Assembly (NCBI GenBank): GCA_027488135.1
Contig: JAIYCH010000108.1
Span: 1-64,000 of the forward strand
DNA: 64,000 nucleotides
Direction: 5' to 3'
Source: Saprospiraceae bacterium
GTDB taxonomy: Bacteria > Bacteroidota > Bacteroidia > Chitinophagales > Saprospiraceae
The position numbers were made by a program, and so were the translations under genes. Below the pieces are notes generated by a model. That model did not search any database, was not told where the DNA came from, and saw nothing but the letters and a program-made list of their open reading frames with translations. Positions 1 through 64,000 of this stretch are shown here, piece by piece; positions within the stretch are counted from its first letter, which is position 1, and every line of letters begins with the position of its first letter.

Positions 1-227
1 AGATCTGTTGTTAAAACAACCTTATCAGCGTTAAATATTTCTTGAAAATGCTTAGCTAATTCAATAATTGGAGCTCCCTGATAGGTTTCAACTACCATCA
101 TCTTTTTAACATTTTCCAATGGTGATATACTACCAGAAAACGCTTGTTTTATAGCATCCCAACCCTGTGGTAAATTCCAATTCCCAGGGATATTAACCGC
201 TGGATATTTATCGTATTCCTGCCTCAA
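1..227 (-). CDS. Partial protein, possibly class I mannose-6-phosphate isomerase-like (N-terminal 75 codons)
   Basis: Only the 5' part is in the window; the gene runs off the left edge. The best start is a TTG whose bases overlap the TGA stop of the ROK kinase, giving LRQEYDKYPAVNIPG and then a fragment with VETYQGAPIIELAKHFQ. The opening YDKYPAV and the following glycine/tryptophan-rich stretch recall the N-terminus of the phosphomannose-isomerase-like proteins often found next to ROK kinases in Bacteroidota, but too little is visible to prove the family. Tight overlap with the kinase implies translational coupling at the end of the SusC-SusD-kinase operon. Isomerase function is an inference from context. 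Confidence 0.45.
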   Translation of the reverse strand, partial: MRQEYDKYPAVNIPGNWNLPQGWDAIKQAFSGSISPLENVKKMMVVETYQGAPIIELAKHFQEIFNADKVVLTTD

Positions 228-1165
228 TGTGCTATTTCTTTTTCTTGTGCTAAAATGGCAGCGCCTATGACACCTGCCCAATCGGGATTTTGTGCTAAAA
301 CCACTTTTACTGTAAAATGACTTAACCAGCTAGCTTTGTCTATAAAAGTCTGAAAATACTCTCTTAAATTTTCGCCATCTGTCATAACCCCTCCTCCCAA
401 TATTAAATATTCGGGATCATAAGCATAGACCAGATTTTTAAGTGTGTATGACCAAGCTTTTAGATATCTGTTGTAAATGGACTTGGCCAATGTATCACCT
501 TCGGCAGCTGCTTTGAATAAATCCTTCATCTGAGGATTTGCGACCCTGGAAAGGCTGCTCATTTCATACGACTTTTCGGTCTCTAAAATGGACTGTAAAG
601 CCCAACCAGATGCTAAAGATTCGGAACAACCGATATCACCGCAATTGCATTTATCCCCAAAAATATCAATAGTTTGATGACCGCCAAGATTACCAGCGAA
701 ATGGTTAAACCCTCTAAGCATGGTCCCATTTGAAAGAACCGCCGTCCCAATGCCAGTGCCAAAGGTTACCAAAACCGCATCCTTTGTTCCCTGTTCAATC
801 CCTTCTATTTCTCCAACCAATGCTGCTCTGGCATCATTTTCAATAATAAACGGAACATTATAAAATGGATTAAACCAAGCTTCTAGATCCATATTTTTTG
901 CATCAGGATATTTTACATAATCAGAAAGAATTTTATTCCATTTATGATCAATCAAACAAGGAAGAGCCATACCGATCCCTTCAATAGGTTCCGATGCATC
1001 AAAAGCAAAACTCAGCGCTTTAATTTCCTCTATTATCAGAGGCAAATTGGCTTCCAACGAATGATTATTCTTCACCTCAAAAACGGAGGAACTAACCATT
1101 TTTTTTTGTTTTACCAAGCCCAATTTAATTCTGGTACCACCCACATCTATACCTACAAAAGCCAT
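224..1165 (-). CDS. ROK-family sugar kinase
   Basis: This 313-residue protein has the ROK-family layout. The N-terminal phosphate-binding loop is GIDVGGTRIKLGLV (residues 5-18). The central ENDARAALVGE carries the catalytic aspartate, the second ATP loop is FGTGIGTAVLSNG, and a zinc site CNCGDIGCSE lies near residue 175. It should phosphorylate a hexose or amino sugar in the cytoplasm using ATP; the exact sugar cannot be read from sequence. It sits 9 bp after the SusD gene, so the imported sugar is probably its substrate. Length is normal for the family. A glucokinase, mannokinase or N-acetylhexosamine kinase are all possible. Confidence 0.92.
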   Translation of the reverse strand: MAFVGIDVGGTRIKLGLVKQKKMVSSSVFEVKNNHSLEANLPLIIEEIKALSFAFDASEPIEGIGMALPCLIDHKWNKILSDYVKYPDAKNMDLEAWFNPFYNVPFIIENDARAALVGEIEGIEQGTKDAVLVTFGTGIGTAVLSNGTMLRGFNHFAGNLGGHQTIDIFGDKCNCGDIGCSESLASGWALQSILETEKSYEMSSLSRVANPQMKDLFKAAAEGDTLAKSIYNRYLKAWSYTLKNLVYAYDPEYLILGGGVMTDGENLREYFQTFIDKASWLSHFTVKVVLAQNPDWAGVIGAAILAQEKEIAH

Positions 1166-1174
1166 AATTGGATA

Positions 1175-2683
1175 TTAATAACCAGGATTCTGGGGTAATA
1201 AATTATTATTCAAATCAACTTCCTCCTGCGGTATGGGGAACAATTTATGAAATGCCATAGGTATAGCCTTAGATTTTGCAGCCTTCACAGCAGACTCCAA
1301 TTGATTGAAACGCACCAAATCAAACCATCTTTGACCTTCGCCAACAAATTCAAGACGTCGTTCATTTAACAACCTTTCCTTAAATTGAGTATAATTCAAT
1401 CCGCTTAGATTAGGCAAAATTGGCCTTTCCTTTGTACCATCAAACCTGGCTCTTTTTCTTATGGCATTAATTGCATCATAAGCTTCAGTAGTAGGGCCGT
1501 TATTTTGTTCATTAAGGGCCTCGGCATACATTAATAGAATATCGGCATAGCGTAAATAGGGAAAATCGTTTTCAGTATTTCCACCTTGCGGTTCTGTGAT
1601 TTTGTCCCAATATTTTTGAATATGAGGTTCGATCGTAATTTTACCTCCATTTTTGGACGAAACCTCCGTTATCAGGGTAACTTCCCTGCGTCGGTCGAGA
1701 GGATCGTAGGCATTTAATAAGGCCTTTGTTGCCACCTGCCAGCCTTGCGCATTGATATTCGCTACAGATTCTGTAAGTTCTCTAGGAAGAAGCCGAACAT
1801 TAAATTGGCCAACTTCCCAAAAGGAGATGCTATTATTTCCTGTTCCAAAGCCGACCGTAAATAAAGCTTCTTTCCCATTTGTATTTGGAATTTTAAAAGC
1901 GTCCTTAAAATCTGCCCATAAACTATATTGCCCGGACGCAATGATGTCTTTACAATAGGTTATTGCCTTAGCATAGTTTTTTTGGGTTAAAAACACCTTC
2001 GCCAAAAGACCTTTTGCAGCGCCGGAAGTAGCCCTTCCTTTGCCATTGTTTGCAGGATAAGAAACGGGTAGATTTTTTTCTGCAAATGATAAATCTGCTA
2101 TCACCTGATCATAAATAGCTGCTGTTAGTGCTTTTTTAGGATAAACAGGATCTGTTATACTCAGCATCAAAGGGATATCGCCAAAAAGTCTGACCAAATC
2201 AAAATATAGTAAACCTCTGAGGAATCGTGCTTCACCTATTAGTCTGGATTTTAGTTTTTCATCTATTTTCATATCCTGAATGCCTGCAATGGCAAAATTA
2301 GCATTGCTAATTCCTTTGTACCCATTAATCCAAAAATCCCGAACGGTGCCATTGACTGGCTTATGTCTAAATTGATCTAACTCGTCTAGTTCAATGGAAC
2401 CTGCCAGCCTATTTTCCATTTCATCAGAGGCCAATCCAGACATTACCCAATAACTACTATGAAAAGCACCGCCAAAGGTTGGGGCAAAACTTGTTGAGTT
2501 TAATACTGCATAAATGGAATTTACGGCAGCGATGGCGTCATTTTCTGTTTTGAAAAAATTCTCAATAAAAACCTGATCTTTTGGATCCTCTACCAGTAAA
2601 TTTTTACAAGTAGGGAGTGAAATCGCCAGGATCGAAAAGACCAGTAAAATTCTGGTAGGAATAAATTTATTATATGTTAACAT
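1175..2683 (-). CDS. SusD/RagB-family outer-membrane glycan-binding lipoprotein
   Basis: This is a 502-residue SusD-like protein that would cap the neighbouring SusC channel on the cell surface and bind the glycan before import. It starts with a signal peptide ending in an imperfect lipobox (SLPTC, cysteine near residue 26). The mature start EDPKDQVFIENFFKTENDA is typical of SusD proteins. The C-terminal RagB/SusD domain shows YADILLMYAEALNE and the hallmark LLNERRLEFVGEGQRWFDL. Its ATG overlaps the SusC stop codon by one base, so the pair is translationally coupled. The ligand is not predictable from sequence alone. Confidence 0.95.
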   Translation of the reverse strand: MLTYNKFIPTRILLVFSILAISLPTCKNLLVEDPKDQVFIENFFKTENDAIAAVNSIYAVLNSTSFAPTFGGAFHSSYWVMSGLASDEMENRLAGSIELDELDQFRHKPVNGTVRDFWINGYKGISNANFAIAGIQDMKIDEKLKSRLIGEARFLRGLLYFDLVRLFGDIPLMLSITDPVYPKKALTAAIYDQVIADLSFAEKNLPVSYPANNGKGRATSGAAKGLLAKVFLTQKNYAKAITYCKDIIASGQYSLWADFKDAFKIPNTNGKEALFTVGFGTGNNSISFWEVGQFNVRLLPRELTESVANINAQGWQVATKALLNAYDPLDRRREVTLITEVSSKNGGKITIEPHIQKYWDKITEPQGGNTENDFPYLRYADILLMYAEALNEQNNGPTTEAYDAINAIRKRARFDGTKERPILPNLSGLNYTQFKERLLNERRLEFVGEGQRWFDLVRFNQLESAVKAAKSKAIPMAFHKLFPIPQEEVDLNNNLLPQNPGY

Positions 2684-5600
2684 TAGAATGAAATTTGAAT
2701 GCCAGCAAAAATGGTTCTTGACATAGGGTAGCCGCCATAATCTACGCCCTGGAGTAAACTACTTTGACCAAAAGCAAATAATTCAGGGTCAAATCCACTA
2801 TATTTAGTGAAATTGTAAATATTATTAGCCGATGCATAAATCCTCAACTGATTTATACGAATCTTTTTCAACAAAGAAGCTGGTATGGTGTAACCTAACG
2901 AAATATTTTTAATACGAATAAAAGAACCAGATTCAACCTGAGCATCACTAAAAATATTTCGTTCAGAAGGATTAACTTTAGGATAGATGGTATTTGTATT
3001 TTGCGGCGTCCATCTATTGTCCCAATATTCCTTCAAAACATTTGTCTCACCATTTAAGGAACCGATTTCAAATAAATTTGCATTGATTAAATCATTGCCT
3101 GCCATACCCTGAATAAAAAAAGAGAAATCAAATCCTTTAAATCTAAAGTTATTTATAACCCCAAAAGTTACGTCGGGCATCGCCTGACCGATGGGCACTC
3201 TGTCAGCCTCGTCAATAAATCCATCGGGACTATTTGTTAAGACCCCTTTAGCATCCCTTCCATTTAGATCGACATATTTCCTGTCGCCCAAACCAGGTGT
3301 TTGACCCTTTATTTTTGCTGAAGATTTAATTTCCTCTGCTGACTGAAACAATCCAGCAGATTTATATCCATAAAAAGTTCCTATAGCCTCCCCTTTTTTC
3401 AAAATACTCCAACCTGTTGGAACATTCAGGATACCGCCAATGGGAATGTCTCTTTCGGACGCCAGCGCTGTAATTATATTTCTATTATGGGAAACATTAA
3501 AGGTCGTGCTCCAAAACAATTTGGAATCAATATTAGTGGTTGTCAATGCCAATTCCACCCCTGTATTTTTAAGTCCCCCAATATTTGTAAGGTAATATCC
3601 AAATCCAGACGTTGTTGGCAATGGAGCATAAAGTAATAAATCACGTGTTCTTTTCTGATAAACATCAAAAACAACGGAAATCTTACCATCCTTAAATTCC
3701 ATGTCCAGTCCTAAATCTGCCTGATGCGTTCTCTCCCATTTCAAATCAGGATTAGGATAGCGCAAAGGTTCTTTCCCTTTATAAAATTCCGTACCATCGA
3801 AAACACCCTCTCCGAGATTACCAATGGTCGCCAATGAAGAGAAAGAGGCAATTTCCTGATTACCTATGATCCCATAACTTAATCTAACCTTAAAGGTTGA
3901 AAAGATATCCAAATCAGAGATAAAAGATTCCTTATGTAATTTATAGGCAAGGGCTGCTGAGGGAAAGAATCCATATTTATTATTAATTCCAAATTTAGAA
4001 GAACCATCCACTCTACCTGTTAAAGTAAAAAGCATCTTGTCTTTATGCGTCCAGTTCACTCTACTCAAATAGGAAATCATACCCCAGGTTGATTCTCCGT
4101 TTCCTGGAGGTTGAGGATTCAGGCCAGCTGCTATTGAATGGTAACCTGTTCTATTATCTTGAAAATCGAAAGTGAACAAGAAAATTCTTTCGCTAAAAAA
4201 GCCTTGATAAGTATTTCCAATTAAAAAATTCAATTGATTATTTCCAATAGTCTTATTATAATTCATCGTATATTCAGCTAACCAGGAGCGGCCATTAATT
4301 CTGGCCAGAACAGCTGCACCATTGGTACTTTCGCCTCTTTTCAAGAAATTTGGAACGAATCTGTTTTCACTTACTGAAAATATGTCCGCACCAAGATTTA
4401 CTTTAAACTCTAATCCCTTAGCCAAGGTAAATGTAGTATTGAAATTACCAATGGTTCTGACATTCGTGGAAATATTATCTGTTTCTAAGGCATCTGCCAC
4501 AGGATTTGCCAGATTTCTTCCTCTGTCATCCTGGTAGGTATATCCACCTGCGCGGGCGGAATCCAGGACAGGCAAAGAGGGAGGAAAGAGCAAAGCTGTT
4601 GTCACCGAACCAGGCAAGAGAACCCCTGTACCACTGCTTTGAGCACCTGTCAATACACCACGAGATTGAATATTACTGCTACTCAAACTTGCTCCTGCTT
4701 TTATCCATGAATTAACTTCCTGATCGATATTTATTCTAAAAGTATAGTTTTTAAAATCAGAGTTTAAAATAATGCCATCTTGTGAAACATAGCCCCCTGA
4801 AACAGCAAATCTTGTTTTTGTATTACCTCCTGACAAATTCAACTGGTAGCTATGCATTCTTGCTTGTCTGAAGATAGCTTCCTGCCAATCAGTTCCTTGC
4901 CCAATTCTTTCCGGAATAAAATAACGAACATCGACAGGTAATTTAGCGTCTGCATTAAAGGCATTCATATATTGGGCAAATTCCTGACCAGTTAACATTG
5001 GTAGTTTTTTTGTTATCGTCTGTATCCCCTGATAGGAATCAAAACTAATGCGGGAAGTACCCGCCTTACCTCTTTTTGTTGAGATAATTACTACGCCATT
5101 GGAACCTCTTGCCCCATACATTGCCGTTGCACTTGCATCTTTCAATATTTCGATAGATTCGATATCTGCCGGATTAATAGAAGCTAAACCATTCAGTGGA
5201 GAACCTGCCACGGCACCACCATTTAGCTGACCATTATCATTGGTAATTAACATACCGTCAATGACAAAAAGAGGTTCATTTCCTGCATTTATCGAACTTG
5301 TACCCCTAATTCTTATAGAGGTTTCCCCCCCGGGCCTTCCACTGACCTGAGTTACCTGAACACCGGCGGCTCTGCCTTGTAGTGCCTGATCTACAGAAAT
5401 GGGCGCCAATCTGCTAATCGACTCCCCGGAAATGGAAGACACAGAACCTGTCAAATCACTCTTCTTTACCTGTCCATACGCAACAACAACGATATCATCA
5501 AGGACAGAAGCTTCCTGAAGTAAAAGCACATCGATAACATCTTTTGCTCCTACTGTCATTTCAACCGTCTCATACCCGATATACGAAAAAACCAGTATAG

Positions 5601-5814
5601 AACCGGTTTTTGTTTTAATTTCATACAGTCCTTTCTCGTCTGTAACAACACCTACTCCTGTTCCCTTGATAGTGATATTCACCCCAACGAGAGATTCTGA
5701 ATTATCCTGACCCTTAACTGAACCAGTTATCAGACGTTCTTTTTCAGATTGTGCCCAACTACTTGACGTAAAGAAAAGTAAACATTGAAGCAATAAAACT
5801 ACATTCCATTTCAT
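2683..5814 (-). CDS. SusC/RagA-family TonB-dependent outer-membrane transporter
   Basis: This is a 1043-residue SusC-type receptor. After a signal peptide (residues 1-21) comes a carboxypeptidase-regulatory-like domain (GSVKGQDNSESLVGVNITIK). A plug domain follows, with the typical VVVAYGQVKKSDLTGS and YGARGSNGVVIISTKRGK. A long C-terminal beta-barrel ends in SRTIFAGIQISF with the terminal aromatic residue. It imports oligosaccharides across the outer membrane using TonB energy, with the SusD partner as lid. The gene begins 24 bp after the GntR regulator and probably shares its transcript. Length and domain order are normal. Confidence 0.97.
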   Translation of the reverse strand: MKWNVVLLLQCLLFFTSSSWAQSEKERLITGSVKGQDNSESLVGVNITIKGTGVGVVTDEKGLYEIKTKTGSILVFSYIGYETVEMTVGAKDVIDVLLLQEASVLDDIVVVAYGQVKKSDLTGSVSSISGESISRLAPISVDQALQGRAAGVQVTQVSGRPGGETSIRIRGTSSINAGNEPLFVIDGMLITNDNGQLNGGAVAGSPLNGLASINPADIESIEILKDASATAMYGARGSNGVVIISTKRGKAGTSRISFDSYQGIQTITKKLPMLTGQEFAQYMNAFNADAKLPVDVRYFIPERIGQGTDWQEAIFRQARMHSYQLNLSGGNTKTRFAVSGGYVSQDGIILNSDFKNYTFRINIDQEVNSWIKAGASLSSSNIQSRGVLTGAQSSGTGVLLPGSVTTALLFPPSLPVLDSARAGGYTYQDDRGRNLANPVADALETDNISTNVRTIGNFNTTFTLAKGLEFKVNLGADIFSVSENRFVPNFLKRGESTNGAAVLARINGRSWLAEYTMNYNKTIGNNQLNFLIGNTYQGFFSERIFLFTFDFQDNRTGYHSIAAGLNPQPPGNGESTWGMISYLSRVNWTHKDKMLFTLTGRVDGSSKFGINNKYGFFPSAALAYKLHKESFISDLDIFSTFKVRLSYGIIGNQEIASFSSLATIGNLGEGVFDGTEFYKGKEPLRYPNPDLKWERTHQADLGLDMEFKDGKISVVFDVYQKRTRDLLLYAPLPTTSGFGYYLTNIGGLKNTGVELALTTTNIDSKLFWSTTFNVSHNRNIITALASERDIPIGGILNVPTGWSILKKGEAIGTFYGYKSAGLFQSAEEIKSSAKIKGQTPGLGDRKYVDLNGRDAKGVLTNSPDGFIDEADRVPIGQAMPDVTFGVINNFRFKGFDFSFFIQGMAGNDLINANLFEIGSLNGETNVLKEYWDNRWTPQNTNTIYPKVNPSERNIFSDAQVESGSFIRIKNISLGYTIPASLLKKIRINQLRIYASANNIYNFTKYSGFDPELFAFGQSSLLQGVDYGGYPMSRTIFAGIQISF

Positions 5815-5838
5815 AATAGCTTAATTAAATGTTGTCCA

Positions 5839-6567
5839 TTATCGGCCAATCTCAACCGAATAAGAAATACCATCGCCCCTATAAAAAACTTGATTATACT
5901 CAACAATCTGACCATCAGAACTATAAACCGTTCTATTTCTCGTTAAAATGGGGTCGCCGGGTTTTATTTGTAAATTTTCTGCTAAATCATTGGTTGCTGC
6001 AATAGCGCTGATATCTTCCCTTGAAAGGGTCACATAAACGTTATTTTCTTCTTCCAGTACCTTGTATAATGGTCTTGTAAAATCCTGTTCAATTTGAACT
6101 TTTGTTCTGGGATGAAACCAGGATATACTCAATAACAACGGTTTTTCCTCGTCTCCTCTCAATCTGGTAATCTCAACCACTCGGGTATCAGGTTTAATAT
6201 TAAAAATCTCAGCTAATTCAGGAGGCGCTTTAACCAATTTAACTTCCAACCTGTAATTGATAATTTTCCGTCCCTTTTCCTCCATTTCCTTCGTAAAGCT
6301 GAACCAATGATCCAATCGGGTCAATAGTTTTTTTCTGACAACCATGGTGCCAACGCCTTTTTTTCTAACCAGAATACCCTCCTGTACTAACTTGGCGATA
6401 GCCGTACGGACGGTATTTCTGGCGATGCCCAGTTCATTGGCAATATCTACTTCTTTCGGAAACATTAAACCACTTTGGTATTCTGGTTTCTCTACCAAAG
6501 TGCGAATAATTTTTTCCACTTGTTGATGTAAGGGTAAGGTGAGATCCGGGTCAATTCGCCATTTCAT
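5839..6567 (-). CDS. GntR-family (HutC/UTRA type) transcriptional regulator of the sugar locus
   Basis: The protein has 242 residues. The first 75 form the winged helix-turn-helix of GntR regulators (LPLHQQVEKIIRTL, NELGIARNTVRTAIAKL, EGILVRKKGVGTMVV). The rest is a UTRA ligand-binding domain, which in this family usually senses a phosphorylated sugar or other small metabolite. It lies just upstream of SusC. The palindrome TATGTTTAAACATA sits five bases before its start codon and again in front of the esterase gene, so it probably represses both its own transcript and the esterase. The effector is unknown; a product of the ROK kinase would be logical. Confidence 0.93.
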   Translation of the reverse strand: MKWRIDPDLTLPLHQQVEKIIRTLVEKPEYQSGLMFPKEVDIANELGIARNTVRTAIAKLVQEGILVRKKGVGTMVVRKKLLTRLDHWFSFTKEMEEKGRKIINYRLEVKLVKAPPELAEIFNIKPDTRVVEITRLRGDEEKPLLLSISWFHPRTKVQIEQDFTRPLYKVLEEENNVYVTLSREDISAIAATNDLAENLQIKPGDPILTRNRTVYSSDGQIVEYNQVFYRGDGISYSVEIGR

Positions 6568-6571
6568 GGTA

Positions 6572-6585
6572 TATGTTTAAACATA
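6572..6585. promoter_or_regulatory. Putative GntR operator, copy 1 (upstream of the regulator gene)
   Basis: The perfect 14-bp palindrome TATGTTTAAACATA ends five bases before the regulator start codon. The identical 14 bases recur upstream of the esterase gene. Its left half (TATGTTTA) also resembles the Bacteroidota -7 element TAnnTTTG, so a bound repressor would block the promoter. Autoregulation is inferred. Confidence 0.7.
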
Positions 6586-6661
6586 CTGAAAATTACACTT
6601 AATTTTTGGACTTTTCTCATTTTTCGAAATAAAAAATATAAAATCCATAAAAAATAATTAT

Positions 6662-8662
6662 TTAAAAGCTGAAAGGATCAAAATGAAAGAAATTTTTAGC
6701 GGTAGAAAGAGGAAATTGGTCTGTTCTAAAAGGAAGCAATGGTTTTCCATTCACGCCATACAATTGCCATTTGCCGGGATTATTAGCCCAGGCAAAGCGG
6801 ATATATTTAGGTTTTGACACTTCTGGACTCGATAATTTTATTTTATTTTTAGACAAATAAGCATCTGCCTTTACAAATTTTCCATCTGACCCAGCAATCA
6901 AGAAAGAATGCAGTTTATCTTCTTTGGGTATATCTTTAAATGGCGTTGAAAAATGAACCATTAAAGCACCATTGGAAGTAAAAGTTGTTTTCATCCACTG
7001 AGGGGACTTTACATCCATATCAAAACCATAATCTTGCACTAAAGCATTATCTGCTAATCGTTTACCAACTGTTTCTTTATCTTTAGGATGAATATCCAGA
7101 GCATCACCAACATCGATAGCTGTAGCTAAAGAAGTAAAAGGAAGGGTCAGTGCCGAGGCCTGAGCGGCTCGTAATTCAGCCCAATTACTTGGATTTCCGA
7201 GGGTATCCTGGGGACCATAATTGGCTAATTGCACAAAATGGAAAGGCAAATTTGGTTTATTAAATAGTTTTCTCCAATCGGTAATCATTGCAGGGAAAAG
7301 AGAAGCATATTCTGCAGCTCTATCCGCATTGGATTCTCCCTGGTACCAAATAACGCCTTTAAATCTATAAGCCGACAAAGGGGCAATATTTGCATTATAT
7401 AAGGCCGTGGGATGAGAAAAAACGCTCATATTGGGTACGATGGGTTTTGGAAAATCATTCGCATTTATTTTATCTCCTATTTTCATTTCCCATTTCCCAG
7501 TTAAAATAGGATTACCCCAAAAAGCATTGGTGTACATTCCACCTTTTCCACCGATATCAAAAACCCTAACTACCAATAGATTATCTTTTTCTTTAACTAG
7601 GGAAGACGGGAAAAAATAGCCTCTGAAATTTCTGGACCCGAAAGTTTCACCTATAAAAGAACCATTCAACCAAACGCGATCATAATCATCAATTTGATTT
7701 AAATTAATACTTTGTTGATCTCCCTTGATTGCACCTGGCCAGTCAAATTTTTTTCGAAACCAAACCTCACCATCGTGATCATAACCTAAATCTTCCCATA
7801 ACAAAGGTACCTGAACCTCCTTCCATTCTCCAGGCATATTAGCGGACTCAAACCATTTTTCCTTCATACCTTTGGTATTCAGATAATAATCTTTATCCCA
7901 TTGACTCCTGAAACGAGCCAGATCATCGAGTAATTCGCTTTTCGTTTTATTTGGTGCCATCGTTTGTTCTACAATAGACTTGAAAGCATCCAACGGTAAA
8001 AGAGATTCAGCACTCATCCACGTTTCAATGGTGGTCGCACCCAAACAACTCACCACTATACCAATAGGAACATTTAATTTAGATTGTAAGTGTTTTGCAA
8101 AATAAAAAGCGGTTCCTGATAATTGGCCGGCAGAATTTTCATTTAAATTTTGCCAACGCCCGCCTGCAATATCTCCGGACGGAATCAGATCAGTTTCAAT
8201 TTGCACATTAAAAAAATGAATGGGGTAAGTTGAATTAAAATCTGATTTACTCGTCTTAATACCCAGCATATCCATCGTATATTGCATGTTAGACTGCCCC
8301 GAACATAACCAAACCTCCCCAATATAGATATCATTTAAACGCCAGGTTGTATCAGTAGAAATAGTCATTTCATAAGGTCCACCAGCTGCAAAAACGCCAA
8401 TATCACATTTCCATTTTCCTGTCTCATCCGTTTTGACGACTTTATGGACATTTCTAAAATGAACTGAAACTTCTTCCCCTTTGTCAGCCCAACCCCAGAT
8501 AGTAATCGCTTCATTTCTTTGTAAAACCATACCATCTTTAAAAATATGCGGCAATTTCAACATAGCAAAGACAGAAGCCGTTGAACATCCAATAAAAATC
8601 AGTAAAAAAAGAACAGATTTCTTAAAAGACCAGGGGTAAAAAATAGGTAGCTGAGGATTCAT
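6662..8662 (-). CDS. Secreted SASA-family (sialate O-acetylesterase-like) esterase
   Basis: The protein has about 666 residues from the chosen start, MNPQLPIFYPWSF, followed by a hydrophobic signal segment. A start 30 bases earlier is possible, but its first codons (MFKH) are simply the regulator palindrome, so it is unlikely to be translated. SGNH/SASA motifs are visible: LCSGQSNMQ with the nucleophilic serine, GVIWYQGESN, and a late DIHPKDKETVGKRLAD with the catalytic histidine. A beta-sandwich insert (WFRKKFDWPG, residues about 300-390) is usual in this family. It should remove acetyl groups from glycans in the periplasm before uptake by SusC/D. The substrate need not be sialic acid. Confidence 0.88.
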   Translation of the reverse strand: MNPQLPIFYPWSFKKSVLFLLIFIGCSTASVFAMLKLPHIFKDGMVLQRNEAITIWGWADKGEEVSVHFRNVHKVVKTDETGKWKCDIGVFAAGGPYEMTISTDTTWRLNDIYIGEVWLCSGQSNMQYTMDMLGIKTSKSDFNSTYPIHFFNVQIETDLIPSGDIAGGRWQNLNENSAGQLSGTAFYFAKHLQSKLNVPIGIVVSCLGATTIETWMSAESLLPLDAFKSIVEQTMAPNKTKSELLDDLARFRSQWDKDYYLNTKGMKEKWFESANMPGEWKEVQVPLLWEDLGYDHDGEVWFRKKFDWPGAIKGDQQSINLNQIDDYDRVWLNGSFIGETFGSRNFRGYFFPSSLVKEKDNLLVVRVFDIGGKGGMYTNAFWGNPILTGKWEMKIGDKINANDFPKPIVPNMSVFSHPTALYNANIAPLSAYRFKGVIWYQGESNADRAAEYASLFPAMITDWRKLFNKPNLPFHFVQLANYGPQDTLGNPSNWAELRAAQASALTLPFTSLATAIDVGDALDIHPKDKETVGKRLADNALVQDYGFDMDVKSPQWMKTTFTSNGALMVHFSTPFKDIPKEDKLHSFLIAGSDGKFVKADAYLSKNKIKLSSPEVSKPKYIRFAWANNPGKWQLYGVNGKPLLPFRTDQFPLSTAKNFFHFDPFSF

Positions 8663-8679
8663 TTTATAAAAATATTTAG

Positions 8680-8693
8680 TATGTTTAAACATA
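8680..8693. promoter_or_regulatory. Putative GntR operator, copy 2 (between esterase and divergent gene)
   Basis: This second exact copy of TATGTTTAAACATA lies 18 bases upstream of the preferred esterase start codon and 67 bases before the divergent gene at 8760. Its position could let one regulator control both directions. No other copy was found in the window by eye. Confidence 0.7.
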
Positions 8694-8759
8694 TAATCAA
8701 ATCTAATGATTATCTTTAAACGAAAGATTATTTTAAATACATTTTAAAAAATAAAAAGG

Positions 8760-9968
8760 ATGATAATTTCGAAAACGCCTAATTTTAAGGTTAACGGAAT
8801 CGTTTTAATATTATTAATATTTTCATTAACCATATTATCAGCGCAGCAGAAATCTGAAAAGATTGCTTCCTCCGCACAAGATTGGAATTCCCTGTTCCAA
8901 AGAAAAAAAGGATGGTTTGGTGGAGACGGTATCTTTGCCATTCCTATGGATGGGAAAGAATATATTCAGGCAAATGATTCCACAGAAACCCTGTTTATTT
9001 TCAGCGACTCCGTTATTGGAGAAATTGGCTCGGATGGAACGCTTAAAAAGAAGGAAGATTTCAATTTCGTAAACAATGTAGTGGCTGTCTTAAAGGGAAA
9101 AGAACCCATTGCAGAAAATTTTACATTTTATTATCCAACGGATAAATCAGGAAAAAACACTTCCGTTTTTAAACCAAACACGCCAAATACAAAGCCAGGT
9201 GAATATTACTGGTTGGGCGATGGATTTGTGAACGTGGACGAGGACAGCACCCTTTATATTTTTGCTTATCGAATTACTCATATTGATCCAATCACCTCTT
9301 TTTTCGACTTTGATCAGGTGGGCGTAACCTTATTGGCTATTCCTAAAAACACGCCGCTGCCCTTTGAAAAAGGAGTTAGGCAAATAGAAACACCGCTACA
9401 ATTTCCTTATGCACCAAATGTTGGGATGACGACCTTTGGAAGTGGCATCATTGTAAATACAAAAAGTGCTGGTGCGCCAAATCCTGATGGCTATATTTAT
9501 GTTTTGGGAACGGGAGGACTTGAAAAAGACCTACTCGTAGCTCGTGTAAAACCGGAGTATTTTGAAAATTTTGACCAATGGACCTATTGGGATGGGGCAA
9601 AATGGAATGCAGATAAAACGAAGGTCAGAGGAGTAACCAAAGGCGTTTCCAATGAACTAAGTATGAGTCCTGCCGATAATGGCAGATGGATATTGGTGCA
9701 TCAGCTATTTGGGATGACGCCTGAAGTGTCTATTCAGATGACAAAGTCAATCACAGGACCTTATTTTCCCACACGAAATGTATGGCATTGTCCAGAATTA
9801 GAGGAAGATTTAGACTATTATGCTTACAATGCAAAGGCATATCCTCATCTTTCAAAACCAGGTGAATTACTCATCAGCTATAATGTAAATTCCTTTGATT
9901 TTTTCAAAGATATATTAACGGATCCAACACATTGCCGGCCGAGGTTTATCACCATTAAGATACATTGA
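8760..9968 (+). CDS. Secreted DUF5005/DUF4185-like beta-propeller protein
   Basis: This is a 402-residue protein with an N-terminal hydrophobic signal segment ending near SAQQ (residue 30). The mature part has repeated features of five-bladed propeller glycosidase-like proteins. These include GWFGGDGIFAIPMDG, IFSDSVIGEIGSDG, a blade beginning YYWLGDGFV, and a late MSPADNGRWILVHQ followed by ITGPYFPTRNVWHCPE. Similar proteins annotated DUF5005 or DUF4185 occur in Bacteroidota sugar-use loci, where activity is unproven. It is divergent from the esterase and shares the operator region. It could be a glycoside hydrolase or a non-catalytic glycan-binding protein. Confidence 0.65.
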   Translation: MIISKTPNFKVNGIVLILLIFSLTILSAQQKSEKIASSAQDWNSLFQRKKGWFGGDGIFAIPMDGKEYIQANDSTETLFIFSDSVIGEIGSDGTLKKKEDFNFVNNVVAVLKGKEPIAENFTFYYPTDKSGKNTSVFKPNTPNTKPGEYYWLGDGFVNVDEDSTLYIFAYRITHIDPITSFFDFDQVGVTLLAIPKNTPLPFEKGVRQIETPLQFPYAPNVGMTTFGSGIIVNTKSAGAPNPDGYIYVLGTGGLEKDLLVARVKPEYFENFDQWTYWDGAKWNADKTKVRGVTKGVSNELSMSPADNGRWILVHQLFGMTPEVSIQMTKSITGPYFPTRNVWHCPELEEDLDYYAYNAKAYPHLSKPGELLISYNVNSFDFFKDILTDPTHCRPRFITIKIH

Positions 9969-9990
9969 TGCCCAATCGTTTTTGTTGAAT

Positions 9991-11031
9991 TCACGGATGT
10001 TTATAAGGCGTCTTTGTTACATCGAAATACTGGTTAATTTTATCGGAAATTTCAGCACTGCCTGGCAGGAGATTTTGATACTCTGTGGGTAAAATGGCAG
10101 AGGTATTGTAGGTAGCTACTCCAATTGGCATTGTACTTGTTTTTAATGAGTATTCGACAATAGTTCTGTCTTTGCTTTTGCAAATAATAATCCCGATGGC
10201 TTCATTTTCGTGGGGTAATTTTACTTTATCGTTCAAAATAGAGAGATAAAACTCCATTTTGCCTTTATATTCCGGTAAAAAATCGCCAATTTTTAATTCG
10301 ATGGCTATGAGACATTGCAATTGACGGTGGTACAAAAGTAAATCAATAAAATATTCTTTGTCGCTTACGGTTACTTTGTATTGATTTCCTACAAAAGTAT
10401 AGAATTGTCCAAGCTCTACAAGAAAAGCGCGAATGTTTTTAATAAGCGCTTGCTCCAATTCACTTTCAGAATGTTCATCGGCAAGGTTCAAGAAATCAAA
10501 GGTATATTCATCTTTTACAGCTAAATGAGCTTGATTTTTAATCTTTTCCGATAAGGTTTCTTCAAAATTAGTTTGATTGAGTAAATACCGTTCAAACGTT
10601 TTATTTTCAATTTGATGAATTAAAACATTTTTTGTCCAGCCAAATTTTTTGGTTGAAAGAATATAAAATTGGCGTTCCTGGTTGTTTTTACATTTGTTTA
10701 AAATAACAATATGTTTTGTCCAGCTAATTTCTCCAACCAGTGGTTGGAGAAATTCAACATCTTGATATTCAGAATAAAACTGCGCCATCAACCATAAATT
10801 GGTAGTAGAAAATCCACTTATACCTGGGAATTCATTTTGTAGCTCTTTTGATAATTTAGGCACAATGGCTTTGCCCCAGTTTTCTCCTTGTTTTTCAGCA
10901 ATGGATTTTCCAATTTCCCAATATAAATGAATGAGTTGCGTATTTACAACTTTTAATGCTTCGTACTGAGCTTGCCTCACTTTTTGCTTTATATCAGCAA
11001 TAAAATGATATTGTAAAATCTCTATATTCAT
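9991..11031 (-). CDS. DUF1016/YhcG-family PD-(D/E)XK nuclease domain protein
   Basis: This 346-residue protein matches the DUF1016 family. An N-terminal helical domain (YEALKVVNTQLIHLYWEIG) is followed by ELQNEFPGISGFSTTNLW, and a C-terminal PD-(D/E)XK nuclease fold contains YFIDLLLYHRQLQCLIAIEL followed by K. The catalytic pattern D...ELK is intact. Such proteins are often near restriction systems or scattered alone in accessory DNA; their target is not established. It stands alone here, convergent with the propeller gene, and splits the two sugar gene sets. No partner methylase is visible. Confidence 0.88.
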   Translation of the reverse strand: MNIEILQYHFIADIKQKVRQAQYEALKVVNTQLIHLYWEIGKSIAEKQGENWGKAIVPKLSKELQNEFPGISGFSTTNLWLMAQFYSEYQDVEFLQPLVGEISWTKHIVILNKCKNNQERQFYILSTKKFGWTKNVLIHQIENKTFERYLLNQTNFEETLSEKIKNQAHLAVKDEYTFDFLNLADEHSESELEQALIKNIRAFLVELGQFYTFVGNQYKVTVSDKEYFIDLLLYHRQLQCLIAIELKIGDFLPEYKGKMEFYLSILNDKVKLPHENEAIGIIICKSKDRTIVEYSLKTSTMPIGVATYNTSAILPTEYQNLLPGSAEISDKINQYFDVTKTPYKHP

Positions 11032-11138
11032 AATATTAAAGGACTGTGAAATGATTGAAGCATGTTTCTCTACTTTGCCTTTTCGAATATTGCTTTCAGC
11101 GCAGTCCTTGAAGTTAAACTATTTAATTGCCGTTTACC

Positions 11139-11990
11139 CTACTTATAGGAAATTAGTTTTTTATAAGGAATTTTCGTGATATGCCAACGTCCAAGATTGG
11201 TGGCGAATAAATCTGCTCTACCCTCACCTCCAAAGGCAATATTCGTTGGATTTGTCAGGGTATGCGCCTCCCAGTCGTTAATGAGGAGGGTAACTTCCTG
11301 CTGGGGTGAGATTTTATAAATGGCATTGGGCGTATAACAAGAAACCAGTAAATTTCCATCCTCATCGAAGGCTAATCCATCAGGTACCGTTTGAGGAAGA
11401 GTGGCAAATACCGATCTAATCCCAGGATTACCATCGCTTTGTATATCTATTTTTTCAATGCCTGGCAGGAAAGAACAAACGACAAACAGGGCATCTCCTT
11501 TGGGCGAAAGAGCCATTCCATTGGCAAAATTAAAGGGACCATTATGCCAGATAATTCCCTCTCCCTCCTTATTAAACTTTTGAATAGTTCCATTAATTTG
11601 CCGAAATGCTCCACTTTCCGAAACATACAAATTACCCTGATTGTCAAATACCGGATAATTTGGAATGGAAAATGAAGCACCAGGAGCACCCTTTGTAAAT
11701 ACAGAAAGGTTCTTAGTTTCGATGTCAAGTTTCCAGACACATTTGTTTTTGAGATCACAAATGGCTAACCAATCGTAAGAAGGGTGAAAAGCAAGACCCA
11801 GATTAAATCCACCCGTTTCTGCAAAAAGGGTAACCTTCCCAGCCTGATCTATTTGGTATATTTGCCCCGCTTCCCCACCAGCCCAAAGACTGCCATCCTT
11901 ATGAAAAGCTAAGCCTTCGGGATGATCCAGTCCATCAGCAAAAATGGCACAGTCACTTACTTGAATTTCCATCATTTTAATATTTATCAT
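11139..11990 (-). CDS. SMP-30/gluconolactonase-family protein
   Basis: This is a 283-residue six-bladed propeller of the SMP-30/gluconolactonase/LRE family. Visible motifs include DGLDHPEGLAFHKDGSLW, a central FANGMALSPKGDALFV and PDGLAFDEDGNLLVSCY, with the acidic and asparagine positions expected for the metal site. It has no signal peptide, so it is cytoplasmic. The likely reaction is hydrolysis of an aldono-lactone. Its start overlaps the end of the upstream mutarotase-like gene by 14 bp; in-frame ATGs at codons 6 and 7 would remove the overlap. Its place after a mutarotase and UxuA suggests an oxidative sugar route. Confidence 0.85.
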   Translation of the reverse strand: MINIKMMEIQVSDCAIFADGLDHPEGLAFHKDGSLWAGGEAGQIYQIDQAGKVTLFAETGGFNLGLAFHPSYDWLAICDLKNKCVWKLDIETKNLSVFTKGAPGASFSIPNYPVFDNQGNLYVSESGAFRQINGTIQKFNKEGEGIIWHNGPFNFANGMALSPKGDALFVVCSFLPGIEKIDIQSDGNPGIRSVFATLPQTVPDGLAFDEDGNLLVSCYTPNAIYKISPQQEVTLLINDWEAHTLTNPTNIAFGGEGRADLFATNLGRWHITKIPYKKLISYK

Positions 11991-13020
11991 TTAACAAAAT
12001 GGTCGCTTTTAAGCTGGTTTTTCGACTTTCCTGAGGCTCAAGTGAGGGCCATAATCCCATTTCAATATCCTTTTCCGGATTAGCTGACCATTTATTTGTC
12101 CACGGCTCTAATGCAATCGAATAGGCTTTGCCCCACCATGGGGCGTCCAAAATGCCATATCTTTCTTGCCAGAACCAGATATAGGGAAAATTCTCTCTTT
12201 CCCAATCTAATCTAAACGTAATTTTTTTATCGGCATCGGATAGGGTATAGAAAGCATTTTCTTCAAAATCAGAAAGATATGCCAGCTCAGAATAAGGAAA
12301 ATCACCTGCCTTTGGTACAATCTGAGCGTTCGTTTGTTGATTATTTACATCCATCACCATAGGCCAGTCATAGGTTTCACCGCTTTTAAAACGTCTTTTA
12401 GCAGGCATTGCCGGTTCTGCTTCGAAAGACTTGGCATTGGTAGAAACAATAGCTCCATGGGTTAAAAAAGGGAGACCAAAGGCAATATGATGTCCCCACA
12501 TGTACGAAACCGTTGTAGAAGCCTCATTTGTCAGTACCTCCTCAACAAACAAAGTAGGTTCATCAAACTTTATAGTCAATATTTTTTCCACGTATAGTGG
12601 AATTCGTAGCGGCCTGTACCAACATTTGACAGAAACTTCCTCCTTTGTATTTTTCAAAATTGAATATTGCCAGCTATTCAGCCAAACTTCACCATGTTGC
12701 CCCAAAGAAGCTCCCCTATAATTTAAAGGTTGACTATTGGGCAAAATTTCTTGCCAGCCACCATAATAATAATCTTCAAACTGATTCAAGGTATCTCTGC
12801 GCTGCGAAATATATTCTCTCGGATTGTAAATTGGTTTATCCAGTTTAAGCAATAAATTGATATTTTCCTTTTTATGGGTAAATTCGAAAATATCACTTCC
12901 GCGCCCCATTAATATACCAATCTTAATCCATTTATTTTCTAAAAATACGACCGGCATATTATTTAAAGACCATTCATTTTGCAACGAACAACCCTCCATT
13001 TCGTGAAAAGAGTTTATCAT
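11977..13020 (-). CDS. Galactose-mutarotase-like (aldose 1-epimerase superfamily) protein
   Basis: This 347-residue protein has features of the galactose-mutarotase fold. It has a GRGSDIFEF segment near residue 40, GGWQEILPNSQ with GQHGEVWL near residue 100, a histidine pair in MWGHHIAFGLPF near residue 175, and a late ALEPWTNKW that could carry the catalytic acid. It resembles DUF4432-type aldose epimerase relatives. It would interconvert sugar anomers or bind a sugar. It begins 3 bases after UxuA and overlaps the lactonase gene, so the three form an operon. The exact subfamily is uncertain. Confidence 0.65.
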   Translation of the reverse strand: MINSFHEMEGCSLQNEWSLNNMPVVFLENKWIKIGILMGRGSDIFEFTHKKENINLLLKLDKPIYNPREYISQRRDTLNQFEDYYYGGWQEILPNSQPLNYRGASLGQHGEVWLNSWQYSILKNTKEEVSVKCWYRPLRIPLYVEKILTIKFDEPTLFVEEVLTNEASTTVSYMWGHHIAFGLPFLTHGAIVSTNAKSFEAEPAMPAKRRFKSGETYDWPMVMDVNNQQTNAQIVPKAGDFPYSELAYLSDFEENAFYTLSDADKKITFRLDWERENFPYIWFWQERYGILDAPWWGKAYSIALEPWTNKWSANPEKDIEMGLWPSLEPQESRKTSLKATILLNDKY

Positions 13021-13023
13021 AAC

Positions 13024-14091
13024 TTATTTGTTATTAATGGATTGCATTACGCCTTTCATATAACCCAAAGCAAAAGCCATACCTGCATGCCACGGGGCGC
13101 CACAAGTCATTTCAGGCGTATGATCTGGAATCAGGACACCATCATAATCATGTTTTTTCAATATTTTCATTACCCGCACCATATCTAAATCACCTTCATC
13201 GACAAAAACCTCCTGATAAAGAGGCACTTTGCCCTTTACGTTTCGAAAATGGATATACCCTATTCTATTTAGCGGCAAATATTTTTCCAAAAAATCATAT
13301 ACATTTCCCTCCGTCATTTCTTGTAAAGTACCGAGGCAAAGTTCAAAGCCATTGCTTGGGCTACTGGAAATTTCCAATAGTTTTTCATATTTTGGAATAC
13401 TGGTAAAAAGTCGCCCTGTATTTCTAAGACTTTCCATAGGAGGATCATCGGGATGGGCGACCAGTTTAACGCCATTTTCCTCTGCAACAGGCAACATGGT
13501 GGTTAAAAAATCGGATAAACGATCCCACATTTCGAGATATGAAACAGGAGGAAGTGAGCCTGAAAGCTGGTCATCATAGCGCATATTCCAGACCATTCCG
13601 TTAGGAATCGGAGAATGAATATCGATTTTATCCCCATCGAACCGAACGGAAGGCGCATTACCCCTACCCTCTGTAACACTCGACCAGCCCCAGACGCCAG
13701 CGAGACTAAAATAATAGCCCATAATAGGAATTCCTGCTTTTCCAACATCCTGGATAGTGCGTTTCATTTGCTCCATCTGCTTTGCTTTTAATGGGCCATC
13801 GAGCAGAATATCAAACCAATGAGCAGGATCAAAATTTTCGATGGCCTCCAGTTTCAATCCATGACTTTCAATTTTTTTTCGGAGCGAAATAAGATCATCG
13901 AGTTGCCAGGGCTTGTCCTTGTTGGGCGTTTTACCCCATCCATCGAGATAATTACGTGTCAAAGTAGGGTTATCTCCCCCCTTTACATAATCAATCAATT
14001 GGGCAACTATATGGGTAGCACCCGCCTGCTTAGCGAAATTAAAATTATTGTCGTTAAGTAAACTTTTATATAAACCGAGGCCAAGTTTCAT
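13024..14091 (-). CDS. uxuA: Mannonate dehydratase (UxuA)
   Basis: This is a 355-residue protein of the UxuA TIM-barrel family, which dehydrates D-mannonate to 2-keto-3-deoxy-D-gluconate. Diagnostic segments are AGVWGWSSVTEGRG, KLVAHPDDPP, the metal cysteine in FELCLGTLQEM, YIHFRNVKG, and the terminal LIPDHTPEM. These carry the metal-binding histidine, cysteine, histidine and aspartate residues. It heads a three-gene operon with the mutarotase-like and lactonase genes and is divergent from an SDR dehydrogenase. No UxaC or KDG kinase/aldolase is in the window. Confidence 0.95.
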   Translation of the reverse strand: MKLGLGLYKSLLNDNNFNFAKQAGATHIVAQLIDYVKGGDNPTLTRNYLDGWGKTPNKDKPWQLDDLISLRKKIESHGLKLEAIENFDPAHWFDILLDGPLKAKQMEQMKRTIQDVGKAGIPIMGYYFSLAGVWGWSSVTEGRGNAPSVRFDGDKIDIHSPIPNGMVWNMRYDDQLSGSLPPVSYLEMWDRLSDFLTTMLPVAEENGVKLVAHPDDPPMESLRNTGRLFTSIPKYEKLLEISSSPSNGFELCLGTLQEMTEGNVYDFLEKYLPLNRIGYIHFRNVKGKVPLYQEVFVDEGDLDMVRVMKILKKHDYDGVLIPDHTPEMTCGAPWHAGMAFALGYMKGVMQSINNK

Positions 14092-14191
14092 TTTAAAATA
14101 TTAGGTGTTTCAAAAAGCGACATCAAGATACTTTAAAATGAGGTTTTTTTCATCTGCAATGATTAAATTTGAGAAAATGAAAAGGCAAAAA

Positions 14192-14959
14192 ATGAAAAGA
14201 TTTGAAAATCAAGTCATTGTAATAACAGGTGGAAGTAAGGGCATTGGCTGGGCGGCCGCAGAGCAATTTTTAGCTGAAGGTGGAAAAGTAAGTATTTGGG
14301 ATATACACGCACCTGAAGATGAAGAACTCGCACGATATTCGAATCGTTTACTCTGGGTAAAATGCGATGTTTCAAAAGAAAAAGATATCCAGCATGCTGT
14401 TGAAACGACCGAAAAACAATGGGGAAATATTCAGATTTTAGTATGTAGTGCAGGCATACAGCGGTATTCCACGGTCACAGAGACCAGTGAAGAAGAGTGG
14501 GATTTTGTGATGGGTATAAATCTAAAAGGCTCCTTTTTAGCAGCCAAGCATTGTATTCCCTCCATGCAGAGGCATGGAAATGGGGTAGTTATATTGATTT
14601 CAAGTGTTCAGGCATTTTATTCTCAAGATAAGGTGGCACCTTATGTTGCCTCGAAATCGGGACAAATTGGGCTCATGCGCAGTATTGCCGTTGACTATGC
14701 GCCCAACATAAGGTGCGTTGCCGTTTGTCCGGGTACTATCAATACACCTATGCTTCGAGACGCTATAAATCTTTCGCCCGATCCTGCCATTGTTCTTAAA
14801 GAATGTGAAGACATGCATTTAGTTCAGCGTATAGGAGAAGCGGAAGAAGTTTCGAAACTCATTTGCTTTTTAGCCAGTTCTGAAGCCTCCTTCATTACTG
14901 GACAATATTTTAGAATTGACGGCGGCTTAGGGGTGATGATAGCAGGATCGAAAAAATAA
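14192..14959 (+). CDS. SDR-family oxidoreductase, likely sugar 1-dehydrogenase or fructuronate reductase
   Basis: The preferred start, MKRFENQVIVITGG, gives a classical 255-residue SDR; earlier in-frame ATGs would only add a basic tail. The nucleotide-binding motif is TGGSKGIG, NAG is replaced by CSAGI, and the catalytic set is the serine in ISSVQAF with YVASK. The C-terminus ASFITGQYFRIDGG is typical of classical SDRs. It is divergent from uxuA across about 100 bp. Two roles fit: oxidation of an aldose to a lactone for the SMP-30 protein, or reduction of fructuronate to mannonate (UxuB-like). I favour the first because a lactonase and mutarotase are adjacent. Confidence 0.85.
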   Translation: MKRFENQVIVITGGSKGIGWAAAEQFLAEGGKVSIWDIHAPEDEELARYSNRLLWVKCDVSKEKDIQHAVETTEKQWGNIQILVCSAGIQRYSTVTETSEEEWDFVMGINLKGSFLAAKHCIPSMQRHGNGVVILISSVQAFYSQDKVAPYVASKSGQIGLMRSIAVDYAPNIRCVAVCPGTINTPMLRDAINLSPDPAIVLKECEDMHLVQRIGEAEEVSKLICFLASSEASFITGQYFRIDGGLGVMIAGSKK

Positions 14960-15166
14960 GGTGAAATGAAAATGCACAAGAAATTTGAGCTTCACGAGAA
15001 GCTAAAAAAAATTATTCCAATTGGGATATGTCATTTTTCAGGGTTTGGTTGTCGATGGGGCAGTATATCAAACCATAAGACAAAGGGAATAAAGTGAGTG
15101 ATTTAGTTCCAGTTACACCCAAGGATATTCTTGAAAGCTTATTATTAGCTGGTCCGTCTAAACCAA

Positions 15167-16477
15167 TTAAATATCATCTAGGGAAAATCCTTTATAAAGG
15201 ATTTTATACCCTTCGAAATGACTCATCAAACAGGAGGATTTTTCTTCTAACTCTTTCAAATTGATATTATTTTTATTTCGTTTAACTTCAGCAAATAAAA
15301 CTATTTTATTAAGTTCATTAATAGCTACGATATCTATTTCATTCTGATTTTTCCCATCCCAATACGGACCGATGATATTGTATTTTTTTTCCGCTTTTAA
15401 CCTTTCAGTGAAATATTTTTCTAATATTTTGCCACTATAAGTGGTATAATCCCTTGAAATAATTTCTTTTAAATAATCTAAATTACCCATTTCGACAGCA
15501 CTCCTGTATTTGTAAATAAAACGGAACCAAAAATTTAAAAAATTATCCACTATAGCATATTTTAATTTCCTGCTATTAGGTTTTGAAAAAATGGGTCTTA
15601 CTTTTTTTATCAAGCCAAAATCCTTTTCCAGGCGGTCCAAAAATCCACCTGTTTGAATTTCCATAATAGATTCAATCTCTACCCTTGCTGTTTTCCCTGA
15701 AGCAATCAGCGACAAAATAGAAAAATAGTTTCCATATTCTTTACCAAATTCTTCAATCAAGACATGCTTTCCCTCATCTAAAAAAAGAGAATTTTCACTT
15801 AATATTAAATGCAGCATATCCGGCAATGAGAACGCCCTGGCCTGAACAAAAAGTTCTACATATTTTGCAACGCCACCTGTAAATAAATAAAAGGCCAACA
15901 AATCTTCTGAAGTAAATTGGGTAGAATAGTCGTTTAAAATAGTTTTGAGCGTTGGCAAATCAAATCCTTTCAAATGGATTCTATGGGTTGCTCTTCCAAA
16001 CAGAGGCTCCTTTGCATTTTCAAAAATTTTTGCCATCAATGAATAGACGGAACCACATAAAATTAAATTGAGCTTACTGTCTTGTTTATTACTATCCCAA
16101 ATATTTTGCAAATCAGAAAAAACAGCAGGATTTACCGAATAAAATTCCTGAAATTCATCTATGAACAAAGTAAAATGTCGATTTTTGGAAAGTTCCATGA
16201 TAAATCCAAATAATTCTTTGAAGGTTTTCATTTCTCCAAATAATGGCATTTGTAATCTATCCTTCACTTGTTCAGTAAATTCTTCACATAATAATACTTC
16301 ACTTTTTTTAGCAATAAAAAAATAAAGCATATCCTGCTTTTCTGTCGCTTTAATTATCAGACTGGTTTTCCCAATACGCCTTCTACCCACCACGAAAGTC
16401 ATTTGGGCAGTATCTACTGACCTATTTTCAATGCGGTCTAATAAGGCTAATTCAGATTCCCTGTTATAAAATTTCAT
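15167..16477 (-). CDS. AAA+ ATPase with C-terminal DUF234-type nuclease-like domain
   Basis: This 436-residue protein belongs to the archaeal-type ATPase/DUF234 group. Walker A is VGRRRIGKTSLI (residues 29-40), Walker B FTLFIDEFQEF, and a sensor-like CGSVYSLM follows. The C-terminus holds NEIDIVAINELNKIVLFAEV followed by K, matching the acidic and E-x-K positions of PD-(D/E)XK nucleases. Function is unknown for the family. It is the first of four such ATPases in 6 kb and is transcribed away from the rest. A 10-bp inverted repeat directly abuts its start codon. Confidence 0.88.
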   Translation of the reverse strand: MKFYNRESELALLDRIENRSVDTAQMTFVVGRRRIGKTSLIIKATEKQDMLYFFIAKKSEVLLCEEFTEQVKDRLQMPLFGEMKTFKELFGFIMELSKNRHFTLFIDEFQEFYSVNPAVFSDLQNIWDSNKQDSKLNLILCGSVYSLMAKIFENAKEPLFGRATHRIHLKGFDLPTLKTILNDYSTQFTSEDLLAFYLFTGGVAKYVELFVQARAFSLPDMLHLILSENSLFLDEGKHVLIEEFGKEYGNYFSILSLIASGKTARVEIESIMEIQTGGFLDRLEKDFGLIKKVRPIFSKPNSRKLKYAIVDNFLNFWFRFIYKYRSAVEMGNLDYLKEIISRDYTTYSGKILEKYFTERLKAEKKYNIIGPYWDGKNQNEIDIVAINELNKIVLFAEVKRNKNNINLKELEEKSSCLMSHFEGYKILYKGFSLDDI

Positions 16478-16478
16478 A

Positions 16479-16519
16479 ATTATCGCAATTCAAATTACAG
16501 TAATGCCGGTTGCGATAAT
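16479..16519. promoter_or_regulatory. Inverted repeat abutting the DUF234 ATPase start
   Basis: Perfect 10-bp arms ATTATCGCAA (16479-16488) and TTGCGATAAT (16510-16519) are separated by 21 bases, so the half-sites are about three helical turns apart. The left arm begins two bases upstream of the start codon. This is the expected form of an operator for a dimeric regulator, possibly the gene's own product. Confidence 0.55.
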
Positions 16520-16590
16520 AAAAATACGATTTAAATAGGAAAGAATGGGAATAAAAGGAGATCACAGGCAATAATCACAGAATAAGTATC

Positions 16591-16636
16591 ATTTATGTGT
16601 AAAAAATCACGTTTTGGACACTTATTTATGTATAAA
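16591..16636 (+). repeat. 33-bp-spaced direct repeat at an ATPase stub
   Basis: Two copies of ATTTATGTrTAAA (16591-16603 and 16624-16636) are exactly 33 bases apart; the second overlaps the ATG of the ATPase stub at 16628. The same 33-bp spacing recurs before the intact ATPase of the same subfamily at 16836, with a different sequence. Confidence 0.5.
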
Positions 16637-16690
16637 GCACTTCAGCATCAACTTATAGAATGGGAAAATAAACCCAACAGACTGCTATGA
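16628..16690 (+). pseudogene. N-terminal stub of a DUF4143-type AAA ATPase
   Basis: A 20-codon reading frame, MYKALQHQLIEWENKPNRLL, then stops. It matches the usual opening of this ATPase subfamily, where a short helical lead with EW and KxxR precedes the Walker A segment (compare YLYEWKISPVRKPLILRGAR in the intact gene 150 bases downstream). The frame ends exactly where the Walker A strand should begin. I read it as the remnant of a fifth ATPase whose body was lost. Translation of the short peptide cannot be excluded. Confidence 0.5.
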
Positions 16691-16763
16691 TACTCCCCAA
16701 AAATAGGACACCAGTTAAGACAATAAATAATACCTTTTAAAAAAAGAACCGTTCCATTTTGCC

Positions 16764-16817
16764 ATTTGGGCTTATTCTGTTACAAGATGAATAAATATTT
16801 GCCCTTATTATGTTACA
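16764..16817 (+). repeat. 33-bp-spaced direct repeat upstream of a DUF4143 ATPase
   Basis: Two 21-base copies, ATTTGGGCTTATTCTGTTAC(A) at 16764-16784 and ATTTGCCCTTATTATGTTAC(A) at 16797-16817, match at 18 of 21 positions and are offset by 33 bases. The second ends 18 bases before the ATG at 16836. The regular offset puts both copies on the same helix face, as in a promoter with repeated regulator sites. Confidence 0.6.
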
Positions 16818-16835
16818 TTTGATAAAAGTACCATC

Positions 16836-18212
16836 ATGGAATTTAAAAGAAACATCGAAGATTATTTATATGAATGGAAAATAAGTCCTGTTAGAAAGCC
16901 ACTTATTTTAAGAGGGGCACGCCAGGTAGGTAAGACTACTGTCATCAAAAAATTTGCTCGGTCATATGAAAATATTATTTCACTTAACTTAGAAAAGCCA
17001 GCAGATAAAAAATATTTTGAAGATTTTGATGATGTTAAAACCATATTGGAAGCTTTATTACTGGCAAAGAATATTCCGTCCCAAAAATCATCCAATACGT
17101 TACTATTTATTGATGAGATACAAGAAAGTCCAATAGCTATCCAATTACTTCGATATTTTTATGAAGAAATACCCACCCTCCATGTAATTTGTGCTGGTTC
17201 GCTCCTGGAATTTGCCATTAAAAATGTGAAAAGCTTTCCCGTCGGAAGAGTGTCCTTTTTATATTTACATCCACTGAATTTCCAGGAGTATTTAGAGGCA
17301 ATCGGCAAATTTGCACTTCTTGAACAATTAAAAGTATTACCTGTAAAACAATATGCACATCATACTTTAATGGCTGTATTTCATAGATATGCCATCATTG
17401 GGGGTATGCCAGAAATCATAAAAACAGAGTTAGCAAGTAACAACCTTTCTGATTTAACCATTATTTATGAAAGTATTTGGAGTACCTATAAAAACGATGT
17501 GGAAAAATACGGGTCCAACCCTACAGACCGACAAATTATCAGACATATTATGGATACCGCTCCATTAAGTTTAGATGAACGGATAAAATTCCAGGGGTTT
17601 GGCCATTCAAATTATCGGTCAAGAGAAGTAGGGGAATCATTCAGAACATTGGATGATGCAAAAATTATAAGATTGATTTATCCTACGACCGACGTACAAC
17701 CACCCATTAAAACAGATTTAAAGAAATCACCACGACTACAATTTTTAGATACTGGTTTGGTTAATTATTCTTTAGGCATACAAGCTGAAATGCTCTCGAT
17801 GACAGATTTGAATAGTGCCTATAAAGGTGCAGTAATCCCTCATTTGGTGACACAAGAATTAATATCGTTACAAAGCATTACAGCACACAAACCACATTTT
17901 TGGGTTAGGGAAAAACCGCAGTCCGATGCAGAGGTAGATTTGATTTATACGTTTAAAAACCTCGTTATACCCATTGAAATAAAATCAGGAAGTATGGGTA
18001 GTTTAAAATCACTTCACCAGTTTATAGAGGCAGCTGAACATCCATACGCCATTCGAATGTATGGTGGGAATTTAAAAATAGAAAAGGCAATAACACCTAA
18101 TAAAAAGCCATACCTGTTATTAAATTTACCCTATTATGCCGCCACGGTATTACCAGAATACATTGAATGGTTTCTCTCATTTGATTTGCCATCATTTTGC
18201 AAAACCCGGTAG
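16836..18212 (+). CDS. AAA_14/DUF4143-family ATPase
   Basis: This is a 458-residue protein with an N-terminal AAA_14 domain. Walker A is LRGARQVGKTTVIKKF (about residues 27-42), Walker B TLLFIDEIQESP, and the sensor CAGSLLEFA. A winged-helix-like middle follows, then a DUF4143 C-terminus with REKPQSDAEVDLIYTFKNL and PIEIKSG, the D and E-x-K of a nuclease-like fold. The family's biological role is not settled. It is intact, of normal length, and in the same subfamily as the stub just upstream. Its promoter carries a 33-bp-spaced repeat. The last codons lie within the 23-bp repeat tract that precedes another stub. Confidence 0.9.
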   Translation: MEFKRNIEDYLYEWKISPVRKPLILRGARQVGKTTVIKKFARSYENIISLNLEKPADKKYFEDFDDVKTILEALLLAKNIPSQKSSNTLLFIDEIQESPIAIQLLRYFYEEIPTLHVICAGSLLEFAIKNVKSFPVGRVSFLYLHPLNFQEYLEAIGKFALLEQLKVLPVKQYAHHTLMAVFHRYAIIGGMPEIIKTELASNNLSDLTIIYESIWSTYKNDVEKYGSNPTDRQIIRHIMDTAPLSLDERIKFQGFGHSNYRSREVGESFRTLDDAKIIRLIYPTTDVQPPIKTDLKKSPRLQFLDTGLVNYSLGIQAEMLSMTDLNSAYKGAVIPHLVTQELISLQSITAHKPHFWVREKPQSDAEVDLIYTFKNLVIPIEIKSGSMGSLKSLHQFIEAAEHPYAIRMYGGNLKIEKAITPNKKPYLLLNLPYYAATVLPEYIEWFLSFDLPSFCKTR

Positions 18213-18267
18213 TGAAAAGTTGCCAAATCCGGTAGTAAAAAGGTGCCAAATGCGTTAATTATGTTTA
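18199..18267 (+). repeat. 23-bp tandem repeat tract (3 units) before an ATPase stub
   Basis: Units begin at 18199, 18222 and 18245, exactly 23 bases apart. The first two share GC.AAA.CCGGTAGT.AAAAG; the third keeps GCCAAAT.CG.TA and then diverges. The tract starts inside the last codons of the preceding ATPase and ends 27 bases before the stub at 18294. Contiguous units without spacers rule out a CRISPR array. Confidence 0.65.
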
Positions 18268-18293
18268 TATTTAATCTTTAATTTTGCTATAAA

Positions 18294-18368
18294 ATGAAGA
18301 AAAAGAACTATTTACCCAGATTATGTGATTTTTCATTAAATACCAATGACTTGCTTAAATTAATTTAA
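18294..18368 (+). pseudogene. N-terminal stub of an AAA_14/DUF4143 ATPase
   Basis: A 24-codon frame, MKKKNYLPRLCDFSLNTNDL then LKLI and stop. The opening YLPRLCDFSL matches the start of the AAA_14 subfamily, in which a basic-aromatic strand with (R/K)xxD precedes GP..CGKT; compare KYRKRISDIELQRKL in the convergent gene next door. The frame ends before any Walker A. It lies 27 bases after a three-unit 23-bp repeat tract, as a real promoter would. Probably the remnant of a further ATPase. Confidence 0.45.
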
Positions 18369-19622
18369 TTAAGCACCCAATGATGCAAATGAAATGACGT
18401 TTACACCATCTTTTCGGGTATAACCCATTCCTGTTCCCGTAATGATGTTTAATGATTTTGGAGCAGGACATTTATCACTTGTAACCAATCTTGCTAATTT
18501 CAACAAATTTGCTGCGGCTTCCTCTATTTGTCCGCTGCCCAATTTAATCTCAAAGGCACACCAATCACCATTATATTTCTGCACGATACCATCTACTTCC
18601 AGTCCACTTGAATCTCGATAATGATAGACTTTGGCATCATTAGCCTGACTATAGACCCGAAGATCATGTATAACCATCGACTCAAATAAGAAACCAGCAA
18701 ATGGCAGATCATTTAATAAATTTTGTTGATTTACACCTAATGCAGCAACGGCCAATGAAACATCTGTAAAATGCCGCTTGGGTGAATTTCTCAAGGTATG
18801 TGAAGATCTGATATGAATATTCCAGGCTGGCTGATCCTCCAACATCATGAGTCGGTTCAAGGCATCTAAATAATTATATATAGTGGGACGTGAAAGCCCT
18901 ATACTTTCATGGGCTTTAATATCCCTTTCAAGTACTAAATTATCTACCATTGTGCTTGTATTTCGAGCCAGAGATTTCAACAAGCTTCGGACTTTCATAG
19001 GATCCCGGCGATTTTGAGACACCCTACTCATATCTACCTCTGCCAATAATTCGACATAAGCTCGATTTACTTCCAAGGCCTGATCCACCTTACTATCCAT
19101 TAAACTTGGGAAGCCACCTTTGCAAATTTGCTCTATAATTAACTCAAGCTCGGTTCGTTCGTTTTGAACCTCAACAGGAAATCCCTGGAATAAATCAGCC
19201 AGTTTTATGGTAGCATCAGACATTCCCAACTCTTGCCATGACATTGTGCGCATATCAACGATGGTAAATCTACCCGCACCAGAACGCATATTGACATTTT
19301 CCTCAGGATTAGCAGAACCTGTCAAAATAAACTGGGCAGTCTTTTTTCTATCGTCCACTTCATGTCGCACCTGGTTCCAAAGCTTTGGTATCACTTGCCA
19401 CTCGTCTATCAAGCGCGGTGTTTCACCTAATAATAACCGTTTAGGTGCAGTATCAAACAAAAGTTGATATTGCTCATCCCGATCGACATAAATAACACTT
19501 CGTGCAAATTGTTTAGCAGATTCCGTTTTACCGCAAGCCTTTACCCCACGAATTAAAACGGCCCCAGAGGCTTCTAATTTTCGTTGCAATTCTATGTCAG
19601 ATATTCGTTTCCTATATTTCAT
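18369..19622 (-). CDS. AAA_14/DUF4143-family ATPase
   Basis: This protein has 417 residues from the preferred start MKYRKRISD; seven more codons are possible upstream. Walker A is IRGVKACGKTESAKQF, Walker B PRLIDEWQVIPKLW, and the sensor FILTGSANP. DUF4143 follows, with TIYNYLDALNRLMMLEDQPAW and the nuclease-like SSGLEVDGIVQKYNG with CAFEIKLG. It belongs to a different AAA_14 subfamily from the 16836 gene: the pre-Walker strand is RGVKACGKT rather than RGARQVGKT. Three perfect-phase 23-bp repeats lie about 37 bases upstream of this start. Role unknown; possibly accessory DNA maintenance or defence. Confidence 0.9.
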   Translation of the reverse strand: MKYRKRISDIELQRKLEASGAVLIRGVKACGKTESAKQFARSVIYVDRDEQYQLLFDTAPKRLLLGETPRLIDEWQVIPKLWNQVRHEVDDRKKTAQFILTGSANPEENVNMRSGAGRFTIVDMRTMSWQELGMSDATIKLADLFQGFPVEVQNERTELELIIEQICKGGFPSLMDSKVDQALEVNRAYVELLAEVDMSRVSQNRRDPMKVRSLLKSLARNTSTMVDNLVLERDIKAHESIGLSRPTIYNYLDALNRLMMLEDQPAWNIHIRSSHTLRNSPKRHFTDVSLAVAALGVNQQNLLNDLPFAGFLFESMVIHDLRVYSQANDAKVYHYRDSSGLEVDGIVQKYNGDWCAFEIKLGSGQIEEAAANLLKLARLVTSDKCPAPKSLNIITGTGMGYTRKDGVNVISFASLGA

Positions 19623-19658
19623 AATTAATTGATTATTTATCAAATATACGGTTATTTT

Positions 19659-19727
19659 ACAGATTAGAAGGGTTTTACTTTACAGATTAGAAAGATTTTA
19701 CTTTACAGATTAGAAGAGTTTTACTTT
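19659..19727 (-). repeat. 23-bp tandem repeat tract (3 units) upstream of an AAA_14 ATPase
   Basis: Three contiguous units begin at 19659, 19682 and 19705. Each reads ACAGATTAGAA, three or four variable purine-rich bases, then TTTTACTTT, with at most two differences between units. A fourth unit starts at 19728 but breaks down after ACA. The tract lies just upstream of the minus-strand ATPase ending at 18369. Its period equals that of the tract at 18199, although the sequences are unrelated. Confidence 0.8.
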
Positions 19728-19755
19728 ACATATTATTAAACATGTCCTTAAAACT

Positions 19756-19869
19756 ATGATTATGGAGCCAATCATGGAAAGAATATCTGGGCGGAAATTG
19801 CTTACCAAGCGACTAAAGCTAAAGGAAGCGGAACTGCTGGACATCTATGGCCGCCGCCGCAAATACTAA
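19756..19869 (+). pseudogene. N-terminal stub of an AAA ATPase cut at Walker A
   Basis: A 37-codon frame starts MIMEPIMERISGRKLLTKRL and ends LLDIYGRRRKY then stop. In the archaeal-type ATPase family the N-terminus reads (E/D)R..E...L followed by (A/V)IYGRRRVGKT. Here the match runs up to YGRRR and breaks at the point where VGKT should follow. Base composition is more GC-rich than the flanks. It is the third N-terminal ATPase remnant in this island. Confidence 0.5.
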
Positions 19870-19930
19870 AATTGAATTAATAAAATGCAAAATTTGTTAA
19901 TAATTGCATTTTTTCAGTGCAAAATTAGTT

Positions 19931-19966
19931 TATACTTTTTATGGTTATAACCATAAAAAGTATAAT
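19931..19966. promoter_or_regulatory. 36-bp perfect palindrome upstream of an AAA_14 ATPase
   Basis: The half-site TTATACTTTTTATGGTTA is followed at once by its exact reverse complement, with no loop, 32 bases before the ATG at 19999. It could bind a dimer or, in RNA, form an 18-bp hairpin in the leader. Two TGCAAAATT copies (19886 and 19918) precede it. Confidence 0.7.
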
Positions 19967-19998
19967 TTTTTTAGTATTTTTATGTTTAAAAACACAAA

Positions 19999-21213
19999 AT
20001 GATTAGAAGGCCTTTTTATTTAAAGGAACTGGAACAGTGGATAGACAAACCGCTGGTGAAAATACTAACAGGCATAAGGAGGTCAGGTAAATCGACCATA
20101 TTACTGCTCCTTAAAGAAGTTCTTGGTGAAAAGGGAATCTCTGAAAATAATATCATTGCCCTAAATTTTGAAAGTTTTACCACTGAGCATCTGAAAAACG
20201 CAACATCATTGTATGCGTATTTAGCGGGGCAGCTTACAAAGGATGAAAAGATTTATATTTTGTTGGACGAAATTCAGGAGGTCCAGGATTGGGAAAAAGT
20301 AGTTAACTCGCTATTGGTGGATTTTAACGTTGATGTTTACCTTACTGGGTCAAATTCTCATTTATTGTCGTCAGAGTTAGCTACCTATTTAGCGGGCAGA
20401 TATATAGAAATACCTGTTTATACCTTGTCTTTCAAAGAATATTTACTTTTCAAAAGTGTATATCAAACTGGCGTATCAACTACAAAAGAGTCATTTGTAA
20501 CCTACTTGAGAAAAGGAGGATTTCCTGTAATTCATACTGCAAGTTACGATGAAGATACTACTTATAAAGTTATTCGGGATATTTATGCCTCTGTCCTGCT
20601 ACGAGATACTATACAGCGTTATAAAATTAGAGATATTGAACTTTTGGAACGGGTCACTCGCTTTGCTTTTGACAATATTGGTAATACATTTTCCGGAAAA
20701 AGTATTTCAGATTATTTTAAAAGCCAGTCGCGAAAAACGGATGTCAACACCATTTACAATTATTTGTCTGCCTTAGAGGGTGCATTTATTTTATATCGGG
20801 TATCCCGTTTTGATATCAAAGGAAAGGAAATTTTAAAGACGCAAGAAAAATTTTTTGTAAGTGACCTTTCTTTGCTCTATGCCATGTTGGGCTATCGCGA
20901 TAGCATGATTGCTGGAATTTTGGAAAATGTCGTTTTTTTGGAACTTAAGCGAAGGGAATATAAAGTTTATATTGGCAAATTAGATAGCCGGGAAATTGAT
21001 TTTATTGCCGAAAAACAAGGAAAAAAAATCTATGTTCAAGTTGCCTACAAATTAGAAAATGAAGCTACTGTACATCGAGAATTTAGTCCCTTATTGGCTG
21101 TTTCAGATCAATATCCAAAGTATGTAGTTACGATGGATGAATTTTGGAAAGAAGATGTGGAAGGGGTAAAACATTTGCAAATTCACGATTTTTTGTTATG
21201 TGACAGCTATTAA
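19999..21213 (+). CDS. AAA_14/DUF4143-family ATPase
   Basis: This is a 404-residue protein, intact and of family length. Walker A is LTGIRRSGKSTILLLL (residues 22-37), Walker B YILLDEIQEVQDW, and the sensor YLTGSNSHLL. The middle contains SYDEDTTYKVIRDIYASVL, a winged-helix-like segment. DUF4143 ends with LDSREIDFIAEKQGKKIYVQ. The nuclease-like site is E-I-D...V-Q-V, with glutamine where other members have E-x-K, so cleavage activity is doubtful. It forms a third AAA_14 subfamily in this island (GIRRSGKST) and is headed by a 36-bp palindrome. Confidence 0.9.
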   Translation: MIRRPFYLKELEQWIDKPLVKILTGIRRSGKSTILLLLKEVLGEKGISENNIIALNFESFTTEHLKNATSLYAYLAGQLTKDEKIYILLDEIQEVQDWEKVVNSLLVDFNVDVYLTGSNSHLLSSELATYLAGRYIEIPVYTLSFKEYLLFKSVYQTGVSTTKESFVTYLRKGGFPVIHTASYDEDTTYKVIRDIYASVLLRDTIQRYKIRDIELLERVTRFAFDNIGNTFSGKSISDYFKSQSRKTDVNTIYNYLSALEGAFILYRVSRFDIKGKEILKTQEKFFVSDLSLLYAMLGYRDSMIAGILENVVFLELKRREYKVYIGKLDSREIDFIAEKQGKKIYVQVAYKLENEATVHREFSPLLAVSDQYPKYVVTMDEFWKEDVEGVKHLQIHDFLLCDSY

Positions 21214-21218
21214 AAAGC

Positions 21219-21258
21219 GCGAATGCCATGGAAGAGGTGGAATACCATTCGCCCCTAC
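21219..21258. repeat. REP-like inverted repeat between convergent genes
   Basis: GCGAATG (21219-21225) and CATTCGC (21246-21252) form a 7-bp inverted repeat, followed by CCCTAC. This is a diverged member of the GGGCGAATG/CATTCGCCC family also seen near 21891, 22961 and 23077. It lies between the convergent ends of the ATPase and the PIN remnant and could act as a terminator. Confidence 0.5.
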
Positions 21259-21558
21259 TTTAATTTTAGACACATTTCATCAGGAGTCAAAACAACCAAT
21301 TCGCTTGTTTTGAAATCCTTCGTATTTCTTGTAACAATATAATTAATTCCTGGAATAGAGGAAGCACAAATCATCTGTATTGCGTCTTCAAAGTCTTTAT
21401 GAATTGAACGCAAACCCTTTTTTAGCACATCTAAATCAACAGGAACCACATCAAGAAGCGTTATAAGAGTTAACAGAATTTCTCTTAATTCCATTTCAGT
21501 AACATATTTTTTAAAATATATCGATAATAATATTAGTATCAAGAAAAACCTTTATCAT
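21255..21558 (-). pseudogene. Broken PIN-domain (VapC-like) toxin
   Basis: The gene starts at the ATG overlapping the antitoxin stop (ATGA) and reads MIKVFLDTNIIIDIF, the N-terminal PIN strand with its first catalytic aspartate, then hits TAA. The rest continues in another frame as ELREILLTLITLLDVVPVDL and HKDFEDAIQM, then NYIVTRNTKDF, the C-terminal half of a PIN domain with its later acidic residues. About 40 to 45 codons of the usual 135 to 140 are missing between the two. The toxin is therefore disrupted by a deletion with a frameshift. Start and C-terminal identity are clear; the size of the gap is estimated from family length. Confidence 0.8.
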
Positions 21559-21800
21559 AACAGGTGTTTTTTTTCAATGGCTGACCTTAATTCCTTTTCC
21601 TCGTCAAAATCTGCTGGTAATTGAACCGAACCAACTAATTTCCTGAGCTTAGGAGACAAGTCCACTTTATTATCTTCTTGCGTTATGGTCTCAAGATAAT
21701 TTTCAATTAATTCGGAGAGACTACGTCCCGTTTTTTTTGCGTAAGATTTAGCCCTTTCTATAATTGCCTTTTCAACGGTCAAAGTTAGTTTACTCGTCAT
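21555..21800 (-). CDS. DUF6364-like ribbon-helix-helix antitoxin
   Basis: This is an 81-residue protein. The N-terminal KLTLTVEKAIIERAKSYAKK followed by TGRSLSELIENYLETI is the beta-strand plus two helices of a ribbon-helix-helix DNA-binding fold. The C-terminal tail (LSPKLRKLVGSVQLPADFDE) is the part that normally wraps the PIN toxin. Its stop overlaps the toxin start by four bases (ATGA), the usual antitoxin-toxin coupling. With the toxin broken, the antitoxin may persist as an orphan. Confidence 0.85.
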   Translation of the reverse strand: MTSKLTLTVEKAIIERAKSYAKKTGRSLSELIENYLETITQEDNKVDLSPKLRKLVGSVQLPADFDEEKELRSAIEKKHLL

Positions 21801-21890
21801 GATACGTATTTATTTTTCAAAAATACGTATTTTTAAATCATTTAGAAATTCTTTTTTTGGGAAATAAACCTTTGGCCCCCTTTTAAAAAA

Positions 21891-21929
21891 GGGTGAAGGC
21901 AATTCGCCCCTACGAACCAACGAATGATG
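21891..21929 (+). repeat. Dispersed repeat, copy upstream of hipB
   Basis: This 39-base element, beginning GGGTGAAGGCAATTCGCCCC and continuing CTACGAACCA, matches 29 of 39 positions with 22961-22999 in the same orientation. The two copies bracket the broken HipBST module. Confidence 0.6.
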
Positions 21930-21991
21930 ATTAAATCTGTAAATTATTAGGCCGGGTTAGTCTCTATACGTTTTTACATATAATTTACTAT

Positions 21992-22014
21992 TTTTGCATG
22001 TAATAACTGCAAAA
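21992..22014. promoter_or_regulatory. Putative HipB operator
   Basis: TTTTGCA (21992-21998) and TGCAAAA (22008-22014) form a 7-bp inverted repeat with a 9-base spacer, ending seven bases before the hipB start. TATTTTTG at 21989-21996 fits the Bacteroidota -7 promoter element. HipB proteins typically autorepress through such palindromes. Confidence 0.5.
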
Positions 22015-22021
22015 GCATATA

Positions 22022-22258
22022 ATGAAATCACTGGGAAACTTTCTCAAAGAAAAACGAAAACAAGCTGGACTAACGCAATTAGCCTTTGCAGAAAGAGCCG
22101 GCGTTGCACTAACTGTGATAAGAAAGATTGAACAAGGCAAAGGCAATTTACAATTAGAAAAAGTAAACCACGTACTTTCCATGTTCGGTCATTCCCTTGC
22201 TCCTGTAGCTAACAAAGACATTGAAAAAAATCAAATCAATGACGATGAGAACAGCTGA
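22022..22258 (+). CDS. hipB: HipB-like XRE-family antitoxin
   Basis: This 78-residue protein is almost entirely a Cro/C1-type helix-turn-helix: MKSLGNFLKEKRKQAGLTQL followed by AFAERAGVALTVIRKIEQGK and LQLEKVNHVLSMFGHSLAPV. The last segment is typical of HipB of tripartite HipBST modules. It should repress its own operon and neutralise the HipT kinase together with HipS. Its stop lies 14 bases inside the next gene. An inverted repeat sits just upstream. The downstream toxin genes are both damaged. Confidence 0.85.
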   Translation: MKSLGNFLKEKRKQAGLTQLAFAERAGVALTVIRKIEQGKGNLQLEKVNHVLSMFGHSLAPVANKDIEKNQINDDENS

Positions 22259-22577
22259 AGTGTTTTACCAAGACGTCAGAGCAGGTCTTTTGACTGAAAC
22301 CAATGAAGGGCATTTTACTTTTCAATATGACGAACAATACGTTGTTGATTATCCCAATCAGTTTTTAACCTTCACCATGCCAGTTGTTAAATATCCATAT
22401 CATGACAAGCATTTATTTTCTTTTTTTGAAGGACTCATTCCTGAGGGTTGGCTTTTAGACATTTCTAAAAGGCATTAAAAAATCAACCCAAATGATAGAA
22501 TGGGTTTATTACTGGCTTGTTGCCAAAACTGTATCGGAGCAGTTAGCATAAAACCTTTAAACCAGGGCAATGAATAA
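22245..22577 (+). pseudogene. HipS-like protein (HipA N-terminal subdomain) with in-frame stop
   Basis: Starting at MRTAEVFYQDVRAGLLTE, the frame shows the HipA N-subdomain fold: VVDYPNQFLTFTMPV, then FFEGLIPEGWLLDI. A TAA at 22476-22478 interrupts it after SKRH. The same frame then continues for 32 codons as KINPNDRMGLLLACCQNCIG plus AVSIKPL, which is the expected end of HipS, and stops at 22575-22577. It overlaps hipB by 14 bases and the next gene by 8. One base substitution is enough to explain the break. A start two codons earlier is possible. Confidence 0.85.
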
Positions 22578-22884
22578 GAGATATTTATACTGCTATGGGG
22601 AAATGGCAGATTTGGAGCAATCCGAATACCACGCTAAATGTAGTTTGTCTTTTTTTGGAAGTAATAAACCACCAACTTTAAAATACGCTTTAAGCGAAAT
22701 GAATGAGTTGGCTAAAGAAGTGGTTACTCATCGTATTGCTCTGCCCGGTGTACAACCCAAGCTCTCCCTTTCGACTATTGATGATGTGTTAAACAAAAAA
22801 AATAACCCGAGACTTACCGTGGTGGGAACTTTAGGTGGAAATTATACGGCGCAACAACAGGTTCTCAGAATAGAAACTGCTTAA
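22570..22884 (+). pseudogene. Truncated HipT-like kinase (N-terminal third)
   Basis: The frame gives 104 residues. It opens with YLYCYGEM and EYHAKCSLSFFG, the cysteine/histidine segment at the start of HipT-like proteins, and reaches the ATP-loop motif ALPGVQPKLSLS. It ends soon after RLTVVGTLGGNY in an unrelated tail. Full HipT proteins have about 300 residues, so the catalytic aspartates and most of the kinase fold are missing. It cannot be an active toxin. No remaining C-terminal coding sequence was seen downstream. Confidence 0.8.
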
Positions 22885-22960
22885 AGTTATTGTAGAAGGT
22901 TAGCTATAGATAAAGAAGCTTGTTTGCACCTCCCTTACTTTAGTAATACACATAAAAAAA

Positions 22961-22999
22961 GGGCGAATACCATTGGCCCCGTCGAACCATGAAATGATG
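22961..22999 (+). repeat. Dispersed repeat, copy downstream of the hip module
   Basis: Begins GGGCGAATACCATTGGCCCC and continues GTCGAACCATGAAATGATG. It aligns without gaps to 21891-21929 (29 of 39 positions), same orientation, and together they flank the hip genes. Confidence 0.6.
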
Positions 23000-23076
23000 T
23001 TTATGGTATTGTTTCGGTATAAAAATCCAGAAATTATTAAACTAACCAAATACAACGTTTTATACCGTTGCGGTAG

Positions 23077-23095
23077 GGGCGAATGGCATTCGCCC
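23077..23095. repeat. REP-like palindrome GGGCGAATG-G-CATTCGCCC
   Basis: Perfect 9-bp arms surround a single central base, preceded by GTAG. This palindrome type is known as a highly iterated intergenic element in several bacterial genomes, including Bacteroidota and cyanobacteria. Three diverged relatives lie within the previous 2 kb. Confidence 0.75.
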
Positions 23096-23296
23096 TCTCA
23101 TGATACAGGTAGCTTTCCCTATTTACAGATCAAGTTATTTCCTCCATTTAAAATACAGGCGCATTCGCATCACAATTAAATGAATAGATAATTGTTGGAA
23201 ATGGGTGAATGGAATAAGAAAATTAGTAATGGTTAAAATAATGTTTATAGCATTATATGGCATCTATTAAAAACAGTTGGTCTTTTATCGCTCCAT

Positions 23297-24481
23297 TTAT
23301 TTGAGTAATTTCATTACTGCCTCATTCCCTTTTACTGCATTTTTTGGCATGGGAAATGCATTATTGAATACTGCCAGTTTCTCAGGGGGAAGTACTTTTG
23401 AGGGACCTTCATCGATATTACCATCCGCATCAATCACGTTGGATAACTCTAACGATAAGTGTTTTGCCATAAATGGATACATACCCAGGCGTTTATTTGG
23501 ACCATAATCATGTAGGTCTTTGGGTAAATGTACGTTTTCAATTAGACTATCTTTTTGATATAGAGCGTAAATTTTCTGCAAAAAAGGAAACTCTACTTTG
23601 GGCGTGTTTTGAGTCCAATCTGCCCCATCTGAAATCATCAACATAGGTCTGGGCGCTGTTAAAGCAGCTATTTCCACATTATTGGTTTGATAGTCAGGTC
23701 CTTTTTTATGAATCGGCATACCACTTTCACATTGACATCCACCAAAAAAATGAGCCGATACCATCACAGCAGGAACAGAGACTTTAATGCGTGAATCTAA
23801 GGCCGACAATAAAAATGTTTGGGTTCCCCCACCTGATTCACCTGTTATCCCGATACGATTTTTGTCTATCGATGGTAATTCCAATAAGAAGTCTAATGCC
23901 CGAATACTATTTATAGTTTGTAATTTTAATGAAGAAACGATGTCATGTGAACATTGCTTACTGTCTTCATAACCCAACATATCCCAGGTAAAGACTACGG
24001 CGCCCATTCGTGCCAATGTAGCGCAACGAATCTGAGTTTGATCCCTCGTACGACCAATTAAACGATTATCATGTCCATGAGGACATAAAATACCGGCGTA
24101 GGAAGCATACTTTTTTGTAGGTCTGTACAAATTCCCCGTCACATAAAACCCAGGTAAACTCTCAAAATAGACACTTTCAATGGAATAGCCATCGAAATCC
24201 ATTTTACTATGAATGACCGCTTTTGAAGCTACTTTGGCCGGCATTTTTTTTAGGTCCATCCCCTCTTTAATTTGCTGGATGATTAATCTGGACCTGTCAT
24301 TCCATGCCTTTCTCGAACCAGGTACATGGGTATTTAAAAACTCAGCACCTTGAGTTTCTGTGAAATATTTTCCCCGGCACAAATCTGACGGACCTGTATT
24401 ATTTTCAGCCTGTGCCATTATAGGGTGAGAAAATCCAATACAAATCACAAAGGTAATCCATAAAACGATTTGATTTTTCAT
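23297..24481 (-). CDS. Secreted alpha/beta hydrolase (acetyl xylan esterase-like)
   Basis: This 394-residue protein has an N-terminal signal peptide (hydrophobic, ending at IMAQA). An alpha/beta-hydrolase fold follows. The oxyanion region is YAGILCPHGHDN, the nucleophile elbow is GITGESGGGTQ, the acid is likely in MLMISDGADWTQ, and the catalytic histidine is in LPKDLHDYGPNKR. The GGCQCESGMP segment may hold a disulfide. It resembles the large secreted acetyl-xylan-esterase/dienelactone-like hydrolases of Bacteroidota. The substrate is not known. It is a monocistronic gene flanked by damaged toxin genes. Confidence 0.8.
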   Translation of the reverse strand: MKNQIVLWITFVICIGFSHPIMAQAENNTGPSDLCRGKYFTETQGAEFLNTHVPGSRKAWNDRSRLIIQQIKEGMDLKKMPAKVASKAVIHSKMDFDGYSIESVYFESLPGFYVTGNLYRPTKKYASYAGILCPHGHDNRLIGRTRDQTQIRCATLARMGAVVFTWDMLGYEDSKQCSHDIVSSLKLQTINSIRALDFLLELPSIDKNRIGITGESGGGTQTFLLSALDSRIKVSVPAVMVSAHFFGGCQCESGMPIHKKGPDYQTNNVEIAALTAPRPMLMISDGADWTQNTPKVEFPFLQKIYALYQKDSLIENVHLPKDLHDYGPNKRLGMYPFMAKHLSLELSNVIDADGNIDEGPSKVLPPEKLAVFNNAFPMPKNAVKGNEAVMKLLK

Positions 24482-24553
24482 ATCATTAGATTTTTAGTTA
24501 ACCCATTAAAGTAACTGAGTTAAGTGGTCAAAATATCTCCCTGATTTAAAAGT

Positions 24554-25054
24554 CTACTTAATAACTAAAAAATTCTCAAAGGATAGTCCTTCTAAGTCAA
24601 TACACTTTATATCCACTTTCTCGAATGATTCAGCGTAATCATTTTTTATAAAATTAATTATTATATCTAAATGATAAATAGTTTTTTTAAAATGTTTGCT
24701 TAAAGTGACACTTGCGATTTGAACCTCTAACCTTTCTCCTTTTTTAAAATTCTCACTTTACAGGTATCTCGACCTTCGTGAAAGTTGAAATAATTTTATG
24801 TATGATTTGTAAATTTTTTCATCTAGTTTGGCAAGAGACAAAAAATTATATGGATTGATTATTTCATCAACCTTACTATGAGAAAGATAGTTTGCATGAA
24901 ATTTATTTACCACATGTGCATTAATCAAGTGTAACGCAGAATAAAAACATACAGTAACCTGCCAGTCCCAACAATCATCTAAACTTGTACTAATTTTTGA
25001 TAAAAATCTAATATTATTTTTAGATTGTTGAATATGCTCTTTAAATGTCCCCAC
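24554..25054 (-). pseudogene. HEPN-like protein gene with an in-frame stop
   Basis: From a GTG start 14 bases inside the preceding gene, the frame reads VGTFKEHIQQSKNNIRFL and WDWQVTVCFYSALHLINAHV, an all-helical pattern like HEPN-fold proteins, down to SRRSRYL and TAA (24758-24760). The same frame then stays open for 67 codons (SENFKKGERLEVQIASVTL to LSFENFLVIK), ending at 24554. The two parts look like one protein of about 166 residues split by a single nonsense codon. HEPN assignment is moderate, based on the helix pattern and small-cassette context. Confidence 0.6.
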
Positions 25055-25529
25055 TTTGAATTTCTTTAAGTAAAACTTCTTTATAATGCTTAGGAACATT
25101 CAAATTATCGTCAACTTCTATAATGGTAGTAGATATATGAAACCCAAAGGTAGAAAAGGCATAGTTGACTTTTGCAGCAGATAGAATCAGCGCATCTTCA
25201 GTTAATTCGTCATCATTCTCAATTTCCGCCCAAACTAAAACTTTTGAATTGGAGAGTTCTAGTGCAACTCTGTTAGGACGAGCTTTTCTCTCCCCTAATT
25301 CTATAAAATACGAATCAACTAAATTTTTGATAAAAAAAGCAGAACTTGTTTTCCTGGCATATTTGTGCATAAAATCCTGATTCCCCATAATCATAGCCTC
25401 AAATACCTCTTTCTTTTGTCTTTCCAGCACATCAGCTTGTAAAAGTAATTGATCAACCCTCAAGTTCGAAACCATCTCGTCAAACCATTGATTGGTTTCT
25501 GGTTGATTTTCGACTTTTTCTTTTAGCAT
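25041..25529 (-). CDS. Unknown protein paired with a HEPN-like gene
   Basis: I do not recognise this 162-residue protein. The N-terminal half is helical (VDQLLLQADVLERQKKEVFE), with a basic patch HKYARKTSS. The C-terminal half alternates strands: KVLVWAEIENDDELTEDAL, then AFSTFGFHISTTIIEVDD. No signal peptide or membrane segment is present. Its end overlaps the start of the HEPN-like gene, so the two form a cassette. The arrangement recalls two-gene toxin-antitoxin pairs, but nothing in the sequence proves that. Confidence 0.6.
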   Translation of the reverse strand: MLKEKVENQPETNQWFDEMVSNLRVDQLLLQADVLERQKKEVFEAMIMGNQDFMHKYARKTSSAFFIKNLVDSYFIELGERKARPNRVALELSNSKVLVWAEIENDDELTEDALILSAAKVNYAFSTFGFHISTTIIEVDDNLNVPKHYKEVLLKEIQSGDI

Positions 25530-25852
25530 ATAGTGATTTTATTAACATTTGTAAAAGTACAATGTTTTTTATTAAAATGATCTCTTTAGCAATAATCTTG
25601 ATTTGACATTTATGTCCTTTTATAAAAGGGGCCGAAACAGTAGCATTTTGAAGGTTACTCCCAAATTACAGGACATTTCAATAATAGAAATGAATATACC
25701 TTTGCAAAAAGCTTCCTATGTTTTGAGGCAGACCTTACTTTGTTGCAACGAATTTTGCAAAATTTAAATATAATGAAGGAAATTGAACCATGATAGCTGG
25801 TTCGATGAGGTAGGATAAACGTATCTTAAAATTGAATCGAAAAATTTTAATG
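25530..25852. other. Intergenic region between accessory island and polysaccharide locus
   Basis: These 323 bases lie between the cassette at 25041-25529 and the end of the polysaccharide operon. No open frame with family features was found on either strand. On the minus strand a TACTTTTA near 25545 could serve as a weak -7 element for the cassette. Otherwise nothing notable is seen. Confidence 0.4.
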
Positions 25853-27799
25853 TTACATTCCTTGCGACTTAAACCAGATTTCAAGTGACATTATATTCCA
25901 CAATGTTTTTTCGTCACCCGTTTTCCCCGCAAGCATGTTCTTATATTTTTTTGTTATTGTATGATGATTGTATATATCTCTATTTTTAAAATCCGAACTA
26001 TTCAAAATATTTTCAAAAAAAGCTTTCATTTCATTTTTCATCCAAAAGAATTCTCCAGGGGCTAAATACCCGACTTTGTCCTTCCTCTGAATAACCTCAT
26101 TGGGTACAATACCTTCCATCGCTTTTCGGTGTATGTATTTACCTAAATGCTTATGCAATTTAAATGAAGGAGGTAAAGAAAATAAAAATTCTGCTAATGT
26201 ATGATCTAAAAAGGGGACCCTGCTTTCCAGAGAACTACCCATTGCATTTCTATCTTCAAAGTGAAGCAAGGTCTGTATAGACGTGGACATCATATTGTTA
26301 TAAAGAAAATTAGATAATCTGTCGGTTGGAAGATCTTCAATATTGTTAAGGATACTAAAGTCATTGTAAGATGGGGAAAGCACATTTTCCTTTGAAAATG
26401 CTTCTAATTTATAAAGTGTAGACTCCTTAAGCAAAACTGAAGCCATAAGTTTGGCTATTTTACTAAAAGCTCCTCCCTGTGGCTTGTCATACAAGTAAGA
26501 CGGATATTCATTGACAAATTGTTTCCATTTCCCTGCCCGAATTAAATATGCATAATAACGGTAAAACGCATGATTATATCCTCCTGCTAATTCATCATTT
26601 CCCTGCCCAGATAAAATAACAACTACCCCAGATTTTTGAATTTGCTTCATCAATAAATAGTTCACCATGGGACTAGAACCATAAATGGGATAGTCATGTA
26701 TGGTCGTCATCTCCCCATAAGAAGCCATAACTTCCTCGGGTGACGCAGAATAAAACAACGGATTTACCTTAAAGGAGGAAGTCATTAAATTGATCCAATG
26801 TCTTTCATCGTACAGAGGAGCATGGGTAAAATAGGAAGAAAAGGTCTTTATCGTCTTATCTGTTAATCCAAAGGCGGTCGCCAGAATAGCTGTTGAATCG
26901 AGTCCACCACTTAGGGTAATACCCACTTCTACGTCTGAACGCATGTGCAAACGAATGGTATTTTGGAATAATTCTCTGTAAATTTCAACTGCTTCCTGAA
27001 AAGTTCCTTTAAATGAGGCAAATGTAGAGGGATCTAATTTATAATAGGGTTCTATTTTTACGCCTCCATTCTCTACAATGAGGTGATGGCCATGAGGCAA
27101 TATATGGATAGCGTTATAAAACGTATTATTTGAATTAATCAGATAAGCGCCGATTTTCAAACTTTTGTAAATGACCTCTTTGTTTATATCTTTATTTATC
27201 GGATAAACGAGAAATTGTTTCACCTCAGAACCAAAAAGGAAGGTTTCCCCTTCGAAATAATAATAAAAAGGCTTTATGCCAAAACGGTCTCTGGAGCAAA
27301 ATAATCTTTTCTTTTGACTGTCCCAAATAGCAAAAGACCACATACCCATGAATCTTTGCTGGCAATCTACTCCCCATGCCTGATAGGAATTTAAAATAAC
27401 TTCCGTATCGGTATGAGAATTAAAAACATATCCTAAAGCCTCTAATTCAGCCCTTAATTCCAGATAATTATAAATTTCACCATTGAAGACAATCCAACAA
27501 TTACCTGTAATAGATGGCATAGGCTGATGCCCTTTCGGACTCAAATCGAGAATAGATAATCTTCGGAAAGCAAAGCCCAGATTGGCACTAATCGTATTTT
27601 CAGGAGGCGCCAATTGATTTAATAATTGAGGATCGGTATCAGGACCAAAAGCATTTACAATCCTGTCAGAGGTAGTATTTATAAATAAAATACCCTCATC
27701 GTAGGGACCTCGATGCCTGATTTTCTGATTCATTTGCAACAATAAATCTGTATTAACCTGCTTACCTGATAGATGAAAAACACCTCCTATTCCGCACAT
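25853..27799 (-). CDS. asnB: Asparagine synthase (glutamine-hydrolysing) paralogue
   Basis: This 648-residue protein has the class II glutamine amidotransferase domain with the N-terminal nucleophile Cys2 (MCGIGGVFHLSG), IRHRGPYDEG and FNGEIYNYLELR. The C-terminal ATP-pyrophosphatase domain carries ITLSGGLDSTAI and GQGNDELAGGY. In polysaccharide loci such proteins usually transfer ammonia to a sugar carboxylate or a related acceptor rather than making asparagine for the cell. It is the last gene of the long minus-strand operon, five bases after a second paralogue. Substrate unknown. Confidence 0.93.
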   Translation of the reverse strand: MCGIGGVFHLSGKQVNTDLLLQMNQKIRHRGPYDEGILFINTTSDRIVNAFGPDTDPQLLNQLAPPENTISANLGFAFRRLSILDLSPKGHQPMPSITGNCWIVFNGEIYNYLELRAELEALGYVFNSHTDTEVILNSYQAWGVDCQQRFMGMWSFAIWDSQKKRLFCSRDRFGIKPFYYYFEGETFLFGSEVKQFLVYPINKDINKEVIYKSLKIGAYLINSNNTFYNAIHILPHGHHLIVENGGVKIEPYYKLDPSTFASFKGTFQEAVEIYRELFQNTIRLHMRSDVEVGITLSGGLDSTAILATAFGLTDKTIKTFSSYFTHAPLYDERHWINLMTSSFKVNPLFYSASPEEVMASYGEMTTIHDYPIYGSSPMVNYLLMKQIQKSGVVVILSGQGNDELAGGYNHAFYRYYAYLIRAGKWKQFVNEYPSYLYDKPQGGAFSKIAKLMASVLLKESTLYKLEAFSKENVLSPSYNDFSILNNIEDLPTDRLSNFLYNNMMSTSIQTLLHFEDRNAMGSSLESRVPFLDHTLAEFLFSLPPSFKLHKHLGKYIHRKAMEGIVPNEVIQRKDKVGYLAPGEFFWMKNEMKAFFENILNSSDFKNRDIYNHHTITKKYKNMLAGKTGDEKTLWNIMSLEIWFKSQGM

Positions 27800-27804
27800 T
27801 TAAT

Positions 27805-29763
27805 TTATCCTTTTTGGTTCACATGATTCACACTCATATTCTTTTCAGTCCATTTGCTAAAATTCAATAATCTCCAGCCAGTAAAATCAAAATATCTTTT
27901 ACCACTTTTCAAATCATCTATATATTTTTCAACGCCAACCTTATGAATAAATGGCAAATCATATAAACTGTTTAGCTTATTAATTAAATTAAAATCCTCC
28001 GAAAGAAGCCACTTCTTTTCAGGCGTAGCGAAGCCAATTTTATCCTTTCTATCTAATATTTCATCTGGCACTATACCACGCATGGCTTCTCTGAAAACAC
28101 TTTTAGTTCTACCTTTTTGATCAATGAGGAAGGATTCAGGTAGAGAAAGTAAAAATTCTGCCATAGGAATAGTAAGAAAAGGAACTCTGCTTTCCACAGA
28201 CCAATGCATACTATTTCTATCGGCGTGCCTAAGCAGAGAAATCAAATTTCCCTTTAGCATTACATGCCTTAAAGTTTCTGGAACTCGTCTTCCTATATTT
28301 TCCTTTTTTCGAGGAACCTTTTCCGGATTTACCCTACGAACACCCGAACTCTTCAGAAATGGTTCGTTTAACCAAGGAGGACAAGGATTTTTCCCATTCC
28401 ATTGATGAGCCATATCTTTTAAAAAGGCAGGCGTAACGAGGCCAATAAACTGAATAACTGCGTTTTTCAATCCTCTGTCAGGCCATTTCGACCAATGGAA
28501 TAAAAAGGAAATAATTTGACCATAGCGACCTTCTTCTTTTAAACTTTTTAATCTTTCCGCCGGATAACCAGAATAGCCTGCCAAAAGCTCGTCTGCTCCT
28601 TGCCCATCAAGCATGACAATGATGCCATTTTTTTTGGCCTCCTCATAAATTCGGAATTGTGCATAAATACTGGTACTACCGAAAGGTTCCCCTTGCGCCC
28701 TCAATATGTAATCTATATCTTTTTGTAAATCGGAGGAAGCAATTTTAATTTTATGGGGAATTGCATCAACAAATTCATTGACCCTGTCCACCCATTTTTC
28801 TTCACTAATAGACTCATTTTCAGCAATGAAACTAAATGTGTTGATAGGTAACTCAGGTTCCAGATAGCGCATGGCACACACTATAGCCGAAGAATCGATA
28901 CCACCTGATAAGGCAGCGCCGAGGGGAACATCGCTACGCAAATGCAATCTAACACTTTCCAAAAACAAATTTCTTAGTGTCGATGTCGCCTCCTCGAAAG
29001 AAATAGAAGGATTAACTTTAATAGACGGAAACCACCAGTTTGTAAGAGTAACTGAGAATGACTCTTTCAAAGAGACCTCTAAAAAATGAGCCGGTGGTAC
29101 TTGATTAATTTCTTTATAAAAAGAATTTTCATTACTGTCATAACTGCCCCAAACCAGATAATCATAAGCACTTTGATCATTGGGAGAAAGCTTAATATTG
29201 GGAAGAAGTGTTTTTAAAGCGTTTATCTCGGAAGCAAAAGCAAGTTTATTTTCATTCAAGAAATAAAAAAGAGGTTTAATCCCAAAAGCATCCCTTGCCA
29301 GGGTAAACTTCTGATTAAGAGCATCATAGATAGCAAAAGAAAACATACCCATTAATCGGGGTAAACACTCGCTCCCCCATTGCATCCAGGCATTTAAGAG
29401 CACCTCAGAATCAGAATCGGAATGAAAGACAACGTTTAGATCCATTAATTCTCTTCTCAGCTCCTTGAAATTATAAATTTCGCCATTAAAGACCAGTGCA
29501 AATCTCTCATTTTCAGATACCATGGGTTGATGACCAGCGGGAGAAAGATCGATAATAGATAACCTTCTAAAAAGCAAAAAAAGATTAGCGTCCTGATAAT
29601 CTGCAGAAATCTCTGAAGCTATCGGGTTTGGAGCCAGGGTATTAAAAGCAAGAAAGCCCTCATTATCAGGGCCTCTATGCGTTAAATCCTTTAAAGCCGT
29701 TTTAAAATCGGGTAAAGAAGAAGGAGAATTTTTGGGAAAAGCGAACCCGGCTAGGCCACACAT
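27805..29763 (-). CDS. asnB: Asparagine synthase (glutamine-hydrolysing) paralogue
   Basis: This is a 652-residue protein. It has the same two-domain build as its neighbour: Cys2 in MCGLAGFAFPK, LTHRGPDNEGF and FNGEIYNFKELRRE. The synthetase half has GAALSGGIDSSAI and DGQGADELLAGY. The two neighbours are clearly diverged from each other, so this is not a recent tandem copy. It begins 21 bases after the upstream glycosyltransferase. A role in amidating a uronic or nonulosonic acid residue of the surface glycan is plausible but inferred. Confidence 0.93.
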   Translation of the reverse strand: MCGLAGFAFPKNSPSSLPDFKTALKDLTHRGPDNEGFLAFNTLAPNPIASEISADYQDANLFLLFRRLSIIDLSPAGHQPMVSENERFALVFNGEIYNFKELRRELMDLNVVFHSDSDSEVLLNAWMQWGSECLPRLMGMFSFAIYDALNQKFTLARDAFGIKPLFYFLNENKLAFASEINALKTLLPNIKLSPNDQSAYDYLVWGSYDSNENSFYKEINQVPPAHFLEVSLKESFSVTLTNWWFPSIKVNPSISFEEATSTLRNLFLESVRLHLRSDVPLGAALSGGIDSSAIVCAMRYLEPELPINTFSFIAENESISEEKWVDRVNEFVDAIPHKIKIASSDLQKDIDYILRAQGEPFGSTSIYAQFRIYEEAKKNGIIVMLDGQGADELLAGYSGYPAERLKSLKEEGRYGQIISFLFHWSKWPDRGLKNAVIQFIGLVTPAFLKDMAHQWNGKNPCPPWLNEPFLKSSGVRRVNPEKVPRKKENIGRRVPETLRHVMLKGNLISLLRHADRNSMHWSVESRVPFLTIPMAEFLLSLPESFLIDQKGRTKSVFREAMRGIVPDEILDRKDKIGFATPEKKWLLSEDFNLINKLNSLYDLPFIHKVGVEKYIDDLKSGKRYFDFTGWRLLNFSKWTEKNMSVNHVNQKG

Positions 29764-29784
29764 GGGAAAAGTCTGAAAGTTATT

Positions 29785-30927
29785 TTAATTGGAAATTCCA
29801 ACGGAATATAATTTTTCAATATAAATTTCAATTTCTTTGTGAATATTAGCGCTTTCTTCCACAAATTTTCTTGCATTTTGTCCAATATATTTTTCCAGAT
29901 TTTCAAAGTTCTGATAAATATAATGTAGTTTCTCTGCAATCTCGTTTGGATTATTTAAATCCACTAAAAAACCGGTTTTACCATCATCAATTAATTTTTC
30001 CAAAGAGTTAATTCTCCCACAAACGACTATTTTCCCAAGAGCCATCGCTTCTAAAATGGTAACAGGTGTTCCATCAGATGGCGCAAGAGAAATAATGACA
30101 GAAGCCTTTTCCAAAGATTTAATATGCTCCTTTTCGCTTAAAACGCCAATGGTTTTAACCCTATCCGCTATATTATATTTTTTAATCAATATATTAGCCT
30201 CCTGTAAATAATCTAAAGCCACTTTAGAATCATTCATATCTGTATTTCTAAATAATAAAGTAGCTTGATCATTTAGATTGGTTAATAAATTAAATGCATG
30301 TAATAAACCAAGTAAATTATATTCAGGTCTGCACCATCTCGGCGCATAAAATAAAAATTCTTTTGATTTTTCAGTCGTACCTAAGTTATATAAGTTTAAA
30401 TCAATCCCATAGTAAGCATGTTGAATAGCTGGCAATTGGTTCGCTCCTTTTAATTTTGAAATAGTATGTATAAGTTCCTCAGAAACAGCAAATATATGTT
30501 TGGCGTACTTAATTCCCAATTGCAATATAAATCTATCCTTCCATGTTTTTTGTGCTCCTTGCTCAACTAAAAAGTCTCCTCCCCAGGCTGAAATTACATA
30601 AGGTATTTTTGAAAATAAAGCAGAAAGCAAAGACAACTTTTCTCCATACATAATAAAAATTACGTCTGGTTTAATCTCTTTTAAATGAATCAAATTTTGA
30701 ATAATAATTCTAATTCCTATAAATCCCCTTTCAAAAATATTATTCCCCTTTTTAATGGGCCATTGTATAAACCTTTCTGTTGGAATAATAGAATTATTAG
30801 CCACCAAACTACTCTGATGTAGAAAATATATTTCTAATTTAGAGGAAGTCTCAAATAAGTTTAAACGATTAATAGTATGCTGTGAAATACCATTAGACAA
30901 AACTGCGACCCTAATCTTAGTTTTCAT
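29785..30927 (-). CDS. Glycosyltransferase family 4 (GT-B fold)
   Basis: This 380-residue protein has the GT4 layout. The N-terminal acceptor domain starts KTKIRVAVLSNGISQHTINR and includes YVISAWGGDFLVEQG. The C-terminal nucleotide-sugar domain has LLFRNTDM, then the signature SLAPSDGTPVTILEAMALGK and VVCGRINSLEKLIDDGKTG. The EX7E-type motif is represented by DGTPVTILEAMA. It adds a sugar during assembly of the surface polysaccharide on the cytoplasmic side. Its start overlaps the epimerase gene by 11 bases. The donor sugar is unknown. Confidence 0.9.
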   Translation of the reverse strand: MKTKIRVAVLSNGISQHTINRLNLFETSSKLEIYFLHQSSLVANNSIIPTERFIQWPIKKGNNIFERGFIGIRIIIQNLIHLKEIKPDVIFIMYGEKLSLLSALFSKIPYVISAWGGDFLVEQGAQKTWKDRFILQLGIKYAKHIFAVSEELIHTISKLKGANQLPAIQHAYYGIDLNLYNLGTTEKSKEFLFYAPRWCRPEYNLLGLLHAFNLLTNLNDQATLLFRNTDMNDSKVALDYLQEANILIKKYNIADRVKTIGVLSEKEHIKSLEKASVIISLAPSDGTPVTILEAMALGKIVVCGRINSLEKLIDDGKTGFLVDLNNPNEIAEKLHYIYQNFENLEKYIGQNARKFVEESANIHKEIEIYIEKLYSVGISN

Positions 30928-31792
30928 CAGATAATTTCAATTTGCTATACGAGACACATTGTTCCAAGCCTATTTCTATTGATGTTTTTGGTTTCCACCC
31001 AAAGAATGTGTCAGCTTTGTTTACATCAGCAATCACATCACTTATTTCTTGAAAACGGACTTCATTTTTAGAAAATACAGGAAGATTGGTACCTGCAATT
31101 TTTTGGATAATCCGAACCAATTCACCCACACTATATGAAACGCCAGAACCAATATTTACAATTTCAGAATTCTTAAGCTTAGCGTCAACAGCATTATTTA
31201 TAAAATTTACTACATCATCAATAAAAATATAATCCCTCTTTGGATTTAAATCTAACAAGGTAATTTCTTGATTGTAAAGTACTTGATTAATGATTGTCGG
31301 AATTAAAAAATGAGCAGGTTGTCCTGGTCCATAAACATTGAATGGACGAATAATTAAGGATGGAACATTTAAATAACTGGAATAAAAAAGGCAAGCCTGT
31401 TCTGCAATATATTTTGAAAAAGCATAAGGATTATTTGGTTTAGGTAGTTCCATTTCAGAAGTTGGAACTTTATCGGGAATGCCATAGAGATAAGCACTAA
31501 TAAAAATGAGAGACGAATTATTGTTTCTGCAAAATTCTAATACTCTCATGGTGCCCAGCGCATTCACTTTGAAAAATTCATCTGGATTTTGCCAGCTATC
31601 AGGCACAAACGTTGAAGCTGCTAAATGTATTACCTTATCAACTTTACCATTGAAACTGTCCAAGGTATGGGCATCAGAAATATCGCCATGTATACTAAAA
31701 AGGACATTTATTTCATGCCCTCTTTCATTTAATTCCTGACAAAGATATTTTCCGATAAATCCTGATGCACCTGTTACTAATATCCTACTCAT
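30917..31792 (-). CDS. NAD-dependent epimerase/dehydratase (extended SDR)
   Basis: A 291-residue extended SDR. The Rossmann motif is VTGASGFIGKYL, the substrate loop includes VIHLAAST, and the catalytic pair is YAFSK. RPFNVYGPGQ and PKRDYIFIDDVV are the usual nucleotide-sugar epimerase signatures. It likely reduces, epimerises or dehydrates an NDP-sugar made by the upstream nucleotidyltransferase and dehydratase. It overlaps both neighbours by a few bases, so the genes are coupled. The exact reaction cannot be read from sequence. Confidence 0.88.
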   Translation of the reverse strand: MSRILVTGASGFIGKYLCQELNERGHEINVLFSIHGDISDAHTLDSFNGKVDKVIHLAASTFVPDSWQNPDEFFKVNALGTMRVLEFCRNNNSSLIFISAYLYGIPDKVPTSEMELPKPNNPYAFSKYIAEQACLFYSSYLNVPSLIIRPFNVYGPGQPAHFLIPTIINQVLYNQEITLLDLNPKRDYIFIDDVVNFINNAVDAKLKNSEIVNIGSGVSYSVGELVRIIQKIAGTNLPVFSKNEVRFQEISDVIADVNKADTFFGWKPKTSIEIGLEQCVSYSKLKLSDEN

Positions 31793-32501
31793 TGATAAAA
31801 ATATGTTTCATAGAGTCAAATTCATCGATAGCCTTCATATAATCGTCAGGCCTTCCAATATCGAGCCAGTAACCTTCATGTAATACGACATTAATCTTCT
31901 CATCGGTGCGAAGTAAATCGAGCACTAAATGGTCAAAACCATAATACTTATTTTCAGGAATTAATTCTAAAGCCTTTTTATTCAGGATATAAATACCCAT
32001 ACTTACTTCAAAAGGAATTTTTGGTTTTTCTTTAAATTCTGATAATAAACGATTTTCATTCACTTCAAGCACACCGTAATCAATATCTTGAATCCTTTTA
32101 TAGGAAGAAATAGTCAATAATGCACCAGAATTCAAATGATTAGCATATAGTTCCTTAAAGGATAAATCAGTCAGAATATCCCCATTCATGACTAAAAAAT
32201 CATCTGGAAGATCATTGATAAGTTTTAAGGGACCCATGGTGCCTAATGGTTCCCGCTCTAATGAAAAATCGATATTTGCGTTCCATTTTTCACCATCTCC
32301 AAAAAATGTTCTAAATAAAGCAGCCTGATGATTTATAGCCAGCGTGATATGGTTAAACCCAGCAGGCACCAATTGTTTAATAATTACCTCCAGAATAGGA
32401 TAATCTCCGACAGGCATTAAGGGTTTCGGTAAAACGACGGTATATGGTCTCAACCTTGTACCTTTACCCCCAGCCAATATAACTGCTCTAAGATTAGACA
32501 T
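31785..32501 (-). CDS. Sugar-1-phosphate nucleotidyltransferase
   Basis: This 238-residue protein opens with the nucleotidyltransferase signature LAGGKGTRLRPYT and LPKPLMPVGDYPILEVII. It continues with FLVMNGDILTDLSF (metal-binding aspartate) and GYWLDIGRPDDYMKA. It activates a sugar 1-phosphate with an NTP. It lacks the CBS domains of PtmE-type GDP-glucosamine enzymes. Next to a LegB-like dehydratase it probably supplies that enzyme's substrate. The nucleotide (GTP, dTTP or CTP) is not decided by what I can see. It overlaps both neighbours by 8 bases. Confidence 0.9.
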   Translation of the reverse strand: MSNLRAVILAGGKGTRLRPYTVVLPKPLMPVGDYPILEVIIKQLVPAGFNHITLAINHQAALFRTFFGDGEKWNANIDFSLEREPLGTMGPLKLINDLPDDFLVMNGDILTDLSFKELYANHLNSGALLTISSYKRIQDIDYGVLEVNENRLLSEFKEKPKIPFEVSMGIYILNKKALELIPENKYYGFDHLVLDLLRTDEKINVVLHEGYWLDIGRPDDYMKAIDEFDSMKHIFINE

Positions 32502-33495
32502 TATAAATATGTGATTTGTAATTGCTTAAATTTTCAGGTTTACTAAACCACTCAATAGTTTTCGACAGCCCCTTTTTAAATCCCTCTAAGCCAGCATGAT
32601 TTGGCTTCCAGCTTAACAATTCCAAAGCTTTTTTATTCTCTGCCCATAAGCGTTCTACCTCAGAGTCCTTAGGTCTGAGCCTAACATCATCCATTTCTAT
32701 CGAAATATTTTTATACATTAATTCCGCAATAACTTTTGCTGTATCGCCCACAGAAATTTCAAAATTACTGCCAATATTAATCGTTTCACCTTCTATATTT
32801 TCAGCATTTAGCGCAGCAATAAAACCATCGACCGTGTCCTGCACATAATTAAAATCTCTGGTAGGATGAACTGATCCTAATTTAAGTGATTCCACACCGT
32901 TAGCTAATTGGGTAATAATGGTTGGTATTACTGCCCTTGCCGATTGTCTGGGACCATAAGTATTGAAAGGTCTAATGGTAACTATTGGTAATTCAAAGGA
33001 AGAATAAAATGAAAAAGCCAACTGATCAGCTCCAATTTTACTTGCAGAATATGGAGATTGTCCCTGCAGAGGATGCTCCTCTGTAATAGGAACGAAACGA
33101 GCTGTGCCATAGACTTCACTCGTTGAAGTATGAATAACCCTTTTTACCTTTAGTTCCTTTGCTGCCTGAAGAATATTTAAAGTACCCTTAATATTTGTAT
33201 CGATGTAAGTATCGGGAGAATGATAGGAGTATGGAATAGCAATTAATGCGGCCAGATGTAATACTGCATCACAACCTTCCATTGCATTTTTCACTCCATA
33301 AGGATCTCTGATATCTCCGGCAAAAACCTCTATTTCAGACAATACCGATTTATCTAATGAATCGAGCCAGCCCCATTTATTAAAAGAATTATAAAGGACA
33401 AAAGCTTTTACCTTATACCCTTGATTCACAAGAGACTCTACAAGGTGAGAGCCAATAAAACCATCAGCGCCGGTTACAAGAATTTTTTTAAACAT
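32494..33495 (-). CDS. LegB-like NDP-sugar 4,6-dehydratase (extended SDR)
   Basis: This is a 333-residue extended SDR with VTGADGFIGSHLVESL, the STSEVYG catalytic strand, SPYSASK for YxxxK, RPFNTYGPRQSARAVIPTII and VHPTRDFNYVQDTVDGF. This combination and length are like the 4,6-dehydratases of the legionaminic-acid route (LegB) and of GDP-sugar pathways. It converts an activated sugar to its 4-keto-6-deoxy form. No LegC or LegG homologue follows, so the product may enter a different deoxy-sugar route. LegB assignment is moderate; SDR family is certain. Confidence 0.8.
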   Translation of the reverse strand: MFKKILVTGADGFIGSHLVESLVNQGYKVKAFVLYNSFNKWGWLDSLDKSVLSEIEVFAGDIRDPYGVKNAMEGCDAVLHLAALIAIPYSYHSPDTYIDTNIKGTLNILQAAKELKVKRVIHTSTSEVYGTARFVPITEEHPLQGQSPYSASKIGADQLAFSFYSSFELPIVTIRPFNTYGPRQSARAVIPTIITQLANGVESLKLGSVHPTRDFNYVQDTVDGFIAALNAENIEGETINIGSNFEISVGDTAKVIAELMYKNISIEMDDVRLRPKDSEVERLWAENKKALELLSWKPNHAGLEGFKKGLSKTIEWFSKPENLSNYKSHIYNV

Positions 33496-33515
33496 ATTAG
33501 TATTGAAGATAGAAT

Positions 33516-34370
33516 TCAGAAATAGGAAAATATTTTTGCAAGAATAATTTTAGCCAGTATTTTAAATCTCTTTATCCCATTTGAAAGATTAGAGGCTTTA
33601 TACAAGTAAGGGATTGATTTATTGTACCCATTATTAAAAAACAACCCACTTCCAATAGAACTGTAGAGCCATAAAGGTTCAATATCCGTTTTTCTAATAT
33701 ATATTCTTCTGATTGCTTGGGCAGTTAATATTGTTCTCTCAGAAGTTGATAAATTTCCACCACCAAACCAATAATAAACCAATGGTTGACTGATGTGAAC
33801 GAAATGACTTGTAATTTTGGAGATTCTTAGCCATAAATCAAAATCCTCCCAAGCAATATATTCCTGTCCCTCATTAAAAAAACCAACCTTATCTAATATA
33901 GATTTCCTGACCACGACAGAAGAATTACATATTGCATTTCCATTCTTCAGTAAATCAATGGTAATATTTTCTTTTAATTCCCTAACCTTAACTATTTCTT
34001 TTTCCGTTAAAGATTTTACCCTATAAAAATCAGAATAAACAAAATCAGCACCATTTTCAAGACATTCAAATGCCAATTTCAATTTATTCTCATGCCACCA
34101 ATCATCAGAATCAAGAAAGGCGATATATTTCCCTTTTGCTTGAGTAATGCCGAGGTTACGGGGTACCGCAGGTTTGCCTGAATTTTGAATTTTAATATAT
34201 CTGATGTTTAATTTATTGGCAAATTCATTAACCACTGATGAGGTATTGTCTGTTGAACCATCATCACAAATTAATACTTCAAAGTATTTATATATTTGAT
34301 TGTTTAAGGATAATAGTGCTCTTTCTAAATCTATAGCTCTATTGTAGGTTGGAATAACAACACTAATCAA
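33516..34370 (-). CDS. Glycosyltransferase family 2
   Basis: This 284-residue GT-A enzyme has the standard start ISVVIPTYNRAIDLERALLS, then VLICDDGSTDNTS. The metal-binding DxD equivalent is in YIAFLDSDDWW, and the acceptor-side motif is WEDFDLWLRISK. It transfers a sugar to the growing surface glycan at the cytoplasmic membrane. It overlaps the upstream gene by 8 bases. Donor and acceptor are unknown. Confidence 0.93.
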   Translation of the reverse strand: MISVVIPTYNRAIDLERALLSLNNQIYKYFEVLICDDGSTDNTSSVVNEFANKLNIRYIKIQNSGKPAVPRNLGITQAKGKYIAFLDSDDWWHENKLKLAFECLENGADFVYSDFYRVKSLTEKEIVKVRELKENITIDLLKNGNAICNSSVVVRKSILDKVGFFNEGQEYIAWEDFDLWLRISKITSHFVHISQPLVYYWFGGGNLSTSERTILTAQAIRRIYIRKTDIEPLWLYSSIGSGLFFNNGYNKSIPYLYKASNLSNGIKRFKILAKIILAKIFSYF

Positions 34371-35796
34371 TTTTAACTTTTTTAAAGCTAAACATATTTT
34401 TGATAAACATTTTTATGGAACTCATATTTAATACATCAATATTTTTTATCTTTCCAGTGCCTAAATTTAATGGTTTGTAAAATTTATATTCAAATCCAAA
34501 ACTAGATACATAGCAACCATACTTATATGCACCTATTTTTTCTTTAGGTTTTAATGAAACATCATGCAATAAATCTTTTATTTCTTCTATACTTTTTGGA
34601 TTGTAAGTTACATCTAACTCATTGTAAAATGAGTTATCTAGGTTAATACAAGGAATTCCAAAATAGCAAGCTTCAACTCCAATTGTTGAACCAAACACTA
34701 TTGCTTTATTGATGGATTGTAATAGTTTATATGAGCTTATTACCGAATCAGCATTTATTATTGTAGTTTTTTCAGTTTTCAAAAGTTCTAGTTCAAGCAT
34801 TAAATTTTCATCAGCCGCCGAATTTGGATGACATCTAATAAAAATATAATAATTGAAATTATTCCTCAGTATGTCTAAAATAAATTTAACCCCCTCAATT
34901 TGACTTTTGAAAAAAGGCCTTTTCCATGTATCATCAATGGCTAAAAATTCGTCCTCTGAAGATAAAAAAATACAAAGATTGTAATTTTTAGAATCAAATG
35001 TAGGTGGTAGTTCATTCGGATTTTGATTCTTAACAAAAGAAAACCAATCTAAATCTAACCCTTTTTTACGTGATTCGAAAAATTTAACAGCTACTGACTT
35101 TTTTACTTTAAAATTGTAATTGTTATCCCAGTATTCATTAACAAGTTTTTGAAAATTATTTAAGTCATGGGGCATAGAATTCTCAAATAACATATACTTA
35201 CTAAAACTTGAACCTCTCTCATGTGTAATATATTCAATATTAAGAGCTTCACAGGCTCTTAGTAATGCTCTTGTATAACAAAATCTTCCGTTAAATATAA
35301 ATACTAAATCTGGTTTTTCTTCTTTTAATGACTTAATGAAAAATTCATACAACTCTATGCCAGTTTCAAACATCTCATTTAAAATGGTGAAATATCTTGA
35401 AAAACTAATATTTGAATCTCTGAAAATTGAAATTAAACTCGATAATATGGATATTCCTATATCGTAGTTCAAGTAATAAAGTGACTTAAACTCGTTGATT
35501 GAATTAGGTATTTTTCTTTTAAAATCCCTCTTAGATAAATTTAAAGGAATTTCTTTTACTTTCTTATTTAGTAGACTTAATCCATTCTTCCTTTTTAATA
35601 TACATCTTATGCATGATTGAAATTTATTATTAATATTCACATCACATCTTCTTAAGTTATGATTACAAACGTAAGATATTATATCAATATTTTGACTTTG
35701 AAAATTGTTTATTAATTCTAAATCAGTTTCAAAATGAGGAACCCAGAATAAATGCGAATGAAAAAATGCAACTTTTTTTAGGTTTTTAGCGCTCAT
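34363..35796 (-). CDS. Capsule-polysaccharide-type GT-B-like protein
   Basis: This is a 477-residue protein without close recognition. The N-terminus resembles GT-B folds (KKVAFFHSHLFWVPHFETDL) and carries a four-cysteine set, CNHNLRRC and CIRC, at about residues 43-73 that could bind zinc. The middle has PDLVFIFNGRFCYTRALLRA and THERGSSF. The C-terminal domain has YIFIRCHPNS and KAIVFGSTIGVEACYFGIPC, the nucleotide-sugar side of capsule biosynthesis and CDP-glycerol-type transferases. It is very AT-rich and heads the lower half of the operon after a decayed gap. Probably a glycosyl- or glycerophosphotransferase. Confidence 0.6.
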   Translation of the reverse strand: MSAKNLKKVAFFHSHLFWVPHFETDLELINNFQSQNIDIISYVCNHNLRRCDVNINNKFQSCIRCILKRKNGLSLLNKKVKEIPLNLSKRDFKRKIPNSINEFKSLYYLNYDIGISILSSLISIFRDSNISFSRYFTILNEMFETGIELYEFFIKSLKEEKPDLVFIFNGRFCYTRALLRACEALNIEYITHERGSSFSKYMLFENSMPHDLNNFQKLVNEYWDNNYNFKVKKSVAVKFFESRKKGLDLDWFSFVKNQNPNELPPTFDSKNYNLCIFLSSEDEFLAIDDTWKRPFFKSQIEGVKFILDILRNNFNYYIFIRCHPNSAADENLMLELELLKTEKTTIINADSVISSYKLLQSINKAIVFGSTIGVEACYFGIPCINLDNSFYNELDVTYNPKSIEEIKDLLHDVSLKPKEKIGAYKYGCYVSSFGFEYKFYKPLNLGTGKIKNIDVLNMSSIKMFIKNMFSFKKVKID

Positions 35797-36454
35797 ATTT
35801 TGAAAAATAAATTAAAATTAGAATGAGGTGAATATTAGTTTTTATCACGGAGCCGTAAAATGTATAATTATCTAAAGTTTTGGAGTTGATAAAAAGCTGA
35901 TTATCAGCTAAATGAAATGATAAAAAAGTTATATTTTTTATCACAACTCATTGATTTTCTGTTAGTTAAAATAAAATTTCCAACTTAGCTAAAAATACAA
36001 CAGAGTAAACTTATTACAAATATCTCTGAAGTTAGTAAATATTGATTCGTTTCAAATATTTTATTAAAAACATCTAAAAACTTAAGTTAAGTCAGATAAC
36101 ACCGTAAGGTTATTATTTTCTTGAATTTAATGCCAATTGAGAAGTAATTTACGTCAAACAGATAGAAAATGAGATAAACAAATAAAAGAATAGTTTGAAA
36201 TTCATTTTGACAGCAATAAATATGCTTATAAAATGGTAGGATAATTTGCTCCGAAACTTTAGTATCTAACTTATTAATATTAGATATAGAAGAATATTGA
36301 AAATTTAAATTGGGATTAAAGGATTTTTTATTTTATAAAAAATTTGTCGCCCATTTCAAATTTTTAAACCCATTTAGAACAAAATCTTTTCGTAATAAAT
36401 TTTGAGATTTCATATCTACCAATCTTGCCCTAGTTATAAACCAAAGTCCAAAAT
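35797..36454. other. AT-rich degenerate gap inside the polysaccharide locus
   Basis: No intact gene lies in these 658 bases. On the minus strand, right after the methyltransferase remnant, another frame stays open for about 40 codons (RINFGLWFITRARLVDMKSQ ... WATNFL), which looks like coding sequence out of frame. The rest shows only very AT-rich sequence. It is most likely the decayed remains of one or two biosynthesis genes. Confidence 0.5.
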
Positions 36455-36748
36455 TTATTCGAAGCTTAATAGTGTCATTTCATTTGCAAATTTAATTGGA
36501 TTGTCACTATAGCTTAAAGTACAACCGCAAATAATTGCATCAAATATATCATTCATAAAGTTTGTGTTATGCATATCACCTATTTGAATATATGGCGAAT
36601 AAGAAATTAAATCAAGACCAATTATATTATTAAAGCCATTACCCATTAAGTTAAAAATATCTTCCTCATTTCTTGGACCAATGACTAAAATGCGAGAATC
36701 ACAATTTAGATTTTCCAAAACGGACAATGGCTTTATTAGCTTATCCAT
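36455..36748 (-). pseudogene. Remnant of a SAM-dependent methyltransferase-like gene
   Basis: A 97-residue frame contains DSRILVIGPRNEEDIFNLM, GLDLISYSPYIQIGDMHNT and NDIFDAIICGCTLSYSDN, the SAM-binding core of a small methyltransferase family found in polysaccharide loci. Full-length members have well over 200 residues, with parts before and after this core. Here the N-terminal part is short and the frame stops right after FANEM. It is probably non-functional. The remaining bases up to PseI (36749-36913) show no gene. Confidence 0.6.
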
Positions 36749-36913
36749 TCTATCTATATACCGAAATAATATAATCCCTTTAAATTATGACTTATTCTGA
36801 AATTAATTGAATCCTTAGAATCAAGTACTTTAATAGCTTTCCGAAATTTTGTAAAATAAAAAAATCTTATTTTACAAATAATAATTCTGATAGTTTTAAT
36901 TTTCAGAAATGAA

Positions 36914-37972
36914 TTAATTGATATTCCCATTATTTTTTTTTATAAAATTAAGATCTAGCCTAGTTCCTTTTTTAATTTCCTTTGTAACAATGTCACCCAT
37001 TACCATGTCAAAATATTTAGGATGCAATCCAAATCCGGGCCTTATAGATCTTACATTCTCAACAGTAATCATTTCACCTTCTGACATATCCTTCACAACA
37101 TAAAGAGACCTTGAAAAATCTCTTCCTTTTCGTTGCTTTTCAGTAAGACGATAATCTATTTTCCCAACAGCTGATTCTGCTTCCCGAATTGCATCAACCA
37201 TCGATTTAAATTCTTGTTCATTCATTGAAAATGATGAATCCGGTCCTCCGATTGAGCGATCCAAAATGAAATGTTTTTCGATAATTTTAGCTCCAAAAGC
37301 AGTGGCAACTATTGGGACTGTAACTCCCATAGTGTGATCTGATAATCCAGAAATAACATTAAACTTATCTGCTAAATCCTCAACCATTATAATGTTAGCC
37401 TCATTAATTGGTGCGGGATAGCTAGAGGTACACTTTAACAAAGCAATATCGTTATTTCCCATTCTTCTGCAAGCATCTAAGGCCCATTCTATATCCTCCA
37501 ATTCAGCAATTCCAGTTGAAATAATAATTGGCTTTCCTTTAGATGCCACATACTCAATCAAAGGAATATCAGTAATTTCAAAGGATGCAATTTTATAAGC
37601 TGAAACATTTAATTTTTCTAGAAAATCTACTGCTGATTTATCAAATGGTGATGAAAAACATTCTAGTCCAACCTCTTTAGCAGTTTCAAAAAGCTTTTTA
37701 TGCCACTCCCATGGAGTGTATGCTTCCTTATATAGATTATAAAGTTTTTGACCACTCCAGATAGTATCTTTTATAATAAAGTCTTCTTTATCACAGTCAA
37801 TAGTAATTGTATCTGCTGTATAAGTTTGTAATTTTATACAATCAGCACCTGCGCGTTTAGCGGCATGAATTGTTTCTATTGCAGTTTCTAAACTTCCGTT
37901 ATGATTGGCAGATAACTCTGCAATAATAAAAACTTTTGAATTTACATCAATTTTATAATTTCCTATCTGCAT
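36914..37972 (-). CDS. pseI: Pseudaminic acid synthase (PseI)
   Basis: This 352-residue protein matches NeuB/PseI synthases, which condense a hexosamine derivative with phosphoenolpyruvate. The TIM-barrel start is FIIAELSANHNGSLETAIE. Key segments are CIKLQTYTADTITID, YKIASFEITDIPLI, LLKCTSSYPAP, SGLSDHTMG and IIEKHFILDRSIGGPDSSFS. The C-terminal SAF (antifreeze-like) domain has SLYVVKDMSEGE and VRSIRPGFGLHPKYFD, the wording typical of PseI. It overlaps the acetyltransferase gene by 20 bases and closes the pseudaminic acid block. Confidence 0.93.
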   Translation of the reverse strand: MQIGNYKIDVNSKVFIIAELSANHNGSLETAIETIHAAKRAGADCIKLQTYTADTITIDCDKEDFIIKDTIWSGQKLYNLYKEAYTPWEWHKKLFETAKEVGLECFSSPFDKSAVDFLEKLNVSAYKIASFEITDIPLIEYVASKGKPIIISTGIAELEDIEWALDACRRMGNNDIALLKCTSSYPAPINEANIIMVEDLADKFNVISGLSDHTMGVTVPIVATAFGAKIIEKHFILDRSIGGPDSSFSMNEQEFKSMVDAIREAESAVGKIDYRLTEKQRKGRDFSRSLYVVKDMSEGEMITVENVRSIRPGFGLHPKYFDMVMGDIVTKEIKKGTRLDLNFIKKNNGNIN

Positions 37973-38435
37973 GTATTATGTAATGATCGGTATTAAAATT
38001 TTTATACAAAAAATTTCTTAACCATCTAAATCCTGCTTTTTCAAACATTTTTCTAGATGGAATATTATTATTTTTGATGTAGGCATTAATTATAGAATTA
38101 TTGAATACTTTAAAGTATTCATTGCATACCTCAATAAGCATTTTTTGACCATAACCTAAGCCTCTATGGTTAGAACAAATCGAAATCCCAATAATTGATT
38201 CAATCTCACTAATTTTTTGAATTCTGACTTGTCCTATATTTTCATTATTAATGTCTTGAAAAATATAAAAAAAATAGTTTGGATTTTTTATGTGCTCATT
38301 AAACCATCTAACATGATTTTCCCAAATTACAATTCTAGAATCAAATGAATTTTCTCTTACTTTCAAATCATTTAACCACTTAAAATAAACATCTACGTCA
38401 GACAATTCAGCTTTCCTAAACTTAAGTTTACTCAT
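37953..38435 (-). CDS. pseH: GNAT acetyltransferase, PseH candidate
   Basis: A 160-residue GNAT-fold protein: LKFRKAELSDVDVYFKWLND at the start, FYIFQDINNENIGQVRIQKI, then the acetyl-CoA-binding loop HRGLGYGQKML and late NNIPSRKMFEKAGFRWLRNF. Position directly before pseI and length fit PseH, which N-acetylates the 4-amino group of the PseC product. The opening matches the GNAT half of PseG-PseH fusions, but no PseG part is attached. The other GNAT gene next to it is an alternative PseH. Confidence 0.75.
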   Translation of the reverse strand: MSKLKFRKAELSDVDVYFKWLNDLKVRENSFDSRIVIWENHVRWFNEHIKNPNYFFYIFQDINNENIGQVRIQKISEIESIIGISICSNHRGLGYGQKMLIEVCNEYFKVFNNSIINAYIKNNNIPSRKMFEKAGFRWLRNFLYKNFNTDHYIIHADRKL

Positions 38436-38982
38436 TAATTTTTGAATGAATTAATACATCAATAAATTTATCCTCAACTAACTTATGTTTTTTTAATCTT
38501 GCCTCAAGTTTATATCCTGAATCTTCTAAAGCATTATATAATCTTGGTCTTAAATCATATGCATAAGTATATGTTTTAATAAAATTCAATTCTTTTGTTG
38601 AAACTATATGAATCAAGTTTAGAAAATTATTCCAATGAAATTCAAAATCAGATTTTTCTAAGTCGGTTTTCATTATAAATGAAATTTCTGCATTTCTGTC
38701 ATTCCAATTTATGTGCACTAATCCACCATAACCGATACATTCAATCCCACTTAAATAAGAGAAAAGTATTTGTTCTGGTTTTTCTTGTTCGAATAATTTA
38801 TCTACTATATTATCAAAATATAAGTCTTGGGCTTCTTTTGTAAGTAAGTTTTCTTGCCTAAGATGATAAATTTGTTCATTACGCCATTCCATAATTAGAT
38901 ATCTATCTTGGTATCGAATTGGAACAATTGAATAAATTCCAAGTGAAATAAAATTATTCTTTATTGCAATATAATTAGGCAT
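38428..38982 (-). CDS. GNAT-family acyltransferase
   Basis: A 184-residue GNAT-like protein with SIVPIRYQDRYLIMEWRNEQ, IGYGGLVHINWNDRNAEISF, and a C-terminal RLYNALEDSGYKLEARLKKH. The usual Q/R-x-x-G-x-G/A acetyl-CoA loop is poorly conserved, so activity may differ. It is coupled to the HisF paralogue (one-base overlap) and the next GNAT gene (8-base overlap). It probably acylates an amino or amidino sugar in this pathway. Confidence 0.75.
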   Translation of the reverse strand: MPNYIAIKNNFISLGIYSIVPIRYQDRYLIMEWRNEQIYHLRQENLLTKEAQDLYFDNIVDKLFEQEKPEQILFSYLSGIECIGYGGLVHINWNDRNAEISFIMKTDLEKSDFEFHWNNFLNLIHIVSTKELNFIKTYTYAYDLRPRLYNALEDSGYKLEARLKKHKLVEDKFIDVLIHSKINE

Positions 38983-39728
38983 TAAATTCTTACAGGTTTA
39001 CCAATCTTGTATAATCTATTCTTTATGTCTGATGGGGTGTATTGAGTAAAATGAAATATACTGGCCGACCCTACAGCATTACAATTTGTCTTAGTAAATA
39101 ATTCCTCATAATGATCTAAATTACCACCACCGCCAACATAAACAATTGGAACACTGGCTATTAAACTTGCAATATTATATAAATTTATATCAAAGCCATT
39201 CATCACACCATCACAATCAACGTTATTTAAAATTATTTCACCAACTCCTAAGTCTTGAACTATTTTAATAAAATCAATCATTTTAAAGTTTACGCCATTC
39301 TCATTTAAAATAAAATATTCGTTGTTTTTTTTTTTTACATCTATGGAAATACAGATACATTGAGAACCAAAAAAATTTGCTGCGGCTGTAATGAAATTTG
39401 GATTTGAGAATGCAACTTGTTTTATTATAACCTTATCTGCACCCACATGAAGTAAGTCATTAATATCATCTAATGTATTTACTCCGCCGCCAATACCAAC
39501 TGGCATAAAACACTCCTTAATTACATCTTTAACTATTTTAAGATTAATTTTTCTATTTTGTTTAGTTGCAAAAATATCAATAAACATTAGTTCATCTACA
39601 GCTCTTGAATTATATACTCTTGCTGATTGAACAGGGTTACCAACCATTCTAGGATTGTCAAATTGCTTTGTTTTAACTAATGCAAATCCATTAAATGTTA
39701 AAATTGGAATAATTCTGGTTTTAAGCAT
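38982..39728 (-). CDS. HisF-like amidotransferase cyclase-type subunit (sugar amidination)
   Basis: This 248-residue TIM barrel is a HisF paralogue. It shows MPVGIGGGVNTLDDINDLLH, ADKVIIKQVAFSNPNFI and VPIVYVGGGGN. The catalytic Asp11 of true HisF (in PCLDV) is replaced: the strand reads RIIPILTF. The second aspartate (ISIDVKKKN) is kept. This pattern belongs to paralogues that channel ammonia to an N-acetyl sugar amidotransferase and do not make histidine intermediates. It overlaps hisH-like by 8 bases and works with the 40332 gene. Confidence 0.9.
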   Translation of the reverse strand: MLKTRIIPILTFNGFALVKTKQFDNPRMVGNPVQSARVYNSRAVDELMFIDIFATKQNRKINLKIVKDVIKECFMPVGIGGGVNTLDDINDLLHVGADKVIIKQVAFSNPNFITAAANFFGSQCICISIDVKKKNNEYFILNENGVNFKMIDFIKIVQDLGVGEIILNNVDCDGVMNGFDINLYNIASLIASVPIVYVGGGGNLDHYEELFTKTNCNAVGSASIFHFTQYTPSDIKNRLYKIGKPVRI

Positions 39729-40329
39729 AAAAATTTAAAAATGATTTGATTAGACTTAGTCCAGATAACTGACTTTTTTCTGGATGAAACTGAGATGCAA
39801 AAATATTTTCCTTCTGAATAGCAGCAACATAGCTATTACCATAATTTACAGTCGCAGCTATATCTTCCCGATTTGTAACATTGAAATGGTAGCTATGAAT
39901 GAAATAAAAATCTTTTTGATTAAAGTCTTTTATAAAAGAATCATTTGTTACAGTTATTTCATTCCATCCTAAATGCGGTATAGATTTATCTGGTTCATTA
40001 ATTTTAATGACTTCTCCTTCAACCCAACCTAGCCCATTTGTTAGCTTTAATTCGTGGCCTTTGGTAGCAATAAGTTGCATTCCAAGACAAATACCCAAAA
40101 ATGGTTTTTTATTTACAATTACCTCATTAGTAAGCAAATCAACTAATCCCAATTTAGTCAAGTTATCCATTCCTTGTGCAAAAGCGCCTACACCAGGAAG
40201 TATAATATAATTCGAACTATTTATTTCATTTGGATTATTTGTTATTATAGATTCATAACCCAAATAACTTACTGCCTTGTCAACAGAGGCAACATTGCCC
40301 ATTCCGTAATCTATAATAGCAACTTTCAA
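39721..40329 (-). CDS. HisH-like glutamine amidotransferase subunit (sugar amidination)
   Basis: This 202-residue class I amidotransferase starts KVAIIDYGMGNVASVDKAV. It has LPGVGAFAQGM, the nucleophile elbow FLGICLGMQLI with the catalytic cysteine, and the histidine-glutamate pair in ASQFHPEKSQ. It hydrolyses glutamine to supply ammonia to the HisF paralogue. It is 2 bases after the N-acetyl sugar amidotransferase. Its context in a Pse operon, and not a his operon, shows the sugar role. Confidence 0.92.
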   Translation of the reverse strand: MKVAIIDYGMGNVASVDKAVSYLGYESIITNNPNEINSSNYIILPGVGAFAQGMDNLTKLGLVDLLTNEVIVNKKPFLGICLGMQLIATKGHELKLTNGLGWVEGEVIKINEPDKSIPHLGWNEITVTNDSFIKDFNQKDFYFIHSYHFNVTNREDIAATVNYGNSYVAAIQKENIFASQFHPEKSQLSGLSLIKSFLNFYA

Positions 40330-40331
40330 AA

Positions 40332-41486
40332 TTATATTACTTCAAAGTTTTTAACTAAGTTCCCTTCAAAATCTTTCAAGAAATTACCAAATTCATCTTG
40401 CTTAAAGATTAATGGATTTGTGTATGAATCAATAATAAAATCAACTTCTCTTTTCGACAAACCTGAATATTTAATAAACTCGGAAACACCATAATTTGGA
40501 TATTTTCCATCATATTTTTTTACCAATTCTATTCCTTGTTCTCTAGTCAATCTGCCATTTCTAATATCAATACAAACATGATCTGTAGCCCTTCCAAAAC
40601 CATATTTGACATATTTCAGATAATCATGCAAACCTACAAGTTTCTCATCTAGATTTTCATAATTTGTATAAGTTCCCTCAGTTGGACCATCTTCTTTTAC
40701 AGAAAATCCATATTTTTCGATAATTTCAAGTTGTTTTCTAGCATCCCAAAAAAAGTAAGAACCCAAGAAAATTCCAGTAATTCCTACTCTTTCAATTTCC
40801 TCATCACTAGGATAAAAATATGGCGTTAGTTCCTTTTCTGTTATTCCATTTACACCTATCATATCTTGAATTCTATTTCCTAATAAACCACCAAACTCTT
40901 CCAACCACTTCCGATTTAAAATTCTATTTTTTACGGAATCTAGATTAGGTCCACCATATTCTTGTTGCGAATTTTCACCCCAAATGATAAGTGGAATATT
41001 AAATTTAACAGCAAAAACTACTGGAATTGTGAAAATTCCAATATGGTTAGGCCACATTTCATCGCCGACTCGCTTAAAACTTTCGACAACCATTTTCTTA
41101 TAAACTTCGCTATTTTTTTTAAAATGAATTACATCTAAACCCATTTTTGATAAATTATCAAGATTTTTTTGGCCAAGTTCAGTAACTGCTGTGGTTTCAA
41201 AACAAACACATAATGGATTCATTCCACATTTCTCTTTCATGAAATAAGCTTGATAGGTACTATCTTTACCCCCGCTAACTGGAATTAAGCAATCATAACC
41301 GATTTCACTTTTCGGTCTTTTATAATAGTTTATAATTTCGTAAAACTCCTTTTCTCTTTGGAGCCAATCAATACCTTTATTTTTCTCTTCAGCAGCAATG
41401 CATGCAGAACATACACCATCCTCATCAAAAAACAAATCAGGTTTTGTTTCGGGAAACAAACATTTTGAACAATATTTGATATACAT
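40332..41486 (-). CDS. N-acetyl sugar amidotransferase (WbpG/PseA-like PP-loop enzyme)
   Basis: A 384-residue protein. Two cysteine pairs near the start (YCSKCLFPETKP and GVCSACIA) form a zinc site. The PP-loop is IPVSGGKDSTYQAYFMKE, and IIWGENSQQEYGGP is characteristic of the N-acetyl sugar amidotransferase family. It converts an acetamido group to an acetamidino group, with ammonia from the HisH/HisF pair. Known members act on mannuronic acid derivatives (WbpG) or on pseudaminic or legionaminic acid (PseA/LegA-like). Here the pseudaminic operon points to the last type. Confidence 0.92.
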   Translation of the reverse strand: MYIKYCSKCLFPETKPDLFFDEDGVCSACIAAEEKNKGIDWLQREKEFYEIINYYKRPKSEIGYDCLIPVSGGKDSTYQAYFMKEKCGMNPLCVCFETTAVTELGQKNLDNLSKMGLDVIHFKKNSEVYKKMVVESFKRVGDEMWPNHIGIFTIPVVFAVKFNIPLIIWGENSQQEYGGPNLDSVKNRILNRKWLEEFGGLLGNRIQDMIGVNGITEKELTPYFYPSDEEIERVGITGIFLGSYFFWDARKQLEIIEKYGFSVKEDGPTEGTYTNYENLDEKLVGLHDYLKYVKYGFGRATDHVCIDIRNGRLTREQGIELVKKYDGKYPNYGVSEFIKYSGLSKREVDFIIDSYTNPLIFKQDEFGNFLKDFEGNLVKNFEVI

Positions 41487-41488
41487 GT

Positions 41489-42109
41489 TTAATTATTTTT
41501 TTTAATTAAAAACCAGGTTATATCATCTTGAGGAAAAACAGAATCACGCCTATAAACGAACCCATAATCAACTAATTTAGTATTTGGAAATTTATCCAAA
41601 AACTCTCCAGCAAAGTCCCTTTTAAATAATTTATCTGAATGACCACGATATTCAATAGTGACCGGCGAAGGATTATAGTATTCTGCAATTAAAACAAATT
41701 GATTTGTTGCATCATAAAGTTTTTGGTAAACATAATGAAGCATATCTGGTTTAATATGAATCAAGACACCTTTTATTAAAGTCAAATCAACTTTATTTTT
41801 AACTTCAAAATCAAAAATTGAACCGTTATAAACATTTTGTGCTCCAATTAAATCAGTTAATTGTCTAGCTGCATTTTCATTTATTTCAATTCCTTGAAGT
41901 TCAATTGTAGGATATAGTAGCTTAAGAGCCTTTAAATTCATACCAATATTAGCTCCAAATTCTAAACATGAATTAATTAATCCCGCATTTACTAAAACTT
42001 TTGAAAAAAAATTCAAGTTAGATGCTAGTAGTTTAGCTCCTTTATTTCTTTCAATATACTCATTTCCAAATTCATTCGCCCAAAAAGTTTCCTGCTCAGT
42101 TTTGTACAT
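41489..42109 (-). CDS. Pseudaminic acid biosynthesis-associated methylase
   Basis: A 206-residue SAM-dependent methyltransferase. It opens KTEQETFWANEFGNEYIERN, then has SCLEFGANIGMNLKAL, EINENAARQL and LIKGVLIHIKPDMLHYVYQK. These features match the family named for its link to pseudaminic acid genes. It probably methylates a hydroxyl or amidino group of the sugar. The spacing to neighbours is 2 and 4 bases. The acceptor position is unknown. Confidence 0.9.
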   Translation of the reverse strand: MYKTEQETFWANEFGNEYIERNKGAKLLASNLNFFSKVLVNAGLINSCLEFGANIGMNLKALKLLYPTIELQGIEINENAARQLTDLIGAQNVYNGSIFDFEVKNKVDLTLIKGVLIHIKPDMLHYVYQKLYDATNQFVLIAEYYNPSPVTIEYRGHSDKLFKRDFAGEFLDKFPNTKLVDYGFVYRRDSVFPQDDITWFLIKKNN

Positions 42110-42113
42110 AATA

Positions 42114-42803
42114 TCAATTTTTAAGTGAATATTTTAATTCCGCAATTTTCCAATCTATTTCATTATCAATATCTTGTGCATTTAGTTCATCTATGATAAT
42201 ACATCCCGAGTTCTCAGAAAAAATCATCTTATTTTTTAATATATTTTTTATTTTTAACCAATAAAATTGCCCAGCGTCAAAATAAGATATTGGCAAATCT
42301 TGACTCCTATAATTCCTAAATTCAGGAAAGTTCATTTCAATCCTTTGATTTTGATTAATTGTTTTAAGTGATTTCTGAATAGGAGTATTAAATGAAACTA
42401 CTGGGAAGACAGAATCGAAATCACTTTTTTTTAATAATTCAAAGGCTAATCTTAAATTTAAGCTATTACAAAATGGAGCACATGGATAAATACAACAAAC
42501 GTAATCATATTCTTTTCCGTTTTTTTTATATTCTAATGTAACTTCCTCAATTACATCAAAAGTTGTCGCAAAATCATTTGAATTTGATTCACTGCGATAA
42601 AAAGGTACAGAAGCTCCATATATCATCGAAATTTCAGCAATTTCTTTATCGTCTGTAGATACCATTATTTCATTGAATAATTCTACATCAATAGCTGCTT
42701 GAATAGAATATGAAATAATAGGTTTACCTAAAAAATCTTTAATATTTTTTTTAGGAATTCGTTTACTTCCTCCTCTGGCTGGAATTATTGCAAGAATATT
42801 CAT
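42114..42803 (-). CDS. pseF: CMP-pseudaminic acid cytidylyltransferase (PseF)
   Basis: A 229-residue enzyme of the CMP-sialic-acid synthetase family: LAIIPARGGSKRIPKKNIKD and FLGKPIISYSIQAA at the start, IMVSTDDKEIAEIS, CCIYPCAPFCNSL and SYFDAGQFYW. The last motif and the short length favour PseF over NeuA. It activates pseudaminic acid with CTP in the cytoplasm for a transferase. It lies between the methylase and pseC. Confidence 0.93.
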   Translation of the reverse strand: MNILAIIPARGGSKRIPKKNIKDFLGKPIISYSIQAAIDVELFNEIMVSTDDKEIAEISMIYGASVPFYRSESNSNDFATTFDVIEEVTLEYKKNGKEYDYVCCIYPCAPFCNSLNLRLAFELLKKSDFDSVFPVVSFNTPIQKSLKTINQNQRIEMNFPEFRNYRSQDLPISYFDAGQFYWLKIKNILKNKMIFSENSGCIIIDELNAQDIDNEIDWKIAELKYSLKN

Positions 42804-42815
42804 TCTTTTAATAAA

Positions 42816-43976
42816 TTATTTTATTAACTCTAAAATGGTTTTAATAACATAATCCTGTTGCTCATCAGATAATGATGAATAAATCGGTAAACTGATTGTT
42901 TCTTTAAAATATAATTCAGCTTCCTTACAATATCCTCTTTTAAAGCCTTTTGCCTCATAATATGGTTGTAGATAGATTGGAATATAATGCAAATTTACCA
43001 TTATACCAGAAGCTATTAGAAAATCATAAACCATTCTTTGTGTTTTTCCTGCCTTAGACTTTCTGACTCGAATTGGATATAAATGATAGCTAGAATATAC
43101 ATCAGAATGTTGCATAGGTAATATAATACTGCATTCTGCCAAACTATTATCATATTTTTTTGCAATGTTATGCCTTCGTTCTACAAATTCATCTAATCTA
43201 CTCATTTGACTTAAACCCAATGCCGCTTGAATTTCAGTCATTCGATAATTATAACCAATATTAATTTGTTGATAATTCCAAATCTCGTCTTCGGGACGGG
43301 CGAACATAAAATCTTGTTTATTTGTTATCCCATGCGAACGATGTAGAATCATTTTTTCCGCTAATAATGGGTTATTTGTAACAGCAATTCCCCCTTCTCC
43401 TGTAGTAATTATCTTTACTGGATGAAAACTAAAGATAGTAATATCGCTATATTCACAACATCCTACTTTTTTATCCATGTAACTAGCACCTATCGCATGT
43501 GATGCATCTTCTATTATTTTAAATCCATATTTTTTTGATAGATTAAAAATATATTTCATTTCACAACTTTGTCCTGCAAAATGAACCGGCATTACAATTT
43601 TGGGTAACCTGCCAGATTTTTGTGCTTGAATAAGTTTTTCTTCTAAACAGTCAATACTTAAATTATAAGTATTTGGATCTATATCGATAAAATCCACTTC
43701 AGCACCACAGTATAATGCTGCATTAGAACTTGCTACGAAAGAATTTGGGCTCGTCCATAGGATATCTCCCTTCCCTAAACCTAAGGCCATGCATGCAATA
43801 TGTAGACAACTTGTAGAACTATTCGCTGCTATTGCGAAACTTGCCTGAACATATTGTGAAACTGCCTTTTCGAATAAAGGAACAACCGGGCCTTGAGTTA
43901 GGAAATCCGATTTTAATATTTCTACTACAGATTCAATATCCGCACTCGAGATGTCTTGCCTTCCGTATGGAATCAT
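42816..43976 (-). CDS. pseC: UDP-4-keto-6-deoxy-GlcNAc-type aminotransferase (PseC)
   Basis: A 386-residue DegT/DnrJ/EryC1 PLP-dependent aminotransferase. It starts MIPYGRQDISSADIESVVEI, as PseC proteins do. The cofactor lysine is in FSFHPVKIITTGEGG, and EDASHAIGASYMDK carries the PLP-binding aspartate. It aminates the 4-keto product of PseB using glutamate. It lies 9 bases after pseB. Full length. Confidence 0.94.
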   Translation of the reverse strand: MIPYGRQDISSADIESVVEILKSDFLTQGPVVPLFEKAVSQYVQASFAIAANSSTSCLHIACMALGLGKGDILWTSPNSFVASSNAALYCGAEVDFIDIDPNTYNLSIDCLEEKLIQAQKSGRLPKIVMPVHFAGQSCEMKYIFNLSKKYGFKIIEDASHAIGASYMDKKVGCCEYSDITIFSFHPVKIITTGEGGIAVTNNPLLAEKMILHRSHGITNKQDFMFARPEDEIWNYQQINIGYNYRMTEIQAALGLSQMSRLDEFVERRHNIAKKYDNSLAECSIILPMQHSDVYSSYHLYPIRVRKSKAGKTQRMVYDFLIASGIMVNLHYIPIYLQPYYEAKGFKRGYCKEAELYFKETISLPIYSSLSDEQQDYVIKTILELIK

Positions 43977-43985
43977 ATTATTTTT

Positions 43986-44993
43986 TTATACCAAATCAAA
44001 TTTAATGTATTCACTAATTAACTTCTTCAAACTCTCAACCGTTTCCCACTCCGTATTTTGTCCCGAACTATAATTAAATCCATTTTCAACTTTTTTCGCA
44101 TTAAAATACGATTTAAATTCTTCTATATTCCAGTTTGGTACAGTTGGAATAATAACATAATATTTCCCTAAGTCATAAGTATTATAGGAATCACTTGACG
44201 TTATCATTTCTTCATGAATTTTCTCACCTGGACGAATACCAACAATTTTAAGCTCACAATCTGGACAAATAGCTTTTGCAACATCTAAAATTTTATAAGA
44301 AGGGATTTTTGGAACAAACAATTCTCCACCCCATGCATTATCTAAAGCGTGCAATACCATACTCACCCCATCATCCAAAGAAATATTGAAACGAGTCATT
44401 GTTGGATCGGTAATTGGCAACACCCCATCTTTTTTCTTTTTTAAGAAAAAAGGAATCACAGATCCGTTTGAACCCATCACATTTCCATACCGTACCACAG
44501 AAAACTTTATATCCTTTAATCCCTTAATATTATTTGCCGCGATAAATAATTTATCAGAAGTAAGTTTTGTTGCACCATACAAATTAATAGGTGCACAGGC
44601 TTTGTCTGTTGATAAAGCAACAACTTTTGAAACATTTGTCTCTAAACAAGCTCTTATAACATTTTCTGCTCCCCCAATATTTGTTTTAATACACTCATCA
44701 GGATTATATTCTGCAATATGTACATGTTTCATTGCCGCCGCATGAATTACATAATCAATTCCAGTTAAGGCTCTTTTTAAACGATCAAAATCTCTAACAT
44801 CACCTATGAAATATCGAATCGCATTAAACTTGGTATCTGGATAGTCTTGAGACATATGAAACTGTTTCTGCTCGTCTCTTGAGTATATCACAAGCCTCTT
44901 AACAGACGGCCATCGTTCCAAAATAGTTTTGGTTAAAGCCCTTCCTAAAGAACCAGTCCCACCTGTGATTAAAATTGACTTATTATCTAGCAT
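43986..44993 (-). CDS. pseB: UDP-GlcNAc 4,6-dehydratase, inverting (PseB)
   Basis: A 335-residue SDR of the FlaA1/PseB type. It has LITGGTGSLGRALTKTIL, FIGDVRDFDRLKRAL, YVIHAAAMKHVHIAEYNP and ALSTDKACAPINLYGATK, the last with the aspartate-lysine and YxxxK catalytic residues. The C-terminal PGEKIHEEMI is typical. It dehydrates UDP-GlcNAc and inverts C5, opening the pseudaminic acid pathway. It starts 27 bases after the ABC transporter gene. Confidence 0.95.
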   Translation of the reverse strand: MLDNKSILITGGTGSLGRALTKTILERWPSVKRLVIYSRDEQKQFHMSQDYPDTKFNAIRYFIGDVRDFDRLKRALTGIDYVIHAAAMKHVHIAEYNPDECIKTNIGGAENVIRACLETNVSKVVALSTDKACAPINLYGATKLTSDKLFIAANNIKGLKDIKFSVVRYGNVMGSNGSVIPFFLKKKKDGVLPITDPTMTRFNISLDDGVSMVLHALDNAWGGELFVPKIPSYKILDVAKAICPDCELKIVGIRPGEKIHEEMITSSDSYNTYDLGKYYVIIPTVPNWNIEEFKSYFNAKKVENGFNYSSGQNTEWETVESLKKLISEYIKFDLV

Positions 44994-45020
44994 TTCAAAA
45001 ATCTATTTTTTTAAATTTTC

Positions 45021-46787
45021 TCACCCCACCATCTCCTCATACACCCCTTCCTCAACCACCTCACCCTTATCCATCCTAAAGATCTTGTCACAACGCTTTA
45101 AAGTTGTTACCCTATGTGCCACAATTAATATGGTCAAATCATCCGCAAGGTTTTCAATGCCTTCCATTACTGCGAGTTCTGTTTCGTTGTCTAAGGCACT
45201 AGTGGCTTCGTCAAATACGATTACTTGTGCTTTTTTATATAAAGCACGCGCAATGCCTATTCGCTGACGCTGACCACCTGACAAACGGATTCCTCTTTCT
45301 CCTACGAACGTGTTATATTTTTGAGGCAAAGTTTCTATTGTTTCAGCAATCTGTGCCTTCTTCGCTGCTTCTTTTACCCGCTTCATATCTATCTTATCCA
45401 CCTCTATGCCAAATGCAATATTCTCAGCTAAAGAAGTATCAGAGAGATAAATTGCTTGAGGTACGTGAGCTATTATAACCTGCCAAGACCTGTGATTTTC
45501 TTCAGTGATAATCTGGTTATCAATTTTTAGATAACCATTTGTCGGTTTTAGTAAACCCATAATCACATCCAATAAGGTACTTTTTCCACAACCCGTGGTA
45601 CCTACAAATCCGTAACGCTTTCCCTTTTCTAATGTCAAATTTAACTCTTTTAACACAATGGCTCCCTCATTAGTATATTGAAAACTTACTTTGTCTAATT
45701 GAATGGATTCTGTAAAAATGATAGGCGCAGGATTAGGCTTATTGGCATGTTCTGGATAAGGTTGTTCTAAGAATTGTAAGCCGTCTTCTACCGATTCCTG
45801 TCCAGCTCTTATTGAAGTCCAATTATAATAAAAATTTTGTAAAGCTGGTAATAATCGTTGAGCGCCTAGTGCTAACGCTGCTAGCGTTGGTATGGCAGAC
45901 ATAAATCCATCGCCTTTTAAAACTAACTGATAAGCAATGATGCAAATAAACATGATACCTAAAAACTCTACTATTAATCGTGGACTTTGCCCAACAATTT
46001 GATTATTTGCTAATGATTCGTTATAACGTGCTTGTGCTTTGTTAAATATTTTTCCATACGCCCCCTGTGTACCATCAATAAGAACATCTCTAATTCCTCC
46101 AAGTCCCTCTTGTAAGGCTTTTACCATCTGTATTGATTCTTGACTCAGGACAATTGAATTTGCTGAAAGTTGCTTTTTCACTAGTAATATAATCCCTGCA
46201 TACAAAACACCAAATCCAAGAAATGCGGTTAAGGCAACGAAAGGATTTATCGTGAACAAAGTAATAATAATAGCCATAATGGTAACACTTGATGAAATGA
46301 GATTCATCAACGGTGTTATCAAATAAGTTAATATGGCTGCTGCTTTATTTGTAATTCCTGATATGACCTCGCTACTATTCCTTGAGACATGAACTGAGTA
46401 AGGTTGATATAAAGTACGCATGTATATACTACTGCTAAAAGCAGCAGAAGTGCCAAACCCAATGCGTGTTTGTGCCCAAAGTAAAACCAAGCGGAGGGAT
46501 ATCCCTATAAATATCAAAAGACCGAATACAATAGTGAAAGGAAAAAGTAGTTCCTCAGGAGTCTTTATACCTGATATTTTGATAAATAACTGAGCAGCCT
46601 CGTGGATAAATACTTTTTCCGGATTAGATAATACCGCAATAAAGGGCAAAACAGCTGAAATACTAATGGCTTCCATGAAGGATGCCACCGTCATAAGACC
46701 AAGCAATAGTATGAAGTAAACCTTTCTTCTCTTAGAAAGATTTCTCCAAACTCTTTTGAAATTATTTTTTATGGATGGTCTCGTCAT
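45021..46787 (-). CDS. ABC transporter, fused permease and ATPase (flippase type)
   Basis: A 588-residue half transporter. The N-terminal part has six membrane segments (for example VYFILLLGLMTVASFMEAI). The ATPase has Walker A GFVGTTGCGKSTLLD, the signature LSGGQRQRIGIARAL, Walker B VIVFDEATSALD and H-loop IVAHRVTT. Such proteins, related to PglK and MsbA, flip lipid-linked oligosaccharides or lipids across the inner membrane. It is the first gene of the polysaccharide operon. A candidate promoter lies about 160 bases upstream. No Wzx or Wzy was seen in the window. Confidence 0.92.
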   Translation of the reverse strand: MTRPSIKNNFKRVWRNLSKRRKVYFILLLGLMTVASFMEAISISAVLPFIAVLSNPEKVFIHEAAQLFIKISGIKTPEELLFPFTIVFGLLIFIGISLRLVLLWAQTRIGFGTSAAFSSSIYMRTLYQPYSVHVSRNSSEVISGITNKAAAILTYLITPLMNLISSSVTIMAIIITLFTINPFVALTAFLGFGVLYAGIILLVKKQLSANSIVLSQESIQMVKALQEGLGGIRDVLIDGTQGAYGKIFNKAQARYNESLANNQIVGQSPRLIVEFLGIMFICIIAYQLVLKGDGFMSAIPTLAALALGAQRLLPALQNFYYNWTSIRAGQESVEDGLQFLEQPYPEHANKPNPAPIIFTESIQLDKVSFQYTNEGAIVLKELNLTLEKGKRYGFVGTTGCGKSTLLDVIMGLLKPTNGYLKIDNQIITEENHRSWQVIIAHVPQAIYLSDTSLAENIAFGIEVDKIDMKRVKEAAKKAQIAETIETLPQKYNTFVGERGIRLSGGQRQRIGIARALYKKAQVIVFDEATSALDNETELAVMEGIENLADDLTILIVAHRVTTLKRCDKIFRMDKGEVVEEGVYEEMVG

Positions 46788-46854
46788 TGAAATTTGAAAT
46801 ACTTTACAGTTTGATTTGCCCGGCGAAAATGGGTGTCTTATTCTGTTTTAACAC

Positions 46855-46908
46855 GCTTTCGCCCTGATGAGTCGCAGATGCCTCTTCAAAGTAGCGCAAT
46901 ATCGAGTA
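46855..46908 (-). repeat. 54-bp dispersed repeat, copy A, in leader of polysaccharide operon
   Basis: It aligns without gaps to 48908-48961 at 44 of 54 positions, including GATGAGTCGCA and GTAGCGCAATAT. It lies 68 bases upstream of the ABC gene start, downstream of the candidate promoter, so it would be in the leader RNA. Function unknown. Confidence 0.65.
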
Positions 46909-46941
46909 GTAAAAACACTTGTTTTTATATCAGTGCATTTA

Positions 46942-46973
46942 CAAATATAGGGTATTTTTAATATTCACCCAAT
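46942..46973 (-). promoter_or_regulatory. Candidate primary-sigma promoter of the polysaccharide operon
   Basis: On the minus strand TATATTTG (46942-46949) matches the Bacteroidota -7 consensus TAnnTTTG. ATTG about 20 bases upstream (46970-46973) is close to the -33 element TTTG. It would give a leader of about 150 bases before the ABC gene. No start-site data. Confidence 0.45.
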
Positions 46974-47116
46974 TTAATTTAATCACATTCTTTAAAATAG
47001 GACAATATTTATGTAAGGCCTTTGTTACGCAAAGTGTTTTTCAAGCTATTTATCTCTAGGGGTTTTATAGCTTCTCCTTATTTGCATTAACATTTATTAT
47101 TGGAATCATTTATTTA

Positions 47117-47308
47117 TCATTTCATTAACAATTCATAAAACTTTTCTTTGTCTAGACCAATATCCTGAATCATACTCATTAATGTATTTTGTTTAAGGTC
47201 TTTTTTATCATAAATTGCATTACTACCTTGTTGTCTATGTAAAACGAAGCCAATTTTTTTAATTATTTTAATAAATTCCTTAGATTTTACAGTTGGAAGA
47301 TTACTCAA
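47117..47308 (-). CDS. HicA-like toxin, shortened and lacking the catalytic histidine
   Basis: A 63-residue protein starting at TTG, overlapping the HicB fragment stop. LPTVKSKEFIKIIKKIGFVL and HRQQGSNAIYDKK match HicA. The family has RGSH with a catalytic histidine followed by a stretch ending VPxH. Here the histidine is asparagine and about ten residues after it are missing before KQNTLMSMIQDIGLDKEKFY. It is probably an inactive toxin relic, though the fold might survive. Confidence 0.75.
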   Translation of the reverse strand: MSNLPTVKSKEFIKIIKKIGFVLHRQQGSNAIYDKKDLKQNTLMSMIQDIGLDKEKFYELLMK

Positions 47309-47445
47309 CTTGCAATCTGTACTGATTTAAAAATCAAATCTTCTTTAGGAATTGGTTGCTCGTCTTCTTTCAAACTGTCGAGATACAGGGAAATAGCTTC
47401 TGTTATGTTTTCTACTGCTTCCTCAAAAATGATTTTTTTAATCAA
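47305..47445 (-). pseudogene. HicB antitoxin C-terminal fragment
   Basis: A 46-codon frame reads KKIIFEEAVENITEAISLYL and DSLKEDEQPIPKEDLIF. This is the end of a HicB domain, where (E/G)ExxxNIxEAIxLYLxxL precedes a short tail. The N-terminal half, including the CPELPG-like strand, is absent; the upstream gene's stop codon lies at the break. The stop overlaps the HicA start by two bases. Confidence 0.7.
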
Positions 47446-47974
47446 GCAGATTCATGTAAATGCCGACTTCTTTCAATTTTTCCTCCTGAAATTCTTCTGT
47501 TTTGTACAATGCGATTCTAATCTTTTTATCAATCAGATTTTCTACTCGTTCTGTTAAGCGAAAAAGATAGGCTCTATCTACGTTTCCAACTAGTATCAGA
47601 TCTATAAAAGGGGAATTTCTTCCGAGCGCCAGATCGCCCGTTAAATATACCTTCTCTACATTGCCCAGCTGATTTAAAACCTGATCTATTATCTGGTCAA
47701 TACCAACATGTTGCAAAATGATGCCCCGAAGTGATTTAAATAAGGGGTGCTTAATATTCGCCGAAAATAATTTTGTTTTTCCGTTCCCTTCGTCTTCCCT
47801 TTCTTCAATGAGATGCATGTCTGACAACTTATTAAGTTCCAGTCTGACGGTGTTGCTGCTAACGTCCAGCTCCTTTTCTAATCCTCTGAGGAAAACCGTT
47901 GTGCTCGGATTAAGAAGAAACCGGGTTAATAACCGGAGTCGAATTTTTCCTGAAAATAACTGATCTAGTATCAA
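47438..47974 (-). CDS. Winged-helix protein with nucleotidyltransferase-like C-terminus
   Basis: A 178-residue protein. The N-terminal 70 residues form an ArsR-like winged helix (SGKIRLRLLTRFLLNPSTTV, LEKELDVSSNTVRLELNKLS). The C-terminal part, KVYLTGDLALGRNSPFIDLI, resembles a nucleotidyltransferase core in which the usual GS and DxD are replaced by GD and FID, so it is probably non-catalytic. Similar proteins are found beside polysaccharide loci in Bacteroidota. It may be a regulator. It is 6 bases after the AbiEii-like gene and may share its transcript. Confidence 0.65.
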   Translation of the reverse strand: MILDQLFSGKIRLRLLTRFLLNPSTTVFLRGLEKELDVSSNTVRLELNKLSDMHLIEEREDEGNGKTKLFSANIKHPLFKSLRGIILQHVGIDQIIDQVLNQLGNVEKVYLTGDLALGRNSPFIDLILVGNVDRAYLFRLTERVENLIDKKIRIALYKTEEFQEEKLKEVGIYMNLLD

Positions 47975-47980
47975 AAATTT

Positions 47981-48607
47981 CTATTTAATGTATGAAATCA
48001 CGTATTCGGCGTGTGCTTTTTTGATATTTTCTTTTATGGATTGCCAGGTAATTGGATGAAACATATAAGGCATTTCCTGTTCATCTGCATCATCAAAGTA
48101 AATGACGCTTTTCATTGCAAAAAATAAAGAACTATCCTTAAATTTTTGTAAATAAAAATCGAATATTTGTTGAAAAGTAAAAATTTTAAGAAGTTCGTTC
48201 AAATCAATAAAATCTTTTTTTGAACCTCGGTTTATAATGGCTGCAATTTTCATTGCTGCAATTTCTTTTGAGCTGGCTAATCTTAAATTGTCTTCTATTA
48301 AAGGACTGTCAATCCATTCATAAGGATAAAAGACAATATCTATTTTAACATCATCCAAAATTAAGGAGTCAATTTTCTTTGATGTTTTAAATTCCCGCAC
48401 ATTCCCAATGGAATGTAAAAATGTAATAAGGTCCTCAGAATCAATTTTTTGATTGCCAAAAAAATCTAAATCAATTGACTTTCTGTGCCCATGAATTAAT
48501 GCTAAAGCTGTTCCTCCAACCAGACGATAATGATGGAATAGATTAGATTCGTTTATTTTATTTAATAAATCCAATGTTTGCCTGTCGACAACCTTAAATT
48601 GTAGCAT
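47981..48607 (-). CDS. AbiEii-type nucleotidyltransferase toxin-like protein
   Basis: A 208-residue protein with the AbiEii/nucleotidyltransferase motif YRLVGGTALALIHGHRKSID followed by LDFFG, that is GG...R.S.DxD. VKIDIVFYPYEWID carries the third acidic residue, and SSKEIAAMKIAAIINRGSKK with KDFIDLNELL is the family's C-terminal helix set. AbiEii toxins transfer nucleotides to RNA targets. It overlaps an upstream DUF6922-like gene by 46 bases, which probably encodes the antitoxin. All key residues appear intact. Confidence 0.88.
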   Translation of the reverse strand: MLQFKVVDRQTLDLLNKINESNLFHHYRLVGGTALALIHGHRKSIDLDFFGNQKIDSEDLITFLHSIGNVREFKTSKKIDSLILDDVKIDIVFYPYEWIDSPLIEDNLRLASSKEIAAMKIAAIINRGSKKDFIDLNELLKIFTFQQIFDFYLQKFKDSSLFFAMKSVIYFDDADEQEMPYMFHPITWQSIKENIKKAHAEYVISYIK

Positions 48608-48882
48608 CTAAATTCTTCTTTGGGGGTATTTGAAATGGTTGCGATAAAATTTAAATCTATTGAACTCATTGTTCGAAAAGTTTTAGCGTTATTAACTATT
48701 TCCTCTAATCCATACCATTCTACGATTAAAAGCCAATCCTTCATGAGACCATACTCCAATACTCTTTGAATGATAAATTTTTTGCTCCTTTCTGGATTAA
48801 TATTTTCCAATGGAGTATCCCAAAACAAATGTTTCGATAATAATAAAATCTGATGATTAACTTGTTGGGTGAGGGTTGTCAT
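48562..48882 (-). CDS. DUF6922-like partner (likely antitoxin) of the AbiEii protein
   Basis: This 106-residue protein has the pattern LFWDTPLENINPERSKKFII and QRVLEYGLMKDWLLIVEWYG, with the late NTPKEEFRCYNLRLS. These are features of small DUF6922 proteins, which regularly precede AbiEii-like nucleotidyltransferases. It would bind DNA or the toxin. The 46-base overlap with the next gene means strong coupling. No separate helix-turn-helix is obvious. Confidence 0.75.
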   Translation of the reverse strand: MTTLTQQVNHQILLLSKHLFWDTPLENINPERSKKFIIQRVLEYGLMKDWLLIVEWYGLEEIVNNAKTFRTMSSIDLNFIATISNTPKEEFRCYNLRLSTGKHWIY

Positions 48883-48907
48883 TTTAGATTATATATACTT
48901 TTTGCAT

Positions 48908-48961
48908 GCTTGCGCCCAGATGAGTCGCAAAGTACTCTACCAGGTAGCGCAATATTGAGTA
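48908..48961 (-). repeat. 54-bp dispersed repeat, copy B, upstream of the DUF6922/AbiEii pair
   Basis: It aligns gap-free to 46855-46908 at 44 of 54 positions, in the same orientation and also just upstream of an operon (26 bases before its start). In both copies the minus strand can be read as YSILRY..E..ATH.G.S. Confidence 0.65.
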
Positions 48962-49205
48962 TTTTAAATACAAAAATATACTGCAATAATAATGATAATT
49001 TTGGAATAAATGGTTCATTTTTATCATTGACAGCTTAAAGGCCATTAAGTACGCCGTGATCTTTTTAGGAAGATTGATCATTTATTGTAGCTATATCTAT
49101 AAAAATACAAAAAACACCCATTATTTAAGATATAACTACAATAATCCACTCTCTTTGCTATTTATCAATAAAAGTTAAATTATACCCTACAACCTGTCGG
49201 GGAAA

Positions 49206-49225
49206 AGACGCGAAGCATCGCGTCT
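49206..49225. repeat. REP-like hairpin AGACGCGA-AGCA-TCGCGTCT
   Basis: Perfect 8-bp arms with a four-base loop, followed by CTAC. GC-rich hairpins of this type are repeated in many Bacteroidota and cyanobacterial genomes. It lies about 240 bases downstream of the MntA-like gene and could be a terminator or a mobile REP. Confidence 0.7.
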
Positions 49226-49339
49226 CTACAAATCAATTCTTCAACCATACTGAAGACTCTCTATTCCTAAAAATTCTGAAAATCCTGATTCAATACCAAA
49301 AGCTACAAACTCCCAAAAACTAAAACAAACGTCCCCTCT

Positions 49340-49366
49340 AATCCTATAAATCCTATAAATCCTGAT
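49340..49366. repeat. 9-bp tandem repeat (AATCCTATA) x3
   Basis: Two exact AATCCTATA units are followed by AATCCTGAT. Length variation by slippage is possible. No coding context. Confidence 0.6.
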
Positions 49367-49461
49367 TCAAAACCACAGCTGTAAGCACGACAAATACCAA
49401 ACCAAAACCTCCTTCTATAAGTAATTGGAGATTTCTTTATTTATGTTCTCGCTTGGCTATT

Positions 49462-49878
49462 TTATATGCTTCTTCCATAATGTTGTTTATGATATAAATA
49501 GTCAATCTCCCACATAGATGTAATTCTGTTTTCCTCTCGTGCCAGGCGATACGCATTTTTTACATATAACACTTTTCCTGTGGTAACGATTGAAAGTGCT
49601 AATGGAATAGGAATATGATTAATATCTGCTACGGAAAGCCGGTTTTCTGGCCATCCAAGAGCATCAATCCACTCAAAAGCAAGCAATTCAGGTTGTAATC
49701 TTTTATCCCAGTCGCCCTCAGGAAATGAATTGAAGGCTACAGCCAAATCGTAATCACTGTGTTCATTAGCTGTTCCTTTGGCTTGGGAACCATACAGCCA
49801 AAGTACGTCAATACGGGCATCTGATTTTGCCAAAGCAATCAACTTTTCAATTATTCTATCCTCTATTGGTGTAATCAT
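49462..49878 (-). CDS. MntA-like nucleotidyltransferase
   Basis: This 138-residue minimal nucleotidyltransferase has VLWLYGSQAKGTANEHSDYD and LAVAF, the GSx10DxD signature, followed by ALGWPENRLSVADINHIPIP. MntA antitoxins AMPylate or oligo-adenylate a HEPN partner (HepT). No HepT follows; downstream there is only the repeat-rich gap. It begins 24 bases after the AAA-ATPase-like gene. It may be an orphan or act alone. Confidence 0.85.
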   Translation of the reverse strand: MITPIEDRIIEKLIALAKSDARIDVLWLYGSQAKGTANEHSDYDLAVAFNSFPEGDWDKRLQPELLAFEWIDALGWPENRLSVADINHIPIPLALSIVTTGKVLYVKNAYRLAREENRITSMWEIDYLYHKQHYGRSI

Positions 49879-49902
49879 TTTAACAACGGATGTTATGATG
49901 AA

Positions 49903-51456
49903 TCAATTTCGCCAAATCTCCTCCTCTTCCCACTCTTTTATATTTCTCAAGATGCTACTTAGATGAATACCCACCCCAATAACCTTTTTGTTCCTTAGTT
50001 TATAAGGCATGAAATATTCCTTTTGCCTGATTTGCTCTAAGGCTTGTTTCGCCGATATATCCAATTTGAATTCAAAAATATAGATGGTATCCGACATTTC
50101 AATCACGCTATCAATTCGGCCATTGCTCGTACAAACCTCACTATGAATGCGCAAGCCCATTTGGGTGAAAATAAGATGTATCGCTGCATGATAAAATTTC
50201 TCCGTCGATGGAGATACCAGTTGATAGGGAATAGATTGAAAAAGCACCCTAAGATTTTCCATTACCTCCGATATGTTTCCCCTTTGAAAGGATTCCTCCA
50301 TATTAATGGCCAGTTCCAGTCCGGACGGTGCCATTTCTGTGCTAGTGTAGGCCTCCATCAAATATAACAACATGGTCTTTTTTACCTCATAATTGGGGTA
50401 ATCTAGGATATATAATCCATTTTCAAGCCGGGATTGTATCGTTAGATACCCGGTTTGATATAATAAGCCGAAAATCCGCAAATCTTCCAGGTCGTATGAA
50501 ATGAAATCCAGTTCCGTTTTCTTCTGATGTTCCAGATTGTACAGGCCCTTTTCCTTCAATAGTTGAATTAAAAAAGTGGGGGTACCTGTTTCAAACCAAT
50601 AATTATTGAATTCTTTCGATTTGAAAAATAGGTTCACCGACACCGGATTATAAACGGTTTCTGCTGCCTCATGAAAACGATAACCATTATACCATTTTTT
50701 CAGATCCGCCAAAAGAGAAGGCCTCGTCTTTTTTAATTCTTCCTGGCATTCCTCTATTTCACGCTCAAAATTATCCTCCAGTTCCGATTGTGTATAGCCA
50801 AGCATTGACGAAAACGACTTTTCAGCGCTGATATCCCACAGATTATTCAAGCCAGAAAATATGCCCACTTTAGAAAATCTGCTCACCCCTGTAAGCATTA
50901 CAAATTCCAAATGAGCGTCTGTTTCCTTTAAAATACTGTAAAATTCTTTAAGTATATTTCTATTTTCTATAGATTTAGCAAGATTATCTCCTAAAAAATC
51001 AAGTATAGGCGCATCGTATTCGTCTATTAAAACAACTATTTTATTTTCAGCCGATAATTTTTTAATTAAATCGTAAAAAACGTCTTTGGCATATTTTCCT
51101 GATAAAATCAGACCTCTATCCCCTGCTATTTCCATTAATTTTTTAACCAAGGCTTGATCCAAACCTAATTTTTTATAATTAAGGCTTTTGAGTGACAAAT
51201 GAATCACGGGATGAATTTTACCCCAATCCCATTGATCATAAATCCAAAGACCCTCAAAAAGTGATTTGCTACCTGAGTAAAGTTCCTTAATTAAGGAAAT
51301 ATGAAGCGATTTCCCAAAACGTCTCGGGCGGGATAAAAAATAATATTTACCCGATGTGCATAAGGTATGGACATACCGAGTTTTATCGATATACCTAAAA
51401 CCTCTCTCAATAATTTCCCTGAAATCTGAAAACCCTATGGGTATCAACCCTTTCAT
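49903..51456 (-). CDS. AAA-ATPase-like protein with PD-(D/E)XK nuclease domain
   Basis: A 517-residue protein of a family strongly expanded in Bacteroidota. It opens IPIGFSDFREIIERGFRYID. Walker A is LSRPRRFGKSLHIS, Walker B KIVVLIDEYDAPILD, and the sensor is LTGVSRFSKVG. The C-terminal nuclease-like domain has GRIDSVIEMSDTIYIFEFKL, with aspartate and E-x-K in place. Biological role unknown. It is intact and of normal length, and unrelated in detail to the DUF4143 cluster. Confidence 0.92.
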   Translation of the reverse strand: MKGLIPIGFSDFREIIERGFRYIDKTRYVHTLCTSGKYYFLSRPRRFGKSLHISLIKELYSGSKSLFEGLWIYDQWDWGKIHPVIHLSLKSLNYKKLGLDQALVKKLMEIAGDRGLILSGKYAKDVFYDLIKKLSAENKIVVLIDEYDAPILDFLGDNLAKSIENRNILKEFYSILKETDAHLEFVMLTGVSRFSKVGIFSGLNNLWDISAEKSFSSMLGYTQSELEDNFEREIEECQEELKKTRPSLLADLKKWYNGYRFHEAAETVYNPVSVNLFFKSKEFNNYWFETGTPTFLIQLLKEKGLYNLEHQKKTELDFISYDLEDLRIFGLLYQTGYLTIQSRLENGLYILDYPNYEVKKTMLLYLMEAYTSTEMAPSGLELAINMEESFQRGNISEVMENLRVLFQSIPYQLVSPSTEKFYHAAIHLIFTQMGLRIHSEVCTSNGRIDSVIEMSDTIYIFEFKLDISAKQALEQIRQKEYFMPYKLRNKKVIGVGIHLSSILRNIKEWEEEEIWRN

Positions 51457-51549
51457 GTATTCCTCATTTTCACAAATATACGCGATTTATGCATACCGTT
51501 AGGCAAGGAACCAATCTGACTTAATATAATCGAAGTAACCTATTCTGGA

Positions 51550-52518
<969 letters not shown>

Positions 52519-53094
52519 CTATCCATTTTTATGAATAAATGCATCTGTTATTTCGTCCATACGTTTTAATTTAAGGACAAAATCACCCTTTATCCGACTT
52601 CGAAACTCATTTAATTTGTGCAATGAATCATCAATTTCATCAGGAATAATAAATTCAAGCCATTCTCTCATTCTTTTAGCCAATGTGGGAGATTTTCCCT
52701 TCGTTGAAATGGCAATTTTCAAATGCCCCTTAGTAACAATACTTCCCATATAAAAATCGCATAAATGGGGGGTATCAGCAATATTTACCAGGATTCCTTC
52801 TTTTTGGGCATCCTTTGAAACCTTGACATTCACCTCCTTATCGTCAGTTGTGGCAATAACTAACTGGTGGCCTTTCAAAAAAACCGATGTATATTTTTCA
52901 TTAATGATGGTAACCTCTTTGTTGGCAATAAAGGCCATAGTTTCATCTCTGACCATGGGAGAAACCAAGGTAACTATAGCTTGTGGACTCGATTTAAACA
53001 GGAAGGTTAACTTTTCAAGAGCTACAAATCCACCTCCAACAATTAAAATGCGGATATTTTCAGGTTTAATGAAAATGGGATAAAGATTATTCAT
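52519..53094 (-). CDS. Precorrin-2 dehydrogenase / siroheme synthase N-terminal domain protein
   Basis: A 191-residue protein like Met8p and the CysG N-terminus: YPIFIKPENIRILIVGGGFV, an NAD-binding GGG loop, ATTDDKEVNVKVSKDA, VNIADTPHLCDFYMGSIV and ISTKGKSPTLAKRMREWLE. It oxidises precorrin-2 to sirohydrochlorin and may also insert iron. It overlaps cobA by four bases. The pathway supplies siroheme to the reductase encoded by the first gene of the operon. Confidence 0.93.
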   Translation of the reverse strand: MNNLYPIFIKPENIRILIVGGGFVALEKLTFLFKSSPQAIVTLVSPMVRDETMAFIANKEVTIINEKYTSVFLKGHQLVIATTDDKEVNVKVSKDAQKEGILVNIADTPHLCDFYMGSIVTKGHLKIAISTKGKSPTLAKRMREWLEFIIPDEIDDSLHKLNEFRSRIKGDFVLKLKRMDEITDAFIHKNG

Positions 53095-53858
53095 ATAAAA
53101 GCAGGTATCTGATGAATTTGATTTTTAAATTGAACGATGGAGGATTTGACAATCGGTCCAAAAATAAACATAGCGGGTGCCTCTATTTCATTTTCAATAA
53201 CCTGCAATTCTATTTGCTCCAAATCAGAAAGTAAGGTTTTTTCATTGGGTAGGGTTCCATTGGAAATGACAGCAACAGGGTAATCCAATGGTTTAAAGCG
53301 TTTAAAAATGGAAACAATTTCACTAATATTTCCCAGCCCCATAAAAACAATAACCGTTGCTGACGATTTGGCCGCTGGTAAAATATCCTTTGAAACGGTA
53401 CCTCTGGCCGTCGTACCCGTTGTTACCCAAAAACTTTCTGCTACACCTCTTTGAGTAAGCGGTATTTTATGCCTGGCTGCAATACCGCTGAAGGAAGAAA
53501 TACCAGGAATTACCTCCGTTTCAATTTTTGCATTTTGGGCCATTTCGAGTTCTTCATTTGCCCTTCCAAATACAAAAACATCTCCCCCCTTTAATCTGAC
53601 TACCCGCTCTCCCTGACTAGCTAAGGTAACCATTTTAAGGGAAATATCGCGTTGTAAAATAGAATGTGAACCCGCTCTTTTACCAACATACATTTTAATG
53701 GCCCTTTTATTATAATCAAGTAAATCCTTATGTATCAAAGCATCATAAAGGATATAGGTAGCCTGTTGAATCGCTTTTATTCCCTTTATGGTTATCAGTT
53801 CTGGATCGCCAGGGCCAGCGCCTACTAATTTTATATTTCCTTTAATTAACTTGTTCAT
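53091..53858 (-). CDS. cobA: Uroporphyrinogen-III C-methyltransferase
   Basis: A 255-residue SUMT: VGAGPGDPELITIKGIKAIQ, YDALIHKDLL, YVGKRAGSHSILQRDI, VVRLKGGDVFVFGRANEELE and IPLTQRGVAESFWVTTG. It adds two methyl groups from SAM to uroporphyrinogen III to form precorrin-2. It overlaps the reductase gene upstream by 17 bases and the dehydrogenase gene downstream by 4. Confidence 0.95.
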   Translation of the reverse strand: MNKLIKGNIKLVGAGPGDPELITIKGIKAIQQATYILYDALIHKDLLDYNKRAIKMYVGKRAGSHSILQRDISLKMVTLASQGERVVRLKGGDVFVFGRANEELEMAQNAKIETEVIPGISSFSGIAARHKIPLTQRGVAESFWVTTGTTARGTVSKDILPAAKSSATVIVFMGLGNISEIVSIFKRFKPLDYPVAVISNGTLPNEKTLLSDLEQIELQVIENEIEAPAMFIFGPIVKSSIVQFKNQIHQIPAFI

Positions 53859-55911
53859 TTCTTTGATTTTTTATCCATTTGATCGTATTTGAAGCTATAT
53901 CTAAATAATTTTCAGCGAAAAGGAAAGTCAATGTATCTGTCCTATTCTTATCAATAAGCACTTCAAATGAAGTACCAAATTCAGCGTTAAAATCAGGGAA
54001 ATGAGTATCAAAAGCTTTTATAATGGATTCATGAGAGTTAACTGAGACATTTTTTGCGGTTAAAAGAGCCTTTGCTGCTCTAATTTGGGCGGCGTAAGCA
54101 TGATAAACGGCATCACCAGCTCTCCCTTCCTTTAAGGAATTTTCAGCCCATTCATACATTTCATCCGCCTCAAAAATCAAGGTTTGAATCAAATCTATCA
54201 TCACACCGGCACACTCCCCCACACCGATAGCTTTTTCATATTTAGATTCATTTCCCCAATCAATAAAATCAATGGGCGTCAACTGGCTGGTATCCGCAAA
54301 TGATTTGAGATGCTGGAAAAAATAATCTGCGGTTTTTCTATCGTAATATTCATTAAAAGATTCATCTTCATTATGTTGACTTGAAAAATCATTCAGGATC
54401 CAACGCAAAACATCGGGCACTTTTCTGGATGGCACTTTCAGTAATTTATCAGCGAAACGTCCAAATCCATTACCTAAAAGTCCGCCCCCCAGTAAAACTT
54501 GAGTAGCAGGGGCAATCTGATTTCCCTGCTGGATGGTCATCCCTTGAAACCCAATATTGGCAATAGTATGTTGCCCACAAGCATTCATACAGCCACTTAT
54601 TTTAATCGTCAATTGATAATCGGTAATTAAATCCTCAAACTCCTCCTCAATCACTCGTTTCAGTTCCGATGCCAACCCCATGCTGCTGCCAATGCCAAGA
54701 TTACATGTATCGGTTCCCGGACAAGCAGTAATATCATTAATACGCTCAAAACCAGGGGTTGCCAATCCGATTTCCTTCAATGCCATATACAAGGCAGAAA
54801 TATTTTCTTCAGGAATATGCCTCAATAAAATACTTTGGGAAACGGTGAATCTACTGTCATCTCCAGCATAAATTTTAATGATATCAGCTAAAATTCTGGC
54901 CGACTGCGATGATATGTTTCCATTTTCTATGGGAATGCCGACGGCAAATAAGCCAGATTGCTTCTGCTTGAACACATTGGTTTTATACCATTTTTCAAAA
55001 AGTAAATCCGTCGGATTTGATAGGGCAAATAAATGAGGTTGAGAAAAATGGGCAACATCAGATTCATTCAAAAGGGGGGCAATTTGGTTATTTAATTCCA
55101 AATTCACCCATTGCATAAACTGCTCCAATCCCACTTCCTTGATTAAAAATTTAAGGCGAGCTTTATTCCTTTTTACCCTTTCCCCATATCGGTCAAAAAC
55201 CCTAATGATAGCCTCCGACATTGGAATGATTTGCTCTGCAGGAATAAAATCAAATAATACATCGGCACTTCTTGGTTGAGCACCAATGCCACCACCAAGT
55301 AACATTCTGAAACCCTTCACTTCATTTTCAATGACAGGAATAAATCCAAGGTCATGAAAATAAGTATATGCAGTATCCGAAGCAGAACTTGAAAACGCCA
55401 CCTTGATTTTTCTTCCCAGATCCTGACAAATTGGATTTCTTAAGAAATAAGTAAAGAATTGGTTGGCATAAGGCGTAACATCAAAAGCCTCTTGTGGATC
55501 AATGCCTGCAAAAATAGAGGCGGTAATATTTCTCACTGTATTTCCACAAGCCTCTCGCAGCGTAATCTCATCCTTTTCCAATTCAGCCCATAATTCTGGT
55601 GTTTTGTCCAACGAAACATAATGAATCTGAATATCTTGCCTAGTCGTAATGTGTAAATTCCCCGTTGAGTAGGTATCAGAAACATCGGCAATACGAATCA
55701 ATTGACGCGCGGTAAAACGACCTAAGGGTATTTTAATCCTGATCATTTGTACACCATGTTGTCTTTGGCCATACACTCCCCTTGCTAAGCGAAGGCTTCT
55801 GAATTTTTCCTCTCCAATCAATCCATTTTTAAAGGCATATATTTTTTTTTCCAGATCTAAAATATCTTTTTCGATCACTGTATTTTCAAATTCGGTTCTA
55901 AAACTTTGCAT
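53842..55911 (-). CDS. Siroheme sulfite/nitrite reductase with C-terminal HEPN-like extension
   Basis: A 689-residue protein. Residues about 40-520 form the two-fold nitrite/sulfite reductase ferredoxin-like and siroheme domains: GNLHITTRQDIQIHYV, then the cluster cysteines in TACPGTDTCNLGIGSS and ISGCMNACGQHTI. The last 150 residues are not part of the usual enzyme. They are helical (MYEWAENSLKEGRAGDAVYH and AYAAQIRAAKALLT) and look like a HEPN domain. It reduces sulfite to sulfide or nitrite to ammonia; the sequence alone does not decide. Operon partners make its siroheme. Confidence 0.9.
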   Translation of the reverse strand: MQSFRTEFENTVIEKDILDLEKKIYAFKNGLIGEEKFRSLRLARGVYGQRQHGVQMIRIKIPLGRFTARQLIRIADVSDTYSTGNLHITTRQDIQIHYVSLDKTPELWAELEKDEITLREACGNTVRNITASIFAGIDPQEAFDVTPYANQFFTYFLRNPICQDLGRKIKVAFSSSASDTAYTYFHDLGFIPVIENEVKGFRMLLGGGIGAQPRSADVLFDFIPAEQIIPMSEAIIRVFDRYGERVKRNKARLKFLIKEVGLEQFMQWVNLELNNQIAPLLNESDVAHFSQPHLFALSNPTDLLFEKWYKTNVFKQKQSGLFAVGIPIENGNISSQSARILADIIKIYAGDDSRFTVSQSILLRHIPEENISALYMALKEIGLATPGFERINDITACPGTDTCNLGIGSSMGLASELKRVIEEEFEDLITDYQLTIKISGCMNACGQHTIANIGFQGMTIQQGNQIAPATQVLLGGGLLGNGFGRFADKLLKVPSRKVPDVLRWILNDFSSQHNEDESFNEYYDRKTADYFFQHLKSFADTSQLTPIDFIDWGNESKYEKAIGVGECAGVMIDLIQTLIFEADEMYEWAENSLKEGRAGDAVYHAYAAQIRAAKALLTAKNVSVNSHESIIKAFDTHFPDFNAEFGTSFEVLIDKNRTDTLTFLFAENYLDIASNTIKWIKNQRNEQVN

Positions 55912-56051
55912 GTGATTCAGGTTAAATGAGATGACAAAAATAAATATTATTTCTATATATTCTATCTAATTAGTAGAATAAATAAAATTTATTGGTTTTG
56001 CTCATAAAATTTTATCTTCATGCCCTAAAACCATTGCTATACGGTGATTTT

Positions 56052-59000
56052 ATGAAAATAAAAAACACCATTTCCTATCTTTTCCCTCTCATTTTTTGTC
56101 TTGTCACAAATAATGGATTAAAAGCTAGTGCCTGCATTGAAAAAATCATAGTTCCAATGCCGAATGCTTGTAGCAGGCAAGTTACCCTCAGCGAATTAAC
56201 CTTAGGTGTATTTCCAATTGGTACATATATTGAAATAAACGATGTAAATTCTTCAAATGGCGATATTGTAGATGGTTTGAGTCCGGATATTGGTTGGAAA
56301 TATGGAATTTTCTCCTCAACTGGAAGTCTTTTGTGTTCTGGAAGTCTGATTACCAAAGATTTAGTACCACCTTCTATGAGCCAAACAGACTCATTAAACT
56401 GGATAAACTATGATACCCTGGTCATGTGGAGACATGATTTAAGTCAGATTGAAAACAACACTAATTCGTGGTTCGACCCTTATGACCTTTATTTTGTAGG
56501 AATGCCCGTCATGAAGGAGGATTCATGTGGCGGACAAATTCAAATTTTCGTGACCGATAGGGTTAGTTTTCAACCATGTGGAGAATATGAAACTACATTA
56601 TTTAGAACCTTTTCATTTAATGATGCACGTGGAAATACAAATAGAATACAACAGGTCATTTATTTCAGAAAACCGCCACTGAATAACGAATGTACATTCA
56701 GTATTTCGCCTAACACCTATAATGATTTTGGGCCTGTTTCTAATCTTACAGCATTTGGAGTAATTGGTAATTATTCAGGACCGGGAACATGCGGGTTGCC
56801 TGACACGCTTAAATATAATCAATGTGGAAATTATTCCGAAGCTGAAATTATTGGATTTGCCAAGCAACATTATGTGGCTAATTACCTTCTTCCATCTGGA
56901 AATGCAACACAAGTCAATTTATTTGATCTAACGGGTGATTTTTCATGGGCTTTTAGTGTTAAAACCTTTTCAGGTTGTCCAGGAAGTACCCTTTCAGAGG
57001 TAGTAGTACAAATTGTGGACAGATGTAGCGCTGGCATTATAAAAGATACGCTTTATCTGATATATAAGGATTCTTCTCCGCCAGTAGTTTCCCCTTTAGA
57101 TGGTACCTTACCCATATTTGGTCATGTTAAACCGACCACCCTAGATGAATATCTGGCATTACCTGTTCTATCCTTTGATTCCTTAGCTCATGGTTGTTCC
57201 GGAGAACTTATTTTGCCGGATGGCGCTGATGATAAACAACTGGGATCTATTTTTAACTGGACTTTAAATGATGATTGCTCCTCAAGGTATGATTTGAATC
57301 TTCAATTTAAAATTCAAACAGCCTGGGAATTTAATACGCCTTATTTTAAAACCCATCCTGATTTTATAGACTGGGACTATCCTGTTTTTCCGTTACCAGA
57401 AGGAGGAAATATGATGTATAATATTCCCGTTGGTTACCACAGACTAGTGATTTCCGCCTTAGACGGTTGTTATAATAACCTTCAGGATACACTTTATTTT
57501 TTGGTTTATGATAAAATTAAACCAAGAATGAAAACAAAGGATCAACTAAATATTTCTCTTCCAGTTACTGCATGGAATGCAGATAATAAAGGAAAATTTA
57601 GTGTAGAAAATGGAGAAGCCAGAATTTATGTCCAGGATATAAACGAAGGTTCCTATGATGGATGCCTATTGGATTCTTTATATATGCGTCGCAAAATTTC
57701 CAAAGAATACATTCAGCAATTTTTATTGACAAATATGGATTTTGACTTGTTCAGCCATAGTGGAAAATCAAATGGAATCGTTGAATTCGAAGATTTTGAA
57801 TCAACCCCTGACAATGCTTATTTTACACCAAGGGGAATGCCTTATGTTTCTTTTTTTTGTGAAGATGTTGGAAAGGAAGTAGATGCAGAACTGTGGGGGG
57901 CTGATTTTATTCAAATATTGGATTTATCGGGAACCAATATGTTAACCTTACAACCAAATTGGGATTGGAATCAAACTAGAATTATAGTGGAAAACAACTC
58001 AGTCCCTTTGATTAAAGCTCCCACATTACCTAATGCTCAAAATCCAACATGGCATAATTATATAGATGGGACGGACAAGGAAAAGATTAAAAAATTGGAA
58101 GACCCTGTTCAATCCAACCTATTATTTGGCATTCCAGAAATTATCAGCGGAGCTTGTCAACCCACCGTTTTATATCACACAGAAAAAAGTCTCAGTTGTG
58201 ACACTGGATATGTGGATCGGGTATGGACCTTATTACATGTTAGAAAAACGGGTGACACATTGAGGCATACGGCCAGACAAAGAATAACTATTCGAGCCAT
58301 TCATTCGTTTACCATTTCTGTTCCTGAGGATAAGACAACGACTTGTTTAGCAAAAATTCAACCTAAAAATGAATTCACATGGACTGAACAGGGGTGTGAT
58401 TTGATTGCTGTAAGTTTTAACGATAAGTATTATTCATCTGATCTTACCACTGAAAACTGCAATAAAATATTTCGAACAGCAACTTTTATTAATTGGTGTA
58501 TCTTGCCGAATCAACTTCATTGTGAAAAAGTAGATCCAGCTGAATTTGCTAGAATTTTGCCTAGAAAAAATGGGTTGGAACAAACTTTTAGATTTTTAAA
58601 ATCAGCTGAAGGAACACAACTTCTTACCAGTGCTACCAAAAATTTAGATGGATATTCCTTATCTTATTTTAATCCAATAAAGACTGCCTCTTGTGCAGGA
58701 GAACAAACTTTCGCCTGGCAATATACCCAAATCATTTCAGTAGTTGATGATGTGCCACCTTTGATACTTCCAGGAAATACCAGGAAATTTAATTTAAGCG
58801 AGACAGACTGCCAGGCAACTATTCAATTTTCCTTTTTTTGTAGGGATGATTGCTCAAATAATTCCTTTAAAGGACGAAGTGTTCAAATCAGAAAAAAGGA
58901 TACCGGTTCCATAGTTAAAGAATTTAATACTTTCCCTGGATATTTTAAATCAGATACCTGTCAGCTGCAATTAGGAGCTTTTCCTGAGGGTGAATATATT

Positions 59001-59903
59001 GCATCTATAACCATAGCAGATGCTTGTGGAAACACGACCACTGGAAATGTTTATTTCACCGTTGAAGATAAATCAATTATTTCAGGAATTTGTGTTTTAC
59101 AGCTAAATGCATCTCTAACTATGGAAGGGACAGTTAATCAGGCTGTTACCATTCATTACAAAGATTTTTTACAAGATTCCGATCCAGGAATTAAAGATTG
59201 TTCCGGACCAGTACAATATTTTTTAGTACGGGACACTTCCTCTTTCAGACCTCAATATAATGCTACAGGTTATAAATCCATTCAATTAAGCTGTTCTGAT
59301 TTAGAACTGGGATTAGTAACACTTCGATTGTATAAGATGGATTCAAGGGGGAATTACCATTTTTGCAAGGTTTATGTTAAGCTAAATGATCATTTAAATG
59401 TTTGTGGTAATCAACTGACCAATATTGGAGGTAAAATCAAGTTGGCCAATGGATTTATTTTATCGGGATTTCAAGTGACATTAACTGGCACTGCTCATTA
59501 TACCACAACAAATTCTGAAGGTATTTTCAAGTTTAGCGACTTAAATGCTGATAAAAAATATACTTTGAACATTACTAAAGAAAATCAATATCTGGAAGGT
59601 GTGAGTACTTATGATTTACTACTTATTAACCGGCACATTCTCGGAATAAAACCCATAATGAGTAAATATGGAATGATTGCTGCAGATGTAAACAACTCGG
59701 GTAGTATCACCACATTAGATATGGTTCAAATAAAAAAGATGATTTTACAGATTGAGAAAAAATTTCCAAATAATACAAACTGGCATTTTTTTGACAAAAA
59801 CCAACAGGAAATCATATCCTTTTATCCAAAAGAGCCAAGGACCATTGATGAAATAATAGGTATAAAAACGGGTGATGTTTCAAGTGCAGAAGGATTAAAG
59901 TGA
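56052..59903 (+). CDS. Large secreted cysteine-rich protein with dockerin-like C-terminus
   Basis: The chosen start MKIKNTISYLFPLIFCLVTN gives a signal peptide; a start 20 codons upstream would bury it. About 1283 residues follow the Saprospiraceae style of adhesin-like repeats with paired cysteines, for example DDCSSRYDLNLQFKI, ADACGNTTTGNVYFTVEDKS and CQATIQFSFFCRDDCS, probably Ig-like folds. Near the end there is a carboxypeptidase-regulatory-like beta-sandwich (GFQVTLTGTAHYTTTNSEG). A dockerin-like pair of calcium loops follows, with STYDLLLINRHILG and AADVNNSGSITTLDMVQIKK. No type IX sorting domain follows. Probably a surface or matrix protein. Confidence 0.75.
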   Translation: MKIKNTISYLFPLIFCLVTNNGLKASACIEKIIVPMPNACSRQVTLSELTLGVFPIGTYIEINDVNSSNGDIVDGLSPDIGWKYGIFSSTGSLLCSGSLITKDLVPPSMSQTDSLNWINYDTLVMWRHDLSQIENNTNSWFDPYDLYFVGMPVMKEDSCGGQIQIFVTDRVSFQPCGEYETTLFRTFSFNDARGNTNRIQQVIYFRKPPLNNECTFSISPNTYNDFGPVSNLTAFGVIGNYSGPGTCGLPDTLKYNQCGNYSEAEIIGFAKQHYVANYLLPSGNATQVNLFDLTGDFSWAFSVKTFSGCPGSTLSEVVVQIVDRCSAGIIKDTLYLIYKDSSPPVVSPLDGTLPIFGHVKPTTLDEYLALPVLSFDSLAHGCSGELILPDGADDKQLGSIFNWTLNDDCSSRYDLNLQFKIQTAWEFNTPYFKTHPDFIDWDYPVFPLPEGGNMMYNIPVGYHRLVISALDGCYNNLQDTLYFLVYDKIKPRMKTKDQLNISLPVTAWNADNKGKFSVENGEARIYVQDINEGSYDGCLLDSLYMRRKISKEYIQQFLLTNMDFDLFSHSGKSNGIVEFEDFESTPDNAYFTPRGMPYVSFFCEDVGKEVDAELWGADFIQILDLSGTNMLTLQPNWDWNQTRIIVENNSVPLIKAPTLPNAQNPTWHNYIDGTDKEKIKKLEDPVQSNLLFGIPEIISGACQPTVLYHTEKSLSCDTGYVDRVWTLLHVRKTGDTLRHTARQRITIRAIHSFTISVPEDKTTTCLAKIQPKNEFTWTEQGCDLIAVSFNDKYYSSDLTTENCNKIFRTATFINWCILPNQLHCEKVDPAEFARILPRKNGLEQTFRFLKSAEGTQLLTSATKNLDGYSLSYFNPIKTASCAGEQTFAWQYTQIISVVDDVPPLILPGNTRKFNLSETDCQATIQFSFFCRDDCSNNSFKGRSVQIRKKDTGSIVKEFNTFPGYFKSDTCQLQLGAFPEGEYIASITIADACGNTTTGNVYFTVEDKSIISGICVLQLNASLTMEGTVNQAVTIHYKDFLQDSDPGIKDCSGPVQYFLVRDTSSFRPQYNATGYKSIQLSCSDLELGLVTLRLYKMDSRGNYHFCKVYVKLNDHLNVCGNQLTNIGGKIKLANGFILSGFQVTLTGTAHYTTTNSEGIFKFSDLNADKKYTLNITKENQYLEGVSTYDLLLINRHILGIKPIMSKYGMIAADVNNSGSITTLDMVQIKKMILQIEKKFPNNTNWHFFDKNQQEIISFYPKEPRTIDEIIGIKTGDVSSAEGLK

Positions 59904-60012
59904 AAACATTGAATGATAATTCCAATATTCTTTTAAATGAATATTTATTAATTAATTGAATATTAGCATATTAAAATAGGGGAAAATAAAAAGGTAGATA
60001 GGGGAAATACCA

Positions 60013-60308
60013 ATGCATCAGTGTGCCATTCAACTTAGCGGAGCAAAAGGTGCCTGGGATACTAGAAATACTGAGGCAGCTGCCGATGCCAAAATAATGA
60101 TGCAAAATATTTCTGCAAATCTCGATGCCGCTCAAAAGAAAAGTTGGGACTTGGCTTACGAAAAATACAATAGAAATCAAGTTATAAAGAAAAACAATTA
60201 TATGATCTCAAAAAGAGGCAAATACAAGCTGCGAAGGAAGTAGGCATAGCTTTTGCCAAAAATCAATCTAATAATGTTTCGTACAATCTAAGAGATTGGT
60301 GGAAATAA
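60013..60308 (+). pseudogene. Frameshifted remnant of an unrecognised protein
   Basis: A first frame reads GAKGAWDTRNTEAAADAKIM and AQKKSWDLAYEKYNRNQ. Near 60190 the apparent coding moves to another frame, YDLKKRQIQAAKEVGIAFAK and SNNVSYNLRDWWK, which ends at TAA (60306-60308). The helical, alanine-rich style is shared by both parts, which suggests one original gene with a frameshift. I do not recognise the family. It could be the C-terminal remnant of a larger polymorphic protein. Confidence 0.35.
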
Positions 60309-60337
60309 AAGCACACTGTCAAAGAAGTTATACCCGT

Positions 60338-63300
60338 TTAATATTTTACAAAGCCCTTTACCTCTTCGTTATTTCCATTTTTACAATGTATGAAATAATG
60401 GCCTGAGGCCAGGTGATGAAGGGATATTTTCTCGGAAATGGTAGTTTCTATGTTGTTATAAATGGTTTGCTGTTGTACCAATTTTCCATCTTGTTGTATT
60501 ATTTTTATGTAAATTGGATGAGGATTGGCCGTAATTTCCAAATGTAAAATTTCAGCTATTGGATTACCTATAATCTTAAAAAAGGACATTTCGTCTTTCT
60601 TGAATTCTCTCGTTGGCGTTTGCACAGATAAGGAATTTAATCTTAACAACAATGGATAATGGTCTGAGGTGGTAGTGGCATATTCAGGAATCCATTGGAC
60701 TATCTCCTCTAAAATTTGCGTGCTCCCCTTTACATATCGATTTTCTAACTCATTGGAAATCATCACATGATCCACCACATCCTGATAGCCAATCACAGAA
60801 TTATATTTTGCATAACTTAAAGGCAAACTCAATGCTACATAGCGGTCTGAATCGATTGAATCCTTAACTATATCGTCGTACGATGAAAGTCGCGATGTTA
60901 GTCCTTTAGAAATAGTTTCGTCCAGATCATCATTATAATCACCGATGATCATGACATTTGCTTTACTAAATTTTTGATCTAAAGTATCTTTCAATTCTTT
61001 TGCCGCCGCCTTTCTTCTAAGATAATCTTGTTCCGTGTCACCCGCTTTTCCGTGAAGCCCAACAAGATACAATGGCTCTTGAATTCCTTGAAATGTACTG
61101 GAATTTTTAATTTTTACTTCCATAAGATAAGGTAGTCTACCGCTAGCCCAATTTGCATAAGCCGTTGAACTATTCCTCAGTAAACCTCTAAACTGAACTG
61201 CCTCAACGAGAGATTTCCTGAAAACGTAGGCTATTTTTTGACCGGAAGCATAATTTGAACTTAATGAGTCTGTGGCATTGGAACAATAATCGGAAATAGA
61301 AACGCCGTAACCATCCAATGATTGAATCATTCGCCTAAACCTCTGTACATCAACCACTTCGATAAATACATAGATGTCTGCATTTAATCTATTCATGGTT
61401 TTTTTTATGTTTTGCTCAGCCAGATCGTCATCTTTAGGTCCAAAACCATTCGCAGGATTTCCAAACCAGTTGACATTCCAGCTGACTATATCTAAGGTAT
61501 TTTCCCCCGGAATAGTATTACCATTTACTTCAATAGCTAATAATTCTGAATTATCAGTTATAAAAAGAATTTTACCCTTGTCTGAAACATTCGGTGTTTT
61601 CTGGTTATAACGGATAAATAAGGAAGGTAAAACGCCATTTAATTCCGCGGGATTTATGGATATTTCTTTTGAAAAAGTCTTATTATCTCTTGAAATTTCA
61701 AAATAAGAACTTGCTTTTATGACTACATTGGAAGTCAGATTCAAAATTTGATAGTTTATCTCTTTTCCTTCTGTTGGCACGCCAGGGTTTGCCTTATCGA
61801 AAGTGATTAAATTGAGGCTGTACAAAACACCGATAGGTTTTGCCGGACTTGTCAAATTATTGATTTTAACCTCGTCCAAAAATAGTTGACTAGCGCCTTT
61901 TTCTGTATTAGATAAGTATTGAAAGGCGATATAAGTGTTGGGTGATTTATATTTAGTGATATCCAAAGAGGCAATCTGCCGCCAATTTTCATCTCTTAAG
62001 GTAGGATAAATTACCTCTAACTCCTTCCAGTTATTTGAACCAGGTTCAGGTCTGGAAGCCTGATTAACAGCAATATATATTTTCAAAGGCATCCCTTTAA
62101 ATCTACTTTTAAGTGCGAAGGCTAAGGTAGGATTTGTATAAAGAGACAAATCGAGGGAGGGTGAAATGAGCCAGTCATTATTATCTCTGCCGCCGATACC
62201 CGGTGTAAAACCATTTATGATGATACCATTATTTGTTGGATAACCGTCGGGAGAACAACGCCAGGTGCTGTCGCCCAGTAAGTTAGCCACTTGCCATTCG
62301 TCAATTAAAACAGGACTACATTTATCGAAAGAAAAGGAATAAATAGGCCAATCATTGGTTGTGAAATACCATATTTCCTTGTTATTAATGCCCGAAAAAG
62401 TATTTCCCAACACATCAGAAAATAATCCGGCAGGTATTTCAACATCATAAGTTGTAGCTAATTTGAGGTTTTCCACCTGGAAAGAGGCCGTATTTCCCGC
62501 AATGTTGATTTGACTGGAGGAAATAAGGGCAGCAATTTCGCGGGTATCTGATTTGAGTACAAGAATATTTCCACTTCCTATTTTTATTGTTTTTGAAAAG
62601 GCAATGCTGAAAGTAGATGTAACATTTACCCCTTTGGCCATATTATTTGGAAAAAGGGAAAGGATAGTTGGTGATTCATTGGTACTGGCTCCTAAAATAC
62701 CTTCCATTTTAAAATCCTCTATACCCAACGCATCATCAGCACCTGTTGCATTAAAGTCTTTCCATCTAAGATAAAATTTTTGACCAGGTTCAATATTTAA
62801 ATCCTTGATAAGGTAAGTAATGAGCACTTTATTCTCTGGCAAATTACCATTTAACGCACCTACAGTCCCTGCTTTTACCGGAGCAACCAGATCGAGAGAA
62901 TCTATATCCTTCCAGGTTCCATTAGATAAATTAGTTGCATCGGTACTTATTTGAAAATCAAGTCTGTCTGGCCTGTTTATTGCGCCTAACCGCCATTGTT
63001 CTCCTGTATAGGTTACTTTTAATCCTGAAAAAGAAGAAGGTGTAGCATTGATAAAGCCAACGCCAAAAGTAGGAATCAAGGAACCAGATTGAAGGCAACC
63101 CAGGGACCGATCCTCTTCATCTATCACACCAAAACTGTAGGAATCTCCTGAATTTGCTGTTCCATTAGATGCTGTATATAAACCATTTGCATTGGTTCCG
63201 GACTCTTCTAGCAACCAGCCAGCGGGAAGAACATTACTATTGCCTGTTTTTACCAACGTATTAAAATTTTCCAGATAATTACTTTCGCTTAACTTAATTT

Positions 63301-63373
63301 GCGCTAAAAGTGGCAGGGTAATTAAATAGCAAAAAGTAAAAATGGCTATAGAAGTGATGCCTGAATATTTCAT
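60338..63373 (-). CDS. Secreted multidomain endonuclease/exonuclease/phosphatase-family protein with T9SS tail
   Basis: A 1011-residue protein. Signal peptide (residues 1-24), then a beta-sandwich domain (YLENFNTLVKTGNSNVLPAG), a Big_5-type Ig domain (SPTILSLFPNNMAKGVNVTS) and a choice-of-anchor-like lectin fold. The endonuclease/exonuclease/phosphatase domain lies at about 620-920: LDIVSWNVNWFGNP, VFIEVVD, LVGLHGKAGD, IIGDYNDDLD and TTSDHYPLLLRL, with the expected catalytic asparagine, glutamate, aspartate and histidine. The C-terminal 80 residues (IKIIQQDGKLVQQQTIYNN ... GFVKY) are a type IX secretion sorting domain. Likely an exported nuclease or phosphodiesterase. Confidence 0.88.
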   Translation of the reverse strand: MKYSGITSIAIFTFCYLITLPLLAQIKLSESNYLENFNTLVKTGNSNVLPAGWLLEESGTNANGLYTASNGTANSGDSYSFGVIDEEDRSLGCLQSGSLIPTFGVGFINATPSSFSGLKVTYTGEQWRLGAINRPDRLDFQISTDATNLSNGTWKDIDSLDLVAPVKAGTVGALNGNLPENKVLITYLIKDLNIEPGQKFYLRWKDFNATGADDALGIEDFKMEGILGASTNESPTILSLFPNNMAKGVNVTSTFSIAFSKTIKIGSGNILVLKSDTREIAALISSSQINIAGNTASFQVENLKLATTYDVEIPAGLFSDVLGNTFSGINNKEIWYFTTNDWPIYSFSFDKCSPVLIDEWQVANLLGDSTWRCSPDGYPTNNGIIINGFTPGIGGRDNNDWLISPSLDLSLYTNPTLAFALKSRFKGMPLKIYIAVNQASRPEPGSNNWKELEVIYPTLRDENWRQIASLDITKYKSPNTYIAFQYLSNTEKGASQLFLDEVKINNLTSPAKPIGVLYSLNLITFDKANPGVPTEGKEINYQILNLTSNVVIKASSYFEISRDNKTFSKEISINPAELNGVLPSLFIRYNQKTPNVSDKGKILFITDNSELLAIEVNGNTIPGENTLDIVSWNVNWFGNPANGFGPKDDDLAEQNIKKTMNRLNADIYVFIEVVDVQRFRRMIQSLDGYGVSISDYCSNATDSLSSNYASGQKIAYVFRKSLVEAVQFRGLLRNSSTAYANWASGRLPYLMEVKIKNSSTFQGIQEPLYLVGLHGKAGDTEQDYLRRKAAAKELKDTLDQKFSKANVMIIGDYNDDLDETISKGLTSRLSSYDDIVKDSIDSDRYVALSLPLSYAKYNSVIGYQDVVDHVMISNELENRYVKGSTQILEEIVQWIPEYATTTSDHYPLLLRLNSLSVQTPTREFKKDEMSFFKIIGNPIAEILHLEITANPHPIYIKIIQQDGKLVQQQTIYNNIETTISEKISLHHLASGHYFIHCKNGNNEEVKGFVKY

Positions 63374-63492
63374 TTTATCGTTGTATCTTTTTAAAAAAAT
63401 AAAGATATCAACCTATCAGATAATTATCCTTTTTAAATGAATTATTAACCATAACTTAATAAAAAATTAGGTTAATCATACATTTCACACAG

Positions 63493-64000
63493 TCAATGGG
63501 GTTCAATATGTATGAGCACATGACCTAATTGAGGGATTTTATTCCTTAAGGTATCTTTCAGATGATGTGCGAGGTTGTGGCCTTCTGTTACAGAAATGTT
63601 TCCATCGACTTTGGCATGTAAATCGACGTGATAAATCATTCCTACTTTTCGAATAAAACATTTTTCGGTATCAATGATACCGTCCACCGTCAGAGATATC
63701 CTTCGAATGTCCTCCACAAGATCATCATAAAAATGCTCATCCATTATTTCTCCTAAGGCCGGTCTAAAAATTAAATAGCTATTGTATAAAATAAAGGCTG
63801 ATGCAAATAAAGCTGCCCAATCATCGGCAGTTTCATATCCTTCACCTAAAAATAGGGCGATTGAAATTCCCACAAATGCGGCAATTGAAGTTATTGCATC
63901 ACTTCGATGATGCCATGCATCCGCTTTTAAAGAGGAGATTTTCGTTTCTTCACTATTTCGAATAACAATCCTGAATGAGATTTCTTTCCAGATTATGATC
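63493..64000 (-). CDS. Cation diffusion facilitator (partial, 5' end beyond window)
   Basis: The visible 169 codons are the C-terminal part of a CDF metal efflux protein. The last membrane segments contain LKADAWHHRSDAITSIAAFV, the metal-binding HHRSD-type motif of CDF helix V, then YNSYLIFRPALGEIMDE. The cytoplasmic domain has VGMIYHVDLHAKVDGNISV, HNLAHHLKDTL and VLIHIEPH, with histidine and aspartate metal sites. It exports zinc, iron or similar divalent ions in exchange for protons. The frame is open to the right edge. Confidence 0.92.
   Translation of the reverse strand, partial: IIIWKEISFRIVIRNSEETKISSLKADAWHHRSDAITSIAAFVGISIALFLGEGYETADDWAALFASAFILYNSYLIFRPALGEIMDEHFYDDLVEDIRRISLTVDGIIDTEKCFIRKVGMIYHVDLHAKVDGNISVTEGHNLAHHLKDTLRNKIPQLGHVLIHIEPH

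Follow-up and report, generated by a model that had tools for sequence, protein, structure and literature searches.

Plasmid iterons are direct repeats of ∼22 bp, accompanied by inverted repeats, and a single winged-helix initiator reads both and controls its own gene. In toxin–antitoxin and restriction C-protein systems, a defense locus controls its own promoter through a DNA-binding antitoxin or C protein. Both forms of autoregulation are named in the accessible text of PMC12255303. PDC-S01 is reported to rank fourth in abundance among prokaryotic defense types (29,494 cases in bacteria and 9,986 in archaea), and PDC-S01 and PDC-S27 have an ATPase fused to a PD-(D/E)XK domain; most PDC-type candidates await experimental validation (accessible text of PMC12988326). 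We analyzed a 64-kb stretch of DNA (the window) with four genes whose products resemble PDC-S01 and PDC-S27 by PADLOC models and by a predicted ATPase–PD-(D/E)XK fusion. This very common ATPase–nuclease family is a candidate for anti-phage defense.

Genes and repeats of the window

The original prediction placed four intact AAA+ ATPases in 6 kb, and the Pfam domains of all four proteins agree with this. Genes 2, 3 and 4 exceed the curated cut-offs for both AAA_14 and DUF4143, and gene 1 does so for ATPase_2 and DUF234. The PADLOC PDC-S01/PDC-S27 models match all four proteins over nearly the full profile length, with E values of 4e-192 (gene 2), 1e-157 (gene 4), 1.2e-60 (gene 3) and 1.4e-48 (gene 1). 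None of the four has a Rep family among its Pfam matches. Other databases gave one weak match (PHROGs), one match far under the cut-off (NCBIfam) and, in a sequence search of the PDB, P-loop stretches only. Three stubs had also been predicted. Two of these have counterparts in a sister-species locus, L286, whose gene (its frame open to the contig end) shares its first 12 residues with stub 2, and in which the stretch carrying stub 1 recurs. The third is a possible stub, assigned by our reading of the frame.

Table 1. Positions of the genes, stubs and repeats in the window
Feature	Position	Strand	Basis
Gene 1, ATPase–nuclease	15167-16477	-	DUF234/ATPase_2 (Pfam); PADLOC PDC-S27
10-bp inverted repeat upstream of gene 1	arms 16479-16488, 16510-16519		z 2.1 alone; also in sister loci L023/L024
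Two 13-bp copies, offset 33, before stub 1	16591-16603, 16624-16636	+	12/13 match; z 1.9
Stub 1, 20 aa, 16836-type ATPase lead	16628-16690	+	sequence; 16553-16657 matches L286, 82%
Gene-2 array, two 21-bp copies 33 bp apart	16764-16784, 16797-16817	+	z 5.1 at offset 33
Gene 2, ATPase–nuclease, 33-bp clade	16836-18212	+	AAA_14 + DUF4143; PDC-S01
Stub-2 tandem array, 23 bp, 2.4 copies	18197-18251	+	TRF score 82; z 11.7
Stub 2, 24 aa, 18369-type ATPase lead	18294-18368	+	sequence; comparison with L286 gene
Gene 3, ATPase–nuclease, 22/23-bp clade	18369-19622	-	AAA_14 + DUF4143; PDC-S01
Gene-3 tandem array, 23 bp, 3.7 copies, core TGTAAAGTAAAA	19652-19735	-	TRF; z 24.8
Stub-like frame ending ...LLDIYGRRRKY, possible truncated ATPase lead	19762-19869	+	sequence, authors' reading
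Imperfect inverted repeat, 26 bp, 77%	19865-19929		sequence; comparison with sister G006
Perfect 36-bp palindrome upstream of gene 4	19930-19965		z 5.7
Gene 4, ATPase–nuclease, 39-41-bp clade	19999-21213	+	AAA_14 + DUF4143; PDC-S01

Repeats in the window were scored as z relative to shuffled sequence (Table 1). By this measure, the predicted 23-bp tandem repeats of stub 2 and gene 3 are both borne out, as is the perfect palindrome of gene 4, and apart from the two 23-bp arrays, no tandem repeat in the 64 kb has a TRF score >50. The 33-bp offset predicted for the RGARQVGKT-type pair holds for gene 2; for stub 1 it is present but not significant alone, and the same can be said of the 10-bp inverted repeat of gene 1. 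We also scored 200-bp slices, taken each 50 bp across the window, for direct repeats. The 15 best slices, which overlap and cover four repeats, all lie inside the ATPase cluster. At stub 1, the second 13-bp copy extends into the stub's own start codon. Upstream of gene 4, direct offsets of 32 (score 18) and 41 (score 17) accompany the palindrome, neither of them listed in the prediction. The adjacent 26-bp inverted repeat may be the left-over operator of a Walker A ORF found at this site in sister G006.

Repeat spacing across the ATPase family

A profile search yielded 306 hits, from which we obtained 287 members, or 196 once those ≥75% identical were removed. Start codons were set by rule: in each gene, we took the ATG lying closest to 26 residues ahead of Walker A. 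As predicted, repeats are enriched upstream of homologues: measured against dinucleotide-preserving shuffles, a repeat at z >4 precedes 120 of 169 members, compared to 32 of 391 neighboring control genes. Among the 196 members, 58 lack a repeat at z >4, and T. thermophilus TT_P0211 has no significant upstream repeat.

Across phyla, the upstream direct-repeat offset is 32/33 bp in 74/97 genes of the 16836 type (gene 2), 22/23 bp or about double this in 15/25 of the 18369 type (gene 3), and 39–41 bp in 6/12 of the 19999 type (gene 4). In another branch of the ATPases, 23/50 genes have a palindrome only. On the protein tree, repeat geometry changes 13 times, versus at least 42 times in each of 200 shuffles, so geometry tracks ATPase subfamily as originally proposed, with individual exceptions. 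L006 (16836 type) has a palindrome by eye (inverted-repeat z 3.6) and no direct repeat, L243, of the palindrome branch, is instead preceded by a 22-bp array, and gene 4, of the 39–41-bp clade, scores one point higher at offset 32 than at 41 and was tallied as 32/33. Hence, a strict rule of one geometry per clade is rejected. One spacing survey scored 64 of 80 loci, the others being dropped by a pattern, strand or length filter, and chains built with position matrices contained a single copy in 9 of the 74 array-bearing genes of the 33-bp clade. Locus L027 lies on a contig that may be foreign or a contaminant, because the plasmid sequences that match L027 best come from Alphaproteobacteria (65%), although the genome is assigned to the same order; organism labels taken from MAG titles may mislead likewise.

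We then considered plasmid homologues, using 24 loci fetched by protein match (from 90 listed of 784 records) and picked for organism spread, blind to upstream DNA. The best offset was the expected one in 18 of 21 members, with z >4 in 10 of these. For the 22/23 type, the best offset was 23, 45 or 46 in 6/6 (z >4 in 4); for the 32/33 and 39–41 types, the expected offset was best in 5/6 and 7/9, respectively (z >4 in 3 each).

The upstream regions are AT-rich, and z >4 was also reached in 32/391 control regions, as would be the case if the repeats arose by chance or from low-complexity sequence. Set against this are the dinucleotide-preserving shuffles, the scattered offsets of the controls, the tree signal and the plasmid loci, which together make chance an extremely remote explanation. 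For the family as a whole, chance and composition are rejected on the basis of the shuffles and the 391 neighbor controls, with the weak cases of stub 1 and gene 1 excepted.

Promoters, recognition and protein fold

The octamer TAnnTTTG is the –7 box of the Bacteroidota. In the 33-bp clade, it is found at the last repeat copy in 25 of 62 genes, compared to a mean of 2.0 and a maximum of 6 in shuffled sequence, counting the consensus box alone. In gene 2, the last copy of the array overlaps the promoter-like TACATTTG. Because the repeats overlap the promoter, we infer autoregulation. The repeats could instead work as RNA, forming leader structures that control translation, and the hairpins of the palindrome branch often stop 0–3 bases ahead of the start codon. 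Yet the strictly spaced direct repeats of the 33-bp clade sit either over the –7 box or upstream of it, and a role in the leader seems very improbable.

In gene 3, compared across four sister species, 2/48 core positions of the array are variable versus 17/44 in the spacers (Fisher P = 5e-5), and the flank before the array varies at 14/64. Searching the genome with the units of genes 2 and 3, we found only their own arrays above a reversed-pattern control; other matches numbered 12 versus 13 in the control (gene 2) and 3 versus 3 (gene 3). For these two units, then, a wider regulon is rejected.

To relate unit to protein, we used 62 of the 74 array-bearing genes of the 33-bp clade. Residues 249–274, in the predicted winged-helix region, co-vary with the unit (P = 0.004, uncorrected for the nine regions compared). 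The AAA+ domain shows no co-variation with the unit. The helix at 262–274 by itself is not enriched (P = 0.28), and in the nuclease domain, co-variation of windows at 352–368 matches that of the helix windows in strength. At residue 263, lysine goes with a unit lacking ACA in 9/9 genes and arginine with ACA in 37/47, in a Fisher comparison that ignores kinship and with columns discovered and tested in the same data (tables of 56 genes for R/K263 and 59 for S/A262). Four independent R/K263 pairs, averaged over 200 pairings, gave 3.2 as expected and 0 opposite, where P = 0.05 is out of reach with only four pairs. For A262 the contrast is less marked: on average, 2.5 pairs behaved as expected, 0.2 went the opposite way and 1.3 showed no difference. 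Outside the first set, among main-branch rows that include near kin of its members and leave out the window's own copy, ACA is present in both copies shown in 11 of 13 R263 rows, in one copy in L137 and in neither in L085, and the sole K263 row (L153) does not have it in both. In a divergent sub-branch (L205, L206 and the second gene of L179), the core that accompanies R263 is another one, and the code therefore does not carry over to that branch.

The co-variation at residues 262–263, the specificity of the units of genes 2 and 3 and the conservation of the core support the original suggestion that each ATPase recognizes its own array, and we consider the arrays to be probable operators read by the encoded protein itself. 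That suggestion spoke of iteron-like self-recognition or autoregulation; the sequence co-variation argues for the former and promoter overlap for the latter, while replication iterons are unsupported.

Might a regulator other than the ATPase, either a host factor or a distinct repressor, read the arrays? Separate regulators can run defense genes, as exemplified by RptR, which uses three direct repeats to repress an E. coli defense island (accessible text of PMC12255303), and an HTH, MerR or XRE-type gene lies within 1.5 kb in 4 of 23 annotated plasmid neighborhoods (L293, L297, L299 and L303; L292, without annotation, was left out). However, these regulators differ in kind, and the only partner seen to recur in these neighborhoods is ScpB/DUF1403, in two Rhodobacterales. 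Units also differ between paralogues in one genome, the two tested are found nowhere else above control, spacing follows ATPase clade across phyla, and co-variation links the unit to the predicted winged-helix region of the ATPase itself. A separate reader is improbable on these grounds.

In the AF2 model of residues 1–315 (pLDDT 89), a winged helix is predicted at 229–303. Foldseek placed Orc1/Cdc6 chains first; after realignment with VIA-align, these fell below archaeal ATPases and STAND chains, and the lead was taken by 2QEN (PABY2304; Z 17.1, 4.0 Å over 270 residues), 2FNA (SSO1545; Z 16.1, 3.5 Å over 263 residues) and NLR and CED-4 chains. For this reason, we claim no initiator role. By the model, the N-terminal part is a STAND/AAA+ ATPase with a winged helix. 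The C-terminal domain (pLDDT 73.5) may be McrC-like, as it retrieved four McrBC chains first (best E 9.7e-4, TM 0.43/0.44). Alignments retain the D and E-x-K residues of PD-(D/E)XK nucleases, with E366, D368, E381 and K383 invariant in 12/12 rows of the 16836 type and E314, D344, E358 and K360 in 12/12 of the 18369 type.

Genes at this site have been gained and lost among sister species. Gene 2 is lost in two of them (L280, L281) while its array remains; the stub-2 array (18201-18279) is absent from L279, L280 and L281, and the notion that arrays always outlive genes is rejected. L286 has a 23-bp array (z 16.8), its unit near-identical to that of stub 2, ahead of the homologous gene. Such turnover, together with the iteron-like geometry, the Orc1/Cdc6 chains at the top of Foldseek and the many plasmids with homologues, would fit arrays that are work sites of an element: replication iterons, a centromere, or loading sites for the gene's movement or upkeep. 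Against this, the four window proteins have no Rep domain, the 33-bp clade array covers the promoter, and in the single case of loss that we examined, the gene was removed not by a clean excision but by a deletion at a 4-base match, which left the array and the gene's 3′ end behind. We regard work sites as quite improbable.

Under the operator reading, we infer binding, repression and release, along with a defensive function, as follows. The product of each gene would be a STAND/AAA+-type ATPase that also contains a winged helix and, at its C terminus, a PD-(D/E)XK-like nuclease, and would be a candidate defense system encoded by one gene. The winged helix would bind a set of ∼12–20-bp sites at the gene's own promoter, and the spacing of ∼2, 3 or 4 DNA turns, or the facing palindrome, would be set by how the subfamily assembles on DNA. 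Occupancy would cover the promoter and keep the nuclease scarce in healthy cells (sequence alone fits repression or activation), and an infection-triggered change of state, such as nucleotide exchange, recruitment or loss of binding, would release it. A bolder version, which we think unlikely, is that the array acts as antitoxin: the ATPase–nuclease would be inactive in a fixed-register assembly on its private array, and displacement or DNA destruction at infection, or loss of the array, would free it to cut elsewhere. If true, this would be a one-gene immune system with DNA as its safety catch, and catches of 2, 3 and 4 turns would be separate assembly types.

Comparison with known systems

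A private, alignable array before many members names the likely DNA ligand, suggests the domain that reads it and two candidate specificity residues, and predicts an assembly geometry for each subfamily. The arrays are also a natural data set for a winged-helix recognition code and a cheap means of finding and classifying these genes and their remnants. In the open-access PMC literature, we found no description of ATPase-own repeat arrays as a system and none of arrays tied to the 2QEN, 2FNA or NLR/CED-4 ATPases. For PDC-S01 and PDC-S27, the accessible text of PMC12988326 makes no mention of upstream arrays or a spacing rule.

The RptR island is similar in having direct repeats over a defense-locus promoter, there bound by a repressor (PMC12255303). 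According to its accessible text, the repressor there, RptR, is a small protein of its own, its repeats are of 9 bp and there is a single conserved site, whereas here the effector itself is the apparent reader, the sites are gene-specific and the spacing is 22–41 bp. Plasmid iterons and their Rep proteins have similar repeats and self-control, and the window loci differ in being without a Rep protein. Toxin–antitoxin and C-protein systems differ in another respect: here, the ATPase, the predicted winged helix and the nuclease lie on one polypeptide.

Repeats and gene turnover in the ATPase cluster

The genome containing the window is 4.2 Mb in size. Four intact ATPase-nuclease genes lie at 15167-21213, in agreement with the four intact ATPases originally predicted; in PADLOC, three match model PDC-S01 and the other one PDC-S27. 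The prediction described six local repeat structures, of which four are clear: the 33-bp offset upstream of gene 2, the 23-bp arrays of gene 3 and of stub 18294 (a short ATPase-lead remnant), and the perfect palindrome of gene 4. The other two, at stub 16628 (z = 1.9 relative to shuffles) and gene 1 (z = 2.1), are not significant alone. TRF reports only two arrays with a score >50 in the 64-kb window, both of period 23. When the window was scanned for direct repeats in 200-bp slices with a 50-bp step, the top 15 slices, which overlap and cover four repeats (offsets 23, 32, 41 and 33), all fell within the cluster; the sixteenth, at 49051, lay outside it.

Intact ATPase-nuclease genes and repeats of the cluster
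Feature	Position (strand)	Description
Gene 1	15167-16477 (-)	
Gene 2	16836-18212 (+)	
Gene 3	18369-19622 (-)	
Gene 4	19999-21213 (+)	
Direct repeat, gene 2		two 21-bp copies, 33 bp apart
Tandem array	18197-18251	23-bp period, TRF score >50
Tandem array	19652-19735	23-bp period, TRF score >50
Palindrome	upstream of gene 4	perfect, 36 bp

The locus is a hot spot at which ATPase genes are gained and lost, and at which arrays can outlive their genes. Two sister species (L280, L281) lack gene 2; the loss runs from 16832 to 18111, falls at a 4-base match and leaves the array in place. Stub 18294 shares its lead and array (offset 23, z = 16.8) with a gene in a sister species (L286) that is open up to the contig end. 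The stub's array is absent from three sister loci (L279-L281), and its start codon is also altered in L280 and L281. In sister species G006, an additional ORF carrying a Walker A motif lies between gene 4 and the third stub-like frame (19762-19869). By eye, the stretches 21255-21800 (-) and 22022-22884 (+) hold a toxin-antitoxin-like small gene pair, adjoined by a short HTH gene and then HipA-like fragments; the cluster may be part of a wider accessory island.

Repeat geometry across homologues

For the repeat surveys, members were gathered by protein alone. In a first set of 169 deduplicated members, 120 had a repeat upstream, direct or inverted, with z>4, compared to 32 of 391 control regions upstream of other genes of the same loci. 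Offsets clustered at 22/23, 32/33 and 39/40 in members and were dispersed in controls. In a second set, a repeat was present in 138 of 196 members. Offsets of 32/33 were found for 74 of 97 genes of the 16836 (gene 2) type (none, 19; palindrome only, 3; other, 1), and offsets of 22/23 or 45 for 15 of 25 of the 18369 (gene 3) type (none, 8; palindrome only, 2). The 19999 (gene 4) type showed 39-41 in 6 of 12 (none, 4; palindrome only, 1), the single member at 32 being gene 4 itself, whose offset of 41 trails by one point. In the GPRQ-GKT branch, 23 of 50 had a palindrome only (none, 20; 32/33, 4; other, 3), and the remaining 12 members were mixed. On a FastTree protein tree of 134 tips, four geometry labels required 13 changes, compared to a minimum of 42 (mean 49) in 200 label shuffles. 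Both the enrichment upstream of homologues and the dependence of geometry on ATPase subfamily thus held as predicted.

We similarly analyzed 24 plasmid loci, chosen by protein match from plasmid records with upstream DNA not seen beforehand. The best offset was 23, 45 or 46 in 6/6 of the 18369 type (z>4 in 4), 32/33 in 5/6 of the 16836 type (z>4 in 3) and 39/40 in 7/9 of the 19999 type (z>4 in 3). The three palindrome-type members differed: a strong palindrome was present in one (z = 11.8) and a 13-bp direct repeat in another (z = 4.6), and the third had no repeat upstream. Hosts were alpha- and gammaproteobacteria, Chlamydiota, Bacillota, Fusobacteriota and Bacteroidota. In a scan of named genomes, the best offset was 32 or 33 with P < 0.05 in 54 of 64 scored genes, and titles with the 33-bp type included Bacteroidota, Desulfobacterota, Spirochaetota, Acidobacteriota and others. 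Collectively, these data show that the pattern of repeat geometry is real, general and predictive.

Several individual loci deserve mention. L243 shows a geometry change: its ATPase belongs to the palindrome branch and is preceded by a strong 22-bp array (z = 20). L258 and L259 carry 53-bp-spaced arrays and long inverted repeats (z = 16-23), possibly a fifth geometry of ∼5 turns. In L155, a gammaproteobacterial MAG, the same unit occurs in direct (33 bp) and inverted order within 88 bp. The contig of L027 (G049:C96) is GC-rich and may be a contaminant of genome G049; its ATPase shares 65% identity with genes on Sulfitobacter plasmids. In the palindrome branch (L033, L030, L238, L249, L250, L251, L240, L252), a palindrome of 35-41 bp frequently stops 0-3 bases short of the start codon, and hence an operator there would overlie the transcript start or leader. 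By eye, L300 (T. thermophilus pTT27) and L074, from different phyla, each have a short palindrome immediately preceding the start codon, similar to TGAATGA...TCATTCA; these are too short to pass the z>4 cut.

Repeat units and the proteins they precede

In the 33-bp clade (74 genes), units share a core of ∼17-20 bp near ACCCTGACTTTGTTACA; copies are spaced by 33 bp in 128 cases, 32 in 24, 31 in 7 and 34 in 7, with a median of 32 bp from the last copy to the start codon. A divergent sub-branch (L205, L206, L213, L296, L298, L299) has, by eye, a different common core, close to AAAAGTGT, with copies spaced by 32 or 33 bp. For gene 3, comparison of four sister species gave 2/48 variable positions in the 12-bp core versus 17/44 in the 11-bp spacer (Fisher P = 5e-5); the flank before the array varied at 14/64. 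Units of genes 2 and 3 showed no excess elsewhere in the genome over reversed control patterns (12 versus 13 matches with ≤2 mismatches, and 3 versus 3 with ≤3). The Bacteroidota -7 box is TAnnTTTG; 25 of 62 genes have this motif at their last copy (shuffles: mean 2.0, maximum 6).

The AlphaFold2 model of the gene 2 protein is confident (pLDDT 89, pTM 0.88), and the predicted architecture is an AAA+/STAND ATPase, a winged helix and a C-terminal domain. By our reading of the model, the winged helix would comprise H229-245, E249, H255-257, H262-274, E278-281 and E300-303. The chains nearest to residues 1-315 are 2QEN (Z 17.1, 4.0 Å, 270 residues) and 2FNA (Z 16.1, 3.5 Å, 263 residues), followed by plant NLR and CED-4 chains. 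For the C-terminal part alone (pLDDT 73.5), McrBC chains come out on top (best E 9.7e-4, TM ∼0.44).

For 62 genes, we compared unit distance with distance per protein column, allowing for overall divergence. Among nine regions, residues 249-274 stand out (P = 0.004, uncorrected) and nuclease residues 346-400 are weaker (P = 0.018, uncorrected); helix 262-274 by itself gave P = 0.28, and the AAA+ domain no signal. In sliding windows, 256-266 and 358-368 are equal. Columns 263 and 264 score highest, the best value (0.282) barely exceeding the 95% point (0.273) of 60 permutations that ignore kinship. Units end in ACA in 37 of 47 R263 genes and 0 of 9 K263 genes, and a purine occupies unit position 15 in 6 of 7 A262 genes versus 8 of 52. 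Four independent pairs on the tree bear on the K/R contrast (expected direction 3.2, opposite 0), and the A/S contrast scores 2.5 against 0.2, both too few for P = 0.05. Among main-branch members outside the co-variation set, which include near kin of that set, 11 of 13 R263 rows have ACA in both copies shown, L137 has it in one and L085 in neither; the sole K263 row (L153) lacks it. The R263/ACA code does not transfer to the divergent sub-branch with another core, and the 18369 type shows a similar residue/unit pattern by eye. This co-variation strongly suggests that the unit is read by the ATPase's own protein, but is not proof, because columns were picked from the data in which they were tested.

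Possible working of the arrays and known systems

Most likely, the encoded protein assembles as an oligomer on its own operator, and the shape of the oligomer would dictate the geometry: direct spacing of 22/23, 32/33 or 39-41 bp (by our inference ∼2, 3 and 4 turns) or a palindrome. Protein bound over the promoter would hold the nuclease low; release upon infection is a guess, consistent with a defence gene. Passages of one study report that RNA of T. thermophilus TT_P0211 (AAA_14/DUF4143) rises 6.6-fold with plasmid, only if Argonaute is present (PMC4406477). This published hint of inducibility is weak, since the pTT27 AAA_14-type gene taken as TT_P0211 has no significant repeat upstream.

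In the published passages available, PDC-S01 is described as an ATPase plus PD-(D/E)XK and ranks fourth in abundance among defence types (PMC12988326), and in rumen genomes it is the most frequent individual locus (PMC13356809); those concerning these defence candidates contain no mention of repeat arrays. The spacing rule and gene-private sites belong to a defence candidate that is among the commonest still uncharacterised. Judging from sequence, the arrays would represent autoregulation via operator repeats, a known principle, for which the nearest regulatory parallel found among such passages is RptR (PMC12255303); the spacing rule and gene-private sites are unusual.
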